DNA from: Lactobacillus sp. 0.1XD8-4
Lineage (GTDB): Bacteria > Bacillota > Bacilli > Lactobacillales > Lactobacillaceae
NCBI RefSeq assembly: GCF_009663775.1
Contig: NZ_RDBR01000002.1
Location: forward strand, 1-64,000
Direction: 5' to 3'
DNA: 64,000 nucleotides
Below are positions 1 through 64,000 of this stretch, piece after piece; position 1 is the first letter of the stretch, and each line of letters starts with the position of its first letter. Under the pieces are notes generated by a model. It ran no database searches and had not been told where the DNA came from. It saw nothing but the letters and a program-made list of their open reading frames with translations. A program made the translations under genes and the position numbers.

Positions 1-33
1 ACCGCAGAACAATTCCGCAATCAAGCCGCCTAA
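1..33 (+). CDS. C-terminal tail of an upstream gene (partial)
   Basis: The first eleven codons read in frame 1 as TAEQFRNQAA followed by TAA. This looks like the last ten residues of a plus-strand protein that begins before the window. It converges on the minus-strand HAD gene. No family can be named from ten residues, and the reading frame itself is a guess based on ordinary-looking codons. Confidence 0.3.
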   Translation, partial: TAEQFRNQAA

Positions 34-101
34 AATTTTTATCTATTTGATCTGTATACTTGACGGGACATAGTGCCAAGTAGCTGCAGTTACCGTTTAT
101 T

Positions 102-923
102 TTAGTTTAAGACATATTTTTCGATTGCTTGACCGACCCCATCATGATTGTTATCAGCAGTAGTAGCATTAGCAATCTTTAATGTTCCGGGAATAGAATT
201 GCCCATGGCAACGCCTAAGCCCGCAAATTCAATCATTGAATCATCGTTTTGAGCATTTCCAAGTGCCATTACTTCATCTTGCTTAATCCCGAGCTCTTCG
301 CTAAGAACACGGAGGGCGTTACCTTTACTTGCTTGTTTATTCATGAATTCAAGATAAAAATCTTCGCTTCGCACGATTGAAAAACGCTCGGTCATTGAAG
401 CGGGGAGGTCCTGCCATGCTTTGTCGATCCGTTCTTTTTCATCAACCATCATTGCTTTAGCGATGACGTATTGGTCTTGCATTTTAGAAAGCTCTTCAAA
501 GGTTCGGTAACGGATTGGCATACTAACGAGGTCGGATTCATAAACCGTATAAGGACTAAGGTCCCGATTAATTGTGTAAATATAATCCCGTGTTTCAATT
601 TGTGATTTAACTCCCTCTTTAATGCAGTAAGTTTGCCAATTAGCGTAGTCATCAAAAGACATTGTATAGTTTACAAAGACGTTACCGCTGGTTGATTGGG
701 CAAGTGCGCCGTTAAAGCTGATGACGAATTCATTATCTGAATTGTTTAATCCTAATTGATCAAGATATGCGCGAACACCAGTCATTGGCCGGCCGGTACA
801 TAAAACGATTTTTACTCCGTGCTTGCTTGCTTTTTTAATTGCTGCAACAGTTTTGGGGGTTACTTCTCGTTGGTCATTGATTAAAGTTCCATCAATATCG
901 ATCGCTACCATTTTAATTGTCAT
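102..923 (-). CDS. Cof-type HAD-superfamily sugar-phosphate phosphatase
   Basis: A 273-residue cytoplasmic hydrolase of the Cof/YidA group, which dephosphorylates sugar phosphates and related metabolites. The N-terminus holds HAD motif I (DIDGT, nucleophile and acid Asp). The C-terminal motif IV reads GNAQND, where most relatives have GDxxND, so the first acidic position is Asn. A Cof-type cap domain lies between. The ATG at 923 follows an AAAGGAG ribosome-binding site. The gene is last in a minus-strand operon, five bases after the HD phosphohydrolase. The exact substrate cannot be predicted. Confidence 0.88.
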   Translation of the reverse strand: MTIKMVAIDIDGTLINDQREVTPKTVAAIKKASKHGVKIVLCTGRPMTGVRAYLDQLGLNNSDNEFVISFNGALAQSTSGNVFVNYTMSFDDYANWQTYCIKEGVKSQIETRDYIYTINRDLSPYTVYESDLVSMPIRYRTFEELSKMQDQYVIAKAMMVDEKERIDKAWQDLPASMTERFSIVRSEDFYLEFMNKQASKGNALRVLSEELGIKQDEVMALGNAQNDDSMIEFAGLGVAMGNSIPGTLKIANATTADNNHDGVGQAIEKYVLN

Positions 924-928
924 TATAA

Positions 929-2290
929 TTACTCCTTTGGGTTGATAACATGGTTATTTTTAATGTAACTTTGGAATTTTTCGTAAATTGGTTCAAAAAT
1001 TTCAATACTATCACGTGATTCTAACATTTCTTTTGGGAAAAAGAACCGTTGGTCGCCTGCTTCTCTGCCTGAAACACTTGCAACCAAAGTGCTTACTTGA
1101 GAAAGTTCAATGAAATCACCGTTTGGCTGTAATAGCTCAATTTGGGTTTGCGCATTAGAGTCTTGCGGATGGTAGGTATCATACGGCAGCTTAAAACTAT
1201 CATTGACAGCAGTATAATATTGGCTATTAAAACCAGCAGTTTGGATTAAGTTACGTAAAGTTGGCAAAAGTTCCTGGGTCTTTTTATCATATACGGCCGA
1301 CTTGAATGGTCGACGGTTAAGGAAACGACTAGCAAGGTCGCTTAAAATGTCATCTCGGGAGTGGGTCCAGTGGATGAAATAGGTCGTTAAGACACCGTCA
1401 TCAAGGGCAAGATAATCATCTAAGGTAAAATGATTATTGAAAAAAGGCATTAGCATGTGGGGGGTAAATTCCGATTCAAAATCATTCGGGTGTTGGTAGA
1501 TATATTTTGCCCGCATCAATAAGTGGTCTAAAATCACCTCCATTGAACGGGAAACCGGGTGAAAATAAACCTGCAGATACATTTGCAAACGACTAATAAT
1601 ATAATCTTCTACAGCATGCATCCCTGAAATCTCAAAAGCAATCCCGCTCTTTACTGGGCGCATAACGTGGAGAACCCGGTCGAGGTCAAATTTGCCATAA
1701 TTAGTCCCCGTATAATATGCATCCCGTTGTAAATAATCCATCCGGTCAGCATCAACTTGACTTGAAATCATTTGAACAACTTGGGGATTATCATAGGTAT
1801 GGTCGATCACGCTGGCAACCTGACGCGGAAAGTCTGGGGAAACCCGCCGTAAGATTTTGTTGATGTTTGTACTACTATCAGTGATTAGCTGTCGCGTTAT
1901 CTGTTCATGATTAGTATGGAAAATATGCTCAAAAGTGTGGGAATAAGGTCCGTGCCCTAGGTCATGGAGCAGGGCAGCACATAAGGCGACAGGCCGTTCA
2001 CGATCGTTCCACAGACCATCGTCTTCTTGCTGGCTAGGGTAGTTGCGTTGAAAATAATTACACATTTGGCGCGTTATTTCGTAGACACCAAGACAATGCC
2101 CGAAGCGCGAGTGTTCTGCGCCGTGAAAGGTAAAAGACGAGGTCCCTAGTTGTTTTATGCGGCGTAAACGTTGAAATTCAGGCGTGTTAATCAAATCCAT
2201 GATTACCTGATTATCAACAATGATTTGCCCGTGGATTGGATCACGAAAAACCTTTTCCCGTCTTAGCTTTTCATCATAGAAGTGGTTCAT
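929..2290 (-). CDS. HD-domain phosphohydrolase, YwfO/SAMHD1-like
   Basis: A 453-residue metal-dependent phosphohydrolase. Relatives act on nucleotides such as dNTPs. The N-terminal HD domain has its metal ligands in order: His60 and His65 (EHSRFGH), His109-Asp110 (LLHDLGHG), and a later Asp in QVDADRMDYL. The rest matches the long C-terminal part of bacterial YwfO-type proteins. It starts one base after the stop of the LipL-like gene, so the two are translationally close. YwfO-type genes often lie near rpoE in Firmicutes, as here. The nucleotide substrate is inferred from the family. Confidence 0.88.
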   Translation of the reverse strand: MNHFYDEKLRREKVFRDPIHGQIIVDNQVIMDLINTPEFQRLRRIKQLGTSSFTFHGAEHSRFGHCLGVYEITRQMCNYFQRNYPSQQEDDGLWNDRERPVALCAALLHDLGHGPYSHTFEHIFHTNHEQITRQLITDSSTNINKILRRVSPDFPRQVASVIDHTYDNPQVVQMISSQVDADRMDYLQRDAYYTGTNYGKFDLDRVLHVMRPVKSGIAFEISGMHAVEDYIISRLQMYLQVYFHPVSRSMEVILDHLLMRAKYIYQHPNDFESEFTPHMLMPFFNNHFTLDDYLALDDGVLTTYFIHWTHSRDDILSDLASRFLNRRPFKSAVYDKKTQELLPTLRNLIQTAGFNSQYYTAVNDSFKLPYDTYHPQDSNAQTQIELLQPNGDFIELSQVSTLVASVSGREAGDQRFFFPKEMLESRDSIEIFEPIYEKFQSYIKNNHVINPKE

Positions 2291-2291
2291 G

Positions 2292-3116
2292 TTACTCCTC
2301 TTTCTTTAACCGCTCTTGGAGACGGTTCATGCTGATTAATTCTTTGTTTAAGGTTGCGATAAAATCGGCCGACCACATTAGGTTATTTAGGCTCGCATTA
2401 TTAAGAAGTTTACAAGCTGTTTGAATCTGATGGATTGCGTCTTCAACAGTTAATTGTGTCTGCAGCGCTTGTTCAACGGTCGTCATTGCGGTGGGCCAAA
2501 CATCTGGGAAATGCCATTTATTTATTTCATCTTGTAAGCCAGCCGCGTAAAAATCACGAATAAGGACCCCGCGTTGTTGTTGGTTACCGCATACGCTAAG
2601 ATATAACATAACGACAACGCCGAATTTATTCCGACGCTGTGAAATCCCCCCAATCTTTTGACCGTGGACACTAATATCGAAACTGCCTGGACAATAAGAA
2701 TGAATAATTTCGCCAACTGCGAGGTGAAGCGCCGGAAATGCAGTTTGGATTAGGTTCACCATCTGTTGATAAGCTTCATCGATTGTTAATTCGTGCCCTA
2801 GGAGATGCCACGGGTAAAAAATTGATAAATTTAAGATTCCATTGTCACTAACAACCGCTAAGCCACCTGAATTCCGCATAAAGTAGTGACAACCTCGCTG
2901 GTCTAATAAATCAAGGGCCTTTTGGAGGTGGGGAAGTCGTTGGTCTTTTAAGCCCAGAATTACAGTATCTTTAAGGGTCCAAAAGTGAAGCAAAGGATGG
3001 GAAAGCTGTCCCGCTGAGCGGAGGAGGGCATTTGTGTAGATAAACGATGAAAGATTATTTGATGGTATTAAGTGCTGGGTAAAGTGCTGAAACTGTTGCG
3101 TATTTAAATTAGGCAT
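2292..3116 (-). CDS. Octanoyl/lipoyl transferase of the LipL/LplA family
   Basis: A 274-residue BPL/LPL-domain protein that moves octanoyl or lipoyl groups onto lipoyl-domain proteins. The core motif around residues 141-162 (YCPGSFDISVHGQKIGGISQ) carries Cys142 and Lys154. An active-site Cys at this place marks the amidotransferase LipL in Bacillus, whereas true LplA ligases use ATP and lack it. I therefore prefer LipL-like over LplA, but automatic annotation often says lipoate-protein ligase. It is first in the three-gene minus-strand operon with the HD and HAD genes, which have no obvious link to lipoylation. Confidence 0.8.
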   Translation of the reverse strand: MPNLNTQQFQHFTQHLIPSNNLSSFIYTNALLRSAGQLSHPLLHFWTLKDTVILGLKDQRLPHLQKALDLLDQRGCHYFMRNSGGLAVVSDNGILNLSIFYPWHLLGHELTIDEAYQQMVNLIQTAFPALHLAVGEIIHSYCPGSFDISVHGQKIGGISQRRNKFGVVVMLYLSVCGNQQQRGVLIRDFYAAGLQDEINKWHFPDVWPTAMTTVEQALQTQLTVEDAIHQIQTACKLLNNASLNNLMWSADFIATLNKELISMNRLQERLKKEE

Positions 3117-3210
3117 ATGACTTCTTCTTTTCTGTAAAATTATACATTAATATTATACAAGAACTAACACTAACATGGGCGTATTAGCGGGTATTTATTA
3201 CTAAAAAGAG

Positions 3211-3216
3211 TATAAT
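3211..3216 (+). promoter_or_regulatory. Possible -10 box upstream of the ywiB-like gene
   Basis: A perfect TATAAT lies about 25 bases before the ribosome-binding site of the ywiB-like gene. No good -35 hexamer is seen 16-18 bases upstream, so this is a weak call. Confidence 0.35.
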
Positions 3217-3252
3217 AATGACGATGATTAACCAAGGAAGGAGGAGGTTACG

Positions 3253-3672
3253 ATTAAAAGAGAAATACCGGTAAAGGTAAAACTATCAACAACGATCACC
3301 CAAGAAGGTCAGCAGGAACATTTTGATTTTGTTGAAGACGGTACGTTTGTTGAAATTAATGGGAAATATTATTTGCGGTACCTTGAACATCAAAATGGTC
3401 AAGAAACACCGGTTCAAGTAAAGTTTGAAGATGAGCTAGTGCGTCTTAGGAGGCGGGGAAGCGTTGAGACCAATTTATTCCTTGACCCGCACCAGGCAAC
3501 AATAATGCGTTACCGGACTCAGTATGGGATTCTTAATCTTGACGTTGTGACTGAGAGCTTGGAAAAGAAAGTGGATGTTCAAAAGCCAGCAGGACAGGTG
3601 TCTGTTAAATATCAATTAAAACAGGCTGGACAAATTATTGGAAGTTATCAGTTGGAATTGCAATTTGCGTGA
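3253..3672 (+). CDS. DUF1934 (YwiB-type) beta-barrel protein with apparent ATT start
   Basis: A 139-residue protein of the YwiB/DUF1934 family, a small calycin-like beta-barrel of unknown function. The frame is open from 3232, but no ATG, GTG or TTG occurs before an internal TTG at 3373, which would remove the first 40 residues. A strong AAGGAAGGAGGAGG ribosome-binding site at 3234-3247 sits five bases before ATT at 3253. Reading from there gives KREIPVKVKL after the start, which lines up with the start of YwiB-type proteins as I remember them (MKxExPI). I place the start at ATT. ACG at 3250 is the alternative. It lies just upstream of rpoE, as in related genomes. Confidence 0.8.
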   Translation: MKREIPVKVKLSTTITQEGQQEHFDFVEDGTFVEINGKYYLRYLEHQNGQETPVQVKFEDELVRLRRRGSVETNLFLDPHQATIMRYRTQYGILNLDVVTESLEKKVDVQKPAGQVSVKYQLKQAGQIIGSYQLELQFA

Positions 3673-3720
3673 TAATATTGTAAGATGTAATTTAGACTTT
3701 TTGAAGGGATGTGCACCAAT

Positions 3721-4275
3721 TTGGATTTAAAGGTTTTTGACGGTCAGGATAAATCAGAACTTTCCATGATTGAGGTCGCACACGCTATTTTGGCTCACCA
3801 TGGGGAAGCGATGGCGTTTGTTGACTTGACTAACGAGGTTCAACAATATCTGGGTAAGAGCGATGAGGAAATCCGTGAACGCCTTGCACAGTTCTACACT
3901 GACTTAAATGTTGATGGCAGTTTTATTTCCCTTGGTGACAACACCTGGGGTCTGCGTGCATGGTACCCATTTGAATCTATTGATGAAGCTACTGTGGGCG
4001 AAACTGAGGATGAAGATGAAGACGATCGTCCAAAGAAGAAGCGCCGTAAGGTTAATGCTTTCCTCGCAGACACCGATGATGATGATGTGATTGATTACGA
4101 TAACGATGATCCGGAAGATGAGGATCTCGCAGATGATGACGAAACTGATACCGATGATGATTATGATGACGATACCGATGATTTCGGTGACGAAGATGAT
4201 GATCTAGATGACGGTATTGAAGGTCAGTTATCCGAATTACACGACGATGAAGATGATGACGAGGACGATGAATAA
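3721..4275 (+). CDS. rpoE: DNA-directed RNA polymerase delta subunit
   Basis: The Firmicute delta subunit of RNA polymerase, which helps promoter selectivity and enzyme recycling. The first 90 or so residues form the folded winged-helix-like domain with the signature [11 protein letters not shown] and WGLRAWYP. The rest is a long, disordered tail of Asp and Glu after a short basic patch (KKKRRK), typical of delta. An in-frame ATG at 3709 overlaps the GAAGGGA ribosome-binding site, so I choose TTG at 3721, giving a protein that begins MDLKVFDG (184 residues). It is followed by the pyrG leader. Confidence 0.93.
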
Positions 4276-4290
4276 TTTTTAAGTTTGTGC

Positions 4291-4329
4291 TTGACTATTT
4301 ATCATTGACCCTGTATTATCTTTCTTGGG
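4291..4329 (+). promoter_or_regulatory. pyrG promoter with GGGC start site
   Basis: TTGACT at 4291-4296 and TATTAT at 4314-4319 are separated by exactly 17 bases. The expected start, seven to nine bases downstream, falls on the three G residues at 4327-4329 followed by C. This is the initiation sequence known from Bacillus subtilis pyrG, where low CTP makes the polymerase slip and add extra G residues. Confidence 0.8.
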
Positions 4330-4410
4330 CGCCTGTAAATGCAGGCCAATAAGTTCGTAGATAAATAAGCTCCCTGTTTCATTATTTCTTTTGAAATGGG
4401 GAGTTTTTCT
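4327..4410 (+). promoter_or_regulatory. CTP-sensing attenuator leader of pyrG
   Basis: The leader begins GGGC and ends in an intrinsic terminator. The 5' strand, at about 4367-4381 and containing GCTCCCTGTTTC, pairs with 4392-4406, which is followed by a T run. In the B. subtilis mechanism, G residues added by slippage when CTP is low pair with the C/U-rich 5' strand of the terminator and allow readthrough into pyrG. All needed parts are present here: start site, C/U tract and terminator. A small extra hairpin (GCCTG/CAGGC) lies at 4331-4346. Mechanism is by analogy. Confidence 0.78.
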
Positions 4411-4447
4411 ATTATTTATTACACCCGCAAATATAAAAAAGGAGTAG

Positions 4448-6058
<1,611 letters not shown>

Positions 6059-6085
6059 ATTTTTAAATTGTATAATAAAATTGAT

Positions 6086-6126
6086 ACAAGAGATGGGGGC
6101 ATGGATGTCACTTCTCTTGTTTTTTA
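6086..6126 (+). terminator. Intrinsic terminator after pyrG
   Basis: ACAAGAGA at 6086-6093 pairs with TCTCTTGT at 6113-6120 and is followed by a run of T. From here to murA (about 200 bases) the DNA is AT-rich with no gene seen. It contains a CAGTT/AACTG inverted repeat near 6241-6261. Confidence 0.8.
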
Positions 6127-6329
6127 TTAGTAAAATTGTTAAATTTTAAGTTAATTGGGCTGTTTTCGGCCCTGATATTACGATTTTTTTTAAGATTGTT
6201 CATAAAAGGTTGTAATTCGCTTGATATTTCATTATCATTACAGTTGACTGTTTTGTAACTGAAATAATCATTAACTTAGCTTAAATGAAAAACAGACTAA
6301 CTAAAATTTTTAAGTGAGGAAACGCAGAA

Positions 6330-7607
6330 ATGAAGAAAATGATCATTCAAGGAGGAAACCGTTTATCTGGCGAAGTCACGATCGGTGGTGCAAAAAATAG
6401 TACAGTTGCATTAATTCCTGCTGCTATTCTTGCAGATACCCCCGTAGAATTTGACACAGTTCCAGATATCTTGGATGTTCACAATCTGATGATTATTTTG
6501 GAGTCAATGAATGTAAAGTCCGAGTTTAGTCACGGAGTTTTAGATATTGATCCAACACAAATCGTAGAAGCAGAACTTCCAAGTAAGGCCATTAAAAGTC
6601 TTCGGGCTTCCTATTATTTTATGGGTGCATTATTAGGTCGTTTCCATCGCGCGACATTAACATTTCCGGGGGGCGACAATATCGGACCCCGACCAATTGA
6701 CCAACACTTAAAAGCATTTAAAGCACTTGGAGCAACTGTTAGCGAAGAAAAAGGTACTGTTCATTTAGATGCACCGGATGGCTTGCATGGGGCACGGATC
6801 TTTTTAGATATGGTATCTGTTGGTGCAACGATTAATGCTACTTTGGCAGCTGTTCGCGCTGAAGGGACAACGATTATTGAAAACGCAGCTCGTGAACCAG
6901 AAATTATTGATTTAGCAACATTTCTAAATAATATGGGCGCAAAAATTCGTGGCGCAGGAACTGATACAATCCGTATTACGGGAGTAAAGACCTTGCAATC
7001 AATGAATACCCATACGATTATTGCTGATCGAATTGAAGCAGGAACATACCTATCGCTAGCTGCTGCTTTGGGCGATGGAATTATGATTCACAATGTTATT
7101 CCAGAGCATTTAGAGTCATTTACCAGCAAGATGATTGAGATGGGTGTTGATTTACAAATTGACAGTGATAAGATTTATGTTCCTAAATCAGAACACTTAC
7201 GACCGGTCAATGTTAAAACAATGCCGTTTCCCGGTTTTGCTACTGACTTACAGCAACCGCTAACCCCATTGATGTCACTTGCAGAAGGTGATAGCACGAT
7301 TGTCGATACTATTTATCCCAAGCGGGTTAAGCATATTTCGCAACTGCAAAAAATGGGGATGAAAATCGAAGCCCACGATGGGATGATTGTTGTCCAACAT
7401 ACCGAACAATTGCATGGTGCGGAAGTTTCTGCTGGAGAAATTCGTGCAGGAGCTTCATTGACGATTGCTGGTTTAATGGCGCAAGGACAGACTGTTATTA
7501 ATAATGCTGGAAATATTTTGCGGGGATACGATCGGATTGTATGGAAGCTCAACCGCCTTCATGCCAATGTTTCGATTGAAGATGATTCTTCGATAAAAAT
7601 CAGTTAG
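6330..7607 (+). CDS. murA: UDP-N-acetylglucosamine 1-carboxyvinyltransferase
   Basis: Catalyses the first committed step of peptidoglycan synthesis, moving enolpyruvate from PEP to UDP-GlcNAc. The protein has 425 residues. GGAKNS near residue 19 carries the conserved Lys-Asn, GGDNIGPRPIDQHL matches the substrate-binding region, and FPGFATDLQQP matches the late conserved motif. Firmicutes often have two MurA paralogues, and I cannot tell from the sequence which one this is. The ATG follows GTGAGGAAACGCAGAA. Its neighbours are pyrG and rpmE2. Confidence 0.94.
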   Translation: MKKMIIQGGNRLSGEVTIGGAKNSTVALIPAAILADTPVEFDTVPDILDVHNLMIILESMNVKSEFSHGVLDIDPTQIVEAELPSKAIKSLRASYYFMGALLGRFHRATLTFPGGDNIGPRPIDQHLKAFKALGATVSEEKGTVHLDAPDGLHGARIFLDMVSVGATINATLAAVRAEGTTIIENAAREPEIIDLATFLNNMGAKIRGAGTDTIRITGVKTLQSMNTHTIIADRIEAGTYLSLAAALGDGIMIHNVIPEHLESFTSKMIEMGVDLQIDSDKIYVPKSEHLRPVNVKTMPFPGFATDLQQPLTPLMSLAEGDSTIVDTIYPKRVKHISQLQKMGMKIEAHDGMIVVQHTEQLHGAEVSAGEIRAGASLTIAGLMAQGQTVINNAGNILRGYDRIVWKLNRLHANVSIEDDSSIKIS

Positions 7608-7610
7608 AAG

Positions 7611-7639
7611 TTGCGTAGTTCTTTAAATCGTGGTATCCT
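7611..7639 (+). promoter_or_regulatory. Promoter of rpmE2
   Basis: TTGCGT at 7611-7616 and TATCCT at 7634-7639 are 17 bases apart, with a TGG extension before the -10. It lies just past murA and about 60 bases before the L31 gene. Confidence 0.55.
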
Positions 7640-7699
7640 GTTAAAGTTGATTATCTATGTTTCAGGCAATGATTCATGGCAAAAGGAGCGTAATAAATT

Positions 7700-7945
7700 A
7701 TGAAACAAGGAATTCATCCAGATTATCATCCAGTAGTATTTGAAGATTCATCTACTGGTTACAAGTTTCTCTCTGGCTCAACAGCCACTTCAAGTGAAAC
7801 TGTTAAGTGGGAAGACGGTAATGAATACCCATTAATTCGGGTTGAAGTTACTTCAGATTCACACCCATTCTACACTGGTAAGCAAAAGTTTACTCAAGCC
7901 GACGGTGCAGTCGACAAGTTCAACAAGAAGTACGGTCTCAAGTAG
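7700..7945 (+). CDS. rpmE2: 50S ribosomal protein L31, type B
   Basis: An 81-residue ribosomal protein of the B type, which has no zinc-binding CxxC pair and stands in for zinc L31 when zinc is short. It starts [16 protein letters not shown] and ends FNKKYGLK, both typical. The ribosome-binding site is AAGGAGCG. It is a single-gene unit with its own promoter and a very strong terminator. Confidence 0.96.
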
Positions 7946-7965
7946 TCAAACTTCTTATTATTTGC

Positions 7966-8007
7966 AAAGGGGTTATAACAAAACGGGGTTTTGTTATAAC
8001 CCCTTTT
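7966..8007 (+). terminator. Strong terminator after rpmE2
   Basis: A near-perfect hairpin: AAAGGGGTTATAACAAAAC pairs with TTTTGTTATAACCCCTTT around a short GGGG-containing loop, followed by T residues. Confidence 0.92.
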
Positions 8008-8053
8008 TCGTTACCTTAAAGAAAATCATGACTTGAGAAAGACGGGGGTTAAA

Positions 8054-9370
8054 TTGCGCAAACAGTTAATAAATAAGGTGGTTGAGTTACATCGTTATTC
8101 GTTTATTCGAATAACACGGCAGACATTAATTATGCTTTTTCCGATTGTTTTTATCGGTACGATGGCAAAAATGCTTTTAAAAACAGTTTTTAAGCCAGAT
8201 GGTTTTATTTTTAATATTGCCTTTTTGGATGTAATTCCACAGAGCGTGTTACGGATAATACAATTTATTTTAGGCAGTATTAGCCAATTAACACTAGGGG
8301 TTTTAGGAATATATACAGTTTATATGGCAGCAAAGTTTACTGCTAAGTTATACCATCGTGATGGGAAATTTGCGGGAATTACCGGAATTTTAGCACTATT
8401 ATTAATGGCGTATCGTTACGGTAAAACCCCAGCAACTTATCCGCTTAATTTTTATCAACGTTTGTTAGGCGGTAATGGGCTGTTAATTGTTCTTGTTTTA
8501 GGATATGCGATTGGTCAACTTTATCGTTGGCTAACCCCGCCCAAGTATGGTAATAATACAAATTCATTCCCATCGTTACAAGAACGAGCTTTTAGTTCAA
8601 TGTTACCAATATTGATTGTCACTGTTATCTCTGTAGTAATTGCGATGCTTTTAAATTCAAGTACAATTTATCATGCGTGGGCAACCAGTTATTCTTCATT
8701 AGTTAACGTTGCTCAGGATCACCGGCAATTATGGTTGACCCTATTGGCATCGATTGGACTAGAATTGATGGATTGGTTGGGATTAGGGGTCCCGTATAAT
8801 TACACTACGTTAACGGCTAGTGAATCATTTACTGCCAATTTAAACTATGCCCTTGCTCACGGGACACCGTGGAATGTTCCTTATAAGTATTTAGGAAGTT
8901 CACTCTATAATTCATTTGCTAACTTTGGTGGCGATGGTTTAATTCTGGCCCTAATTGTGGCTCTTCTAATTACCTCGAATGGTACGTATATGCATCGGGT
9001 AGCGCGGTGGACAGCTTTACCGACATTATTTAATTTTAACTACGCAACAATGATCGGGTTACCAATTGTCTTTAATCCGTTATTCCTTGTCCCCTTTATC
9101 TTTTTGCCAATTTTTAATATCTTATTTGCTAGCCTTGCAATTGCAGTTCATTTAATTCCACCGACACCCTACCCAGTATTACAGGGGACTCCTGGACCGC
9201 TGATTAGCTTTTTGGGGACTAATGGTAATTGGGGCGTATTAATTTTTTCATTAGTTTTACTTTTGATAGATATTATGGCGTATATTCCGTTTGTTAAAAT
9301 GGCGCTGCAGGTTGAAAACCGGCTAAATCTACAAGAACAGGACGTGGTAAGTCATGAAGAAAATGACTAA
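8054..9370 (+). CDS. EIIC-like membrane protein (lactose/cellobiose PTS family), degenerate
   Basis: A membrane protein of about 438 residues with around ten hydrophobic segments, resembling PTS EIIC permeases of the cellobiose/lactose type (PF02378). The late motif LFNFNYATMIGLPIVFNP aligns with the canonical LFNINEPxxFGLPIVxNP but lacks the key Glu. The usual WFFGIHG segment reads WLGLGVPYN and lacks its His. No EIIA or EIIB partner is nearby. It may therefore transport or sense without phosphorylation. The frame is open from TTG 8033, but TTG 8054 has a better GGGGG ribosome-binding site. The 3' end overlaps the next gene by 17 bases, which suggests coupling. Confidence 0.72.
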   Translation: MRKQLINKVVELHRYSFIRITRQTLIMLFPIVFIGTMAKMLLKTVFKPDGFIFNIAFLDVIPQSVLRIIQFILGSISQLTLGVLGIYTVYMAAKFTAKLYHRDGKFAGITGILALLLMAYRYGKTPATYPLNFYQRLLGGNGLLIVLVLGYAIGQLYRWLTPPKYGNNTNSFPSLQERAFSSMLPILIVTVISVVIAMLLNSSTIYHAWATSYSSLVNVAQDHRQLWLTLLASIGLELMDWLGLGVPYNYTTLTASESFTANLNYALAHGTPWNVPYKYLGSSLYNSFANFGGDGLILALIVALLITSNGTYMHRVARWTALPTLFNFNYATMIGLPIVFNPLFLVPFIFLPIFNILFASLAIAVHLIPPTPYPVLQGTPGPLISFLGTNGNWGVLIFSLVLLLIDIMAYIPFVKMALQVENRLNLQEQDVVSHEEND

Positions 9371-10238
9371 GACAATGCTGCATAGCCGAATAGTATTAAT
9401 GGCCTTAATGGCGATTTTAATTTTAATGGCAATCCCTGCTTATTTCTGGATGAAAGATACTAATAAGTATTTAGCAGCACAGCATAATTCGCGAATGTCT
9501 CCTGTAATTATGATTCCCGGTAGTTCAGCTACTCAGAATCGTTTCAATCCTTTGATTAAGAAGATTAATGAAGATAGCCCTAAGAAACATAGTGTTTTAC
9601 GCCTTGAAGTTAAAAATAACGGTAAGATTGTTTCCCAAGGGTGGATTAACCGTGGTGATAATGAGCCGATTATTGTGATCGGGTTTGAAAACAATCACGA
9701 TGGTTATCAAAACATCAAAAAGCAAGCAAAAATGGTTAACCAAGTGTTTGAACGGTTAACTGATGAATATAATTTTAATAACTTTAAGGCATTCGGTCAC
9801 TCTAATGGGGGGCTCGTATGGACATACTGGCTTGAACACTATTATTCAGATTATGAAGATGCTATTACGATTAAACGGTTGATGACCCTTGGAACTCCTT
9901 ATAACTTCGCTGAATCCTCGGTGAGTCATCCCACACAAATGTTTTCTGATTTTGTGAAGTATCGTTATCGAATTCCTAAAAGTTTACTAGTTTATTCAGT
10001 GGCGGGAACAGAGACGTATAATTCTGATGGCTTAGTGCCTGAAGGAAGTGTCGATGCTGGTAAATATATTTATCAAAAACAAGTAGCACATTATACGAGT
10101 ATGACAGTAACCGGGAAGGATGCTCAGCACTCAAACTTGCCACAGAATAAACAAATTGTGCGTTTAATTGAGGAGTATCTATTAGATCCTGCAGATAATG
10201 GCAATCCGCAAAATAAGCGCGGGTCTACTCAAAATTAG
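9354..10238 (+). CDS. Alpha/beta hydrolase, DUF915 family, membrane-anchored or secreted
   Basis: A 294-residue protein with an N-terminal hydrophobic segment (about residues 10-32) that acts as a signal or anchor, so the enzyme is outside the cell. The DUF915 alpha/beta hydrolase fold follows. It has an early MIPGSSAT oxyanion region, the nucleophile elbow GHSNGG with Ser150, and a final His near DAQHSNLP. The natural ester or peptide substrate is unknown for this family. It overlaps the EIIC-like gene and stands 49 bases before the sortase gene, so the three may be one unit. Confidence 0.85.
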   Translation: MKKMTKTMLHSRIVLMALMAILILMAIPAYFWMKDTNKYLAAQHNSRMSPVIMIPGSSATQNRFNPLIKKINEDSPKKHSVLRLEVKNNGKIVSQGWINRGDNEPIIVIGFENNHDGYQNIKKQAKMVNQVFERLTDEYNFNNFKAFGHSNGGLVWTYWLEHYYSDYEDAITIKRLMTLGTPYNFAESSVSHPTQMFSDFVKYRYRIPKSLLVYSVAGTETYNSDGLVPEGSVDAGKYIYQKQVAHYTSMTVTGKDAQHSNLPQNKQIVRLIEEYLLDPADNGNPQNKRGSTQN

Positions 10239-10287
10239 CTAAGCAAGTTATACTATGTTTAATAATAAAAAGTAAGAGGTAATAACT

Positions 10288-10992
10288 GTGAAGAAAAAGA
10301 AAAAACGGTCCTTTGAATGGCTGCGCTGGACAGCGGTTGTTGTTTTACTAATTGTATCGGTTGTCCTAATATTTAATCAGCAAATTAAATACTATTTAGT
10401 CGGCAGTTATAAACCAGAGATTACGCAACAAACGGTTCAACAAAATCAAAAGAAAAAAGCAACGTATGATTTTAAGAGTGTTGAAGATTTGAATCTTCAA
10501 ACCGCTGCTAAAGCACGGGCAAACAAGCAGTCAATTAATACGATTGGCGCCATTACTGTACCGGCAATTAATATGACAATTCCGATCGCTAACGGGGTTG
10601 ACAATACGACCCTTGCATTAGCCGCCGGAACTTTACGTCCAGATATGAAGATGGGAGAGGGCAACTATGCGTTAGCTGGTCATAACATGGCGCATGGGAG
10701 TAAGATTTTATTCTCGCCGCTGTATTACCACGCAAAGGTCGGGCAGATGATCTATATAACAAATATGGACCGGGTATATGAATATAAAATCTACCAACGT
10801 GAGTTTATCGCTGCGACGCGGGTTGACGTGGTCGATAATACGCCAGAGAAGATTATTACTCTCATAACTTGTGATGCAACAGGGGCAAATCGGTTGATGA
10901 TTCGTGGTAAATTTGTTAAATCAGAACCATTCAAGCAAGCTCCACAGCAGGTTCAAAAGAATTTTAGTGAAAAATATACAACTGGACGATAA
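10288..10992 (+). CDS. srtA: Class A sortase (housekeeping SrtA type)
   Basis: A membrane-bound transpeptidase that cuts LPxTG-type signals and joins surface proteins to peptidoglycan. It has 234 residues: a basic N-terminus, one transmembrane helix (about 14-30), a linker and the catalytic barrel. The catalytic residues are visible: His132 in LAGHNM, Cys195 in TLITC, and Arg202 in NRLMIRG. The start codon is GTG or ATG at the MKKKKK stretch, after AAGAGGTAATAACT. The giant LPQTG protein encoded at 23428 is an obvious substrate. A terminator follows at once. Confidence 0.93.
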   Translation: MKKKKKRSFEWLRWTAVVVLLIVSVVLIFNQQIKYYLVGSYKPEITQQTVQQNQKKKATYDFKSVEDLNLQTAAKARANKQSINTIGAITVPAINMTIPIANGVDNTTLALAAGTLRPDMKMGEGNYALAGHNMAHGSKILFSPLYYHAKVGQMIYITNMDRVYEYKIYQREFIAATRVDVVDNTPEKIITLITCDATGANRLMIRGKFVKSEPFKQAPQQVQKNFSEKYTTGR

Positions 10993-11024
10993 AGAGGCTA
11001 CGGAAAAATTCCGTCCTCTTTTTT
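10991..11024 (+). terminator. Terminator after sortase
   Basis: AAAGAGG-ct-ACGGAA pairs with TTCCGT-CCTCTTT and is followed by T residues. Confidence 0.88.
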
Positions 11025-11040
11025 TGATTTGCACCTAATT

Positions 11041-11190
11041 TTGAAACCGGTGAGAAATAATTATTTAGAAGATATTTCCCATGTAATCTTTGACGATATT
11101 CTGCTTAGATTTGGAATCGATTACAAATTCAGAAAAATACAAGGACTGGTAAAAGAACAAAAATTAAATAAAATTTTATTAGAAAATTGA
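11041..11190 (+). pseudogene. Possible gene remnant (49 codons, no clear start)
   Basis: Between the sortase and ppsA terminators there is an open frame ending in TGA at 11188-11190. It encodes an amphipathic-looking stretch containing YLEDISHVIFDDILLRFG and ends KILLEN. No ribosome-binding site precedes the TTG at 11041, and the frame stays open back through the sortase terminator. Its own terminator hairpin overlaps the stop. I read it as the 3' remnant of a decayed gene. No family is recognised. Confidence 0.25.
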
Positions 11191-11230
11191 GCGAGCGGAT
11201 AGGAATGCCACCGTTTGCTCAATTTTTTTG
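11184..11230 (+). terminator. Terminator before ppsA
   Basis: AAATTGAGC at 11184-11192 pairs with GCTCAATTT at 11217-11225. A CGG/CCG pair extends the stem, and a T run follows. Confidence 0.82.
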
Positions 11231-11244
11231 TTTGCATAAATTCC

Positions 11245-11273
11245 TTGACACTTTTTTAGGAACCACCTAAGAA
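11245..11273 (+). promoter_or_regulatory. ppsA promoter with overlapping inverted repeat
   Basis: A consensus TTGACA lies at 11245-11250. The best -10 at 17 bases is the poor TAAGAA at 11268-11273. An inverted repeat, TTAGG-AACCA-CCTAA at 11256-11270, covers the spacer and enters the -10. A perfect -35 with a weak -10 and an overlapping palindrome suggests a regulated promoter, with the repeat as a candidate operator. Confidence 0.5.
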
Positions 11274-11304
11274 AGAGGTACATTGAAATTAAGGAGATGC
11301 AGTA

Positions 11305-13686
11305 ATGGAAAAACGCGAACAGAAAAATGTTTTATGGTTTGATGAATTGCATCGCTCGGATGTCAATCTTGTTGGTGGAAAATCATCTTCACTAGGAGAA
11401 ATGACTTCATCGATGAAAATTCCCGTTCCATACGGGTTTGCGACGACAACCCATGCTTATCATCAATTTATGAATGAAACGGGATTAAACGAACAAATTA
11501 ATGCTCTGCTAGCTGAATTTACTGACTATGAAAATGCTGATGAACTTCATCAAGTTTGTAGCCGCATTCGTAAAATGATTGTTGAAGCGTCAATGCCGTT
11601 TGAAGTTGCTGCAACAATTAAACGGGCGTACGCCGAACTTTCTGAAAAGATGGGTGAGACAGAACCATTTGTGGCAATCCGTTCTAGTGCTACAGCTGAG
11701 GATTTGCCTAATGCATCGTTTGCGGGTCAGCAGGAATCATACTTGAATGTTCAAGGTGCTGACATGGTGCTAAAAAAAGTTCAAGAATGTTATGCTTCCT
11801 TATTTACCGATCGAGCAACTTATTACCGTCATAAGCAGCATTTTCCACATGAAAAAGTCGCCTTATCGGCAGCTGTCCAAATGATGGTTTTCTCGAAGGC
11901 TTCAGGAATTATGTTTTCGGTCAATGTTGCTAACGGTGATGACACGAAAATTGTTATTGATACAATTTGGGGCTTAGGTGAATACATTGTTTTAGGTAAA
12001 GTAACCCCTGACCATTTTGTAATCAACAAGGATAACTTACAGGTTCTTGAACGATCGGTTGTTCCTAAACAAGTTGAACTATTGCAGACGCCGGGTGGTG
12101 GTGTCCATGAAGAACAGGTACCAGCAGAGCGGGCAACTAGACCGGCATTAACAGAAGATCAGCTTCATGAATTGGCTGGGTATGCGAAAGAAATCGAGCG
12201 GCACTACGGTTGTTATATGGATATGGAATTTGCCCTTGATGCACGGACGAACCGTCTTTGGTTAGTACAGGCACGACCAGAAACAGTTTGGTCGAATAAA
12301 GATAACAAGCCATCCGTCAAGGAACAAGTAACAGCACCGAATAAGACGGAAACATTAGTTAAGGGTCTTCCCGCGAGTCCCGGGTTAGCTGCCGGTAAGG
12401 TTCATGTTATTGCGGATCCTAAAGACATTGATCAGTTTGCGGAAGGAGAAGTACTGGTAACTTTGATGACCTCGCCTGATTGGGTACCAGCAATGAAAAA
12501 AGCAGCCGCAATTATCACCGATAATGGTGGGATGACCTGTCACGCTGCTATTGTTTCACGTGAAATGCAGATTCCATGTATCGTTGGAACAAAGAGTTGC
12601 GGGCAGGCAGTTACGGCGGCTCTTCAAAATGGCGCCCAAGTTACAGTTGACGCTAAAAATGGGGTTGTCTACCAGGGCGATGTCCGAGAAAAATTTGCGG
12701 AGAAGAAACAGGAGGGGACACCTTGTGAAACTGTAGAATATTTTGCCCCCACGGCAACTGGCGTCATGATGAATTTGGGTGATCCTGAGCTTGCCCAAAA
12801 ATATGCAAGCCTGCCAGCAGATGGAATCGGGCTGATGCGAGAAGAATTTTTATGGACAACATATATTCACGAACATCCGTTGTACCTGATTGAAACGGGT
12901 CATCCAGAAAAAGTGGTTGATATGTTGGCTGACGGGATCGCTGAGGTTGCGCGGGCAATTGCACCACGTCCAATGGTGCTACGATTCTCCGACTTCAAAT
13001 CTGGTGAGTATCGCAACCTTACTGGCGGTGATAAATATGAGCCGCATGAACCTGCTGACTTACTTGGCTGGCGTGGGGCTTCCCGGTATTACGATCCAAA
13101 ATATATTGAAGCGTTTAAGCTCGAATTAGCTGCGGTCAAGAAAGTTCGCGATGAATTTCAATTAAAGAATCTTAACGTCATGATTCCATTTGTCCGCACG
13201 GTAGAGGAAGCAGCGAAGGTTACGGCATTAATGAACGCGGAAGGCTTACACCATGGGCCAGACTTCAAGGTTTATATGATGGCTGAGATTCCAAGCAATA
13301 TTATTTTAGCTGATCAGTTCAATAAGTATATTGATGGATACTCGATTGGTTCAAATGATTTAGCGATGTTGATTCTTGGCTGTGACCGTAATAACGATAC
13401 GGTTGCTCACCTCTTTGATGAGCGTAATCTTGCAGTCAAACGCGCGATTAGCCACTTAATTAAAGTAGCTCACCGCGATAATAAGACCGTATCAATTTGT
13501 GGGCAAGCGCCATCAGAATATCCAGAATTAGCTAACTTCTTAATCCAGCAGGGAATTGATTATATTTCGGTTAATCCAGACATGGTAAAAGAAACAAAAC
13601 GGAATGTGGCACAGTTTGAACAACGAATAATCCTTGACCAGGCAACTGGCAAAGGACGGCAAACAGCCGAAGTTTACGAATGGTAG
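11305..13686 (+). CDS. ppsA: Phosphoenolpyruvate synthase (pyruvate, water dikinase)
   Basis: Converts pyruvate and ATP to PEP, AMP and phosphate, the entry to gluconeogenesis. It has 793 residues. The N-terminal ATP-grasp domain starts LVGGKSSSLGEM and contains AIRSSATAEDLPNASFAGQQ. The swivelling phosphohistidine domain is GGMTCHAAIVSREM (catalytic His). The C-terminal PEP-binding barrel holds GIGLMREEF and SICGQAPSEYP. The start follows TAAGGAGATGCAGTA. It heads a five-gene run continuing into aldolase and phosphoglycerate mutase homologues, which fits a gluconeogenic role. Confidence 0.96.
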   Translation: MEKREQKNVLWFDELHRSDVNLVGGKSSSLGEMTSSMKIPVPYGFATTTHAYHQFMNETGLNEQINALLAEFTDYENADELHQVCSRIRKMIVEASMPFEVAATIKRAYAELSEKMGETEPFVAIRSSATAEDLPNASFAGQQESYLNVQGADMVLKKVQECYASLFTDRATYYRHKQHFPHEKVALSAAVQMMVFSKASGIMFSVNVANGDDTKIVIDTIWGLGEYIVLGKVTPDHFVINKDNLQVLERSVVPKQVELLQTPGGGVHEEQVPAERATRPALTEDQLHELAGYAKEIERHYGCYMDMEFALDARTNRLWLVQARPETVWSNKDNKPSVKEQVTAPNKTETLVKGLPASPGLAAGKVHVIADPKDIDQFAEGEVLVTLMTSPDWVPAMKKAAAIITDNGGMTCHAAIVSREMQIPCIVGTKSCGQAVTAALQNGAQVTVDAKNGVVYQGDVREKFAEKKQEGTPCETVEYFAPTATGVMMNLGDPELAQKYASLPADGIGLMREEFLWTTYIHEHPLYLIETGHPEKVVDMLADGIAEVARAIAPRPMVLRFSDFKSGEYRNLTGGDKYEPHEPADLLGWRGASRYYDPKYIEAFKLELAAVKKVRDEFQLKNLNVMIPFVRTVEEAAKVTALMNAEGLHHGPDFKVYMMAEIPSNIILADQFNKYIDGYSIGSNDLAMLILGCDRNNDTVAHLFDERNLAVKRAISHLIKVAHRDNKTVSICGQAPSEYPELANFLIQQGIDYISVNPDMVKETKRNVAQFEQRIILDQATGKGRQTAEVYEW

Positions 13687-13705
13687 TAAGAAAGGGTTGA
13701 AAGAA

Positions 13706-15496
13706 ATGCAAATTTTTGTTGATATTAATGCTTCTGAAAATGGTAATGGTTCACAAGAATATCCTTTTAAGATGATTCAACAGGCAGCTGATATTGCCCA
13801 GCCTGGGGATTATATCCAAATTATGCCAGGTGAATATCATGAGGCTGTTCACCCACAGTATTCTGGAACTAGCGATAAACCAATTATTTATGCTTCAGCA
13901 AAACAAAATCAGGCAATCATTACAGGTGCCGACCGGGTGACCGGCTGGCAACCAGTTAATGACAATGTTTGGATGATTAAGCTCCCTAATACTGAGTTTG
14001 GTGATTATAATCCATACAACTTGCTTGTTAACCAAACATTTAATCATGCGGGCGAAATCTTCCTTAACAATAAAGCAATGTATGAAGTTGACCAATTGGC
14101 AGCGGTAATGGCACCAAAGGAAAACCCGCTTTCACGAGATAGTCAGTTTACTCTTTATACTTGGTATACTGAACAATCACTCGAAGAAGATGTAACGATA
14201 ATTTATGCTAATTTCCAAGATAAGGATCCTAATAAGGAACATGTGGAATTAACCTTCCGTGAAACATGTTTTTATCCTGAGAAAAAGAATATTGACCACC
14301 TTATTCTTTCTGGTTTTACGATGACCAAGGCAGCTTGTCGTTGGGCCACGGCAAAATATAATAAGGGGATTATTGGGACAAACACTGGTCAAGGCTGGAA
14401 GATTGCAAAATGCGATATATCTCATGCAAAATGTTCGGGAATTTCTCTTGGCCGTGATATGGCCCCAACAGTTGATGATACTAAGACCGTTCCTCATCGG
14501 ATTAAGAACAATACCATTCATGATTGTGGACAAACTGGGATTATGGGAGTAGATGGCAACCCATCGCCAATTATTGAGCATAACAGTATTTACAACATCA
14601 ACACGCGCCAAAACCTTGTCAGTGATGATGTGAGTGCGATTAACCTTTCTCCAGCGATTGGCGCCAAGATTCTTCGTAACTGCATCCATGATTGTACACG
14701 AGGAGTATGGCTTGGTGGAAAGGTAGAAGATACGCAGATTTCGCGAAACGTTTTCTACAATAACAGCTTACCTAAGCCGTTCAAAGTTACTGCAGAAAAT
14801 CAGGATGACCTCATAGCAGGGCTAGGCGAAGATATTGAGATCAAGGATTCTGACGGCGTTACGTTAGTTGATAACAACTTCTTGCTATCAGATTGTGCTC
14901 TCAAGTTAGCAACCAAAGGAGTTTTGCTGGTTCATAACTTAATTAACGGTAGTGTAGAGTGGCTAAGTAATAATAACGTCCAAGATAACGACCTCTATTA
15001 CCACCGGCTCTATCAAGAAAATGACAGCAAGATGGATCCATATAGTTCATCATGTTTCTATAATAATGTCTTTATTCGTAAGAGCCTTCGTGATGAAATG
15101 GCAAAATTAATTGCAATTGCACGGGAGCAGGCTGACCAACAGGAAAATGTTGATAACCATGTAAGCGATGACAATGAAGTGTTCGTTGCCCAGTCAAGCA
15201 AGCAACGGAATCACATTAACACTAATAAGGCTGGCAATATCTACCTGAATGACCAAGTAGAAGACGTCACCATTGACGTTGACTCTAATGAAGACGGGGT
15301 ATTTATTGATAGTAATATTTGCGATTACCTTGATGAAGACACGAGCCGGGTCGTTGCCGTTGGTACGACCGCCAATACTGCAATGGACTTTGATATCGAC
15401 TTTTTAGGTAACCATCGTGAAGGAGTAAGTGTTACTGCTGGTCCGTTTGATACTAAAGATGAGTATAGCCACCGGTTATTTAGGTTACTGTTTTAA
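13706..15496 (+). CDS. GH120-like right-handed beta-helix protein lacking the catalytic residues
   Basis: A 596-residue cytoplasmic protein (no signal peptide) that matches the layout of GH120 beta-xylosidases along its length. It starts with F-V-D-x-N-A-S-E-N-G-N-G and PGDYIQIMPGEYHE, then has the DNVWMIKLPNTEFGDYNPY and CFYPEKKNIDHLILSGF segments, and then beta-helix rungs such as NNTIHDCGQTGI. In the characterised Thermoanaerobacterium XylC the nucleophile Asp lies in WLDWE and the acid/base Glu 23 residues on. Here those places read WLGGK (Gly337) and DIEIK (Lys380), with an insertion between. Hydrolysis by the family mechanism is therefore doubtful. The ATG at 13706 follows AAAGGG. The role in this sugar-phosphate operon is unknown. 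Confidence 0.78.
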   Translation: MQIFVDINASENGNGSQEYPFKMIQQAADIAQPGDYIQIMPGEYHEAVHPQYSGTSDKPIIYASAKQNQAIITGADRVTGWQPVNDNVWMIKLPNTEFGDYNPYNLLVNQTFNHAGEIFLNNKAMYEVDQLAAVMAPKENPLSRDSQFTLYTWYTEQSLEEDVTIIYANFQDKDPNKEHVELTFRETCFYPEKKNIDHLILSGFTMTKAACRWATAKYNKGIIGTNTGQGWKIAKCDISHAKCSGISLGRDMAPTVDDTKTVPHRIKNNTIHDCGQTGIMGVDGNPSPIIEHNSIYNINTRQNLVSDDVSAINLSPAIGAKILRNCIHDCTRGVWLGGKVEDTQISRNVFYNNSLPKPFKVTAENQDDLIAGLGEDIEIKDSDGVTLVDNNFLLSDCALKLATKGVLLVHNLINGSVEWLSNNNVQDNDLYYHRLYQENDSKMDPYSSSCFYNNVFIRKSLRDEMAKLIAIAREQADQQENVDNHVSDDNEVFVAQSSKQRNHINTNKAGNIYLNDQVEDVTIDVDSNEDGVFIDSNICDYLDEDTSRVVAVGTTANTAMDFDIDFLGNHREGVSVTAGPFDTKDEYSHRLFRLLF

Positions 15497-15511
15497 GGAG
15501 GAAGGATAAGA

Positions 15512-16291
15512 ATGCGCAAGCCGTTTATTATTGCGAACTGGAAGATGAACAAGAATGTTCATGAATCAGTAGACTTTGTTAAGGCAATTAAGGAGAAACT
15601 ACCAGCAAATAAAGAAATTGGAATTGCAGCGCAGGCAGTTTCCCTCTACAACATGAAAAAAGTGGCAGGGACATCAAATTTACAAATTATTGCCCAAAAT
15701 GCAGCCGCAGAACTTGAGGGACCATATACCGGTGAAATTAGTATGCGTAGCTTAGCTGATGCTGGAGTTACTTATGTCATGCTGGGACACTTAGAGCGAC
15801 GGCGGCTGTTTAATGAGAGTAATACCTCGATTAACCAAAAAGTCCTTGCAGCGCTTCAAGCTGGGATTACGCCGATTATTTGTACTGATGAAGAAATGGT
15901 ACAAACGGAAGTTAATGGCAAAATTCATTATGTTTTTCAGCAGTTAAAGAGTGTATTACGCGATGTTCCAGCGGACAAATTAGCACAAATTGTTATTTCG
16001 TATGAACCGAGCTGGGCGGTTGGCAGCAGCCACCAAGCTAACCCGGAAATAGCCGAAGAAGGGTGTCAGGCAATCCGGCAAAGCCTTGCTGATACTTATA
16101 ACAATGATATAGCGGAGAAGATGCGCATTTTATATGGTGGCAGTGTAAATCCGCAAAATATCTATCAAATTATGAGTAAGCCAAATGTTGATGGTGCATT
16201 GATTGGCCGAGCTAGTCTTGATATCGATAGTTTTTTACAGATGATTAATTATATTGAACTTGCCAGTAAGAAAAAATTACAAGTAATTTAA
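15512..16291 (+). CDS. Divergent triosephosphate isomerase
   Basis: A 259-residue TIM-barrel protein expected to interconvert dihydroxyacetone phosphate and glyceraldehyde 3-phosphate. The catalytic set is kept: Lys in ANWKMN, His93 in LGHLERR, and Glu in SYEPSW. Three normally fixed places differ. GHSERR is GHLERR (Leu94). The loop-6 region PVWAIGTGK is PSWAVGSSH. The CIGE-type motif is CTDE. GGSVNPQN is intact. It sits 15 bases after the beta-helix gene with an AAGGAGGAAGG site. Lactobacilli normally have a canonical tpiA elsewhere with gap and pgk, so this is probably a specialised paralogue. Confidence 0.85.
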   Translation: MRKPFIIANWKMNKNVHESVDFVKAIKEKLPANKEIGIAAQAVSLYNMKKVAGTSNLQIIAQNAAAELEGPYTGEISMRSLADAGVTYVMLGHLERRRLFNESNTSINQKVLAALQAGITPIICTDEEMVQTEVNGKIHYVFQQLKSVLRDVPADKLAQIVISYEPSWAVGSSHQANPEIAEEGCQAIRQSLADTYNNDIAEKMRILYGGSVNPQNIYQIMSKPNVDGALIGRASLDIDSFLQMINYIELASKKKLQVI

Positions 16292-16308
16292 TTGAGGAGG
16301 AAGCAGGA

Positions 16309-17175
16309 ATGGCTTACTTTAATAATGGGAATAAACTTTTTGATGATGCACGAAAGAACCAATACGCAATTGGGGCATATAATATTAATAACCTAGAATG
16401 GACACGAGCAATTTTGCGGGCAGCTGCGGAGACCAATACCCCGGTGTTAGTCCAAGTTTCCATGGGGGCTGCTAAATATATGGGTGGCTATAAATTTGTC
16501 AAGGATATGGTAGAAGATCAAATGGACGCGATGAATATTAAAGTTCCAGTTATTTTAAACCTTGACCACGGTGATTATGATGCGGCGATTGAATGTATAA
16601 ACCTTGGCTATTCATCAGTGATGTTTGATGGACATAAGCTGCCAATGGAAGAAAATTACGCCAAAACAAAAGAGATTGTTCAGTTAGCCCATTCCCGTGG
16701 AATTGCGGTTGAAGCAGAAATCGGTAAAGTGGGCGAAAATCAAGATACGAGTAGTGGCGAATTAGCAGATGTCGAAGATGCAATGGCTTTTGCGGCAATG
16801 GGTGTTGATCGCCTTGCCTGCGGAATCGGTAATATTCATGGTATCTATCCGGCAGACTGGCAAGGGCTAAACTTTGACCGGCTACAAGAGATCGCGGATG
16901 CCATTGATATTCCATTGGTCCTGCATGGTGGCTCGGGAATTCCTAAAGATCAAGTTCAAAAGGCCATTTCAATGGGAATTGCGAAAGTCAACATCAATAC
17001 TGAATTTCAGTTAGCTTTCCAAGATGCTACTCGAAAGTATATTGAAAATGAGCTTGACTTGAATAAGAATAATAAAGGGTATGATCCGCGAAAATTATTA
17101 TTACCCGGCACTGATGCAATTACTGATAAAATGAAAGATATGATTGAATGGTTAGGCACTCCAGCAGTAGCCTAA
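16309..17175 (+). CDS. fba: Class II fructose-bisphosphate aldolase
   Basis: A 288-residue zinc-dependent aldolase that joins or splits fructose 1,6-bisphosphate and the two triose phosphates. Family motifs: LNLDHGDY (Asp and the first zinc His), YSSVMFDGHKLPMEEN, EAEIGKVGE, the His in NIHGIYP, and LVLHGGSGIP. The tail KVNINTE is typical. Tagatose-bisphosphate aldolases are close relatives, so that sugar cannot be excluded. It lies between the divergent TPI and the phosphoglycerate mutase homologue, 17-18 bases from each, which supports a shared triose-phosphate pathway. Confidence 0.92.
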   Translation: MAYFNNGNKLFDDARKNQYAIGAYNINNLEWTRAILRAAAETNTPVLVQVSMGAAKYMGGYKFVKDMVEDQMDAMNIKVPVILNLDHGDYDAAIECINLGYSSVMFDGHKLPMEENYAKTKEIVQLAHSRGIAVEAEIGKVGENQDTSSGELADVEDAMAFAAMGVDRLACGIGNIHGIYPADWQGLNFDRLQEIADAIDIPLVLHGGSGIPKDQVQKAISMGIAKVNINTEFQLAFQDATRKYIENELDLNKNNKGYDPRKLLLPGTDAITDKMKDMIEWLGTPAVA

Positions 17176-17193
17176 GATAATGGAGGTTGTGGC

Positions 17194-17850
17194 ATGGCGA
17201 TTACAGTTTACTTTGTTCGACACGGTGAGACATATTTTAACCGGTTTGCTCGTTTGCAGGGATGGTCAGATACTCCCTTGACGGAAAAGGGGATTGAAAA
17301 CGCACAAAAAATAGGTGAAGTACTTGCTGATTTACGGATTGATTATCTCTTTTCAAGTGACTTAAAGCGTGCTGTGGATACGGCGCGAATTTTAATTGCA
17401 AACCATCCGACAGCAACGATGAAAGAACCGGTCCAAAAAAAGTTTTTCCGTGAAGTTTTCTATGGGTCTTTTGAGGGCCATAGTAATGAAGAAGGGGCGA
17501 TTTGGGCGAGCTGCCTTGGTGAAAAACGATTTCGTCGGATTGGTGAAGTAGTTGATGAGTTTGGCGTTGAAAAAGCACATGATTTGCTTAAAGCAGCTGA
17601 TCCGGCTCACCTTGCAGAAGACAGCAGAGAGCTAAATACCCGTGTTGAACAAGCAATTTCTTTTCTCCGTGATTTGCCAGACAATAGTAATGTTGTTGTC
17701 GCTACCCACGGCTCAATTATTCAATATATTGCGGGGATGTATGGGGATGCGCGCCGCAAGTATGAGAATCTGCATAATGGTGCCTTGATGAAGATGGTTT
17801 TAGATAAGGAACAAACAACAGTTGCTTCGTATAATCAATTTACACTATAG
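17194..17850 (+). CDS. Histidine phosphatase family protein (phosphoglycerate mutase-like)
   Basis: A 218-residue protein with the catalytic RHGET motif near residue 9 and the second His in VVATHGSI. The branch includes both cofactor-dependent phosphoglycerate mutases and broad phosphatases. It lacks the full set of mutase-only motifs, so phosphatase is as likely as mutase. It is last in the ppsA cluster. A near-perfect bidirectional terminator follows. The start uses GGAGGTTGTGGC before ATG. Confidence 0.88.
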   Translation: MAITVYFVRHGETYFNRFARLQGWSDTPLTEKGIENAQKIGEVLADLRIDYLFSSDLKRAVDTARILIANHPTATMKEPVQKKFFREVFYGSFEGHSNEEGAIWASCLGEKRFRRIGEVVDEFGVEKAHDLLKAADPAHLAEDSRELNTRVEQAISFLRDLPDNSNVVVATHGSIIQYIAGMYGDARRKYENLHNGALMKMVLDKEQTTVASYNQFTL

Positions 17851-17852
17851 AA

Positions 17853-17900
17853 AAAGATGAAAGGGCTGGTGAAGATTTTTTCACCAGTCCTTTCATCTTT
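17853..17900. terminator. Bidirectional terminator between the ppsA cluster and the phosphatase gene
   Basis: AAAGATGAAAGGGCTGGTGA at 17853 onward pairs over 21 bases with its near-complement ending at 17900, around a loop of T residues. T or A runs flank both sides, so it can serve both converging genes. Confidence 0.88.
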
Positions 17901-17933
17901 AAGTGTTACAAAGTCTAACCGCCTTAGAAGGTA

Positions 17934-18398
17934 TTAATCTAACTTTTGCGATATTTTGTCAAGCCATAATGGTAACGTTTCATTCAAACTATTGTAAGTG
18001 TCTTCAAAACGGTGGGTGTACCACGGGTCAGGGATTTCTTGGCCGGCCTTTTCTGGGATCACTTCATATGCTAAATGAATTTTATTACGATCCTTTGCGG
18101 GAGCAATTCGTTGAAGATTATACTTATTCATATTGTCCATGCAAATAATATAATCGGCCCAGTCAAAGTCTTGCGAAGTAATCGGCCGAGAAACTAAGCC
18201 GTCAGTTGCGAGACCGTGAGCGTGCATGGTTTTAGCTGCGCCAGGGTGAGGCCCATTGCCTTCTTCTTCATTGCTGGTTCCGGCAGAATCAACATTGATT
18301 TTATCGTTTAAGCCTGCTTCATCAACCATTTGCTTGAACATTGCTTCGGCCATCGGGGAACGGCAGATATTCCCTAGGCAAACAAATAAAACATTCAT
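17934..18398 (-). CDS. Low-molecular-weight protein tyrosine phosphatase
   Basis: A cytoplasmic phosphatase for phosphotyrosine, often paired with bacterial tyrosine kinases in capsule control. The P-loop CLGNICRS (CX5R followed by Ser) is at the N-terminus, and the general-acid Asp is in IPDPWYT. I start at 18398 (MNVLFVCLGN), where an AGGTGAT ribosome-binding site precedes the ATG. The longer frame from 18425 adds nine residues without support. Length is then 154 residues, normal for the family. It converges on the ppsA cluster. Confidence 0.92.
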   Translation of the reverse strand: MNVLFVCLGNICRSPMAEAMFKQMVDEAGLNDKINVDSAGTSNEEEGNGPHPGAAKTMHAHGLATDGLVSRPITSQDFDWADYIICMDNMNKYNLQRIAPAKDRNKIHLAYEVIPEKAGQEIPDPWYTHRFEDTYNSLNETLPLWLDKISQKLD

Positions 18399-18464
18399 TC
18401 TATCACCTCGTTTTCTTTCTATCATACCGAAAATTATTATATTTTGCTAAAACATTTATCGGTA

Positions 18465-18494
18465 ATGACATAGGGCTTAAGATTTTGGTAAAAT
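18465..18494 (+). promoter_or_regulatory. Possible lemA-htpX promoter
   Basis: ATGACA at 18465-18470 and TAAAAT at 18489-18494 are 18 bases apart, with a TGG extension before the -10. Confidence 0.4.
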
Positions 18495-18526
18495 TGAGGA
18501 TAAAGATTAATTAAGGAGGAACCCCA

Positions 18527-19096
18527 ATGACCCTTATCATAATAATTGTTGTTATCGTCTTGCTAATCGCAGTATATGCAGGGCTATACAACAGTTTGAT
18601 TCAACTGCGGACTCACGCTCAAGAATCATGGAGTCAGATTGATGTTCAGCTACAGCGACGAAACGACTTGATCCCTAACTTAATTTCAACGGTGAAGGGA
18701 TATAGCAAGTACGAAGCTGGTACGCTAGAAAAAGTTACTAAGTTGCGGACTCAGTTAAACAGTATTCCAGATAGCGATCATGCACAAAAAATGGAAGTTT
18801 CAAATGAATTAACGGGAACGTTGCGGACGTTATTTGCTGTTGCCGAAAATTACCCTGATTTGAAGGCAAGTGCAGAATATCAAAAGTTAATGGAAGAATT
18901 AACAAATACGGAAAATAAGATTGCTTATTCTCGTCAACTTTATAATAGTACAGTGGCTGCACTTGATGCGAAGATTCAATCTTTCCCAAGCAACATTATT
19001 GCGAAAATTCATCATTTCCAACAAATGGATTACTTACAAGTACCGGAAGAAGCAAAGGCTGTGCCTAAAGTTTCGTTCGATGATTTAGGTGATTAA
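18527..19096 (+). CDS. lemA: LemA family protein
   Basis: A 189-residue protein with one N-terminal membrane helix (residues 2-22) and an alpha-helical domain. The conserved [27 protein letters not shown] run and [10 protein letters not shown] are clear family marks. LemA proteins sit at the membrane with the bulk usually outside. Their biochemical role is unresolved. The gene is followed after two bases by htpX, a pairing common in lactobacilli and streptococci. Confidence 0.94.
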
Positions 19097-19098
19097 GC

Positions 19099-19995
19099 AT
19101 GTTATATCAGCAAATTGCCCGTAATAAACGCAAAACTATTCTGGTGATGTTTGGCTTTTTCATGCTCGTAGCATTAATTGGCGCGGCTGTTGGTTACCTA
19201 TTCGCCCGAACTGCAGTTGGCGGGATAATTGTTGCTGCAATTATTGCCGTCATATATATGTCGGTAATAATTGGGCAGTCAACGGATGTAGTAATGCGGA
19301 TGAACAATGCGACAGAAGTCCGTTCAGCTAATGATGCCCCTGAATTATGGCATATTGTTGAAGACATGGCATTAGTCGCCCGGGTTCCCATGCCCAAGGT
19401 TTATATTATCCATGATCCAAGTCCCAATGCTTTTGCAACGGGAAATGACCCGCAGCATGCGGCCGTGGCTGCCACGACTGGTTTGATGGAACGGATGAAT
19501 CGTGAGGAATTAGAAGGGGTAATGGCTCATGAGATGACCCACGTTCGCAATTACGATATCCGCTTGCAGACAATTGCCCTTGCTCTAGCGTCTGCAATTG
19601 CGATGCTTGTTAACTTTGCTGGTAATTTTTGGTGGATTGGCGGTCGCAGCAGTAGTGATGACCGTGACAACCCGTCGAGTATCTTTGCGTTAATCGGTTC
19701 AATCTTATTGATATTTCTTGCACCAATCGCAGCAACGATTGCGCAGATGGCGCTGTCGCGTAATCGAGAATACTTGGCAGATGCCGGTGCTGTTGAGTTG
19801 ACCCGTAACCCTCAGGGAATGATTAGCGCGCTTGAAAAATTAAAGACTGCGGTTCCTATGGAGCATGTAGACCCAAGCAGTTCAGCATTATACATTAGCG
19901 ATCCGGAACTAAACGCTAAACATCATCCGTTTTCTAACCTTTTTGATACTCACCCGCCCCTAGATAAACGGATTGCACGCTTAAGAGAAATGTAA
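19099..19995 (+). CDS. htpX: Membrane zinc protease HtpX
   Basis: A 298-residue M48 metalloprotease in the cell membrane that degrades damaged membrane proteins. Two N-terminal helices (about 15-35 and 37-58) are followed by the zinc motif HEMTH, then two more hydrophobic segments and a third zinc ligand in [14 protein letters not shown]. The end [16 protein letters not shown] is typical. It forms an operon with lemA, and a terminator follows. Confidence 0.96.
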
Positions 19996-20009
19996 TGAAC
20001 ACAGATTAG

Positions 20010-20060
20010 AAGCTAGGAAATAACCACTTTGCTGAAGAAGTTATTTTCCAGCTTTTTTAT
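20010..20060 (+). terminator. Terminator after htpX
   Basis: AAGCT-a-GGAAATAAC pairs with GTTATTTTCC-a-GCTT and is followed by T residues. Confidence 0.85.
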
Positions 20061-20105
20061 TTTTGCTTAACATTAGCGTTTTTAATCGCCTTATACTAGC
20101 GAGGG

Positions 20106-20114
20106 TGATATAAT
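20106..20114 (+). promoter_or_regulatory. Extended -10 promoter of murF
   Basis: TGATATAAT at 20106-20114 is a perfect extended -10 element, about 45 bases before the murF start. The -35 region is poor, as is usual for extended -10 promoters. Confidence 0.5.
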
Positions 20115-20157
20115 TAAAAAGCTAGACCAAAGTATCAAAAGAAGAGGTATCTTTTTC

Positions 20158-21537
20158 ATGAAAATGAAATTAGCGGAAATTGCCAAGGCGATCAACGCGC
20201 AAAATGACATTGAACAATGGAAAGACGTAGAAGTGACCAGTGTGTCATTTGATAGTCGACACTTAGAGCAAGGGAGCTTATTTGTTCCATTGCAAGGTGT
20301 TCAAGATGGCCACCAATATGTACCGAGTGCTTTTACTAATGGTGCGGCAGCTAGTTTGTGGGCAAGTGACCACGAGATAACGGATCAAGCACATCCATTA
20401 TTAGTTGTTAGCGACCCCCTCAAGGCATTGCAGCAATTAGGAAAATATTACCTACATAAAATCAACCCAATAGTAGTTGCAGTTACCGGAAGTAATGGCA
20501 AGACGACGACTAAGGATATGATTGCGTCGATTTTAAGCACCCAGTTTAATGTTACCAAGACATATGCTAATTTTAATAATGAGATTGGGGTTCCGGTGAC
20601 CCTGCTTAATATGGAATCCAATACCGAAGTAGTAGTCGTTGAGATGGGGATGGATCGATTTGGTCAGCTTGATTTTTTGAGCAAGCTTGTTAATCCCGAT
20701 ATTGCAGTGATTACAATGATTGGTGAAGCTCACATTGAATTCTTTGGGACTCGTGATAAGATTGCAGACGCAAAGATGGAAATTACCAACGGCTTAAAGG
20801 AAGACGGGACGCTGGTATTTAATGGGGATGAACCGCTATTAGAAGAACGTGCAAAGAACATTACCCAGCAACAAATGCGCTTTGGTCGGCAGCTAAGCAA
20901 TGATTTGTATGCGACAAGTGTCAAAGAGCAATCACGTCAGGTAGCCTTTACGGTCAATGAATGGCCAGATGAAAACTTTATGATCCCAATGGTGGGTGAA
21001 TATAACGTTAATAATGCGTTGGCTGCAATTGGTGTTGGGCGTATTCTTCATATTACGCCAGCCCATATGAAAGAGGCCCTTGCTAATGTTGAATTAACTG
21101 AGAATCGGGCGGAATGGGTTGATGGCAAGAATGGTGAGCAGATTCTTAGTGATGTCTACAATTCAAACCCTACAGCTGCTAAACAAGTTCTTAAAACAAT
21201 TGCGGCAATGCCGGCAAATGGGCGGCGCATTGTCGTCCTTGGCGATATGCTTGAATTAGGGGATGCAGCTCCACGGCTACACGCCAGCTTAGCAGAAGAG
21301 ATCGACCCGCAAAAGATTAATAGTGTTTACCTTGTTGGTGAACAAATGAAAAATCTTAAAGATAAGTTGATCCAAGATGGTTACCCTGCAGATGATATCC
21401 ATCATTATGCAAGTAGTGACTTAAAACAATTAATTGCCGATCTTACAGCGACTTTGACTGGGGATGATCTTGTCTTATTAAAGGCAAGTCATGGTATTCA
21501 TCTGGAAGAAGTCCTAGCGGCATTAAAAGCAGAATAG
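20158..21537 (+). CDS. murF: UDP-N-acetylmuramoyl-tripeptide--D-alanyl-D-alanine ligase
   Basis: Adds D-Ala-D-Ala to the UDP-MurNAc tripeptide, the last cytoplasmic step of peptidoglycan precursor synthesis. It has 459 residues. The N-terminal domain carries SVSFDSRHLEQGSLFVPL, the P-loop is VTGSNGKTTTKDM, and the C-terminal domain includes DVYNSNPTA and VLGDMLELG. The ATG follows AGAAGAGG. D-Ala-D-Ala precursors link it to the alanine racemase further on. It is separated from cshA by a hairpin. Confidence 0.96.
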   Translation: MKMKLAEIAKAINAQNDIEQWKDVEVTSVSFDSRHLEQGSLFVPLQGVQDGHQYVPSAFTNGAAASLWASDHEITDQAHPLLVVSDPLKALQQLGKYYLHKINPIVVAVTGSNGKTTTKDMIASILSTQFNVTKTYANFNNEIGVPVTLLNMESNTEVVVVEMGMDRFGQLDFLSKLVNPDIAVITMIGEAHIEFFGTRDKIADAKMEITNGLKEDGTLVFNGDEPLLEERAKNITQQQMRFGRQLSNDLYATSVKEQSRQVAFTVNEWPDENFMIPMVGEYNVNNALAAIGVGRILHITPAHMKEALANVELTENRAEWVDGKNGEQILSDVYNSNPTAAKQVLKTIAAMPANGRRIVVLGDMLELGDAAPRLHASLAEEIDPQKINSVYLVGEQMKNLKDKLIQDGYPADDIHHYASSDLKQLIADLTATLTGDDLVLLKASHGIHLEEVLAALKAE

Positions 21538-21550
21538 ATAATATATGTTG

Positions 21551-21597
21551 CCAGTCGATTGCTGATGCTTATATCCAGAATCGGCTGGTCATTTTTA
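21551..21597 (+). terminator. Hairpin with T run between murF and cshA
   Basis: CCAGTCGATT at 21551-21560 pairs with AATCGGCTGG at 21579-21588 (one G-U pair) and is followed by TCATTTTTA. It ends directly before the cshA ribosome-binding site, so it can act as a murF terminator, a leader attenuator for cshA, or both. Confidence 0.7.
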
Positions 21598-21609
21598 GGA
21601 GGAAGATTT

Positions 21610-23103
21610 TTGAAGTTTAGTGAATTAGGCCTTTCAGAAAGCCTATTAAAAGCAATTAAGCGGAGCGGATATGAAGAAGCAACGCCGATTCAAGAGCAAA
21701 CTATTCCAATGGTTCTCGATGGTAAGGACGTGATCGGCCAAGCGCAGACAGGAACTGGGAAAACGGCTGCTTTTGGATTGCCAATCATCGAAAAAGTAGA
21801 TACTGATAATCCCAATATTCAGGCAATTATTATCTCGCCGACTCGGGAATTAGCAATACAAACCCAAGAAGAGCTTTATCGATTAGGAAAGGATAAGCAC
21901 GTTCGCGTTCAAGTTGTTTATGGGGGAGCAGATATTCGCCGCCAGATTAAGAGCTTGAAGCAACACCCACAAATCCTTGTCGGGACTCCAGGGCGGTTAC
22001 GCGATCACATTAACCGCCATACTGTTAAGCTTGACCACATTAAAACCCTTGTACTCGATGAAGCTGATGAGATGCTTAATATGGGATTCCTCGAAGATAT
22101 TGAATCAATTATCAAAGAGACCCCCGATGATCGACAAACCCTGCTGTTCTCTGCAACAATGCCACCAGAGATCAAGCGGATTGGGGTTCAATTTATGTCT
22201 GATCCGGCAACAGTACGGATTAAGGCCAAGGAACTTACCACTGATCTGGTTGACCAGTATTATGTTCGGGCGCGTGACTACGAAAAGTTCGATATCATGA
22301 CCCGGTTAATTGATGTGCAGGACCCTGACTTAACAATCGTTTTCGGGCGGACTAAGCGCCGTGTTGATGAATTGTCAAAGGGCTTGATTGCCCGAGGGTA
22401 TAATGCAGCGGGTATTCATGGTGACCTTACCCAAGATAAGCGTTCCAAGATCATGTGGCAGTTTAAGAATAATGAAATTGATATTTTAGTTGCTACCGAT
22501 GTTGCTGCTCGGGGTCTTGATATTTCTGGGGTGACCCACGTTTACAACTATGATATTCCATCGGATCCTGATAGCTACGTTCACCGGATTGGACGGACAG
22601 GACGTGCCGGTCATCACGGTGTTTCCTTGACTTTTGTAACTCCTAATGAGATGGACTACCTTCATGAGATTGAAAAATTGACCCGTGTGCGGATGTTGCC
22701 ACTCAAGCCGCCAACGGCTGAGGAAGCATTTAAGGGTCAAGTTGCTTCAGCTTTCAATGACATCGACGAATTGATTGCTCAAGACTCGACGGATCGTTAC
22801 CAAGAAGCAGCCGAAAAGTTATTAGAAACCCATAATGCAACTGACTTAGTTGCTGCCTTATTAAATAATATGACTAAGGAAGCGGCGAGTGAAGTACCAG
22901 TTAAGATTACGCCAGAACGACCATTGCCACGGCGTAATAAACGAAATAATAACCGGAATGGTAACCGCAACAATTACCATGGTGGAAACCATTATCGACG
23001 GAAAAACTATCGTCGTCACCACGGTGGGCACCGCAATGATAATCATGGCAAGAGTCATTCAAGCCGTCATGCATTTAACATTCGTCACCGTCAAGATGAT
23101 TAA
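21610..23103 (+). CDS. cshA: DEAD-box RNA helicase CshA
   Basis: An ATP-dependent RNA helicase acting in mRNA decay, ribosome assembly and cold adaptation. About 497 residues from TTG 21610, chosen because AGGAGGAAG lies just upstream; the longer frame from 21559 runs through the hairpin. Motifs in order: F-S-E-L-G-L Q-motif region, AQTGTGKT (I), PTREL (Ia), TPGR, DEAD (II), SAT (III), VATDVAARGLD (V), HRIGRTGRAG (VI). The tail, from about residue 430, is rich in Asn, His, Arg and Gly and probably binds RNA. Confidence 0.95.
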   Translation: MKFSELGLSESLLKAIKRSGYEEATPIQEQTIPMVLDGKDVIGQAQTGTGKTAAFGLPIIEKVDTDNPNIQAIIISPTRELAIQTQEELYRLGKDKHVRVQVVYGGADIRRQIKSLKQHPQILVGTPGRLRDHINRHTVKLDHIKTLVLDEADEMLNMGFLEDIESIIKETPDDRQTLLFSATMPPEIKRIGVQFMSDPATVRIKAKELTTDLVDQYYVRARDYEKFDIMTRLIDVQDPDLTIVFGRTKRRVDELSKGLIARGYNAAGIHGDLTQDKRSKIMWQFKNNEIDILVATDVAARGLDISGVTHVYNYDIPSDPDSYVHRIGRTGRAGHHGVSLTFVTPNEMDYLHEIEKLTRVRMLPLKPPTAEEAFKGQVASAFNDIDELIAQDSTDRYQEAAEKLLETHNATDLVAALLNNMTKEAASEVPVKITPERPLPRRNKRNNNRNGNRNNYHGGNHYRRKNYRRHHGGHRNDNHGKSHSSRHAFNIRHRQDD

Positions 23104-23111
23104 TAAGAAAT

Positions 23112-23149
23112 AAAGCCTAGCGAAAAGCAATTTTCCTAGGCTTTTTTCT
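23112..23149 (+). terminator. Terminator after cshA
   Basis: AAAGCCTAG at 23112-23120 pairs with CTAGGCTTT at 23136-23144 and is followed by T residues. Confidence 0.88.
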
Positions 23150-23172
23150 TATGCTATTAAACAATTAATGAA

Positions 23173-23202
23173 TTGCTACTTTGATGAGTAGTGCGTTATA
23201 CT
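23173..23202 (+). promoter_or_regulatory. Candidate promoter of the giant adhesin
   Basis: TTGCTA at 23173-23178 and TATACT at 23197-23202 are 18 bases apart. This would give an untranslated leader of about 220 AT-rich bases before the start at 23428. No other gene is seen between cshA and the adhesin. Confidence 0.45.
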
Positions 23203-23427
23203 TATCATGTAATTGTCTATAAGAGAAATTAAGCATTTTTTGTTATCAAGAAGTGTTTGGTTTAAGACGTACAATGTAAGTTGCAAAGTTGTTTTTTATT
23301 TGATGCTATCTAAAGTGTTTTTAGTTTATTGATTAATACAATGATTAACTAAGAGTAGGGAAGTTAAATAGTATTAGATGAGAAGCAACTTGTCGTTTAA
23401 ATATATATAAGTCGGGGGAATATATTT

Positions 23428-26400
23428 ATGGTATCAAAAAATAACCGTAAGCTAATTGCGGAGAAAAACCGCAAAAATGAGAAGCAACGTTTTGCATTGC
23501 GGAAGTTAAATGTAGGTGTAGCTTCAGTTCTGTTAGGGGTTACGTTTAGTATATACGGCGGGGGACAAATGGTTGCCCACGCGGATACGACTGATAATGG
23601 CGGACAGACTGGGGATACTGCTAAAGTGACTAATGAACAATCGCCAGCTACTCAGTCACAAGTTACTTTGGATAATTCTAGTACTGAGAATGACCAAGAA
23701 GTTACCAATAATAATGTAGCTGGTACTTCATCGTCAGCAGGAACCCAAGGGGGGGTGGCAGACGCTAATGCTGCCAATGCTGGTAAGGACTTAGTCGAAG
23801 CGAAGATAACGCAAGAAAACCCTGTAGCTGGTAATGGGGATGTTATCAATCGCGATCCGCAAGTTAAAGAAACACCAACGAAAAACCAAAGTATTGATAA
23901 AACAAGTGTGCAAGCTGAAGAAAATCCTACTGCAATTACAGTTACTGATGCTCAAGGACTGATTGATGCGATTCAAAATGGTAAGTATACTACCATTAAT
24001 ATCAGCAAGGATATTGATCTAGGAAAGAAGAGTACTAGCCAGACTCACGTGGAATCTATTACTAATAAACGTGATATTGTAATTAAGTCTTCAGATGATA
24101 ATAAATATGTCGTTGACTTTAATGGTTACTCATTTAATATGAGTGGTCAGAATGGGGTTACTTTCAATAATGTAGATGTTTATGGTCGTTCATACTGGTC
24201 TCCATTTGAGAATGCAAATTCCTATACTTTCGATAATATGGATTATCATGGTTCCCAATTACTTTATACTGATACTTCCGTTCCAAGTGTAACTGTAAAC
24301 TTTAAGGGAACTGTTAATGCCGAATCTGTTAACGGATATACTAGTCCTGTAAATCATAACAATCAAACTACCCAAGGTAGCGGTAATCAACAGGTTATTC
24401 AATTTAGAAGTGGAAATAATACAATTAACTTTGAAGCCGGTAGCAAGGTCAATTTAAAGACCTACGGTAGTAATGTAATTGAAATTGATGGTGGTACTAC
24501 CTCAATTAACGTTAAATCTGATAATGGAACTAACGGTGCACAAGTTACTTTAGAACCACATACTCAGACTACACCAGAGCCAAACTTCATGAATGTAGAT
24601 GGTGTTGGTAGAGGTATTGCATCACAAGGTACAACGAATATTAATCTTGATAAAAGTGCCGATTTAACAATTAATTTAAGCAAATTATCAACGGATAAAT
24701 GGTTTTCAGGAGCACTTTATCTAACTCAAGGAGCTACTATTGAAAACCAAGGTACTTTGACGGTAAATTCAGATGGTGTTCCTTATAACAAAGATATTGA
24801 TGCACCAATTTACATCGGTGGCAATTCAAAGATCAATGTTAATGGTGGTCAATTTAATGTTAATGCTAAGAATCTAGCTGATTATGGTGGTGGATTAGTC
24901 GTTTCTGCAGGCACTTCAACTATTAGCATCAACCACCATGGAACTTTTGATGTAACGGGTGATGGAACCAAAGCTACTGCTGTAAGTTTGGGATCTGGTA
25001 GTACATTTACTTCAACTCAACCAGAATTATTTAGTATTGACATGCCAGAAGGAGCTACTGCCATCAAGAATGGTAAGGTTAGCTTCAAGGGTGTTAAGAC
25101 CTCTGAAAATGGTCAGCCAATTGGTGAAATCGACGTAACCTATGCCGCGGACGGTACACCTACAGTTACTAAGGTAACTAGTGCTGATAGACAAACTGTA
25201 ATTGATACTAAGGCTGCTGGGGATGCTGCTAAGAATAAGATTAACTTGATAGCAGCAGGTAAAGAAGTTGAATTAACTAATATTACCTTCAATAAAGATG
25301 CAAATGGTGACTACATCATGGCTGGTAATGCTAACACTGCTGATGGTGACGGTGCTTACGTTTACATCAATATTAATGGTAGTGAAACCCCGGTTAAGGT
25401 TACTGGTAGTGGCAGTCAAACTATTTACTCCATTACTAATACTGAAACTGAGCCAACTGCTACCGAAGTACCATACACTGTTCAAACTAGTGCAGATGGT
25501 AAATTCTCAGTTAACTTAGGTCAATTGAAGGATACTGATACTGTTTCAGTACACGCTGACAAGGACTTCGTAACTAGTGATACTGATACTAAGACTGTTT
25601 CTGAATGGATGCTCAACAGTTACAAGCAACAATTGCAAGATTTGATTAATGAAGCTCCAACAGTAGAAGGCAGCAAGAATTATACAGCTGCTGATACTGA
25701 TAAGCAGACTGCATATACTGATGCAATTACAGCTGGTAGCAACTTGTTGGCAGACACTAGTGCAACCACTGAGCAAGTTCAAAACCAAATTACTGCAATT
25801 ACTAATGCTAAGAAGGCTTTGAATGGTGATAGTAATGTTACAGATGCCAAAAATGCTATTCAAAATGCTCTTGATGCAAAGAAAGCAGCAATTACTGCAG
25901 CTACAAACATTGATCAAACTGAAAAAGGTAAATTAATTAGTGACGCAGAAACAGCTGCAACTAATGCCAATACTGCAATTGATCAAGCGACTACCGCAGA
26001 TGCAATCAATACTGCCAAAACTACCGGTATTGAAAACATTAATAATGTTACAATTCCAAGTCTTGATAGTGCCAAGACTGACGCGAAAGCAGCAGTTCAA
26101 GAAGCATTAACCAAGAAGTTAACTGAAATTAATAACGCTCAAAATATTAATCAAACTACAAAAGATAAATTAACTGCTGATGCAAATCAAGCAGCTACTG
26201 ATGCTAACACTGCTATTGACAATGCAACTACTAATGATATTGCAACTAAAGCGGGCCAAGATGGTGTTGCCGCAATTAACAAAGTCACAGTTCCATCAGT
26301 AACTGATAGTCAAACTGCCGCAAAAGACGCTGTTCAAAAGGCGCTTGACGCTAAAAAGACAGAAATTAACAACGCAACTAACATTGATCAAGCTGAAAAA

Positions 26401-29400
26401 GATAAGTTGACCAAAGCAGCTGAAAATGCCGCAGACACTGCCAACAAGGCAATTGACCAAGCAACCACCGCAGATGAAATTAAGAAGGCTCAAGATGAAG
26501 GAACTACCAACATTAATAATGTTAAAGTTCCAAGCTTAGAAGATGCTAAAAACGAAGCTACTAAGGCTGTAGACGATGCGCTTACTAAGCAAACTGATCT
26601 TATTAACAAAGCCTCTAACTTAAGTGATAAAGAAAAGCAAGACTTGGTAAAGCAAGCTACTGATGCCGCTAACGCTGCTAAGGATAAGATCAACGCTGCA
26701 ACGACTAATAATGAAGCAGCTAAGGCCGGTCAAGACGGTGTTGATACAATTGAAAAAGTCGTTCCAACTAGTTTGGATAAGGCGAAAGCTGATGCAAAAG
26801 CAGCAGTTCAAGAAGCATTAACTAAGAAGTTAACTGAAATTAATAACTCTCAAAACATTGATCAAGCAACTAAAGACAAATTGACTGCTGACGCAAATCA
26901 AGCAGCTACTGATGCCAATACTGCTATTGACGCTGCTAAAACTAATGATATTGCAACCCAAGCAGGCCAAGACGGTGTTGACGCAATTAACAAAGTCACA
27001 GTTCCATCAGTAACTGACAGCCAAAATGCCGCTAAAGACGCTGTTCAAAAGGCGCTTGACGACAAGAAGGCAGAAATTAACAACGCAACTAACATTAATC
27101 AAGCTGAAAAAGATAAGTTGACCAAAGCAGCTGAAGATGCCGCAGATACTGCCAACAAGGCAATTGATCAAGCAACTACCGCAGATGCAATCAAGAAGGC
27201 TCAAGATGAAGGAACTACCAATATTGATAATGTTAAAGTTCCAAGCTTAGAAGATGCCAAAAACGAAGCTACTAAGGCCGTAAACGATGCGCTTACTAAG
27301 CAAACTGAGCTTATCAACAACTCTAACAACTTGAGTAGTGCAGAAAAGGAAGACTTGGTAAAGCAAGCTACTGATGCCGCTAACGCTGCTAAGGATAAGA
27401 TCAACGCTGCAACGACTAATGATGAAGCAGTTAACGCCGGTCAAGACGGTGTTGATGCAATTGAAAAAGTCGTTCCAACTAGCTTAGAAGATGCTAAAAA
27501 TGCTGCAAATAAAGCAGTTGATGATGAATTAACTAATAAGTTAGATGAAATAAACAAAGCAACTGACTTAACAACTGACGAAAAAGCTGCTTTAACTAAA
27601 GAAGCAAATGATGACGCTGAAGCAGCTAAGGAAGCTATTTCTAAAGCAACAACTAATGATGCCGCAACTGAGGCAGGTCAAGACGGCGTTAAGAAGATTG
27701 ATGGCATCACTGTGCCAGAAAAATCACCAGTTAAGACCAAAGCAGAAACTGATCTCAACAATGCGGTTACTGAAGCTAAGAACGCCATCGATCAAGATAC
27801 CAACTTAACTGATGAGCAAAAACAAGCAGCTAAGGATCAAATTGATGCCAATGCTAAGACTGCTCAAGACGCAATCAATAACGCTAAGACTAACGCAGAT
27901 GTAACTAATGCAGTTGACAACGGTAAGCTTGCAATCGACAAGAACGTTGCCAATGCCGCAATCGATAACGCAGCAGCTGGCAAGCTCAAGGAAATTAAGG
28001 CTCCATTAACTACTGATGAGCAAAAGACTTATACTGATTTAATCAACTCTGAAGCTAACAACGCCAAGCAAAACATTGCTAATGCTACTACTCCAGAAGA
28101 AGTAACTACTGCTCAAACCAATGGTGTAAATGAAATTAATGGCACTAACATCCCAACTACTTCTAAAGTTAAAGAAGATGCACTTAATGCAATTAAGACT
28201 GCTCTTGACAACAAGACTAAGGAAATCAATGATTCCCAGAACATCAATGCTCAAGAAAAAGCTGATTTAATCAAGCAAGCACAAGATGCCGCAAAGACTG
28301 CTGACGACAACATCAACAACGCAACCACCAACGCAGCTGCAGAGACTGCTCAAACTAACGGTGAAAAGGCAATCGCTGATGTAACTGTTCCAAACTTATC
28401 TGATGTTAAGAAGCAAAATATTGATCTTGTTAACAAGGCTTTAGATGCTAAGAAAGACGAGATTAACAATGCATCTAACCTTTCTGATGATGAAAAGCAA
28501 AAGTTAGTCAATGAAGCAACTAATGCCGCTACTGACGCAATTAACAACATTAATGGCGCTAAGACTAATGATGAAGCTAAAGAAGCCGCAAATACTGGTG
28601 TTCAAAACATCGAAAACGTCAATATTCCAAGTCTTGATGATGCTAAGAAGAATGCTAAACAAGCAATTGACGATACTTTGAAGGCTAAAGTAGCTGAAAT
28701 TAACAAGGCTTCAAACTTGAATCCTACTGAAAAGCAAAACTTGATTGATAAAGCTACTGATGCTGCTAACACTGCAAAGACCAACGTCGACAAGGCAACA
28801 ACTAATGATCAAGCTAAAGATGCTGCCGATGAGGGTATCCAAAACATCAAAGGTATCACCTTTACTTCATTAGATGATGCTAAGAAGGCTGCCAACACTG
28901 CAATTGATAATGCATTAACTGCTAAGAAGAATGAAATTGACGCAGCCAACAACTTAAGCGAGACTGAAAAGCAAAAATTAGTTGATGAAGCTACTCAAGC
29001 TGCTAATACTGCAAAAGAAAATATCAGTAAAGCTCAAACCAACGATGCAGTTAATGAAGCTCAAAATAAGGGTACCGAAGCAATTGCTAACGTTAACGTT
29101 CCAAGCTTAGACCAAGCTAAGAAAGACGCAATTAATGCCATTAAGCAAGTTCAAGCAGCTAAGAATGCTCAAATTGCTAAAGCTGACAACTTAAGTGCTG
29201 ACGAGCAAAAAGCATTAACTGATCAAGTAGATAAGATTGCCAACGATGCTATTGCGGAAATCAATAAGCCAACTACAACTACTAACGATGCAGTTGCTGC
29301 AACTCGTGATGATGCCATCAAGCAAATCACTGACTTGTTCATCCCAACTTTAAGTGGTGCACAAAAAGATGCCCGTGATGCAATCGAAAGTGCTAAGAAC

Positions 29401-32400
29401 GCTAAGATCGACGACATTAATAACGCTACTCACTTAACTGATCAAGAAAAACAAGATTTGATTGACCAAATAAATAAGGCTGCAGATGCTGCAACTGACG
29501 CAATCAAGTCAGCGCAAACTAATGACGCTGTAAAGAATGCCGAAACTGCAGGTTTGAACAACATTAATAAGGTCACTATCCCTAGTCTTGCGGACAAGCA
29601 ACAAGCAGCTATCAAGGAATTAGATGCTGCTCGGGCTGCTAAGATTGCCGCAATTGACGATGCTAGTGATTTAACCACTGATGAAAAGAACGCTTTGAAA
29701 GACAAGGTTCAATCTACTTACAGCAACGCCGTAGAAAATGTAACTAAGGCAGTTACTGATCAAGCTGTAACTGAAGCTAAAGACAATGGTATCAAGGCAA
29801 TTAATAGCATTGAAGTTCCAGCTAAGTCAGCTGATAAAGAAAAGGCCAAGACTGATCTTACTGACGCAGCTAACAAGGCTAAAGAAGCCGTTGATCAAGA
29901 CAGCAACTTAACTGCTGAAGAAAAACAAGTAGCTAAAGATCAAATTGACCAAGATGCTAAGAATGCAGAAGATGCAATTGAAAAGGCTAAGAATGTTGCT
30001 GATGTAACTAAGGCTGCTAACGACGGCACGCTCGCCATTGACAAGGACGTTGCTAATGCCGCGATTGATAATGCAGTAGCTGGTAAGAAGGACGAAATTG
30101 CAAAATCATCATTAACTGACGAAGAAAAGACTGCTTTAAACAATGAAGTAGATCAAAAAGCTCAAGACGCTAAAGAGGCAATTGATGCTGCAACTACTCC
30201 AGAAGCTGTAACCAGCGCTCAAGAAAGTGGCATTAAGAATATCGAAAATACTGAAGTGCCGACTGTATCAGCAGTGAAAGAAGCAGCAAAGAAAGCCGTA
30301 GCAGATGCTGCAGCAGCTAAGAACAATGCAATTGATTCTTCAAACTTAACCGATGAAGAAAAAGCTGCATTGAAGAAGAAAGTCAGTGATACCCAAAATG
30401 CTGCCAATAGCGCTATTGATAGTGCAACTACAAACGCCGCAGTAACCGAAGCAGCAGACAATGGTGTTAAGGCTATTGATGGTATTGAAGTACCAACTAA
30501 ATCGACCGCTAAAGATCAAGCAACAGCTGACCTTAACAAGGAAGTTGATGAAGCTAAGAAAGCAATTGACCAAGACAACAACTTGACTGCTGAAGAAAAA
30601 CAAGCAGCTAAGGATCAAATTGATTCTGATGCTCAGCAAGCCCAAGAAGTCATCAACAATGCTAAGACCAATGATGATGTCAAGAAGGCGGTCGATGAGG
30701 GTAGATTAGCTATTGACAAGGACGTTGCTAATGCCGCGATTGATAATGCAGTAGCTGGTAAGAAGGCAGAAATTGCTAAGTCATCATTAACTGACGAAGA
30801 AAAGGCTGCTTTAAACGATGAAGTAGATCAAAAAGCCCAAGACGCTAAAGAGGCAATTGATGCTGCAACTACCGATCAAGCGGTAGAAACAGCTAAGAAT
30901 AAAGGTATCGATAGCATTAATGGCGTTGAAATTCCAACTAAGTCTCAAGTTAAGACTGACGCCGCCACTAACATCGATAAGGCTGCCGCTGATGCGAAGA
31001 AAGCTATCGACAACACGCCAGACTTAACTAACGATCAAAAGCAAGCTGCTAAAGACCAAATTGACCAAGATGCTAAGAAGGCGAAGGACGCAATCGCTAA
31101 AGCAACTGACGACAAGGGTGTTCAGGATGCCGCTGATGCCGGCTTACTGGCAATCAACAAGGTAACCGCCAAGGCAGCTATTGATTCGGCGCTTGCAACT
31201 AAGACTGCTGAAATTAATAATTCTGCTTTAACTACTGAAGAGAAGGCCGCCTTAACTAATCAAGCTAACCAAGCCGCACAAACAGCTAAGAATAATATTG
31301 ACCAAGCTAATACAGTAGTTACGGTTGAAACCGCCAAGGAAGCTGGTATTAAGCAGATTAATAATATTCACGTTCCGGCAACTTCTGCGGTAAAGGATGG
31401 AGCAATTAAGACGATTAATGAGGCCTTGTCTAACAAGATCAATGAAATCAATAATGCTTCAAACATTACATCAGCAGAAAAGGCGGACTTGATTGATCAA
31501 GCAACCAACTTAGCTAATATCGCTAAGGATAACATTAGCCAAGCAACGTCTGATGAAGGGGTCGCAACAGCTACAACCGCTGGAATTAACGCGATTGCAA
31601 ATGTAACGGTGCCAAGCCTTGATAATGCTAAGGACCAAGCAAAGAATCTGATTGATGACGTTCTCAACGAAAAGAAGAATGAAATCAATAATGCCAATAA
31701 CCTTTCCGATCGTCAAAAGGAAGACTTGATTAAGCAGGTAACTGATGCCGCGGATACTGCCAAGAAGAATATTGATAACGCTACAACTAATAGTGATGTT
31801 CAAACGGCAGAAAACAATGGTGTGCAAGCAATTGAAAATGTTGTCGTTCCTAACCTTGACGATGCTAAGAAGACCTCGACCAAGGTTATCGATGATGCAT
31901 TGAATGAAAAGGTTGCAGAAATTAATAATGCTAATAATCTTTCAACGGCAGAAAAAGATGCGTTAATCAAGGAAGCTACAAGTATTGCTAATACCGCTAA
32001 GGATAATATTGCGAAGGCAACAACTAATGACGCGGTTAAGGACGCTGAGACTGCCGGCGTAAAGGCAATTCTTAACATCAAAGTTCCAGGTCGTGAAGAT
32101 GAACAGCAGGATGCAATTACTGCGCTTGACCAGGCTTTAGCTAATAAAGTTAATGAGATTAATAATGCTAATAATCTTTCTGCTGATGCTAAGCAAGCAC
32201 TCAAGCAACAGGCACAGGCAGCATACACGACTGCCGTTGACAACGTAAAGTGCGCTCAAACTAATGCGGAAATCAATACGGCACGGGATAACGGTGTACA
32301 AGCAATTCTTGATGTATTGGTACCAACATTATCTGATGCCAAGAGTACTTCAATTGTTGCAGTTGAACAGGTCCGTGATGCTAAGAATACTCAGATTGAC

Positions 32401-33354
32401 GCTGCTAAGAACTTAACAGCTACCCAAAAGACAGAATTGAAGCACCAAGTTGATAGCATTGCGAAGAAAGCTATTGCTAATATCAACAGCGCAACAACTG
32501 ATGAGGCGGTTAAGGCTGCTGAAACAGCAGGGGTTAACGAAATCCTAAATCTTAATATTCCAAGTCTTGACGCGGCCAAGAGCGATGCTAAGCAAGCAAT
32601 TGCAGATGCGTTGACAGCTAAGACTGCGGAAATTAACGCTGCCCAAAACCTAAATACTACTGAAAAGCAGGCCTTAATTGATCAAGCTCAATCAGAAGCT
32701 GCTACAGCCAATCAGAATATCGATGCAGCATTAACCAATGCTGCTGCTACCCAAGCTGCTAAGAATGGTGTGCAAGCTATTTTGGGTATTCAAGTACCAA
32801 CAGTTGATGAAACTCGCAACCAAGCTGATCAAAATATTGATAAGGCTTTAAAGGCTAAGAAGGATGAGATTAACAAGTCTGACCTTAGTTCTTCTGATAA
32901 GGCGGCCTTAATCAATGAAGCTGACCAAGCTGCTGATAATGCGCGTGCTGTTATTAGTAAGGCAACGACAGCTGCGGAAATTAGTAACGCAGAGGCTGCG
33001 GGAATTGCTGCAATTGAGAATATTAAAGTATCAAATTCTGCTACAGAAGATAACAGCAAGTCGAGTCAACAACCTGTTACTGAAACGCCAACAGGTGATA
33101 ACAAGACTAAACAAGATGACAGCACTTTACGCCAACCTGCTACCCAAGAAAGTAACCGTCGTGGTGTAAAGGGTGGCTTAACAGCACCGGCTAGTCAAAC
33201 AAATGAACATGCTACTGATAACAATGCAACTGGTCAGGATAAACTACCACAAACTGGTAATGAAACTAACCGTGACTTAAGCGTTGCTGGATTAGCAGTT
33301 GCAAGTCTATTAGGATTATTTGGACTTTCAGGTCTTAGCAAGAAACGTGATTAA
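23428..33354 (+). CDS. Giant YSIRK/LPQTG wall-anchored adhesin with DUF1542-type repeats
   Basis: A 3308-residue surface protein. Residues 1-52 are a YSIRK-class signal peptide (FALRKLNVGVASVLLG, cleavage likely after AHA). About 150-560 is a pectate-lyase-like beta-solenoid adhesive region rich in Asn, Gly and Thr. A FIVAR-like helical domain lies near 730-800. From about 807 to 3200 I count 31 helical repeats of 68-80 residues with the pattern EINxAxNLSxxEK...AATTN...GVxxIxxVxVPSL, the DUF1542 type also found in staphylococcal Ebh. A short linker precedes LPQTG (about 3273-3277), a hydrophobic helix and KKRD. It should be a sortase substrate and form a long stalk holding the solenoid tip away from the wall. 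The ligand is unknown. Confidence 0.93.
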   Translation: MVSKNNRKLIAEKNRKNEKQRFALRKLNVGVASVLLGVTFSIYGGGQMVAHADTTDNGGQTGDTAKVTNEQSPATQSQVTLDNSSTENDQEVTNNNVAGTSSSAGTQGGVADANAANAGKDLVEAKITQENPVAGNGDVINRDPQVKETPTKNQSIDKTSVQAEENPTAITVTDAQGLIDAIQNGKYTTINISKDIDLGKKSTSQTHVESITNKRDIVIKSSDDNKYVVDFNGYSFNMSGQNGVTFNNVDVYGRSYWSPFENANSYTFDNMDYHGSQLLYTDTSVPSVTVNFKGTVNAESVNGYTSPVNHNNQTTQGSGNQQVIQFRSGNNTINFEAGSKVNLKTYGSNVIEIDGGTTSINVKSDNGTNGAQVTLEPHTQTTPEPNFMNVDGVGRGIASQGTTNINLDKSADLTINLSKLSTDKWFSGALYLTQGATIENQGTLTVNSDGVPYNKDIDAPIYIGGNSKINVNGGQFNVNAKNLADYGGGLVVSAGTSTISINHHGTFDVTGDGTKATAVSLGSGSTFTSTQPELFSIDMPEGATAIKNGKVSFKGVKTSENGQPIGEIDVTYAADGTPTVTKVTSADRQTVIDTKAAGDAAKNKINLIAAGKEVELTNITFNKDANGDYIMAGNANTADGDGAYVYININGSETPVKVTGSGSQTIYSITNTETEPTATEVPYTVQTSADGKFSVNLGQLKDTDTVSVHADKDFVTSDTDTKTVSEWMLNSYKQQLQDLINEAPTVEGSKNYTAADTDKQTAYTDAITAGSNLLADTSATTEQVQNQITAITNAKKALNGDSNVTDAKNAIQNALDAKKAAITAATNIDQTEKGKLISDAETAATNANTAIDQATTADAINTAKTTGIENINNVTIPSLDSAKTDAKAAVQEALTKKLTEINNAQNINQTTKDKLTADANQAATDANTAIDNATTNDIATKAGQDGVAAINKVTVPSVTDSQTAAKDAVQKALDAKKTEINNATNIDQAEKDKLTKAAENAADTANKAIDQATTADEIKKAQDEGTTNINNVKVPSLEDAKNEATKAVDDALTKQTDLINKASNLSDKEKQDLVKQATDAANAAKDKINAATTNNEAAKAGQDGVDTIEKVVPTSLDKAKADAKAAVQEALTKKLTEINNSQNIDQATKDKLTADANQAATDANTAIDAAKTNDIATQAGQDGVDAINKVTVPSVTDSQNAAKDAVQKALDDKKAEINNATNINQAEKDKLTKAAEDAADTANKAIDQATTADAIKKAQDEGTTNIDNVKVPSLEDAKNEATKAVNDALTKQTELINNSNNLSSAEKEDLVKQATDAANAAKDKINAATTNDEAVNAGQDGVDAIEKVVPTSLEDAKNAANKAVDDELTNKLDEINKATDLTTDEKAALTKEANDDAEAAKEAISKATTNDAATEAGQDGVKKIDGITVPEKSPVKTKAETDLNNAVTEAKNAIDQDTNLTDEQKQAAKDQIDANAKTAQDAINNAKTNADVTNAVDNGKLAIDKNVANAAIDNAAAGKLKEIKAPLTTDEQKTYTDLINSEANNAKQNIANATTPEEVTTAQTNGVNEINGTNIPTTSKVKEDALNAIKTALDNKTKEINDSQNINAQEKADLIKQAQDAAKTADDNINNATTNAAAETAQTNGEKAIADVTVPNLSDVKKQNIDLVNKALDAKKDEINNASNLSDDEKQKLVNEATNAATDAINNINGAKTNDEAKEAANTGVQNIENVNIPSLDDAKKNAKQAIDDTLKAKVAEINKASNLNPTEKQNLIDKATDAANTAKTNVDKATTNDQAKDAADEGIQNIKGITFTSLDDAKKAANTAIDNALTAKKNEIDAANNLSETEKQKLVDEATQAANTAKENISKAQTNDAVNEAQNKGTEAIANVNVPSLDQAKKDAINAIKQVQAAKNAQIAKADNLSADEQKALTDQVDKIANDAIAEINKPTTTTNDAVAATRDDAIKQITDLFIPTLSGAQKDARDAIESAKNAKIDDINNATHLTDQEKQDLIDQINKAADAATDAIKSAQTNDAVKNAETAGLNNINKVTIPSLADKQQAAIKELDAARAAKIAAIDDASDLTTDEKNALKDKVQSTYSNAVENVTKAVTDQAVTEAKDNGIKAINSIEVPAKSADKEKAKTDLTDAANKAKEAVDQDSNLTAEEKQVAKDQIDQDAKNAEDAIEKAKNVADVTKAANDGTLAIDKDVANAAIDNAVAGKKDEIAKSSLTDEEKTALNNEVDQKAQDAKEAIDAATTPEAVTSAQESGIKNIENTEVPTVSAVKEAAKKAVADAAAAKNNAIDSSNLTDEEKAALKKKVSDTQNAANSAIDSATTNAAVTEAADNGVKAIDGIEVPTKSTAKDQATADLNKEVDEAKKAIDQDNNLTAEEKQAAKDQIDSDAQQAQEVINNAKTNDDVKKAVDEGRLAIDKDVANAAIDNAVAGKKAEIAKSSLTDEEKAALNDEVDQKAQDAKEAIDAATTDQAVETAKNKGIDSINGVEIPTKSQVKTDAATNIDKAAADAKKAIDNTPDLTNDQKQAAKDQIDQDAKKAKDAIAKATDDKGVQDAADAGLLAINKVTAKAAIDSALATKTAEINNSALTTEEKAALTNQANQAAQTAKNNIDQANTVVTVETAKEAGIKQINNIHVPATSAVKDGAIKTINEALSNKINEINNASNITSAEKADLIDQATNLANIAKDNISQATSDEGVATATTAGINAIANVTVPSLDNAKDQAKNLIDDVLNEKKNEINNANNLSDRQKEDLIKQVTDAADTAKKNIDNATTNSDVQTAENNGVQAIENVVVPNLDDAKKTSTKVIDDALNEKVAEINNANNLSTAEKDALIKEATSIANTAKDNIAKATTNDAVKDAETAGVKAILNIKVPGREDEQQDAITALDQALANKVNEINNANNLSADAKQALKQQAQAAYTTAVDNVKCAQTNAEINTARDNGVQAILDVLVPTLSDAKSTSIVAVEQVRDAKNTQIDAAKNLTATQKTELKHQVDSIAKKAIANINSATTDEAVKAAETAGVNEILNLNIPSLDAAKSDAKQAIADALTAKTAEINAAQNLNTTEKQALIDQAQSEAATANQNIDAALTNAAATQAAKNGVQAILGIQVPTVDETRNQADQNIDKALKAKKDEINKSDLSSSDKAALINEADQAADNARAVISKATTAAEISNAEAAGIAAIENIKVSNSATEDNSKSSQQPVTETPTGDNKTKQDDSTLRQPATQESNRRGVKGGLTAPASQTNEHATDNNATGQDKLPQTGNETNRDLSVAGLAVASLLGLFGLSGLSKKRD
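26064..27485 (+). repeat. 711-bp tandem duplication inside the adhesin gene
   Basis: Two adjacent copies (26064-26774 and 26775-27485), each encoding three DUF1542 units of 79 residues, are offset by exactly 711 bases and are nearly identical in DNA. Other units in the gene are more diverged. This indicates a recent unequal exchange that lengthened the stalk by 237 residues. Confidence 0.85.
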
Positions 33355-33398
33355 TTGCTAGCTAGGTATTAAGTTCAATAATCTGTCAATAAGAATTA

Positions 33399-33450
33399 AT
33401 ATCCTTCTTTTGTCCGATAAATGTAAGCGGACGAAAGAAGGATATTTTTG
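33399..33450 (+). terminator. Terminator after the adhesin gene
   Basis: An 18-base stem, ATATCCTTCTTT-GTCCG with CGGAC-AAAGAAGGATAT, allowing one mismatch, followed by T residues. The next 230 bases to glsA hold no clear gene. They contain a TTCCTAA/TTAGGAA inverted repeat near 33619-33640. Confidence 0.92.
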
Positions 33451-33679
33451 TTTTATTTATATAAAAATATTTATGCTTTTTATTTGATTTAGTAATAAAA
33501 TATCTGGTACGATTACCATGATGATTAATATCTGAGAAGATGAGCTCATACAAGGAACAGCTATTAAATTCATCAGCTAATTAAAGAAAAGGAGATGTGA
33601 GGCTTACTGAATTTTATTCCTAAATTTTATAAGTTAGGAAACGTAAATAGGCCCCTAAACTGAAAAAGAGGTTTTTCCA

Positions 33680-34594
33680 ATGCAGAAATTAGAGCAATTA
33701 ATAGACAAGAACTTTGTTGAAACTACTCGTGGGAAAGTGGCAAACTATATCCCAGCATTGGCAGTTGTCGATCCACAGCAGTTGGGAATAACTGTTTACG
33801 ATACAGAAGAAGATCAGATTGGGACTGCTGGAATGGCTGGGACGCGGTTTGCGATTGAAAGTATTGCAAAAGTGGTTGCGTTAATTCTAGCTATTAAAAG
33901 ATTGGGACGAGATAAGGTTCTTGCGGAATTAGACGACGGATCAGCAAATTTTAGTTTGAGTTCAGCCTTGCTAGATAGTCAATTAAATGTACAAGAACAG
34001 GTTAACTATCTTAATAATTCTTCTGCCTTATTAACGACAGCAATGATTGACCGGTTAATGGGGCAAAATAGTTTTAACGCCTTATTAGGTTTTTGTCGGG
34101 AGATTTGTAATGATCCTTGTATCAGCTTAAATGAGCGTCTTTTTAGGTCAGCGATTATGAATGATAAAGATATTCATTCTTTAGCGTATTATCTAAAAGA
34201 TAAGGGCGTTCTACAGACAGTTGATCAGACTTTAGTAACTTACTTTATGCAAAGCTCGTTGATGGTGACGACACAAAGCTTAGCTAATTTAGGAGCAGTT
34301 CTTGCAAATGACGGAATTAAGCCGTGGGATAATGTTCGGCTTATCAGTCATGAAGATAATGAACTAGTGAAGACCTTGATGACGACCGTTGGCTCATTTG
34401 AAGAGTCAAAGGAATACACAATTAAAATTGGACTACCAATAAAAAGTGGAACTGGCGGTGGCTTATTGGCTTGTGCCCCGCATAAATGTGGAATTGGTGT
34501 CTTCAGTCCGGCATTAGACCAGCATGGTAATAGCGTTGCTGGAATGAGCTTATTAAGTGATGTTGTAAATCAATTAGACTTAGCAATTTTATAA
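33680..34594 (+). CDS. Divergent glutaminase (GlsA family)
   Basis: A 304-residue serine-dependent beta-lactamase-fold enzyme expected to turn glutamine into glutamate and ammonia, which helps acid resistance in lactobacilli. The catalytic Ser61-x-x-Lys64 pair is present (IESIAKVV), as is SGTGGGLLA near the end and YFMQSSLMVT. The usual EPSGxPFN segment is not recognisable, and NAGA reads NSSA. It is thus a diverged paralogue whose activity on glutamine is likely but less certain. The ribosome-binding site is AAGAGG. It converges on dltD, sharing a terminator. Confidence 0.82.
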   Translation: MQKLEQLIDKNFVETTRGKVANYIPALAVVDPQQLGITVYDTEEDQIGTAGMAGTRFAIESIAKVVALILAIKRLGRDKVLAELDDGSANFSLSSALLDSQLNVQEQVNYLNNSSALLTTAMIDRLMGQNSFNALLGFCREICNDPCISLNERLFRSAIMNDKDIHSLAYYLKDKGVLQTVDQTLVTYFMQSSLMVTTQSLANLGAVLANDGIKPWDNVRLISHEDNELVKTLMTTVGSFEESKEYTIKIGLPIKSGTGGGLLACAPHKCGIGVFSPALDQHGNSVAGMSLLSDVVNQLDLAIL

Positions 34595-34628
34595 ATAGAT
34601 GTTAATTAACTAAAAATTCCATGAATAT

Positions 34629-34674
34629 AAAAAATATGGATCAATGTGTTATATCACACTGATCCATATTTTTT
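34629..34674. terminator. Bidirectional terminator between glsA and dltD
   Basis: AAAATATGGATCA at 34631-34643 pairs with TGATCCATATTTT at 34660-34672. A and T runs flank both sides, so it can end the convergent glutaminase and dlt transcripts. Confidence 0.88.
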
Positions 34675-35962
34675 AATGAAGTTGATTTTCAAATCTGTGT
34701 AAATTAGTTGTCGTTGGGTTTAAGTTTGCCCATTCCGGTGACAAGAACTTACTATTGATTTGGTAATGTGGTTGTGGTTGTTTATTAGCGATAAAATCAT
34801 TTGCTGCTTTATCAACTTTAACCCAACCAGCCCAACCGATGTGGATAGTATCTTCCATAAAGCCAGGCTTATTACCGTCATGGGAAAGATCAAGGATATG
34901 ATTAAAACCTTGTTGTCGTAGCTGAAATTTGATTTTTTCAACAGAACGGTAGTACATATCCATATCCATTCCAGTATATGCTTCCCATTTAGCATTAACT
35001 GGCGGAATGATAAAGAGAACATTGGAATTAGTATTCTTAAATTGGTTAAGAACTACTTCTAAGTCATCATATTCAGGTGATTTAGTATAATCAAAGTTCC
35101 TCTGTGAGCCCTTAGTTTTAGCTAAATTATGTTTAACCCGCTTTGTGTAAAAGTTGTTTTGAATGCCAAAACGGTTATTATCAGTTTCACGTGCCGCTTC
35201 GCTCATCGCATCATCATATAAGCGATCATAGTTATAATGCTTTGGCAGCTTCTTTACGTTTGGCAGGATATGCTTCCCATAATTATTGTTTAGTTGGAAG
35301 CCAGAGAAGATGATATCTTCATGAACAAGCAGGTTTAAGCGGAAATGGATGATGCCCATATCCAAACTGCTCAATGACTTGCCTTCAGCAATTTTGCGCG
35401 CATATGATGATACTGTTCCATCATTACCAAGCATCGTTACTAATCTTTTTGCTACATAACGATCATATGGTGAATGCGGATTAGCATTTTTTAGCCAATT
35501 AAGGTTTGCGAGTTCACCATTATAGTATTTAAAAGCAGGAGGTTGGACACCTTGCTTCGTAAACCACTGTGGTGAAATGATATAGACTGCCTTATTATTG
35601 GTCATCTGTGTTTCCATTGAGTTGATATTAAAGAACTGTGGAAGAGATTGTGTTCCCCGTGAACCGAAGAGGAACGGGGTGTAGTTATGATAACGGGCAG
35701 CCATTACCGAAGGATGGAAACGATCCATCCGCCGTAATTCACTAGAACCGAAAAAGGGAACGTAGTGAGTATGCTTATCACTAAGTGCCTGTTGTTTAAT
35801 CGATTGGTTCTTAAAAACAACCGGACTTAGCGATACTGCAGCTTTATGTTCAATCGCCGCTGAGTGCTTTTTACTAATCGGCAGTGAAAACAAAAGAACT
35901 ACTAATAGACAAGCGACAATCAGCGGGCCGAAGATTGACCACAGCTTTTTGCCATTATGCAT
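34673..35962 (-). CDS. dltD: D-alanyl-lipoteichoic acid biosynthesis protein DltD
   Basis: A 429-residue protein with one N-terminal membrane helix (about 9-28) and an extracellular SGNH/GDSL-like domain. The nucleophile region FFGSSELRRMDRFHPS and a late DTIHIGWAGW are typical. It takes part in moving D-alanine from the membrane acyl intermediate to teichoic acid. It is the last gene of the dlt operon and overlaps dltC by eight bases. Confidence 0.96.
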   Translation of the reverse strand: MHNGKKLWSIFGPLIVACLLVVLLFSLPISKKHSAAIEHKAAVSLSPVVFKNQSIKQQALSDKHTHYVPFFGSSELRRMDRFHPSVMAARYHNYTPFLFGSRGTQSLPQFFNINSMETQMTNNKAVYIISPQWFTKQGVQPPAFKYYNGELANLNWLKNANPHSPYDRYVAKRLVTMLGNDGTVSSYARKIAEGKSLSSLDMGIIHFRLNLLVHEDIIFSGFQLNNNYGKHILPNVKKLPKHYNYDRLYDDAMSEAARETDNNRFGIQNNFYTKRVKHNLAKTKGSQRNFDYTKSPEYDDLEVVLNQFKNTNSNVLFIIPPVNAKWEAYTGMDMDMYYRSVEKIKFQLRQQGFNHILDLSHDGNKPGFMEDTIHIGWAGWVKVDKAANDFIANKQPQPHYQINSKFLSPEWANLNPTTTNLHRFENQLH

Positions 35963-36194
35963 TTTGGAGCTCCTTTACCCGTTCTTCAATTTTTTCGATA
36001 GTGTCCCATTGGCTACGGTCAAATTCTGAAACCGGTACTTGAACATCAAAGGCGTCCTGTAAGCCTAGCAGAAGGCTAACAGTTGCCATTGAATCTAGAA
36101 GACCGCTCTCAAAAAGGTTTTGACTTGGGTCATTGAAATCCGCAGTGTCGCGACCAGTTGCATCAGCTAAAATATTGATAATTTGTTCTTGCAT
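35955..36194 (-). CDS. dltC: D-alanine--poly(phosphoribitol) ligase subunit 2 (carrier protein)
   Basis: A 79-residue acyl-carrier-type protein that carries D-Ala on a phosphopantetheine arm. The attachment Ser35 lies in GLLDSMATVS. It receives D-Ala from DltA and delivers it to the membrane protein DltB. The ribosome-binding site TAGGAGGATT lies just before the start. Confidence 0.97.
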   Translation of the reverse strand: MQEQIINILADATGRDTADFNDPSQNLFESGLLDSMATVSLLLGLQDAFDVQVPVSEFDRSQWDTIEKIEERVKELQNA

Positions 36195-36214
36195 AATTAG
36201 AATCCTCCTAAAAT

Positions 36215-37432
36215 TTATTTAAACAAGTAAGTATCTAAGAAACTACTAAAGATTAAGAATGTAAACATTACAAAGTTAAAGGTAACAAAGATTGCAACTC
36301 CAGTGGTGAATTTATTATGTGGTAACTGCTTAAGTTTCTTACGTTTGAAGCGAAGCCACCAATCATTAACAACAAGGGCAAGGCCATGTAAGAAACCGTA
36401 CAAGATATAGTACCAAGTAATTCCATGCCAAAAACCCATTAATAACATATTAAGCATATATGCTGTTGATGACAAGGCATTACGATTTTTGAACCAGCGC
36501 TTCTTTGTTGCTAAGAAGACAAAGCGCATGAAAATGTAATCACGGAACCAGAATGAAAGGCTAATGTGCCAACGGTTCCAGAACTCTTTAATATTCTTGG
36601 ATTTGAATGGCTGCTTAAAGTTCATCGGGGTCCGAACACCCATGAAGTAACTAATTGCTACTGCAAATAGTGAGTAACCAGCAAAATCAAAGAATAAGTA
36701 GAAACCATACGTATACATTACACCAATCAGGTTCCATGAAGGGAATGAAGGATCGGTTAATGCAGCGCGTTCAAAGAATGGGTAGAAGCGTTGTCCAAAG
36801 AAGTAACCAATGACGAATTTATACAAGAAACCAAGGAAAAGATAGAAAATACCAGTATTAACAAGATTAAGATATTCTTCTCTTGTTGGTACTTTTTTAT
36901 AATCTTTTTCAAAGCGTCGGTAACGGTCAATTGGTCCAGAAGTGATGGTTGGCATGAAGAGAATAAAACGGATAAATTTCCATGGCGAAATCTCTTTAAT
37001 CATCCCATCACGTGTTTCGATTACGGTTCCGACTGCCCGGAAGGTTAAGTAACTTATACCGAGAAAACCTAGTAATGAGTTATGACCAACCATTGCAGGT
37101 GATAATTTTACAATAACGATCGGTAGGATTGAGAGGGCAGCGGTAAGGTAAAACACGCCGCTTGAATTTTTCTTTTGGCGGTAGTGGTGATATACCATCA
37201 CTAAAATTGTTTGGTAAATAACATACCCGATCAATGAAATACCTTGTTGCCAGCTTGATCCATCGAACATTAAAAAGATAAAAATGAAACTAATTAATGC
37301 CTCATACCAGCTAAATCTCTTCCCAAAGTAAAGGCCAATCCCCAACGGTAAAATAGCAAGAAGTAAATAGAAAAAGTATACCGGGGTACCATAAGCACTA
37401 TAATTTGGAAGATTTGAAATCCAATCAATCAT
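36215..37432 (-). CDS. dltB: D-alanyl transfer membrane protein DltB (MBOAT)
   Basis: A 405-residue multi-spanning membrane O-acyltransferase that accepts D-Ala from DltC and passes it across the membrane. Many hydrophobic segments are visible. The MBOAT region includes FWNRWHISLSFWFRDYIFMR and the catalytic-His region LLMGFWHGITWYY. It abuts dltA directly with no gap. Confidence 0.96.
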   Translation of the reverse strand: MIDWISNLPNYSAYGTPVYFFYLLLAILPLGIGLYFGKRFSWYEALISFIFIFLMFDGSSWQQGISLIGYVIYQTILVMVYHHYRQKKNSSGVFYLTAALSILPIVIVKLSPAMVGHNSLLGFLGISYLTFRAVGTVIETRDGMIKEISPWKFIRFILFMPTITSGPIDRYRRFEKDYKKVPTREEYLNLVNTGIFYLFLGFLYKFVIGYFFGQRFYPFFERAALTDPSFPSWNLIGVMYTYGFYLFFDFAGYSLFAVAISYFMGVRTPMNFKQPFKSKNIKEFWNRWHISLSFWFRDYIFMRFVFLATKKRWFKNRNALSSTAYMLNMLLMGFWHGITWYYILYGFLHGLALVVNDWWLRFKRKKLKQLPHNKFTTGVAIFVTFNFVMFTFLIFSSFLDTYLFK

Positions 37433-38959
37433 TTACTTATTAGCCTCAGCAATCATTTGCTTAACTGCAATCTTGCCATTTGCAGACATTGGGAATGAAT
37501 CGCGGTAAATAAATTGAGTCGGCATCATGTAAGGCATAATTAATCCATTTAAGCTTTCACGGATTCGTTTGGTTAAGTTTGCGTCATCATCACTTGCTTC
37601 TTGTGGAATAACATAAGCGATTAGGTGGGTAACTTTACCATCCTTGTTATATTTAGGAACTGCTACGGCTTGCTTAATAAGAGGACTCTTTTCTAAACTT
37701 GCCCGAACCTCATCTAATTCAACACGGAAACCGTGAATCTTAATTTGAAAGTCCATCCGCCCTTTGTGGTGGAGAAGACCATCACTATCAAGCACGCCGG
37801 CATCCCCAGTCCGATAAGCCGGGGTACCGTTAATCTTAAAGAATGATTTGGCTGTCTTTTCAGGGTTGTTCATGTAACCACGAGCAACGCTGTTACCACT
37901 AATGATGATCTCCCCTTGTTGACCAGGGGTAGTAATTTCATGATCCCCATCCCAGATCGATAATTTAACGCCTGGTTTTGCGTAGCCGACTGGTAACCGG
38001 TCATTATTTTCTATGGTCTCGGGAGTGATTTCGACTCCAGAAACGGCAACCGTTGCTTCTGTTGGACCGTAAGTATTAAAGATTTTGGCATCGGGGAATC
38101 GTTGGTGAAGCGCCTTAGCTGTTTTGACTGTTAATTCTTCCCCACAGAACAAGAATGTCTTTAGGTTAGCCATTTTTTGCTGGTTAAATGCAGGACTAAG
38201 CATTAGCATGTCAGCAAAAGATGGGGTACCGACAAACACTTCGAGGTCTAAACTAGGAAGTGCGGTAAACATCTGTCCAAAGTTCTCGACAACCTCGTGA
38301 GGGAGAGCTTTGATTGTCCCGCCGCTAAGAAGGGCTGGTAGCCAGTACATATTTGATAGGTCAAATGAATATGGTGGTTGACCTAAGAAATTTGCATGAC
38401 GTTTAAGCGCGAATTGGTCGCTAAGCATCCAATCAACAAAGGTCATAAAATTGTCATGACTAACTTCGACCCCTTTTGGTGACCCAGTGGTACCGGAAGT
38501 AAAAAGAATGTAAGCTAATTCATCACCATCAATCATTGAAGTAGTAGTAAATGATCGTGGAGCTGCTAGAATACTTGCGAGTTTTTGGTTATCGACGATT
38601 GGGGCGTCGAAGTGCAATTCATCAGCCGGAAAATCATTAACTGCAATAATCATTGCGGGTTCAGCAGTATCCAAAATTGATTGCATTCGTGGGATAGCAG
38701 AATCATTTGAAACCGGAATATAAGTGTGACCTGATTTTAATGCAGCTAAGAAACTAACAATCATCTCAACTTGGTGGTCACCATATACTAGAATGGGACT
38801 ACGATCAGGAAGAGATTGATCATTAAGCCACGCTGCTAGTGTATCAACTGCCGAATGCAAATCTGCATAACTAGTGGTTTTACCCATTTCGTCATATGCG
38901 ATCCGTGTTGAGTTGTCCTTGGCGACTTGGTCAAAGACAGTAATAATATTTTTACTCAT
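37433..38959 (-). CDS. dltA: D-alanine--poly(phosphoribitol) ligase subunit 1
   Basis: A 508-residue adenylating enzyme that activates D-alanine with ATP and loads it on DltC. Motifs of the ANL superfamily: YILFTSGTTGSPKGVE, TYGPTEATVAVSG, YRTGD, and the C-terminal Lys in MSANGKIAVKQ. The ribosome-binding site is GGAGGAAAT. It is the second gene of the operon. D-alanylation lowers wall charge and protects against cationic peptides. Confidence 0.97.
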   Translation of the reverse strand: MSKNIITVFDQVAKDNSTRIAYDEMGKTTSYADLHSAVDTLAAWLNDQSLPDRSPILVYGDHQVEMIVSFLAALKSGHTYIPVSNDSAIPRMQSILDTAEPAMIIAVNDFPADELHFDAPIVDNQKLASILAAPRSFTTTSMIDGDELAYILFTSGTTGSPKGVEVSHDNFMTFVDWMLSDQFALKRHANFLGQPPYSFDLSNMYWLPALLSGGTIKALPHEVVENFGQMFTALPSLDLEVFVGTPSFADMLMLSPAFNQQKMANLKTFLFCGEELTVKTAKALHQRFPDAKIFNTYGPTEATVAVSGVEITPETIENNDRLPVGYAKPGVKLSIWDGDHEITTPGQQGEIIISGNSVARGYMNNPEKTAKSFFKINGTPAYRTGDAGVLDSDGLLHHKGRMDFQIKIHGFRVELDEVRASLEKSPLIKQAVAVPKYNKDGKVTHLIAYVIPQEASDDDANLTKRIRESLNGLIMPYMMPTQFIYRDSFPMSANGKIAVKQMIAEANK

Positions 38960-38980
38960 ATATTATCTATTTCCTCCGCA

Positions 38981-39121
38981 TTAGAATTCGTTGTAGATAA
39001 ATGGCTCTTGGCCTGCTCCATAATAACCATAAAGGTATATTAATAATAAGAGCACTACAAAGTAAAATAATGTTTTTAAGATGAATCGTAATGCAGGATG
39101 GCGTTGAATAATCTGAGTCAT
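38981..39121 (-). CDS. dltX: Small membrane protein DltX
   Basis: A 46-residue protein with one transmembrane helix (about residues 13-29) and the conserved C-terminal end GAGQEPFIYNEF, the mark of DltX. It is the first gene of the dlt operon and is needed for D-alanylation in related species, probably by bridging DltB and DltD. The ribosome-binding site is AGGAGAAAT. Only 21 bases separate it from dltA. Confidence 0.92.
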   Translation of the reverse strand: MTQIIQRHPALRFILKTLFYFVVLLLLIYLYGYYGAGQEPFIYNEF

Positions 39122-39448
39122 ATTTCTCCTTCTCTCATCTTTATAAATTTATAATTGGCATACATATCAAGAATACCATTAATCGTGTATCTCGGCTAAT
39201 AGTGTGAGCCACTTTCAGCTTACTGTAAAAAACTTAAGAAAAAATTAATGAGGTGTTCTAAAATAAGAATGCTGTTGCCTTAAAAATTATAACTTTTTCT
39301 TTGCTAAATGTAACTAGAAAAATATAAAGTTTATTTATAAAATTTCATTATTTACCTGTGAATAAACTTATATAACAATAATTGCAAGAATAAGCGAGAT
39401 TAGATAAGATTAAGCGGTAGGCAGCAGTTACAAAGGAGACGAAAGATA
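39122..39448. other. Divergent intergenic region between dltX and acpS
   Basis: This 327-base AT-rich stretch must hold the promoters of the leftward dlt operon and the rightward acpS-alr-mazF unit. I see no consensus -35/-10 pair with good spacing on either strand and no gene or RNA structure. Confidence 0.4.
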
Positions 39449-39814
39449 ATGATAAAAGGAATTGGTATTGATATTACAGAGATAGCGCGGGTAAAAAAAG
39501 CCGCTGCTGCTCACGCCCAATTTATTCAACATGTCTTAACCCCGGCCGAGCAAGAACAGTATAGTGAACTTAGTAATCAGCGTGCTGCTGAATATTTAGC
39601 AGGCCGGTGGTCATTAAAGGAATCTTTTGCAAAAGCATACGGAACAGGGATCGGGTCTAAGCTTGGTTTTCAAGATGTTGAGATTGTCGATAATCAATAT
39701 GGTGCCCCGATTATTACTAAGTCGCCGTATAATGGTAGTGCTCATGCATCGGTGAGCCATACTGCATCCCTAGTAATGACTGAAGTAATTTTAGAAAGCG
39801 AGAATGAAAAATGA
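39449..39814 (+). CDS. acpS: Holo-[acyl-carrier-protein] synthase
   Basis: A 121-residue 4'-phosphopantetheinyl transferase that activates carrier proteins for fatty acid synthesis and possibly DltC next door. Family motifs: GIGIDITEIARV with the magnesium Asp, and GRWSLKESFAKA with the catalytic Glu-Lys region. It overlaps alr by four bases (ATGA), a common pairing in Firmicutes. Confidence 0.96.
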   Translation: MIKGIGIDITEIARVKKAAAAHAQFIQHVLTPAEQEQYSELSNQRAAEYLAGRWSLKESFAKAYGTGIGSKLGFQDVEIVDNQYGAPIITKSPYNGSAHASVSHTASLVMTEVILESENEK

Positions 39815-40941
39815 TTAATGGTCGTTTGCGTGATACATCATTAATAGTTAACTTAGATGCCTTACGTCATAATATTCAAGAACAAAAAAAGGCGTTGCCG
39901 GAAAATAGTCGGATCCTAGCGGTCGTCAAGGCAAATGCCTATGGAAATGGTTTAATCCCTGTTGCTAATGCGACCTTAAATGGCGGGGCCAATGGATTGT
40001 GCGTAGCAATTCTAGATGAGGCCCTTGAATTGCGTGATAATGGGATCGAAGCGTTGACTCTTGTTTTGGGCATTACCCCAGTAGAATATGCGGTTATTGC
40101 TGCAGAAGCAGGAGTTTCGCTAACTGTCGGTTCATTAGATTGGTTGGAACAATACCATCAATTAGCACAGGTAGTTAAGCCCCAGAAGCCATTAAAGGTT
40201 CACCTTGGCATTGATTCTGGAATGGGGCGGATCGGCTTTACGGATATTTCAACGTTTAAACAAGCAGTTACTCTTCTTAATAATCCAGAATTTGAATTTG
40301 AAGGGATGTTTACCCATTTTGCAACGGCAGATAGTCCTGACGCGACTTACTTTGACCACCAGGTTCAGTGCTGGCAAAAATTTGTGGCAAGTATTGATCA
40401 CCTTCCTCCATATGTCCACATGGCTAACTCTGCAACTGGCTTATGGCATCAAGAGACCATTACAGCTAACACGATTAGAATGGGAATCTCAATGTATGGG
40501 CAGAATCCATCGGGACATGATTTAAAATTAACATTGGACCTACAACCAGTAAGTTCATTGGTATCTTCAATTGCATTTGTTAAAAAGCTAAAAGCCGGTC
40601 GTTCAGTCAGCTATGGGGCAACCTACACGGCAGCTCAGGATGAGTGGTTGGCAACGCTGCCGATCGGTTATGCCGATGGCTATCCGCGTTGTATGACCGG
40701 ATATAAAGTATTAGTTGATGGTCAATTTTGTGAGATTGCTGGTCGGGTATGTATGGATCAAATGATGATTAGACTGCCAAAATACTATCCAGTTGGCACG
40801 CCCGTTGTGTTGATGGGAAAGTCTGGGGAAAAAGAAATCACAGCGAATGATTTGGCAGAACAGGCCGGAACAATTAATTACGAAATTTTGACTAACATTA
40901 GCAATCGCGTACACCGCGTATATCAACAAAGTAACGATTAA
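39811..40941 (+). CDS. alr: Alanine racemase
   Basis: A 376-residue PLP enzyme that supplies D-alanine for peptidoglycan and for the dlt pathway encoded just upstream. The PLP Lys is in [11 protein letters not shown] near residue 40. The catalytic Tyr lies in the C-terminal domain near SYGATYTA, and GRVCMDQMM is the typical late motif. Translation is coupled to acpS, and mazF follows after 13 bases. Confidence 0.96.
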
Positions 40942-40954
40942 GGAAGCGAAGGTA

Positions 40955-41329
40955 ATGACAAAGCGAAAAGTAAAACGGGGCGACATATATTATGCTGATT
41001 TATCCCCGGTAGTTGGTTCGGAACAAGGGGGCGTCCGACCGGTATTAATCCTTCAAAACGATGTTGGCAATCACTATAGTCCAACCGTAATCATCGCGGC
41101 AATTACGGCGCAAATGCAAAAGAAAAAGATGCCAACCCATGTTCAACTCAAGGGTAAGTCATTACCATTAACGCATGATTCAGTTATCTTATTAGAACAA
41201 CTTCGCACGATCGACAAACAACGGTTAAAAGATCGGATTGCTCACTTATCACCAGCAACGATGGAAAAAGTAGACCGCGCATTGACGATTAGTGTGGGGC
41301 TAAACGCGGCCTACGATGAAAATAAGTGA
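40955..41329 (+). CDS. mazF: MazF/PemK-type mRNA interferase, no antitoxin gene adjacent
   Basis: A 124-residue endoribonuclease toxin of the MazF/NdoA group. Typical features are [21 protein letters not shown] with the conserved Arg-Gly-Asp start, RPVLILQND, and [15 protein letters not shown]. In Bacillus the antitoxin gene lies between alr and ndoA. Here only 13 bases separate them, so no mazE fits. Its control must come from elsewhere, or it is tolerated without one. Confidence 0.93.
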
Positions 41330-41358
41330 TTGACAAGGGATAAGAAAACACGTATACT
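41330..41358 (+). promoter_or_regulatory. codBA promoter
   Basis: A consensus TTGACA at 41330-41335 overlaps the mazF stop and lies 17 bases before TATACT at 41353-41358. Confidence 0.88.
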
Positions 41359-41377
41359 CACTGTTAAATTAACAACG

Positions 41378-41500
41378 GTTCTTTTAATGTAGCCCAGAGA
41401 GACTACAAAAGACGAAATAATAGCATGGATAGTGACCACAATCAATCCATGCGCCTTTTGTAAAGCTCTAGGACCAATTAAAGGGACTAGGGCTTTTTTT
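41378..41500 (+). promoter_or_regulatory. PyrR-type attenuator leader of codBA
   Basis: CTTTT-aat-GTAG at 41381-41392 pairs with CTAC-AAAAG at 41403-41411 around the loop CCCAGAGAGA, closely matching the PyrR binding loop of Bacillus pyr operons. A GCATGGAT/ATCCATGC hairpin follows, then an intrinsic terminator AAAGCTCTAG/CTAGGGCTTT (41462-41496) with a T run. TACAAAAG at 41404-41411 can instead pair with CTTTTGTA at 41455-41462, which would open the PyrR hairpin. The exact switch geometry is not resolved. Pyrimidine-dependent repression of cytosine salvage is the expected effect. Confidence 0.8.
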
Positions 41501-41521
41501 ATGGTTAAGGAGGATCTTCTC

Positions 41522-42898
41522 GTGAAGGAGCAAAAGAATACAACAATTTTTAGTATCCCGATGAATAGTAGAAAGACCAATACTTGGGATATGTTCGCTA
41601 CTTGGGTAGGCGCAAACGCAAATAACGGAACGTGGTTTGTTGGCGGGGTGTTAGCAGCTTGTGGATTTGCGGTAGCAATGAAAGTACTGGTGCTATCCTC
41701 TGCTTTATCTTATGTATTCTTAAGTCTAGTCGGATACATCGGTTACAAAACCGGAGTATCGACAATGAGCCTTAGCCGGGCATCTTTTGGGGAACGTGGA
41801 AGTTATTTGCCATCACTAGTTAATATTACCCAATTTATTGGTTGGACAGCTGTGAATACATTTATCGCCGCGCAGTCGGTCAGTCTCTTATTTCATGACT
41901 TGCTGGGGTGGCCGGTTTGGGGACAACATGGCGGTTATCTTGGCTTGGTAGTGGGAATCATTATTATGAGTATTCTTCATATTATCAGTGTGTCAAGCGG
42001 TTCACGCTCGGTGCAAATGATTGAACGACTGGGAATTATTCTGGTGCTGGTGTTTGTTGTTTGGGAATCAATCGCGGTGTTTAAGACCGTATCCTTTAGT
42101 CAAATTGTCAACTGGCATGTGCCGGCTCGTTCTAGGATGGCAGTTGGGGCTGCAATTGATTACGTAGCTGCCTTTAACCTAGCATGGGTAACGGCGGGGG
42201 CTGATTTTACTCGCTTTACTGCTAAGGAAAGGAATGCAACGTTAACCCCATTTTGTGGTGCCTTGCTTGGTGTCATCTGGTTTGCCTTTATTGGACTGAT
42301 ATCAACGATTAGTATTGCTGTTTCAAGCGGTGTATATAACGCTAATAACTCTGATCCATCGACGATTGCTAGCAAATTGGGCTTGGGAGTGGTAGCGCTG
42401 TTGGTTATTATTTTGACCTCAATGACAGCCAACGCGGTTAATCTTCTTGCTGCCGGCTCTGCGTTGTCAAATATTTTCACTAAGCTTAAGCTCAAATACT
42501 CCTTGTGGATTGTCGTTTTACTTGCCACGATTGTTACTTTTATCCCAATGTTTGTCGGAAGCTTTTTAAGTGCGTTTGAATCTTTTCTTGATTATGTTGG
42601 GATGGTGTTGGGACCAACCATCGCGATTATTTGTACAGATTTCTACTTCCGTGCTCATCGGCACTACGACATTGATGAGCTGGGGAAAGTTGGCGGCAAG
42701 TATTGGTATCGTGGTGGTGTAAACTGGGTAGCTATTGCGGTCTTTGCCGCTGGCGTGATCTTCTTCTTGTTTGTTCATCAATTGCCATTGCTTGTTAATA
42801 CAATTGGTGCAACATTTATTGATATGTGTTTGAGTGGTATTCTATATTATGGAATAATGTCACTGGTTGACCGAAAGGAAGAGCAATTATGTTATTAA
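41522..42898 (+). CDS. codB: Cytosine permease (NCS1 family)
   Basis: A membrane transporter of about 458 residues with about twelve hydrophobic segments that brings cytosine into the cell. The N-terminal NSRKTNTWDMFATWVGANANNGTWFVGG matches NCS1 permeases. I start at GTG 41522, where AAGGAGGAT precedes it; the longer frame from 41432 would run through the leader terminator. The gene overlaps codA by ten bases, which supports the cytosine assignment. Confidence 0.93.
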   Translation: MKEQKNTTIFSIPMNSRKTNTWDMFATWVGANANNGTWFVGGVLAACGFAVAMKVLVLSSALSYVFLSLVGYIGYKTGVSTMSLSRASFGERGSYLPSLVNITQFIGWTAVNTFIAAQSVSLLFHDLLGWPVWGQHGGYLGLVVGIIIMSILHIISVSSGSRSVQMIERLGIILVLVFVVWESIAVFKTVSFSQIVNWHVPARSRMAVGAAIDYVAAFNLAWVTAGADFTRFTAKERNATLTPFCGALLGVIWFAFIGLISTISIAVSSGVYNANNSDPSTIASKLGLGVVALLVIILTSMTANAVNLLAAGSALSNIFTKLKLKYSLWIVVLLATIVTFIPMFVGSFLSAFESFLDYVGMVLGPTIAIICTDFYFRAHRHYDIDELGKVGGKYWYRGGVNWVAIAVFAAGVIFFLFVHQLPLLVNTIGATFIDMCLSGILYYGIMSLVDRKEEQLCY

Positions 42899-44127
42899 AA
42901 AATGTGCATGTAGATAATCGTAAAGAATTAGTTGATGTGCGAATTACGGATGAAAAATTCAGCGAAATTGGTGCGGGGTTAGCTCCTAAGAACGGTGAAA
43001 AGGTGATTGATGGTCATGAGAACCTTCTTTTACCACCGTTTGTTGACTCGCATGTCCACTTAGATGCTACATTGACGGCTGGTCAGCCAGAATGGAACGA
43101 ATCTGGAACACTATTTGATGGAATTCGGATTTGGAGTGAACGTAAACAAGATTTAACTAAAGAAGATGTCAAAAAACGCGCAAAAAAGACGCTCTTAAAT
43201 ATGGTAGGTCATGGCCTCCAGCACGTTCGGAGTCACGTTGATGTTACTGACCCTCATTTAATTGCGGCACGGGCGTTATTGGAATTACGAGAAGAGTTAA
43301 AGGACCAAATTGACCTCCAATTAGTTGCTTTCCCACAAGAAGGTATTCTTAGCTATCCTCATGGCCGTGAATTAATGGAACAGGCAGTTAAAGAAGGATT
43401 AGATGTTGTTGGGGGGATTCCTCATTTTGAATTTACGACCGAATACGGCTGGCAATCAGTTCACTTTTTGATGGCACTAGCTGACAAGTACGACCGTTTA
43501 GTTGATGTGCATTGTGATGAAATTGATGATCCGGCTTCACGCAACCTTGAAGTATTAGCTACTGAAGCATATGAAAGAGGGATGAAAGACCGGGTCACTG
43601 CTAGTCACACGACTGCGATGGGTTCATATAATGATGCCTATACTTATAAACTTTTCCGCCTATTAAAGATGAGTGATATTAACTTTGTCTCCAACCCGTT
43701 AGTCAATGTTCACCTTGGTGGCCGTTTCGACACTTATCCAAAGCGTCGGGGCGTAACGCGCATTAAGGAGTTGACGGAAGCCGGAATTAACGTTTCCTTT
43801 GGTGAAGATGATATTCAAGATCCATGGAACCCACTGGGGAATGGTAATATGCTTGATGCCGTTACCATGGGGGTCTACATTGCTCATTTAATGGGCTACC
43901 ATCAATTACAAGATGCCTTTAATTATGTTACTTACAATGGTGCCAAGACGCTTCACATTAGTGATAAGTATGGGATTGAAGTTGGCAAACCAGCTAACTG
44001 TATCATCTTAAATGCGGCGGACTTCTATAACGCGCTTAATAAACATGTCGAAGTACTTTATAATATTCGTCATGGTAAAGTATTAGCAGAGACAAAGCCA
44101 GCAGAAACTAAGATTAACATCAAATAA
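42889..44127 (+). CDS. codA: Cytosine deaminase
   Basis: A 412-residue amidohydrolase that turns cytosine into uracil and ammonia for pyrimidine salvage. Metal ligands are visible: HVHLD near residue 56, the His in LVDVHCDEIDD with its catalytic Glu, ASHTTAMGS, and the Asp in FGEDDIQDPW. The start follows GGAAGAGCAATT inside the codB end. It shares the PyrR-type leader with codB. Confidence 0.95.
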   Translation: MLLKNVHVDNRKELVDVRITDEKFSEIGAGLAPKNGEKVIDGHENLLLPPFVDSHVHLDATLTAGQPEWNESGTLFDGIRIWSERKQDLTKEDVKKRAKKTLLNMVGHGLQHVRSHVDVTDPHLIAARALLELREELKDQIDLQLVAFPQEGILSYPHGRELMEQAVKEGLDVVGGIPHFEFTTEYGWQSVHFLMALADKYDRLVDVHCDEIDDPASRNLEVLATEAYERGMKDRVTASHTTAMGSYNDAYTYKLFRLLKMSDINFVSNPLVNVHLGGRFDTYPKRRGVTRIKELTEAGINVSFGEDDIQDPWNPLGNGNMLDAVTMGVYIAHLMGYHQLQDAFNYVTYNGAKTLHISDKYGIEVGKPANCIILNAADFYNALNKHVEVLYNIRHGKVLAETKPAETKINIK

Positions 44128-44152
44128 AATTAAAAAAATCTCATAAAAGTTA

Positions 44153-44181
44153 TTGACAAGCTTAACGTTAGTCTGTATATT
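44153..44181 (+). promoter_or_regulatory. Promoter of the T-box transcript
   Basis: TTGACA at 44153-44158 and TATATT at 44176-44181 are spaced by 17 bases. The transcript would start near 44188, at the beginning of the T-box leader. Confidence 0.85.
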
Positions 44182-44189
44182 ATACTCAA

Positions 44190-44475
44190 CAATTAAATTT
44201 AGATGAGAAAAAACATTGAAGGAAATAATGATTAAGTATTAGCCTCAGAGAGCTAGCGGGTGGTGTAAGCTAGCCAAGATATTTAAGAATTAATCGTTCC
44301 CGAGTTACCGGCTGAATTTAAGTAGGCTTAGGTTGGCTGCCATCCATTATCTTGGCCACAAATGATAGTTTGTGAATGAGATAGTTGATCAGAATAGATC
44401 AATTAAAGTAGGATGGTACCGTGCGGAAGCGCTCTTACAATTGCAGGATTGCAATGTAGGAGTGCTTTTTTCTTT
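44190..44475 (+). promoter_or_regulatory. T-box riboswitch leader
   Basis: The leader has the T-box sequence AGGATGGTACCGTGCGG (44409 onward), then a terminator pairing AGCGCTCTTACAATTGC with GCAATGTAGGAGTGCT followed by T residues. Stem I shows the AGAGA and GGTGGTGTAAGCTAGC features, basal pairing AATGATTAA/TTAATCGTT, and the AGTA...GAA specifier-loop pair. After GAA come TTAA, so the specifier is UUA (Leu) if it follows GAA directly. AUU (Ile) is the alternative register. Uncharged tRNA should allow readthrough into the downstream hydratase-family gene. Confidence 0.9.
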
Positions 44476-44512
44476 CTAAATTGTGAATTATAAATTATTG
44501 GAGGTAATTATT

Positions 44513-45304
44513 ATGACTGAATTAAACGCAAAACAAGAGGAATTCGCTAAGGCACTTTTTAACGCTTATGATACTAATACACCGTTAGAAGAAAGTGATT
44601 GGAAAGAAGTTGTGACAGACGATGATACAGCATATGCGGTTCAAGATGAAGTGGTTAAGTTAAAGGGGAAGCCAACTGCTGGTTATAAAGTGTCGCTTAC
44701 AAGTAAAGAAACGCAAGATATGTTTGACGCTGATTCACCATTGTATGGTCAACAAGTTGAAGAATGTTTCCTCAAGTCGCCAGCAGATGTAGATTTAGAA
44801 AAACTAAATGAACCATTGCTAGAAGTTGAATTGGCATTCCGTGCTAAAGAAGATTTAAAGCCGACTGATTCGTTAGAAGATTTGTTCCATAAGGTAACTG
44901 TTGCTGGAGACTTGGAATTACCAGATGCTCGTTTTGCTAACTGGTTCCCAGAATTAGGCAAGTATAATGTGATGTCCGACTGTGCTGTTGGTGGTCTTGT
45001 CGTATATGGAGAAGAACGAGATGCTGATAAGGCATTTGAAAGCGTTGATGATGCTGCTAATGTCCATGCTGTATTGTACAAAGATGGTGAAAAGCTAAAA
45101 GAAGGCGTATCATCAGAAGTTTTAGGGAACCCATTTAAGTCTCTACAATGGTTGGTCCAAAAGTTAGCTGATCAAGGAAAGACATTTACTAAGGGACAAA
45201 TGGTATCATCTGGAACATTTGTATTACCACCAAAGCTCACCGCCGGCAAGTGGGAAGTAAAGTTTGATAAAGGTTTTGGTAACGTAGTAGTTAATGCTAA
45301 GTAG
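44513..45304 (+). CDS. 2-keto-4-pentenoate hydratase / fumarylacetoacetate hydrolase family protein
   Basis: A 263-residue cytoplasmic protein of the FAH/hydratase superfamily, whose members hydrate or cleave 2-keto acids from ring or amino-acid breakdown. The family pattern includes GYKVSLTS near residue 60, the metal-binding E-V-E in LLEVELAFR, and the late VSSGTFVLPPKL. I start at ATG 44513 after TTGGAGGTAATT; the longer frame from 44483 overlaps the terminator region. Amino-acid control by a T-box suggests a role in branched-chain 2-keto acid handling. That is inference, and the substrate is unknown. Confidence 0.8.
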   Translation: MTELNAKQEEFAKALFNAYDTNTPLEESDWKEVVTDDDTAYAVQDEVVKLKGKPTAGYKVSLTSKETQDMFDADSPLYGQQVEECFLKSPADVDLEKLNEPLLEVELAFRAKEDLKPTDSLEDLFHKVTVAGDLELPDARFANWFPELGKYNVMSDCAVGGLVVYGEERDADKAFESVDDAANVHAVLYKDGEKLKEGVSSEVLGNPFKSLQWLVQKLADQGKTFTKGQMVSSGTFVLPPKLTAGKWEVKFDKGFGNVVVNAK

Positions 45305-45334
45305 TTTATTGCTTGCATTGAAAGGGGGGATGGC

Positions 45335-45412
45335 ATGATGAATGAATCAGGTGAGCAATCACCAAGTGAAATTAATATTTTGAGTACTCAAAAAAGCGGC
45401 CTGTGGTTATAG
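45335..45412 (+). CDS. Possible 25-residue peptide
   Basis: ATG at 45335 follows AAAGGGGGG at good distance and encodes MMNESGEQSPSEINILS and eight more residues. Its 3' half overlaps the terminator of the convergent CBS gene, and no family is known. It could be chance. Confidence 0.2.
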   Translation: MMNESGEQSPSEINILSTQKSGLWL

Positions 45413-45429
45413 TAATCACAGGTTGCTTT
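45389..45429 (-). terminator. Terminator of the CBS-domain gene
   Basis: Read on the minus strand, AAAGCAACCTGTG pairs with CACAGGCCGCTTT (allowing G-U) and is followed by T residues. Confidence 0.82.
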
Positions 45430-45436
45430 AGTAATG

Positions 45437-46075
45437 TTAGTAGCTTTGATGAAGATCTTCAATTTCCGGGACCTCAAAGCCCTTTTTTTGAAGGCGTTTA
45501 ACGATTCGTTCCATTGTTTCTTGGGTAATGTTAGCGGGGAGAGTGTAGAGGACTCGTTTCATCGTTTCATCTTTGGGGTCCAGCGAGATAACGTTGACAA
45601 TTTGGCAAAAGCGGGTGATTTCTTTTGCCGCGGTTACTAAGGCGCCGCGTTCATCTGGTGTAATAACCGTTAATACATAACTACCATTATTGACGTTCCA
45701 ACCGGCAGCTAGCATCCTCAAAAGACTATTGTGCGTTAAAATCCCGTAAAATTGATTATCATTGTCTAAGACTGCAATATATGGTAAATCACGGATTGCA
45801 AAGAAGATGGAGAAAAATGCAGCATTGATTGATATAAATTTTGTTGCGTTTTTCAGGAGAGCGGTTACTGGCAGGTTCATATCACCATTACGGGACTTGT
45901 GCCGGTAAAGGTGCATCTTATAAATATTTCCTCGAAAAATTTTGCCAGACTTATCTAACACGGGGACACAACGATAACCAGTATCTTCCAAGACAGTAAG
46001 TGCCTCGTCAAGGGTAGCTGTTTCTGGAAGTGTAGTTAAAGTTGATTTTGGTTTAATTAATGAATTGAAAATCAT
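45437..46075 (-). CDS. CBS-pair protein with C-terminal ACT-like domain (CbpA-like)
   Basis: A cytosolic ligand-binding protein of about 212 residues. Two CBS motifs span roughly residues 5-135 (ATLDEALTVLEDTGYRCVPVLDK and DLPYIAVLDNDNQFYGILTHNSLL). An ACT-like fold follows (SYVLTVITPDERGALVTAAKEITRF). This arrangement resembles the cyclic-di-AMP-binding protein CbpA of Listeria, so c-di-AMP or an adenine nucleotide is the likely ligand. I start at 46075, since AAAAGGAT precedes that ATG at normal distance and overlaps the upstream ATG at 46084. Confidence 0.78.
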   Translation of the reverse strand: MIFNSLIKPKSTLTTLPETATLDEALTVLEDTGYRCVPVLDKSGKIFRGNIYKMHLYRHKSRNGDMNLPVTALLKNATKFISINAAFFSIFFAIRDLPYIAVLDNDNQFYGILTHNSLLRMLAAGWNVNNGSYVLTVITPDERGALVTAAKEITRFCQIVNVISLDPKDETMKRVLYTLPANITQETMERIVKRLQKKGFEVPEIEDLHQSY

Positions 46076-46325
46076 ATTTAACATCCTTTTTATCGATTAA
46101 ATGCACTCACTATAATAACACATTTTTATTAAAATATTAGAAAAAGATTAGAGAAAATAAAGATGCCCTTTGCGACAAGAAAATTGACTAAGTTGGACAG
46201 GAAAGTTAACAGGCTAGCCTGATCATCGTTTATCCTTAGTCTTTGTAATACTCGAAAGGAAAAGGCTGATAAGAAATTTAGTTTTTTGCAGTCTCAAATA
46301 GCGTGTAGAAAAAAGTAACATAAGG

Positions 46326-46331
46326 TATAAT
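46326..46331 (+). promoter_or_regulatory. Possible -10 box upstream of pth
   Basis: A perfect TATAAT about 75 bases before pth. The -35 at 17 bases (GTGTAG) is poor. Confidence 0.4.
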
Positions 46332-46406
46332 ACTACTAACTTAAAAGATATGCTGGACGGAAAGAAAGTTACCGTGCGGCTTTTTTGCGTGAAAGGATGA
46401 AATAAC

Positions 46407-46967
46407 ATGAAAATGATTGTTGGCCTAGGAAATATCGGGACACGCTATGATGAAACCCGCCATAATACTGGCTTTATGGTGGTTGACCAGTTAGCCCGCG
46501 ACTACCATTTAGGAGCGTTTACCCACCTCAAGCAGGAAGCGGTAGCAGTTAGCGGGGTGATTAATGGTGAAAAGGTAATGTTAGTCAAACCAACAACTTT
46601 TATGAATGATTCAGGGAGGGCAGTTGGTCCATTAGTTGATTATTATGATGTTGACCTTGATGACCTTGTGATTGTTAATGATGATTTAGATATGCCAGTG
46701 GGTAAAGTACGCTTAAAGACTCATGGAGCGTCTGGTGGTCATAATGGCTTAAAGAGCATTATTAATGTACTAGGAACTAAAAATTTTAACCGGGTAAAGG
46801 TGGGAATTGACCATCCGCAACATGGAACGGTTGTTAGTCATGTCCTCGGAAAATTTTCTAAGGACGAACGCCCAGCATTTGATCAGGCGGTGCTGCAAGC
46901 AGAACACGCACTAGAAGACTGGATTAACGGAGAAGATTTTGCCAAGTTAATGAACGAATATAACTAG
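46407..46967 (+). CDS. pth: Peptidyl-tRNA hydrolase
   Basis: Releases tRNA from peptidyl-tRNA that drops off ribosomes. It has 186 residues. Key residues: Asn in GLGNIGTRYDETRHNTGF, where the catalytic His also lies, then KPTTFMNDSG and SGGHNGLKSI. The ribosome-binding site is GAAAGGAT. It opens the pth-mfd-rqcP-divIC block conserved in Firmicutes. Confidence 0.97.
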   Translation: MKMIVGLGNIGTRYDETRHNTGFMVVDQLARDYHLGAFTHLKQEAVAVSGVINGEKVMLVKPTTFMNDSGRAVGPLVDYYDVDLDDLVIVNDDLDMPVGKVRLKTHGASGGHNGLKSIINVLGTKNFNRVKVGIDHPQHGTVVSHVLGKFSKDERPAFDQAVLQAEHALEDWINGEDFAKLMNEYN

Positions 46968-46986
46968 TTAAAGAAAGGTGGCGTTT

Positions 46987-49900
46987 GTGGTGCAGCTAGA
47001 AAATTTAATTGAGAAGACGCCATCATTTAAGCAAATCGTGGCGGAACTTCAACCAGCTACGCATCAATTAATAACGGGGATTTCAGGATCAGTTCGTACG
47101 GTCTTGCTTAGTGCTATTGCCAATCAGACTAATCAGCCAATATTAGTTGTGACTGATACGATTTCACATATGCAGGAATTGGCGAGCGACCTTGACAATC
47201 TTATGCCGGATAATAAAGTTTACCAATTTCCCGTCGAAGAAGTATTAGCGGCAGAAGTTGCTACTAGTTCACCTAATTATCGATTACAACGGGTTTTAGC
47301 GTTAAACGCCCTTGTTAATCATGAACAGGCGGTTATTGTCGCTTCAACAGCAGGGTTGCGTCGAAATGTAATCTCCCCAGAATATTTTGCGCAGGCGACA
47401 TTAAATATTAAAACTGGTGGCGAGGTTGATCCAGAAAAAATTCGTCACCAGTTGAGTGCAATGGGTTACCAGCTTCAAAAAATGGTATTGCGACCAGGAG
47501 ATTTTGCAATTCGGGGCTCAATTATTGATATTTACGCCCTTAATACTGATAATCCGGTAAGAATTGACTTATTTGATACCGAGGTTGATTCGCTCCGCTA
47601 TTTTGATGCCAGTACGCAACGAAGTATTGATAACGTTGACGCGGTTAAAATCTTGCCAGCCACTGATTTTATTTTACCAGCGGCAGAATTTCCCCGTGTC
47701 CAGCAAGCACTTAGTGATGAATATGAACAGCTAATCGGGACGTTAGCTGGCGAAGATGCTGACATAAAGCAACAATTAGCTAATCGCTTTGAGCCCTTAC
47801 TAAATGCCCTTAAAAGCCACCGCTTAACTAATGAGTTATTGGAATTTAGTAATCTTATTTACCCGACTAAACATTCGCTGTTCGATTACTTACCACATAA
47901 CGGAATAATTTACTTTGATGATCTTACACGCGTTAAGCAGACGGCAAAAAAGATGGTTCAAGAAGATGGTGGCTGGTTTAAAGACAAAGTTGCCCACCAT
48001 CAAATGACGACTGTTCCTGATCTCGGTAATGATGTTGCAGCGATGATAAAAACAGATAAGCATGCGCAAATTTACGGGGCCTTATTTAAAAAAGGACTGG
48101 GAAATATTAAGCTGTCGCAAATTACGGACCTAGGAAGCCGAACGATGCAACGCTTCTTTGGGCAAATGCCACTTCTTAAAGCTGAATTACAGCGATGGAT
48201 AGAGCAGGGGCAAACAGTAATTTTAATGGCTAATAGTCCTGAACGGCGAAAGCAAATTGCAAGAACATTGGACGACTTTGGGATTACGGCAACCGAAACA
48301 GAACTAACAAATATCAAACCCAATATCGTTCAAATTGTTGCTGCTAATTTAAATAATGGGTTTGAAATGCCAATCGCTGGTCTGGTGGTTATTACTGAAG
48401 GCGAGATGTTTAAACAAGTAAAAAAGACTCGTCATCGACCGCAGAAGTTAGCGAATGCAGAACGGCTAAAGAGTTATACTGATTTGAAGCCTGGAGATTA
48501 TGTGGTTCATGTTAATCATGGGATTGGAATTTTTAGCGGCATTAAGACGATGGAAGTTGATGGCGTGCACCAAGATTACATGGTTATCAATTATCGGAAT
48601 AACGCCCAGATCTATGTTCCGGTTACACAATTAAACCTTGTGCAAAAGTATGTTTCATCCGAGTCTAAAACGCCCCGGATAAATAAGCTGGGGGGAAATG
48701 AATGGGCAAAGACGAAGCGACGGGTGTCGTCTAAAATTGAAGATATTGCTGATGAGTTAGTGGATCTTTATGCTAAACGGGAAGCGGAAAAAGGTTATGC
48801 CTTTCCTAAAGATGACTATCTTCAAAAGCAGTTTGACGCGAACTTCCCATACAATGAAACACGCGATCAATTGCGTAGTATTACGGAAATTAAGGCGGAT
48901 ATGGAAAAGCCGAAACCAATGGACCGTTTGTTAGTGGGGGATGTTGGTTACGGGAAAACTGAAGTGGCAATGCGGGCAATTTTTAAGGCGGTTACTGGTG
49001 GTAAGCAGGTTGCCTTTTTAGTCCCAACTACTGTCCTTGCACAACAACATTTTGATACGCTTCAACGGCGCTTTGAAGGATTCCCTATTAATATTGCATT
49101 GATGTCCCGCTTTAAGACCCCTAAGGAATTGCGAGAAACAGAGGCGGGGCTAAAGGATGGAAGTGTCGATGTAGTCGTTGGGACGCATCGTATTTTGTCA
49201 AAGGATGTTGAATTTAAGGATTTAGGCTTATTGATTGTTGATGAAGAGCAGCGGTTTGGGGTTAAACATAAGGAAAAGCTAAAACAACTTAAGAATAATG
49301 TTGATGTGCTAACACTCACTGCTACCCCCATTCCGCGGACACTTCATATGTCGATGCTCGGAGTGCGGGATTTATCAGTACTCGAAACGCCGCCTGCTGG
49401 TCGTTACCCAATCCAAACCTATGTAATGGAACAAAATAGCGGGGCGATTCGTGATGGGATTATGCGTGAAATGCAAAGAGGCGGGCAGGTCTATTACTTA
49501 CACAATCGGGTGCATGATATTGAAGAAACAGTTGCTCATTTGCAAGAGCTGGTTCCTGAAGCACGAATAGGATACATTAATGGGCAAATGAGTGAAAATG
49601 AACTTGAAACAGTTCTATATGAATTTATTCAAGGTAATTATGATGTATTAGTAACCACGTCAATTATTGAAACTGGGGTTGATATTCCTAACGCCAATAC
49701 GCTTTTTGTTGAAAATGCTGATCGCATGGGCTTGGCACAGTTATACCAGATTCGGGGGCGCATTGGGCGAAGCAACCGGGTAGCCTATGCTTATTTCATG
49801 TATCAGCCTAATAAAGTTTTGACTGAGTTAGGTGAAAAACGGTTAGCGGCAATCCGGGATTTTACCGAATTAGGATCGGGCTTTAAGATTGCAATGCGGG

Positions 49901-50526
49901 ACCTGGCAATTCGCGGGGCCGGTAATTTATTAGGAAAACAGCAACATGGTTTTATCGATTCGGTGGGATATGATTTATATTCTGCAATGCTAAGTGATGC
50001 AGTTGCAAAAAAGCAAGGGAAGAAACAAACTATTCATTCTGATGCAGAAGTTGAACTGGGTGTTGAAGCATACCTTCCTAGTGATTATGTAAGTGATCAG
50101 CGTCAAAAAATTGAACTGTATAAGACAATCCGGCAAGCAAAAACTGATGATGAGATTATTGATATTCAGGGAGATTTGATTGACCGCTTTGGCGATTATC
50201 CGGCAGCAGTCGGGACCCTTTTACTGGTTAGTCAATTAAAGAACCATGCCGATTTGGCGATGATTGAAGAGATAAAACGACAGCGAGATAATATCAATAT
50301 TACATTTACAGAACGGGCAAGCCGCTTAATTAAAGCGCCAGCAATTATTAAAGAACTTGCCCAGACGAGGTTTAAAGCAACAATTGGTGAGGATAGCAAT
50401 AAAGTAACGATTAGACTGGTGATCCAGCCAAAGATGACAACAGATGACTGGCTTCACCAGCTGCTTCAGTTTGTCACGGCATTAGGTGAAGTTATTCAAA
50501 ACGATGAACAAGGAGAAACAAAATGA
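46987..50526 (+). CDS. mfd: Transcription-repair coupling factor
   Basis: A protein of about 1179 residues that removes RNA polymerase stalled at DNA damage and recruits UvrA. N-terminal UvrB-like domains are followed by the RNA polymerase interaction domain (GDYVVHVNHGIGIFSGI). The translocase comes next, with GDVGYGKTEVA (Walker A), DEEQRFG (DEXQ) and TATPIPRTLHMSM, and then QIRGRIGRSNR. The frame is open from GTG 46978, inside the AAAGGTGG site. GTG at 46987 or 46990 gives better spacing. It overlaps rqcP by four bases. Confidence 0.96.
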   Translation: MVQLENLIEKTPSFKQIVAELQPATHQLITGISGSVRTVLLSAIANQTNQPILVVTDTISHMQELASDLDNLMPDNKVYQFPVEEVLAAEVATSSPNYRLQRVLALNALVNHEQAVIVASTAGLRRNVISPEYFAQATLNIKTGGEVDPEKIRHQLSAMGYQLQKMVLRPGDFAIRGSIIDIYALNTDNPVRIDLFDTEVDSLRYFDASTQRSIDNVDAVKILPATDFILPAAEFPRVQQALSDEYEQLIGTLAGEDADIKQQLANRFEPLLNALKSHRLTNELLEFSNLIYPTKHSLFDYLPHNGIIYFDDLTRVKQTAKKMVQEDGGWFKDKVAHHQMTTVPDLGNDVAAMIKTDKHAQIYGALFKKGLGNIKLSQITDLGSRTMQRFFGQMPLLKAELQRWIEQGQTVILMANSPERRKQIARTLDDFGITATETELTNIKPNIVQIVAANLNNGFEMPIAGLVVITEGEMFKQVKKTRHRPQKLANAERLKSYTDLKPGDYVVHVNHGIGIFSGIKTMEVDGVHQDYMVINYRNNAQIYVPVTQLNLVQKYVSSESKTPRINKLGGNEWAKTKRRVSSKIEDIADELVDLYAKREAEKGYAFPKDDYLQKQFDANFPYNETRDQLRSITEIKADMEKPKPMDRLLVGDVGYGKTEVAMRAIFKAVTGGKQVAFLVPTTVLAQQHFDTLQRRFEGFPINIALMSRFKTPKELRETEAGLKDGSVDVVVGTHRILSKDVEFKDLGLLIVDEEQRFGVKHKEKLKQLKNNVDVLTLTATPIPRTLHMSMLGVRDLSVLETPPAGRYPIQTYVMEQNSGAIRDGIMREMQRGGQVYYLHNRVHDIEETVAHLQELVPEARIGYINGQMSENELETVLYEFIQGNYDVLVTTSIIETGVDIPNANTLFVENADRMGLAQLYQIRGRIGRSNRVAYAYFMYQPNKVLTELGEKRLAAIRDFTELGSGFKIAMRDLAIRGAGNLLGKQQHGFIDSVGYDLYSAMLSDAVAKKQGKKQTIHSDAEVELGVEAYLPSDYVSDQRQKIELYKTIRQAKTDDEIIDIQGDLIDRFGDYPAAVGTLLLVSQLKNHADLAMIEEIKRQRDNINITFTERASRLIKAPAIIKELAQTRFKATIGEDSNKVTIRLVIQPKMTTDDWLHQLLQFVTALGEVIQNDEQGETK

Positions 50527-50795
50527 GATTAGATAAATTTTTAAAAGTTTCACGAATTATTAAACGGCGATCAATTGCTAAGGAGATCGCTGATCAAGGA
50601 CGGATTTTGATTAATGACCAACCGGCAAAATCGTCAAGCAGGGTAGCGGTTGGTGATGTCCTTACAATCAAATTCGGTAATAAAACAGAGACCGTTAAGA
50701 TCAATCGGATTGTTGAAACCACTAAAAAAAGTGAAGCCGAGGATATGTACGAGATCTTAGATGAGACCTATGCGCAATCCTTTGACCAGTTATAA
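50523..50795 (+). CDS. rqcP: S4-domain RNA-binding protein RqcP
   Basis: A 90-residue S4-fold protein (MRLDKFLKVSRIIKRRSIAKEIADQGRILIND) formerly called YabO or an Hsp15 homologue. In Bacillus, RqcP works with RqcH in ribosome-associated quality control, adding alanine tails to stalled chains. Coupled to mfd by ATGA overlap. Confidence 0.93.
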   Translation: MRLDKFLKVSRIIKRRSIAKEIADQGRILINDQPAKSSSRVAVGDVLTIKFGNKTETVKINRIVETTKKSEAEDMYEILDETYAQSFDQL

Positions 50796-50829
50796 TGTGT
50801 TCTAAGATATAAAAAAGTTGATATTTATA

Positions 50830-50859
50830 TAGACATTCTCTGCGTTAACTTGCTATACT
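50830..50859 (+). promoter_or_regulatory. divIC promoter
   Basis: TAGACA at 50830-50835 and TATACT at 50854-50859 are 18 bases apart, with TGC before the -10 (extended -10). Confidence 0.6.
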
Positions 50860-50895
50860 TAAAACGTGATAAGTAAAATTGGAGGGGAATGTCAG

Positions 50896-51252
50896 ATGAA
50901 AGCACAATCTGATGGTAAAATTTCACAACTAAATACCCCATATGCCCGTCAAGTTTCTAATGAAAAGGTTAGGAACCGTCAAGTACATCAGCGACGATGT
51001 AAGCGAATCGTCGCCGTTTTCTTTGTGGTATTCCTAATTTTTGGAATTCAAATTTTTCAAAGTAAACGGACATTAGCGGATATTAATGGTAATATTCGGC
51101 AAGCACAGTCACAATTAACAAAACAAAAACAAAAAAATCAACAATTGCAACGACAAATAAAAATGTTGCATAATCCCGATTATATTCAGCAAGTTATTCG
51201 TTCAAAGTATAATTACTCTAAGAAGGGTGAAACAATTTATAACTTGAACTAA
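50896..51252 (+). CDS. divIC: Septum formation initiator DivIC (FtsB family)
   Basis: A 118-residue bitopic membrane protein of the division complex. A basic cytoplasmic N-terminus leads to one membrane helix (about residues 40-56), then a Gln-rich coiled coil (about 60-95), then a short domain ending KSKYNYSKKGETIYNLN, typical for DivIC. I start at ATG 50896 with GGAGGGGAAT upstream. It lies between rqcP and the S1 protein, as in many Firmicutes. Confidence 0.9.
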   Translation: MKAQSDGKISQLNTPYARQVSNEKVRNRQVHQRRCKRIVAVFFVVFLIFGIQIFQSKRTLADINGNIRQAQSQLTKQKQKNQQLQRQIKMLHNPDYIQQVIRSKYNYSKKGETIYNLN

Positions 51253-51377
51253 TGATCATAAAATGAAATATTTAGAGTAGGGTAAAAAAGATTTAAATGT
51301 TAAAATTAAGAATATAATTAGACTGAGATGCAGTCTTGATTTTTATTGTATTTCCATGCTTGTGATTAGCAAAGTTA

Positions 51378-51386
51378 TGGTATACT
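51378..51386 (+). promoter_or_regulatory. Extended -10 promoter of the S1-domain gene
   Basis: TGGTATACT is a perfect extended -10. The only -35-like TTGTGA is 15 bases upstream. Confidence 0.5.
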
Positions 51387-51430
51387 CAAATACAAAATAT
51401 GAGATGGTTCGAGGAGGATCTATAGGTTTC

Positions 51431-51913
51431 ATGGCAATTGAAGTTGGAGCAAAGGTTTCAGGTAAGGTTTCAGGAATCACTAATTTTGGTGCATTCGTTG
51501 ATTTAGATGATAATCAGACAGGATTAGTACACATCAGTCAAATTTCCGATAAATACATTAAGGACGTCCATGATGTATTAGCAGTTGGGGATGAAGTTAC
51601 TGCAAAAGTAACACGGATTGGTGATGATGGTAAGATTGCCCTTTCAATCAAGGCTGCTGCTCCTCATGAACATCAAGATCATCATGAAAATGACCATCAT
51701 CGTGGTTTCCATCACGAGCGGAATAATAATTTTCATGGTCACCACGATAATCTCCGTGGCGGCTTTGGTGGTGGACGGCATCATAATAGCCACCACCACG
51801 AAGACTTTAACGACATGTTAGCAGGATACTTAAAAGAGAGTGAATCACGGTTATCTACCTTAAAACGACAGACTGACGGTAAGCGTGGTGGCCGTGGCGG
51901 TCGTCGGAGCTAA
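51431..51913 (+). CDS. S1 RNA-binding domain protein (YabR/GSP13-like)
   Basis: A protein of about 160 residues. One S1 domain (residues 3-75, GAKVSGKVSGITNFGAFVDL and GLVHISQIS) is followed by a His-, Gly- and Asn-rich disordered stretch and a basic end GKRGGRGGRRS. Relatives bind RNA or ribosomes and respond to stress. The His-rich linker might also bind metal. ATG 51431 is chosen, although GGAGGA lies a rather long 14 bases upstream. tilS starts two bases after its stop. Confidence 0.88.
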   Translation: MAIEVGAKVSGKVSGITNFGAFVDLDDNQTGLVHISQISDKYIKDVHDVLAVGDEVTAKVTRIGDDGKIALSIKAAAPHEHQDHHENDHHRGFHHERNNNFHGHHDNLRGGFGGGRHHNSHHHEDFNDMLAGYLKESESRLSTLKRQTDGKRGGRGGRRS

Positions 51914-51914
51914 C

Positions 51915-53303
51915 ATGTTAGAATTACAACAAGAATTTGAGCGGCACCTGCAAAGGAGTCGCTTTTTTACTGCAAAGGATAAAGTAGTAGTAGCTGTTTC
52001 AACAGGTGTCGATTCCATGGTTCTCCTTGACTTGTTACAACATTTGCCTGCTAACTTGCGACCGCACATTATTGTTGCGCATATGAACCATGAATTGCGG
52101 TCACAAAGCTGGGAGGAAGAAAAATTTATCCAACAGTATTGTTGTCGTCACCAATTAGATTTAGCGGTTGCGCACTGGCCTCTGCAGCAGCATCCGCCAA
52201 AGGGAATTGAAAATGCAGCTCGCCAGGCAAGGTATCAATTTTTTAAACAAACAATGAAGAAGAACGCCGCTTCTGTTTTAATAACAGCTCACCATCAAAA
52301 TGACTTAGCTGAGACAATGCTAATGAAATTGGTTCGTGGGGGGCAGCTTAGGCAGCTAGTCGGGATTGAAGATCAGCGAAGTTTTGCTGATGGACTATTG
52401 GTACGGCCGTTGCTTCCTTTTAGCAAAGATACATTGCGGCAATATGCTAGTAAGCATCAATTAAAGTGGTACGAAGATAAGACAAACCATGATTTGAGCA
52501 TTCAACGAAATCGTTTTCGTCATGAGATTATTCCGTTATTAGAAAAAGAAAATCCACAGTTGTTATCTCACTTAGCACATTATCATCAGCAATTATCAGC
52601 GTTAATGACCTGGCAGCAGCAAGAAAGTGCTGAGCAATTATCACAATTAACTGATAACAATGGAAACTTATTGCTCGACAAGCTATTGGCAAAACATGAC
52701 GATGTTCAAATAATACTTTTACAACGATGGTTAAATGAACAACAAGTATATGATATAAAAAACAATCAGCTTGATGAGCTTTTAAAGCTAATTCAAAATC
52801 AAAACAAGCCTCAGCAAAAGATTGAATTACCACACCATTTCCTCTTTGAAAAAAAGTATTCAATCGGTTTAATAAAAAAAGCGAAGAATCATTTTGAGAA
52901 CCTACAAAAGCCCCAAGCGCATGTGATAGAATTGGAACAATGGTACCAAGTGGATAAGCAAACTACTATTGCTATTTCATTTAATCGGATGTTTTTTGGT
53001 GGTGGGACTGCAGTAATGCCAATGTGGATCTCACCAGCGCAATTTCCATTACAATTACGGAGATGGCAAAAAGAAGATAAATTACGATTAAAGGGTGGAC
53101 ATCATCAGCGAGTTAAGCGCATTTTAATTAATCAGAAGGTTTCGCAAGAACAACGGCAGCAACAATTAGTTCTCGTTGATGCCCATGATGATGTAATTTG
53201 GTTAGTTAACCGCAAATGGAGCTGGCTGGACCGCCCTGATGATTATCAGGAAAAATGGCAATTGTGTTTTATTGGTATAAAAGATAAGGAGAAAAACAAA
53301 TGA
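51915..53303 (+). CDS. tilS: tRNA(Ile)-lysidine synthetase
   Basis: Modifies cytidine 34 of the AUA-reading tRNA(Ile) to lysidine with ATP. It has about 462 residues. The PP-loop normally reads SGGxDS; here it is STGVDS (residues 29-34), a variant I believe also occurs in other lactobacilli. HMNHELRSQSWEEE and HHQNDLAETMLMKLVRGGQ are intact, and the C-terminal TilS domains follow. The start at 51915 uses CGGAG. It overlaps hpt by four bases. Confidence 0.93.
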   Translation: MLELQQEFERHLQRSRFFTAKDKVVVAVSTGVDSMVLLDLLQHLPANLRPHIIVAHMNHELRSQSWEEEKFIQQYCCRHQLDLAVAHWPLQQHPPKGIENAARQARYQFFKQTMKKNAASVLITAHHQNDLAETMLMKLVRGGQLRQLVGIEDQRSFADGLLVRPLLPFSKDTLRQYASKHQLKWYEDKTNHDLSIQRNRFRHEIIPLLEKENPQLLSHLAHYHQQLSALMTWQQQESAEQLSQLTDNNGNLLLDKLLAKHDDVQIILLQRWLNEQQVYDIKNNQLDELLKLIQNQNKPQQKIELPHHFLFEKKYSIGLIKKAKNHFENLQKPQAHVIELEQWYQVDKQTTIAISFNRMFFGGGTAVMPMWISPAQFPLQLRRWQKEDKLRLKGGHHQRVKRILINQKVSQEQRQQQLVLVDAHDDVIWLVNRKWSWLDRPDDYQEKWQLCFIGIKDKEKNK

Positions 53304-53842
53304 ATAACGATATTGAGCGCGTTCTATATAGTGAAGAAATGCTTGGCAAACGGATGGATGAATTGGCAAAAGACTTAACAGAAGATTACAAGGATAAACG
53401 TCCAATTATTATTTCTGTCCTAAGCGGCGCCGTTTTATTTACCGTTGACATGATCGAACGACTGGATATTATGGCTCAAATAGATTTTATCGATGTTTCA
53501 AGCTATTTTGGCGGTTTGGGTTCAACAGGAAAAGTAAAACTTATTCATGACTTAAAAACAGACGTAAAAGATCGCCATGTTTTAATCATGGAAGATATTG
53601 TTGATACTGGTCATACCTTAAAATATTTAATGGACCTACTAGCTGACCGTGGTGCTAAGAGCATTAAAGTATGTTCCTTATTAAATAAGCCAGAGGGTCG
53701 CGAAGTGGATGTTGATCCAGATTACGTCGGCTTTACCGTTCCCAAAGAATTCCTTGTCGGTTATGGGTTAGATTACAAGGGCTTTTACCGTAATTTACCA
53801 TATGTTGGAATTTTGAAGCCATCTGTGTACCAAAATGATTAA
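53300..53842 (+). CDS. hpt: Hypoxanthine phosphoribosyltransferase
   Basis: A 180-residue purine salvage enzyme joining hypoxanthine or guanine to PRPP. The PRPP-binding motif is VLIMEDIVDTGHTL, and the flexible loop is SSYFGGLGSTGKVK. It lies between tilS and ftsH, the usual Firmicute order. Coupled translation with tilS. Confidence 0.96.
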   Translation: MNNDIERVLYSEEMLGKRMDELAKDLTEDYKDKRPIIISVLSGAVLFTVDMIERLDIMAQIDFIDVSSYFGGLGSTGKVKLIHDLKTDVKDRHVLIMEDIVDTGHTLKYLMDLLADRGAKSIKVCSLLNKPEGREVDVDPDYVGFTVPKEFLVGYGLDYKGFYRNLPYVGILKPSVYQND

Positions 53843-54067
53843 AAATGTTGGATAATTAAATAGACGGGTAATTTTCAACCATAATTTAAAGATATTCTTA
53901 ATTAAGGTTGGGTTTTATAGATCCGTAAATCTATAGTAGGTATTATTATTAATATTGATAATAAAACTGTTAATTCTTATGGGAAATTAATGGTCAATAT
54001 TTGTCAAATATGCTATGATAGTGACTACAATTATAAAAATATCGTTGCTGGTAGATAGGAGGTTGTT
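53843..54067 (+). promoter_or_regulatory. hpt-ftsH spacer with ftsH promoter
   Basis: An extended -10 TGCTATGAT lies at 54011-54019, with TGGTCA at 53991-53996 as a possible -35, 17 bases upstream. A small perfect hairpin, TATAGAT/ATCTATA, lies near 53917-53935. It has no T run, so its role is unclear. Confidence 0.5.
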
Positions 54068-56182
54068 ATGAACAACAATCGTAAAAAGAACAATTTTACT
54101 CATAACGTTCTCTTCTACGCCGTGATGTTCTTGTGTATTATGGGAATTGCTTACTTCTTTTTCGGTGGCAATGCATCGAATGGTCAAAGTAAGACAGTTT
54201 CACAAAGCGAGTTTATCTCCGAACTGAAGAGTAATAAAGTTAAGAGTGTTCAGCTTCAGCCTAATGGTGGTGTTTACAAAGTTACTGGTAGTTATCGTAA
54301 ACCCCAGTCAAATAATAACAGTAATGCTACCACAAATAGCGGCTTTACACTTGCTACGCAACGAAACAGTAAGGTTACCCAATTCCAGAGTTCGGTTCTG
54401 GAAAGTGATGTAACTATTAGTCAGCTTCAAAAATATGCTAATAAGCATAATGTGAAAATCAGTACACGAGCTGAAGAATCTAATAGTGTTTGGATGAACT
54501 TATTGTTGACCGTGTTACCGCTTGTCATCATGATTTTCTTCTTCTATATGATGATGGGTCAAGCAGGCCAGGGCGGTGGCGGCCGTGGAGTTATGAGCTT
54601 TGGGAAGACAAAGGCTAAGCCAGCCGATGCCAAGAAAAATAAAGTTCGTTTCTCGGATGTTGCTGGTGAAGAAGAAGAAAAGCAAGAGTTAGTTGAAGTT
54701 GTTGAATTTTTAAAGAATCCAAAGAAATTCACCAAGCTTGGTGCACGGATTCCATCTGGGGTTTTACTAGAGGGGCCTCCAGGAACTGGTAAGACTTTGC
54801 TTGCCAAGGCAGTTGCTGGTGAGTCAGGTGTACCATTCTTCTCAATTTCTGGTTCAGATTTCGTTGAGATGTTTGTCGGTGTTGGTGCTAGCCGTGTTCG
54901 TGATTTGTTTGAACAAGCTAAAAAGGCTGCTCCAGCAATCATCTTCATTGATGAAATCGATGCCGTTGGTCGACGCCGTGGAAACGGTATGGGTGGCGGC
55001 CATGATGAACGTGAACAAACATTAAACCAATTGCTTGTTGAAATGGATGGTTTCCAAGGTGACGAGGGAATTATCGTTATGGCTGCTACCAACCGATCGG
55101 ACGTCTTAGATCCAGCTCTTCTTCGGCCAGGTCGTTTTGATCGAAAGATTTTGGTTGGTCGTCCGGATGTCAAAGGTCGTGAAGCTATTTTACGGGTTCA
55201 CGCTAAGAATAAGCCAATGGCAAGCGATGTTGACTTAAAAGAAATTGCTAAGCAGACACCAGGCTTTGTTGGTGCAGACCTAGCTAACCTCCTAAACGAA
55301 GCGGCATTATTAGCTGCTCGTCGTAACAAAACAGAAATTGATGCGGCTGACTTAGATGAAGCAGAAGACCGGGTAATTGCTGGACCAGCTAAGCATAACC
55401 GGGTTCAGTCTGAACAAGAACGGAAGACTGTTGCTTTCCACGAAGCAGGTCACACAATTGTTGGTTTAGTATTAAATGATGCACGAGTTGTTCATAAGGT
55501 TACCATCGTTCCTCGTGGTCGTGCAGGTGGTTATGCTATCATGTTGCCACGGGAAGACCAGATGTTAATGTCAAAGAAGAATGCTATGGAACAGATTGCC
55601 GGGTTAATGGGTGGTCGTGCGGCTGAAGAGATTATCTTTAAGTCACAATCCTCTGGTGCTTCTAATGACTTTGAACAAGCAACCCAAATTGCTCGTTCGA
55701 TGGTTACCCAATACGGAATGAGTGACAAGATTGGTCCAGTAGAACTGCAAAGTTCTGGTCAGGTCTTTACAGGTCAAGGCTACGATCAATCTCCTTACTC
55801 AGAAAAGACGGCTGCTTTGGTAGATGAAGAGGTTCGTCGGATCTTAATGGAAGGACATGAAACAGCCTTACATATCATTGAGACCCATCGTGAACAACAC
55901 CGGTTAATTGCTGAAGCATTGCTTAAGTACGAAACGCTTGATGAAAAGCAAATCCTTAGTCTTTATAAGACGGGGAAGATTCCAGATAAAGATGTGGCTG
56001 CGGAAGATAAAGAAGCACGCGCCCAAACTTTTGAAGAATCCAAGCGTGAACTTGAACGACTGGAGAATGAACGTCATAATGAAGCACAGAGTGATCAAAA
56101 TGATAACGATAACTCTACGCCTGATGATGTTGATAATAAATCACAGTCGAGTGATGATTCAGATAATACTGATAATAAGTAA
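54068..56182 (+). CDS. ftsH: ATP-dependent zinc metalloprotease FtsH
   Basis: A 704-residue membrane AAA+ protease that removes damaged membrane and regulatory proteins. Two membrane helices (about 12-31 and 140-163) flank an extracellular domain. The AAA domain has [22 protein letters not shown] and [18 protein letters not shown]. The zinc site is HEAGH in the peptidase domain. The end is acidic and disordered (Asp/Asn/Ser-rich). The ribosome-binding site is TAGGAGGT. Confidence 0.97.
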
Positions 56183-56189
56183 ACTTGTT

Positions 56190-56245
56190 GAAAAGACGGA
56201 AGAAACAAAACCTGATGGGCGGGTGGCGGGTCTTCCGTTTTTCTT
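56190..56245 (+). terminator. Terminator after ftsH
   Basis: ACGGAAGA at 56196-56203 pairs with TCTTCCGT at 56231-56238. Flanking A and T runs extend the stem, and T residues follow. Confidence 0.75.
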
Positions 56246-56271
56246 TAAATAATTTTAAGGAGGAATTTAAA

Positions 56272-57192
56272 ATGAAAACAACTGATTATTTAGTAAAAAG
56301 TATGACAAAAGATGGTAAGTTCCGGGCTTATGCAGTTAATGCCACCCAGATTGTAGAAAAAGCACACCAAATTCATGATACATGGAGTGCTTCGTCTGCT
56401 GCCCTCGGTCGTACGCTAATTGGAACCTTACTATTAGCTACTTCCAGTCTTCAAGGTGAAGCAGGAATGACAGTTAAGATTCAAGGGAATGGACCAGTTG
56501 GCTTTATTGTGGCCGATGGAACAGCGCAAGGAACAGTAAAAGGATATATGGGAAATCCACATGTTTCATTACCTGCTAATGATAAGGGAAAGATTGATGT
56601 TGCACAGGCGATTGGCGATAAAGGAACCCTTTCTGTTACCAAAATGGCACCAGGGGATAAAACACCCTATACTGGTGAAGTCAATTTAGTGTCTGGAGAA
56701 TTAGGGGATGACTTTACTTATTACTTAGCTCAATCAGAGCAAATTCCATCAGCAGTTGGGTTATCGGTATTTGTTAATCCTGATGAGAGCATTGATGTTG
56801 CTGGTGGCTTTATGATTCAAGTAATGCCAGGAGCAAGCGATGAAGAGATTAGTAAATTAGAAAAGACATTAAAAGAACTACCATTGGTTTCACAATTGCT
56901 TCGTGATGGCGACACCCCTGAAGATATTTTAAAGAAAATTTTTGGCGATGATTTGAAGATTCTTGAAACGATGCCAGTTCGTTATGAGTGTGATTGTTCT
57001 AAGGAACGATTTGCTCATGCTTTAGAAAGTATTTCTAAAGATGACATGAAGAAGTTAATTGATGAAGATCATCATGCAGAAACCGTTTGTCAATTTTGTG
57101 GGAAGAAATATGAATTTAATGAGGATGAGTTAAAGGCTATTTATGCCAAAATGACTGCTAAAAATAATCAAGAAGAGCAGAATAAAAATTAA
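56272..57192 (+). CDS. hslO: Redox-regulated chaperone Hsp33
   Basis: A 306-residue chaperone switched on by oxidation. The C-terminal zinc centre is present as CDC and CQFC, so all four Cys ligands are kept. ATG 56272 is preceded by AAGGAGGAATTTAAA. The longer frame from 56185 would cross the ftsH terminator. Confidence 0.95.
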   Translation: MKTTDYLVKSMTKDGKFRAYAVNATQIVEKAHQIHDTWSASSAALGRTLIGTLLLATSSLQGEAGMTVKIQGNGPVGFIVADGTAQGTVKGYMGNPHVSLPANDKGKIDVAQAIGDKGTLSVTKMAPGDKTPYTGEVNLVSGELGDDFTYYLAQSEQIPSAVGLSVFVNPDESIDVAGGFMIQVMPGASDEEISKLEKTLKELPLVSQLLRDGDTPEDILKKIFGDDLKILETMPVRYECDCSKERFAHALESISKDDMKKLIDEDHHAETVCQFCGKKYEFNEDELKAIYAKMTAKNNQEEQNKN

Positions 57193-57195
57193 TTT

Positions 57196-57225
57196 TTGGT
57201 GCTTCACGGTTTGATATGCTATGAT
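57196..57225 (+). promoter_or_regulatory. Candidate dusB-lysS promoter
   Basis: TTGGTG at 57196-57201 and TATGAT at 57220-57225 are 18 bases apart, with TGC before the -10, the same extended -10 as upstream of ftsH. Confidence 0.5.
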
Positions 57226-57303
57226 AGTTGAGTTATCGGACAATTTTTAAATAATGAAACTGGAAGGCCAGCGCAGTTTCTTATACAGTAATGAGGTGAA
57301 AAA

Positions 57304-58314
57304 ATGAAGTGGAAGATCGGTAACGTTGAAATTCCAAATCAAGTTGTCGTTGCTCCAATGGCTGGAGTAACAAATTCGGCTTTTCGGGTTATCTGTAAAA
57401 GATTTGGTGCTGGTTATGTTGTCTGTGAAATGATCTCAGACCGGGGCATCATGTACCATAATCAGCGCACGTTAAATATGATGGATGTTGACCCAACTGA
57501 ACATCCAATGGGGATTCAAATTTTTGGTGGGACCAAAGAGACTTTAGTTGAAGCAGCAAAGTATGTTGACCAACATACTGCGGCGGATGTTATTGATATT
57601 AATATGGGATGCCCGGTTAATAAGGTAGTCAAGACTGATGCTGGAGCCCGCTGGTTGTTAGATCCAAATAAAGTATATGAAATGGTATCTTATGTTACTG
57701 ACGCAGTAAAGAAGCCGGTAACCGTTAAGATGCGGACTGGTTGGGATGACAAACATATTTTAGCAGTGGAAAATGCGCTTGCTGCTGAACGTGCCGGTGC
57801 TAGTGCTATTGCAATGCATGGCCGAACGCGAAAACAGATGTATACGGGACATGCTGATTGGAATATACTAAAAGAAGTAGCGAGTCAATTGAAAATCCCA
57901 TTTATGGCTAATGGTGATGTTCGGACGCCAGAAGATGCAAAGAAGATTCTTGACATGACAGGGGCAACAGCGGCGATGATTGGTCGTGCTGCCATGGGTA
58001 ATCCTTGGATGTTAAAACGAACCGAACATTATTTAGAAACTGGTGAGCTGCTTCCCGAGGCTACTCCCGAGCAAAAGATTAAAATGGCTAAAGACCACCT
58101 TAATCGATTGGTGGATTTAAAAGGTGAGTATGTCGGGGTGCGCGAATTCCGTGGATTGTCAACTTATTACATTAAGGGAATTCCACGAGCTGCACGGACC
58201 AAAGTAGCATTGGTAGAAGCAGAGACACTGGCTGAAATGAATGAGATTTTTGACCGTTTTGCTGAACAAACTGCCCAGCGTGAAGCAGAAAAAGCAGCGC
58301 GGAAGCAAGCTTAA
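57304..58314 (+). CDS. dusB: tRNA-dihydrouridine synthase
   Basis: A 336-residue FMN enzyme that reduces uridines in the tRNA D-loop. Marks: [22 protein letters not shown] with the catalytic Cys, [12 protein letters not shown], and [10 protein letters not shown]. It stands 20 bases before lysS, the common Firmicute order after hslO. Confidence 0.95.
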
Positions 58315-58334
58315 ATTACGAGGAGGAGAAGATA

Positions 58335-59858
58335 GTGTCACAAGAGTTAGATCAGATGCGTGTTCGACGTGAAAAAATGGAAGAATTGAAGCAGGCTGGG
58401 ATTGAACCATTCGGCCGTCGCTTTAAGCGGGATCACCTTGCACAAGATTTACACGATAAATTCGATCAATACGATAAAGAAGAATTAAACGAGATGGGCG
58501 CTAAGGTTATTATTGCGGGACGGATGACAAGAAAGCGGAGCAGCGGGAAAGCAGGCTTTGCTGATTTTGTTGACCGTACCGGTAAGATTCAGGTATACGC
58601 TCGTAAAGATATGGTTGGCGACGAACCATACCATATTTTCAAGCGGTCTGATATTGGTGACTTCCTAGGGATTGAAGGGGATGTTATTAAGACCGATACT
58701 GGTGAATTGACTGTGCGGGCGCATAAAATTACCTTCTTGTCTAAGGCTTTACGTCCACTTCCCAATAAGTGGGATGGTGTTACTGATCCAGAAACTATTT
58801 ATCGTCAGCGTTACCTCGACTTGATTTCGAATCCAGAAAGTTTTAAACGATTCCACCAGCGGACGGCAATTATTAAGGCGGTTCGTAAATACATGGATGA
58901 TCATGACTTTACCGAAGTTGAAACCCCGATTTTGAACACCCAAGCTGGTGGGGCTAATGCACGTCCATTTATCACGCACCATAATGCTCTTGATATTGAT
59001 ATGTACCTGCGAATCGCAACAGAATTATATTTGAAGCGATTGATTGTCGGTGGCTTTGAACGGGTATATGAACTTGGCCGGATTTTCCGTAATGAAGGGA
59101 TGGACCCTCACCATAATCCTGAATTTACGACGATGGAAACTTACGCTGCCTACTTTGATTTCCAAGATGTAATGGATGAAACAGAAGGGATTGTTAAGGC
59201 AGCAGCGAAGGTTGTTTCTGATGATGGTAAGATCACGTATCAAGGACATGAGATTGACCTTGGTGGTGAATTTAAGCGGATTACCATGGTTGATGCAGTT
59301 AAAGAAAAGACTGGCGTTGACTTTAGCAAGGAAATGACGGATGACGAAGCGAAGAAGCTTGCGGATGAACACCATGTTCAATACGAACCCTACTGGACAA
59401 AGGGACATATTTTAAATGCATTCTTTGAAGAGTTTGTTGAGGATACTTTGATTCAGCCAACATTCGTTTATGAATTTCCAGTTGAAGTTTCACCGTTAGC
59501 AAAGCGGAATGCTGATAATCCAGCAATGACAGATCGGTTTGAATTATATGTCGATGGTAGTGAACTCGCTAATGCCTTTAGTGAATTGAATGACCCAATT
59601 GACCAAAAAGAACGATTTGAAATGCAAGCTAAAGAAAAGGCTAATGGTAATGATGAAGCTGAACCCGTTGATTTAGACTATGTTCAAGCACTTGAATATG
59701 GGATGCCGCCAACAGGTGGATTGGGAATTGGTATTGACCGTCTTGTAATGTTATTAACTGATGCAAAGTCAATCCGGGATGTTATCCTCTTCCCAACAAT
59801 GCGTCCAGAAAAGGAAGCTAAGAACGATTCAAAGAAAAAGAAGAACAAGAAGAAGTAA
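58335..59858 (+). CDS. lysS: Lysyl-tRNA synthetase, class II
   Basis: Charges tRNA(Lys) with lysine. 507 residues. An OB-fold anticodon domain ([21 protein letters not shown]) precedes the class II core with FLxVETP-like [27 protein letters not shown] and the end [14 protein letters not shown]. The start codon is GTG after GAGGAGGAG. It is the last housekeeping gene before the accessory region. Confidence 0.97.
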
Positions 59859-59943
59859 GCTGAATGGTTGATTTAAGGGCATTTAGAATACGTTAAAACT
59901 ATTTGCAAGTTCTGATATGATTCTTTATAAGATTAGAAATTAG

Positions 59944-59972
59944 GGTGTATATACACCAAAAATACACCAAAT
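59944..59972. repeat. 14-bp palindrome plus two direct repeats after lysS
   Basis: GGTGTATATACACC at 59944-59957 is a perfect palindrome. It runs directly into two copies of ATACACCAAA. Such a site at the edge of accessory DNA could be an attachment site or the operator of a lost gene. No second copy was found in the window. Confidence 0.4.
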
Positions 59973-60015
59973 TTAATAAAATAGTTAGATAAAAAAGCTG
60001 ACATAAAAAATGAAG

Positions 60016-60049
60016 ACTTCATTTCTCGCTTAGAGAGATGAAGTTTTTT
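60016..60049 (+). terminator. Terminator downstream of lysS
   Basis: ACTTCAT-t-TCTC pairs with GAGA-g-ATGAAGT and is followed by T residues. Confidence 0.82.
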
Positions 60050-60099
60050 AATTAATGTCTTTAGACCTAGTTGAGCGCGTGAGCAGAGCGAATGCACGA

Positions 60100-60820
60100 A
60101 ACAAAAAACCGCCTGCTATGCGGGTGGGCGATAAAAATTATATAAAAAAGGCCTCTTTTGCCTTAAGATGTAGGTGTTCAAGCCAAAGTCAATAAGGGAA
60201 AAGAGGTTATATAAATATGGCTAATAAATTAAATAGATTAGCCCATACGAAGTAGTTATGTAAGTATCATATCGTATTCATACCAAAGTATAGGCGTAAA
60301 GCAATTTTCAATCAATACCGAAGAGACCTAAGAGACTATATTCGTTTGTTGTGCAAATATAAGGGAGTAGAAATAATTGAAGGTCATATGATGCCAGATC
60401 ATGTGCACTTGTTAGTAAGTATTCCGCCGAAGCTAAGTGTATCGCAGTTTATGGGATACTTAAAAGGGAAAAGTGCATTAATGATGTTTGATCGACATGC
60501 AAATTTAAAATACAAATATGGGAACCGACATTTTTGGGCTGAAGGCTACTATGTAAGTACAGTTGGATTGAATGAATCCACGATAAAGAAGTATATCCGA
60601 AATCAAGAGAAACATGATATAGCAATGGATAAGCTAACAAGTGTGGAATATTCGGACCCTTTTAAGGGTAAGTGAGGTAGTACAAACACCGCTTAAAGCG
60701 GTGGCAAAGTAGTCAGAGCATTTTGGCTTGAGCAAAGCGAAAGCCAGCGCCTTGAGACGCCGGCTTTTATTATCGGCTTATAGCCGATGTGCAAACCACC
60801 CGTTTGACGGGTGGTTATGA
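60100..60820 (+). mobile_element. IS200/IS605-type insertion element (approximate ends)
   Basis: A single-transposase element of the IS200 type. The left subterminal hairpin is CCGCCTGC-TAT-GCGGGTGG (60109-60127, with G-U pairs). The right one is AACCACCCG-TTTGA-CGGGTGGTT (60794-60816). No inverted-repeat ends or target duplications are expected in this family. Another hairpin (AAGGC/GCCTT) precedes the transposase gene, and a terminator-like AAGCC...GGCTT stem follows it. The exact cleavage sites are not determined. Confidence 0.75.
60217..60675 (+). pseudogene. tnpA: IS200/IS605 TnpA transposase, interrupted by an amber codon
   Basis: The frame starts at ATG 60217 (MANKLNRLAHTK) after AAGAGG, then meets TAG at 60253-60255 and stays open to 60675. 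Intact relatives have Trp at that codon (HTKWLCKYHIVF), so a single TGG-to-TAG change explains it. The rest is sound: KYHIVFIPKYRRK, the HUH pair in PDHVHLL, and the catalytic Tyr in KKYIRNQEKHD. Full length would be 152 residues. It is probably inactive unless the amber codon is read through or translation restarts. Confidence 0.85.
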
Positions 60821-61065
60821 TTCTTTTGAAAAAACTAGTTATATCCCATGAGAGCCAAAATAAGCCTCAAATGAGCACACTTTGAGGGTTTGATAAATTA
60901 ATCAAATCGCCTTAAAAGAGCCTCTAAAAGCAATATATAAAGAAAAAAACAGGTACCACATAAATTTAATAAATGAATTACAGTATCTTGATTTTTGTTT
61001 GATCAAGATGCTTTGATATGGAATATATTTGCTACTAATTAGTAGTAAATATGTTATTAACATGC
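60821..61065. other. AT-rich spacer between the IS element and the toxin operon
   Basis: No gene is seen. It contains a CCTCAAA/TTTGAGG inverted repeat near 60872-60894 and the operator-like palindromes listed separately. Confidence 0.4.
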
Positions 61066-61083
61066 TATAATAATATAGCAATA
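61030..61083 (+). promoter_or_regulatory. Toxin-antitoxin promoter with two palindromes
   Basis: TGCTATAAT at 61063-61071 is an extended -10. It is built into an inverted repeat TGCTATA-ATAA-TATAGCA (61063-61080). Upstream, CTACTAATTAGTAG (61032-61045) is a perfect 14-base palindrome near the -35. Both could bind the HTH antitoxin encoded downstream, giving the usual autoregulation. Confidence 0.65.
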
Positions 61084-61102
61084 AAATACTAGGAGGATTG
61101 TA

Positions 61103-61393
61103 ATGGAGGTTGGTGAGGCGTTAGCAAAATTGAAATTTCTGGTTAATCATGACCATTTTTATATGGTTCAACGACAAAGCAGAATGGCAATGCCAGTTTC
61201 AGTAACGTTGGCTAAGGAAATAGTTAGACAATTATCTGTTAGCGATTTTGTAAAATATGAACCAAATCGAAATAATCCATTACAATTTGTTTGGGTATTT
61301 AAGACTAGTGATGGTCAAACTTATTACATTAAGTTTGTATTTACTGAAAATAACCAAAAAGTAGTATTTATCAGTTTTCATCTTAATTATTAA
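61103..61393 (+). CDS. MqsR-like toxin (putative mRNA interferase)
   Basis: A 96-residue protein whose second half (FVWVFKTSDGQTYYIKFVF and KVVFISFHLNY) follows the beta-sheet pattern of the RelE-fold toxin MqsR, which cuts mRNA mainly at GC-containing sites. The N-terminal half matches MqsR's helix region less clearly. ATG follows CTAGGAGGATTGTA. The gene is 14 bases before an HTH antitoxin, in toxin-first order as in mqsRA. Toxic activity is inferred from fold and context. Confidence 0.72.
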   Translation: MEVGEALAKLKFLVNHDHFYMVQRQSRMAMPVSVTLAKEIVRQLSVSDFVKYEPNRNNPLQFVWVFKTSDGQTYYIKFVFTENNQKVVFISFHLNY

Positions 61394-61407
61394 AGGAGGA
61401 GGTTTAT

Positions 61408-62331
61408 ATGGCTTACCAGAAGAACTTTACAACTACTTATACCATCAACGGACATGAGTACACAGTAACAGCACCAGCTCTTTTTGATAGTAACACCAAT
61501 GAACTGATTCCAGATAAGGAACTGGATGACCAAGCTGCTGAAATGGCTCGTCAACAATATCGTGATGAGATGGGATTGTTGTCACCTCAAGAGTTAAAGC
61601 AATACCGTGCTAAAGTAGGGCTATCTCAACGCAATTTAGCTGAACTAACTGGATTAAGTCCGAACACCATTGCACTTTATGAAGCTGGTGCATTTCCAAC
61701 TAAGGCTAATAATAGATTATTGAAGTCACTCATTGCTAATGATGATGTGCTTCAACAGTATATTACTGATGAGAAAAATGATTATTCCGATGAACTAGCT
61801 TCAAAGGTTAATTCTTATCTAAGTAAAAGTGATAGTATTGTTGAATCGCAAAAGGAGCAACCTAGGTTTACGGCGGTGCAGTTAGCTAATTGGCTCCGGG
61901 TTGAAAACTATTTTGAAAGAGATAGTGACTTAAATATTGACCCGTTAACACAAATGAAGGTCATAAAGCTTCTCTACATTGCGTATGGAAGATTTTTAGC
62001 TGCAACCAGAAATAAGTTATTTTCTTCAACAATTGTTCACTTTCAGTATGGTCCATTGATAACTGAAGTACATGCTAAATTTAATGGTCAGAGTGTTCTG
62101 GATATTAATAAACCAGATAAAGAAGCGATGAATGACTATAACCTGGTTTCACAAGATGGTGAAATTGTAGATCTTCTAAGTAAAGTGAATGAAGATTATA
62201 TTAATTACAATGCTGCTCGACTAAGTAAGCAAACTCATCAACCAGGTTCGCCGTGGGATTTAACCCCAGATAGGCAAGTAATTAAGGATCAGTTGATTTT
62301 TGATACGTTTAAACATGGAATAGAAGAATAG
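61408..62331 (+). CDS. Antitoxin: MqsA-like HTH fused to a Panacea (DUF4065) domain
   Basis: A 307-residue protein in three parts. Residues 1-65 resemble the MqsA N-terminal region (TYTINGHEYTVTAPALFD) but have no Cys pairs, so no zinc site. Residues about 68-112 are an Xre-type HTH (LSPQELKQYRAKVGLSQRN and GLSPNTIALYEAG). After a linker, residues about 150-300 are a Panacea/SocA-like domain (FTAVQLANWL, TQMKVIKLLYIAYGRFLA, FQYGPLITEVHAKF). Panacea domains neutralise unrelated toxins. The pair with the MqsR-like gene is a likely PanAT system. Ribosome-binding site AAAGGAGGAGG. Confidence 0.85.
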   Translation: MAYQKNFTTTYTINGHEYTVTAPALFDSNTNELIPDKELDDQAAEMARQQYRDEMGLLSPQELKQYRAKVGLSQRNLAELTGLSPNTIALYEAGAFPTKANNRLLKSLIANDDVLQQYITDEKNDYSDELASKVNSYLSKSDSIVESQKEQPRFTAVQLANWLRVENYFERDSDLNIDPLTQMKVIKLLYIAYGRFLAATRNKLFSSTIVHFQYGPLITEVHAKFNGQSVLDINKPDKEAMNDYNLVSQDGEIVDLLSKVNEDYINYNAARLSKQTHQPGSPWDLTPDRQVIKDQLIFDTFKHGIEE

Positions 62332-62335
62332 ATTT

Positions 62336-62370
62336 ATGGAACATTTCTGACTTGAAGTGTTCCATTTTTA
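62336..62370 (+). terminator. Terminator after the antitoxin gene
   Basis: ATGGAACA at 62336-62343 pairs with TGTTCCAT at 62358-62365 and is followed by T residues. Confidence 0.8.
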
Positions 62371-62450
62371 ATATATGATTTTGTTAAAATCTTGATTACT
62401 AAAATATTTATTTATGATAATGAGAATTCTTATTAAGGAGAGATGATTTA

Positions 62451-63989
62451 TTGACAATTGAAGAAATGTGCAATCAAGTTTTCTTCAACCTTTTTATACC
62501 TGAACAATGCAATGAAAGTATAAAAGGGAAAGCTCAGTTAAAAATAATAAAACTTATGCAAGAAATGGGAATTATGGATTTAGGCTATTATGATGTTACA
62601 AGGGAAAGTGAATGGATACTTGCTGAACTTACTTGTAAACTTAATTCTATTATAAAAAAACGCCTAGATAGGTTGAATATCCTAGGCGTTCAAGAGTGTT
62701 GTATAAGGATAGCTGATGTATTAAGTGCTTTTAGCTTTGCAATATTTGAGCCGGATACTATTTCAAAAAATAGTAAGAGCTTAATAGATGGAATAAATAT
62801 TTTATCTCAGATTTTTGGTGAAAAACCTGAAGGAATGGAGCTTCAAGAAAAAATAGGAATATTAAAGGAAGCGTTAAATTTACTCTATTTTGAGACAGAG
62901 AGCAATATTGAAAATAATAATTGTCAAAATAAGACAATAGAAGGATTTATGGATTTACTAGAACTAGAAACTAGTACTATTTTAGTTTATGAGCTAAAGA
63001 AATCTTTGAGAATAAGCAAGAACTGTGTAATTCATTTTGAGGAGAATCCTTTACATATATATTCAGAACAGTTGGAAGATGTAAATAAGGTTTTACAAAA
63101 AATGCTAACCGTTAAAGAATCATTATACGATGAAACTGCTAATGAAGTAATGTCGCTTTTTAGGGAGGAAAAAGGATTTAATGATAAGAGTCTCTTCCTT
63201 TTATGCAATGAATTTGAAAGTAATGAAACCGTTTCTTTAAGTTTAAAAGATATGAAAGCCTTAATTAAGGAAAAACTTTGTTTAAATGAAAAACAACTTG
63301 ATTTTTTTGTTAGTATCATGTTTTTAAATTATAAAGATAAAACACATGATGAAATTATAAGAAATGTTAATTGTGGCTTTTTCACTACTCCATTTGCTAT
63401 GGATGTAGAAGGGAAAGTTTGGCTTAATAAATCTAATTTATATGAGGCGGCAAAGTATTTAAGAAGAAGAGTGATAAATGAAGATATTCCTTTATCAAAG
63501 AATATAAAGAATGTGATTAAAGAGAAGATAAATGAAAAGAAATTGCCTATTATAAAAAAAGAATTGCAGATTAAAGGAATTAAATGTTTTACAAATGTTG
63601 ATTTAGCAAAAGATAAGGTATTAAAAAAGTTGTTTTATGGAATTAAAAATACACCTCATGAGATTGATTTGTACTATGTTAGTAACAATGTTCTTAAAAT
63701 CTATGATTTGAAAAATTATTTAATTCCTTTGTCAGTAAAGGAAAGTGTTATAAGAATTGGAAATAGTATTGCTAAAGAAGCGACCAAATTACATAACTTA
63801 AATAATATTTTAGAAAACAATCACAAGCTTATTGAAGAAAGACTTAATTTACATTTTAATTCCATAGAGTATGCTATATTGCTTACGACAGATTGTTATT
63901 ATGCAGACAAGAACAAAGATATTTCGGTAATTTTTGTTGATGATTTTTTAAGGATGTTAAGAAAAAAATTTGATACTAAAAACGAATAA
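62451..63989 (+). CDS. Unrecognised 512-residue protein with PD-(D/E)XK-like nuclease signature
   Basis: A soluble, mostly helical protein with no membrane segment and no family I can name. Near the C-terminus, HEIDLYY (Glu404, Asp406) is followed 12 residues later by IYDLKNY (Asp419-Leu-Lys421), between short beta-like stretches. This spacing fits the D-x(n)-(D/E)xK core of restriction-type nucleases. The middle carries Leu/Lys/Glu-rich helices. The DNA is strikingly AT-rich against the block before it, a sign of transfer. TTG at 62451 follows AAGGAGAG at about ten bases. It follows a toxin-antitoxin operon and its terminator, so it is a separate unit, perhaps a defence gene. Function is unproven. 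Confidence 0.6.
   Translation: MTIEEMCNQVFFNLFIPEQCNESIKGKAQLKIIKLMQEMGIMDLGYYDVTRESEWILAELTCKLNSIIKKRLDRLNILGVQECCIRIADVLSAFSFAIFEPDTISKNSKSLIDGINILSQIFGEKPEGMELQEKIGILKEALNLLYFETESNIENNNCQNKTIEGFMDLLELETSTILVYELKKSLRISKNCVIHFEENPLHIYSEQLEDVNKVLQKMLTVKESLYDETANEVMSLFREEKGFNDKSLFLLCNEFESNETVSLSLKDMKALIKEKLCLNEKQLDFFVSIMFLNYKDKTHDEIIRNVNCGFFTTPFAMDVEGKVWLNKSNLYEAAKYLRRRVINEDIPLSKNIKNVIKEKINEKKLPIIKKELQIKGIKCFTNVDLAKDKVLKKLFYGIKNTPHEIDLYYVSNNVLKIYDLKNYLIPLSVKESVIRIGNSIAKEATKLHNLNNILENNHKLIEERLNLHFNSIEYAILLTTDCYYADKNKDISVIFVDDFLRMLRKKFDTKNE
62651..62690 (-). terminator. Minus-strand terminator structure inside the 62451 gene
   Basis: AACGCCTAG at 62659-62667 and CTAGGCGTT at 62682-62690 form a perfect nine-base inverted repeat. 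On the minus strand the hairpin is followed by seven T residues (complement of the A run at 62652-62660), the classic terminator form. Confidence 0.6.
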
Positions 63990-64000
63990 GAAAAATTAAC

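Follow-up and report, generated by a model that had tools for sequence, protein, structure and literature searches.

Why should some Limosilactobacillus genomes keep a GH120 beta-xylosidase-like protein that carries neither of the residues on which GH120 catalysis depends, and what might such a protein do among enzymes of central carbon metabolism? The question arises from a window of 64,000 nucleotides (the whole stretch of DNA analysed) in a Limosilactobacillus genome, G000, whose nearest named relative is L. rudii, 90% identical over the gene in question. This gene, here termed pGH120 (GH120-fold pseudo-xylosidase), lacks the GH120 catalytic pair, is conserved, and lies in a central-carbon operon. 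The features on which the argument turns are listed below; operon genes were assigned from profile matches and operon order.

11245..11273, + strand: promoter-like pair TTGACA - 17 bases - TAAGAA, 5' of ppsA (by eye)
11305..13686, + strand: ppsA, phosphoenolpyruvate (PEP) synthase, first operon gene
13706..15496, + strand: pGH120, 596 aa (open reading frame, Pfam, TsXylC alignment, model)
13937..14251, + strand: GH120 insertion domain PF21258, residues 78-182 (Pfam, E 6.9e-27)
14714..14716, + strand: Gly337 codon, aligned with TsXylC nucleophile Asp382 (HMMER alignment)
14765..14830, + strand: 22-residue stretch between the catalytic positions, residues 354-375 (length comparison)
14843..14845, + strand: Lys380 codon, aligned with TsXylC acid/base Glu405 (HMMER alignment)
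15512..16291, + strand: tpi2, triosephosphate-isomerase (TIM) paralogue
16309..17175, + strand: fba, class II fructose-bisphosphate aldolase
17194..17850, + strand: histidine phosphatase / phosphoglycerate-mutase-like gene, last in the operon

The GH120 fold and its altered catalytic pocket

The pGH120 reading frame extends from an ATG at 13706 to a stop codon at 15494-15496 and encodes 596 amino acids with no N-terminal signal visible by eye; a TTG at 13634 provides a possible longer start that runs into ppsA, but the alignment of all 12 orthologues begins at the ATG. The similarity to GH120 described in the earlier note is borne out by Pfam, which recognises a beta-helix domain and the insertion domain PF21258, the latter in all 12 orthologues, and by phmmer, which matches the sequence to a single solved protein, XylC of Thermoanaerobacterium saccharolyticum (TsXylC, 3vst; E 3.7e-72). 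Pfam returned no enzyme family except GH120, and no NCBIfam model scored over its cut-off. TsXylC (PDB 3vst/3vsu/3vsv) has, like pGH120, a right-handed beta-helix with a GH120 insertion domain. Superposition on the TsXylC structure, proposed earlier as a check, was carried out with a predicted model (mean pLDDT 82.9, pTM 0.88, built from 40 aligned sequences) and gave Z 35.4 and rmsd 2.7 over 509 aligned residues, the next entry reaching Z 24.3; as a control, the intact XylC paralogue of G000 was modelled and gave Z 41.1 and rmsd 2.3 over 603 aligned residues.

In TsXylC, following the naming in PMC8954004, Asp382 is the nucleophile and Glu405 the acid/base, and the same source describes loss of activity on replacement of the Asp or Glu in Lr-XylC, the active L. 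reuteri enzyme, and in two Blautia enzymes. A careful alignment, which might have returned an intact Asp and Glu to the active site, instead gives Gly337 and Lys380, the substitutions first read from the window sequence: around both positions the HMMER alignment of pGH120 to TsXylC is ungapped, with WLD matched by WLG (Gly337) and FVEVSHG by EIKDSDG (Lys380). The comparison set comprised 50 other GH120 rows from which exact duplicates had been removed, equivalent to 47 distinct genes (rows L100-L102 re-read L050, L043 and L022). At the nucleophile column Gly is present in 12/12 pGH120 orthologues and Asp in 50/50 other rows, while the acid/base column holds Lys in nine orthologues, Gln in one and Glu in two (G030 and G031), with Glu in 50/50 others; the anticipated conservation among orthologues thus holds for Gly337 but not for Lys380. 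Given that Glu survives in two of 12 orthologues and Gly occupies the nucleophile position in all of them, the Glu would have been lost after the Asp, or regained.

Changes extend to the surrounding pocket, for which TsXylC residue numbers were counted from the phmmer alignment. The Lys358 column holds Asn in 12/12 pGH120 sequences and Lys in 50/50 others, and four further columns, each fixed in the 50 other rows, differ within the clade: Glu353 (D 9, T 2, E 1; Asp in the window protein), His360 (S 9, L 2, F 1; Ser in the window protein), Asp364 (G 11, D 1) and Pro410 (V 9, L 2, F 1). As regards GH120 membership, the window protein therefore has the beta-helix fold and the insertion domain, lacks the nucleophile Asp and the acid/base Glu, and has changed equivalents of Glu353, Lys358 and His360. 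Over 121 columns conserved in intact XylC, a count based on 49 intact rows with the truncated L023 excluded, pGH120 keeps 69, has switched 7 to another fixed residue, and varies at 45. The clade has 48 specific fixed residues, with no clade-specific fixed Asp or Glu found in residues 220-390; five acids common with intact XylC (Asp273, Glu291, Asp329, Glu375 and Asp376) are fixed across pGH120. The pattern of substitutions suggests that pGH120 does not hydrolyse xylosides, and a beta-xylosidase annotation is not warranted.

The earlier note had also raised the possibility of phosphosugar binding. In five hand-chosen pocket segments, the net charge ranges from -6 to +1 in pGH120 (mean -3.5) and averages -4.3 in the 49 intact rows. 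A phosphosugar pocket built on Lys380 is therefore unsupported, because the Lys varies among orthologues and the pocket segments stay about as negative as those of intact XylC; neither charge nor conservation lends weight to the idea.

The insertion previously noted between the catalytic positions is present but is not peculiar to pGH120. Besides pGH120, a length of 22 residues was found only in Limosilactobacillus-type XylC and in row L039, which comes from a different genus; all other rows have 17 residues or fewer, and the candidate of a pGH120-specific insertion was rejected on the equal length in the intact XylC of the genus. A separate difference lies in the segment near TsXylC residues 271-305, most of which is missing from pGH120; nothing in the pGH120 model corresponds to helices 266-270 and 275-288 of the intact model, a low-confidence region.

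Distribution, origin and selection

pGH120 occurs in 12 of 50 Limosilactobacillus genomes and forms one clade, with an SH-aLRT of 100 in a quick tree and 100/100 support in a careful tree of 26 rows chosen from 62 read, long branches being flagged. The deeper fork of its placement was unsettled in the quick tree; in the careful tree a branch supported at 100/100 separates pGH120 and Limosilactobacillus-type XylC from the remaining rows. The closest intact relatives are Lr-XylC and the XylC paralogue of G000 (G000:C36), both of which share the 22-residue stretch and that side of the branch. Unlike pGH120, these enzymes have both catalytic residues, which in the G000 paralogue are Asp372 and Glu415 (the latter numbered as in PMC8954004, which writes the former as Asp382); the paralogue is encoded at another locus, where ppsA, tpi2 and fba are absent. 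The shared length together with the tree grouping indicates that the catalytic loss is derived, and pGH120 arose by duplication from a Limosilactobacillus-type XylC gene.

Outside the genus, no full-length match at clade identity (52% or more) was seen in 397 family genomes, and 395 order genomes yielded no match at clade level as judged from scores, genus members being included in both counts. Those GH120 matches outside the genus whose loci were read carry both Asp and Glu. Five plasmid records match pGH120 at 27-37% identity, and one viral contig matches residues 218-400 at 27%. We regard pGH120 as a GH120 pseudoenzyme clade that is specific to this genus and lies in a probably gluconeogenic operon. 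Eight of the 12 pGH120 genomes have no intact GH120 match (one of the eight, G022, is only 75% complete), and for this reason GH120 matches in Limosilactobacillus cannot all count as beta-xylosidases. A search by title or abstract start found no published description of the pGH120 gene or operon; two extracellular GH120 beta-xylosidases are reported for L. reuteri 121 in PMC5347244, and that pair may include pGH120.

All 12 copies are intact, full-length reading frames, even between species at 53% protein identity. Ratios of dN/dS (NG86; deeper pairs excluded for saturated dS) are 0.04 for G000 against L. rudii and 0.06 each for L. reuteri against L. balticus, L. reuteri against G035, and G031 against G030. 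The values are 0.06-0.15 in the four pairs that involve G038 and 0.06-0.12 in the remaining pairs of that group, with the exception of the nearly identical pair G035/G022, whose 0.42 is based on few changes. For pairs of intact XylC they are 0.02-0.06. pGH120 thus appears to be mostly under purifying selection, G035/G022 being the exception. Between G000 and G031, protein identity is 53% for pGH120, compared with 76% for ppsA, 67% for tpi2, 83% for fba, 68% for the phosphatase and 81% for intact XylC, and this faster divergence points to weaker constraint on pGH120 than on its neighbours and on intact XylC. Outside the G035/G022 pair, pGH120 therefore shows the combination expected of a pseudoenzyme, namely a lost catalytic motif with the frame and purifying selection kept.

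A probable gluconeogenic operon and the link to ppsA

The order ppsA - pGH120 - tpi2 - fba - histidine phosphatase is found in 12/12 genomes, with pGH120 always second. The sequences flanking the operon are of three kinds, one each for the reuteri group, L. caccae and G030/G031. For G035 adjacency means gene order only, because its record (L063), with genes end to end on one strand and mostly no intergenic DNA, looks like concatenated coding sequences. The description of the operon as glycolytic in type stands insofar as it consists of central-carbon enzymes; a gluconeogenic role fits better, the evidence being that PEP synthase opens the operon and that PMC5193401 lists the phosphofructokinase of L. 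reuteri DSM 20016 as not detected, an absence that calls for care because GAPDH and enolase are listed likewise. Genome G034 fits this strain, whose lreu_0237-0239 match in length (259, 288 and 218 aa; PMC5193401), and in which PMC8954004 also found no predicted beta-xylosidase. In the early-stationary comparisons with glycerol reported in PMC5193401, the log2 increases are 3.73 and 3.96 for the aldolase of DSM 20016 and 3.69 and 3.67 for its mutase-like gene, equivalent to 13- to 16-fold (log2 3.67-3.96), which also favours the gluconeogenic reading. The table in that source lists no glycerol response for the operon TIM. Class III fructose bisphosphatase (PF06874), the sole class searched, was found in 0/50 genus genomes, and on that basis we would guess that the histidine phosphatase of the operon acts on fructose bisphosphate.

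The distribution of ppsA ties pGH120 to the first gene of the operon. Among 22 genus genomes with ppsA, the 12 in which it is joined to tpi2-fba all have pGH120 and the other ten have none. fba is present in 18 of the 50 genomes, namely the 12 with pGH120 and six without it (G034, G042, G023, G048, G019 and G026), four of which belong to the ten that have ppsA but lack pGH120. In G034, G042, G023 and G048 there is no ppsA upstream of tpi2, and the contigs of G019 and G026 stop just upstream of tpi2. Neither tpi2 nor fba lies beside the pGH120-less ppsA at seven of eight full-length copies or at the G048 copy, with G011 and G019 left out; the ppsA of G048 contains a stop, and that of G019 is split between two contigs. 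In G034 (L086 8950-9351) the ppsA promoter-like block runs straight into the tpi2 ribosome-binding site: ppsA and pGH120 have been cleanly deleted together, and tpi2-fba-phosphatase has been retained. The ppsA-pGH120 association may go back to a single joining and a single loss.

None of the 50 genus genomes gave a match to PF03618, the usual PEP synthase regulatory protein. As a substitute for that regulator pGH120 was rejected, since PF03618 is also absent where ppsA occurs without pGH120 and its absence therefore does not track pGH120. Before the start of seven pGH120-less ppsA genes (L088, L093-L095, L097-L099) there is a box that, by eye, resembles a CcpA (catabolite-repression) site.

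TIMs have the motif GHSERR, with a near-universal Ser96. tpi2 and the compared operon copies read GHLERR, with Leu at the Ser96 position and Ala in G048 and G026, and keep the catalytic Lys, His and Glu. G000 carries two more TIM genes, one at G000:C30:8510-9265 with 68% identity to tpi2 and another with 46%.

Possible roles of pGH120

We favour, at a probability of roughly 0.45, the reading that pGH120 is a non-cutting binding, scaffold or regulatory partner in the gluconeogenic operon. Its likeliest point of action would be the PEP synthase step, because pGH120 is joined to ppsA and was lost together with it. A Limosilactobacillus-type XylC gene was duplicated, and the copy lost the nucleophile Asp (Gly in 12/12), other conserved pocket residues and the region that forms helices in the intact model. 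The acid/base Glu has gone as well in 10/12, with the beta-helix framework kept, mostly under purifying selection. Under the favoured reading, the operon would carry flux from pyruvate to PEP and from triose phosphates to hexose phosphate, and pGH120 would serve it as a partner rather than as a hydrolase. Against this, G038 (L064 4165-6294) keeps an open pGH120 downstream of a ppsA split into several frames; the faster divergence of pGH120, the dN/dS of 0.42 in G035/G022, the Glu retained in two orthologues and the missing glycerol entry for the operon TIM also weigh against it. A more speculative proposal, which we consider rather doubtful, is that a glycoside hydrolase was turned, within a single genus, into a dedicated PEP synthase partner or a new GH120-fold enzyme linking gluconeogenesis with a sugar signal, in bacteria where neither PF03618 nor PF06874 was found.

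The main rival is a neofunctionalised enzyme whose active site has formed anew on the GH120 beta-helix; such an enzyme might, for instance, work as a lyase, epimerase or isomerase on one of the sugar phosphates in the operon pathway. The general fold is common to lyases, epimerases and fructotransferases, dN/dS values of mostly 0.04-0.15 and the five retained acids agree with continued function, and the 7 switched columns and 48 clade-specific fixed residues could mark a new site. The region of residues 220-390, however, has gained no fixed Asp or Glu of its own, the old pocket is largely variable among the 12 orthologues, and the profile searches point to no enzyme family other than GH120. 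On balance we regard a new activity as unlikely, if well ahead of the remaining alternatives.

A slowly decaying or hitchhiking XylC left at the ppsA/tpi2 junction would account for the faster divergence of pGH120 relative to its neighbours, for the single dN/dS of 0.42, and for its disappearance from G034 where the downstream genes were retained. Such a relic would hardly be expected to persist as a full-length open frame in 12/12 genomes across species only 53% identical, nor to give 0.04-0.15 in the other pairs with unsaturated dS, and we consider this explanation improbable. More improbable still is continued glycosidase activity through migrated catalytic residues or another acid. Glu378 lies two residues before Lys380 on one predicted strand (377-380) and would be a candidate, but this position is not conserved (E, K, T, H and Q over the 12 orthologues), the nucleophile position and the Lys358 column are uniformly Gly and Asn, and replacement of either catalytic residue inactivates Lr-XylC according to PMC8954004. 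Least probable of all is a regulatory or structural role as hetero-oligomeric partner of an active XylC: the two proteins share ancestry, and dead paralogues that activate live ones are described elsewhere (PMC5201418, PMC3663545), but the partnership is very unlikely because eight of the 12 pGH120 genomes lack an intact GH120 match, and the XylC gene lies away from the operon in G000 and at the three other XylC loci read.

pGH120 has a parallel in the GH28 pseudoenzymes of leaf beetles as described in PMC6549527, which are likewise dead relatives of sugar-cutting enzymes that are kept and matter for a pathway; they differ in belonging to an insect, to pectin digestion and to another family, with many paralogues and no operon. 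pGH120 is a natural case of a bacterial glycosidase without its catalytic pair, kept in a central-metabolism operon and with the Asp apparently lost before the Glu, and it offers a testable claim on the control of hexose-phosphate synthesis in heterofermentative gut lactobacilli.

Downstream of the operon, window positions 23428-33354 contain a 3308-aa open frame, possibly a large surface protein, which shows 42-56% identity where three related loci allow comparison.
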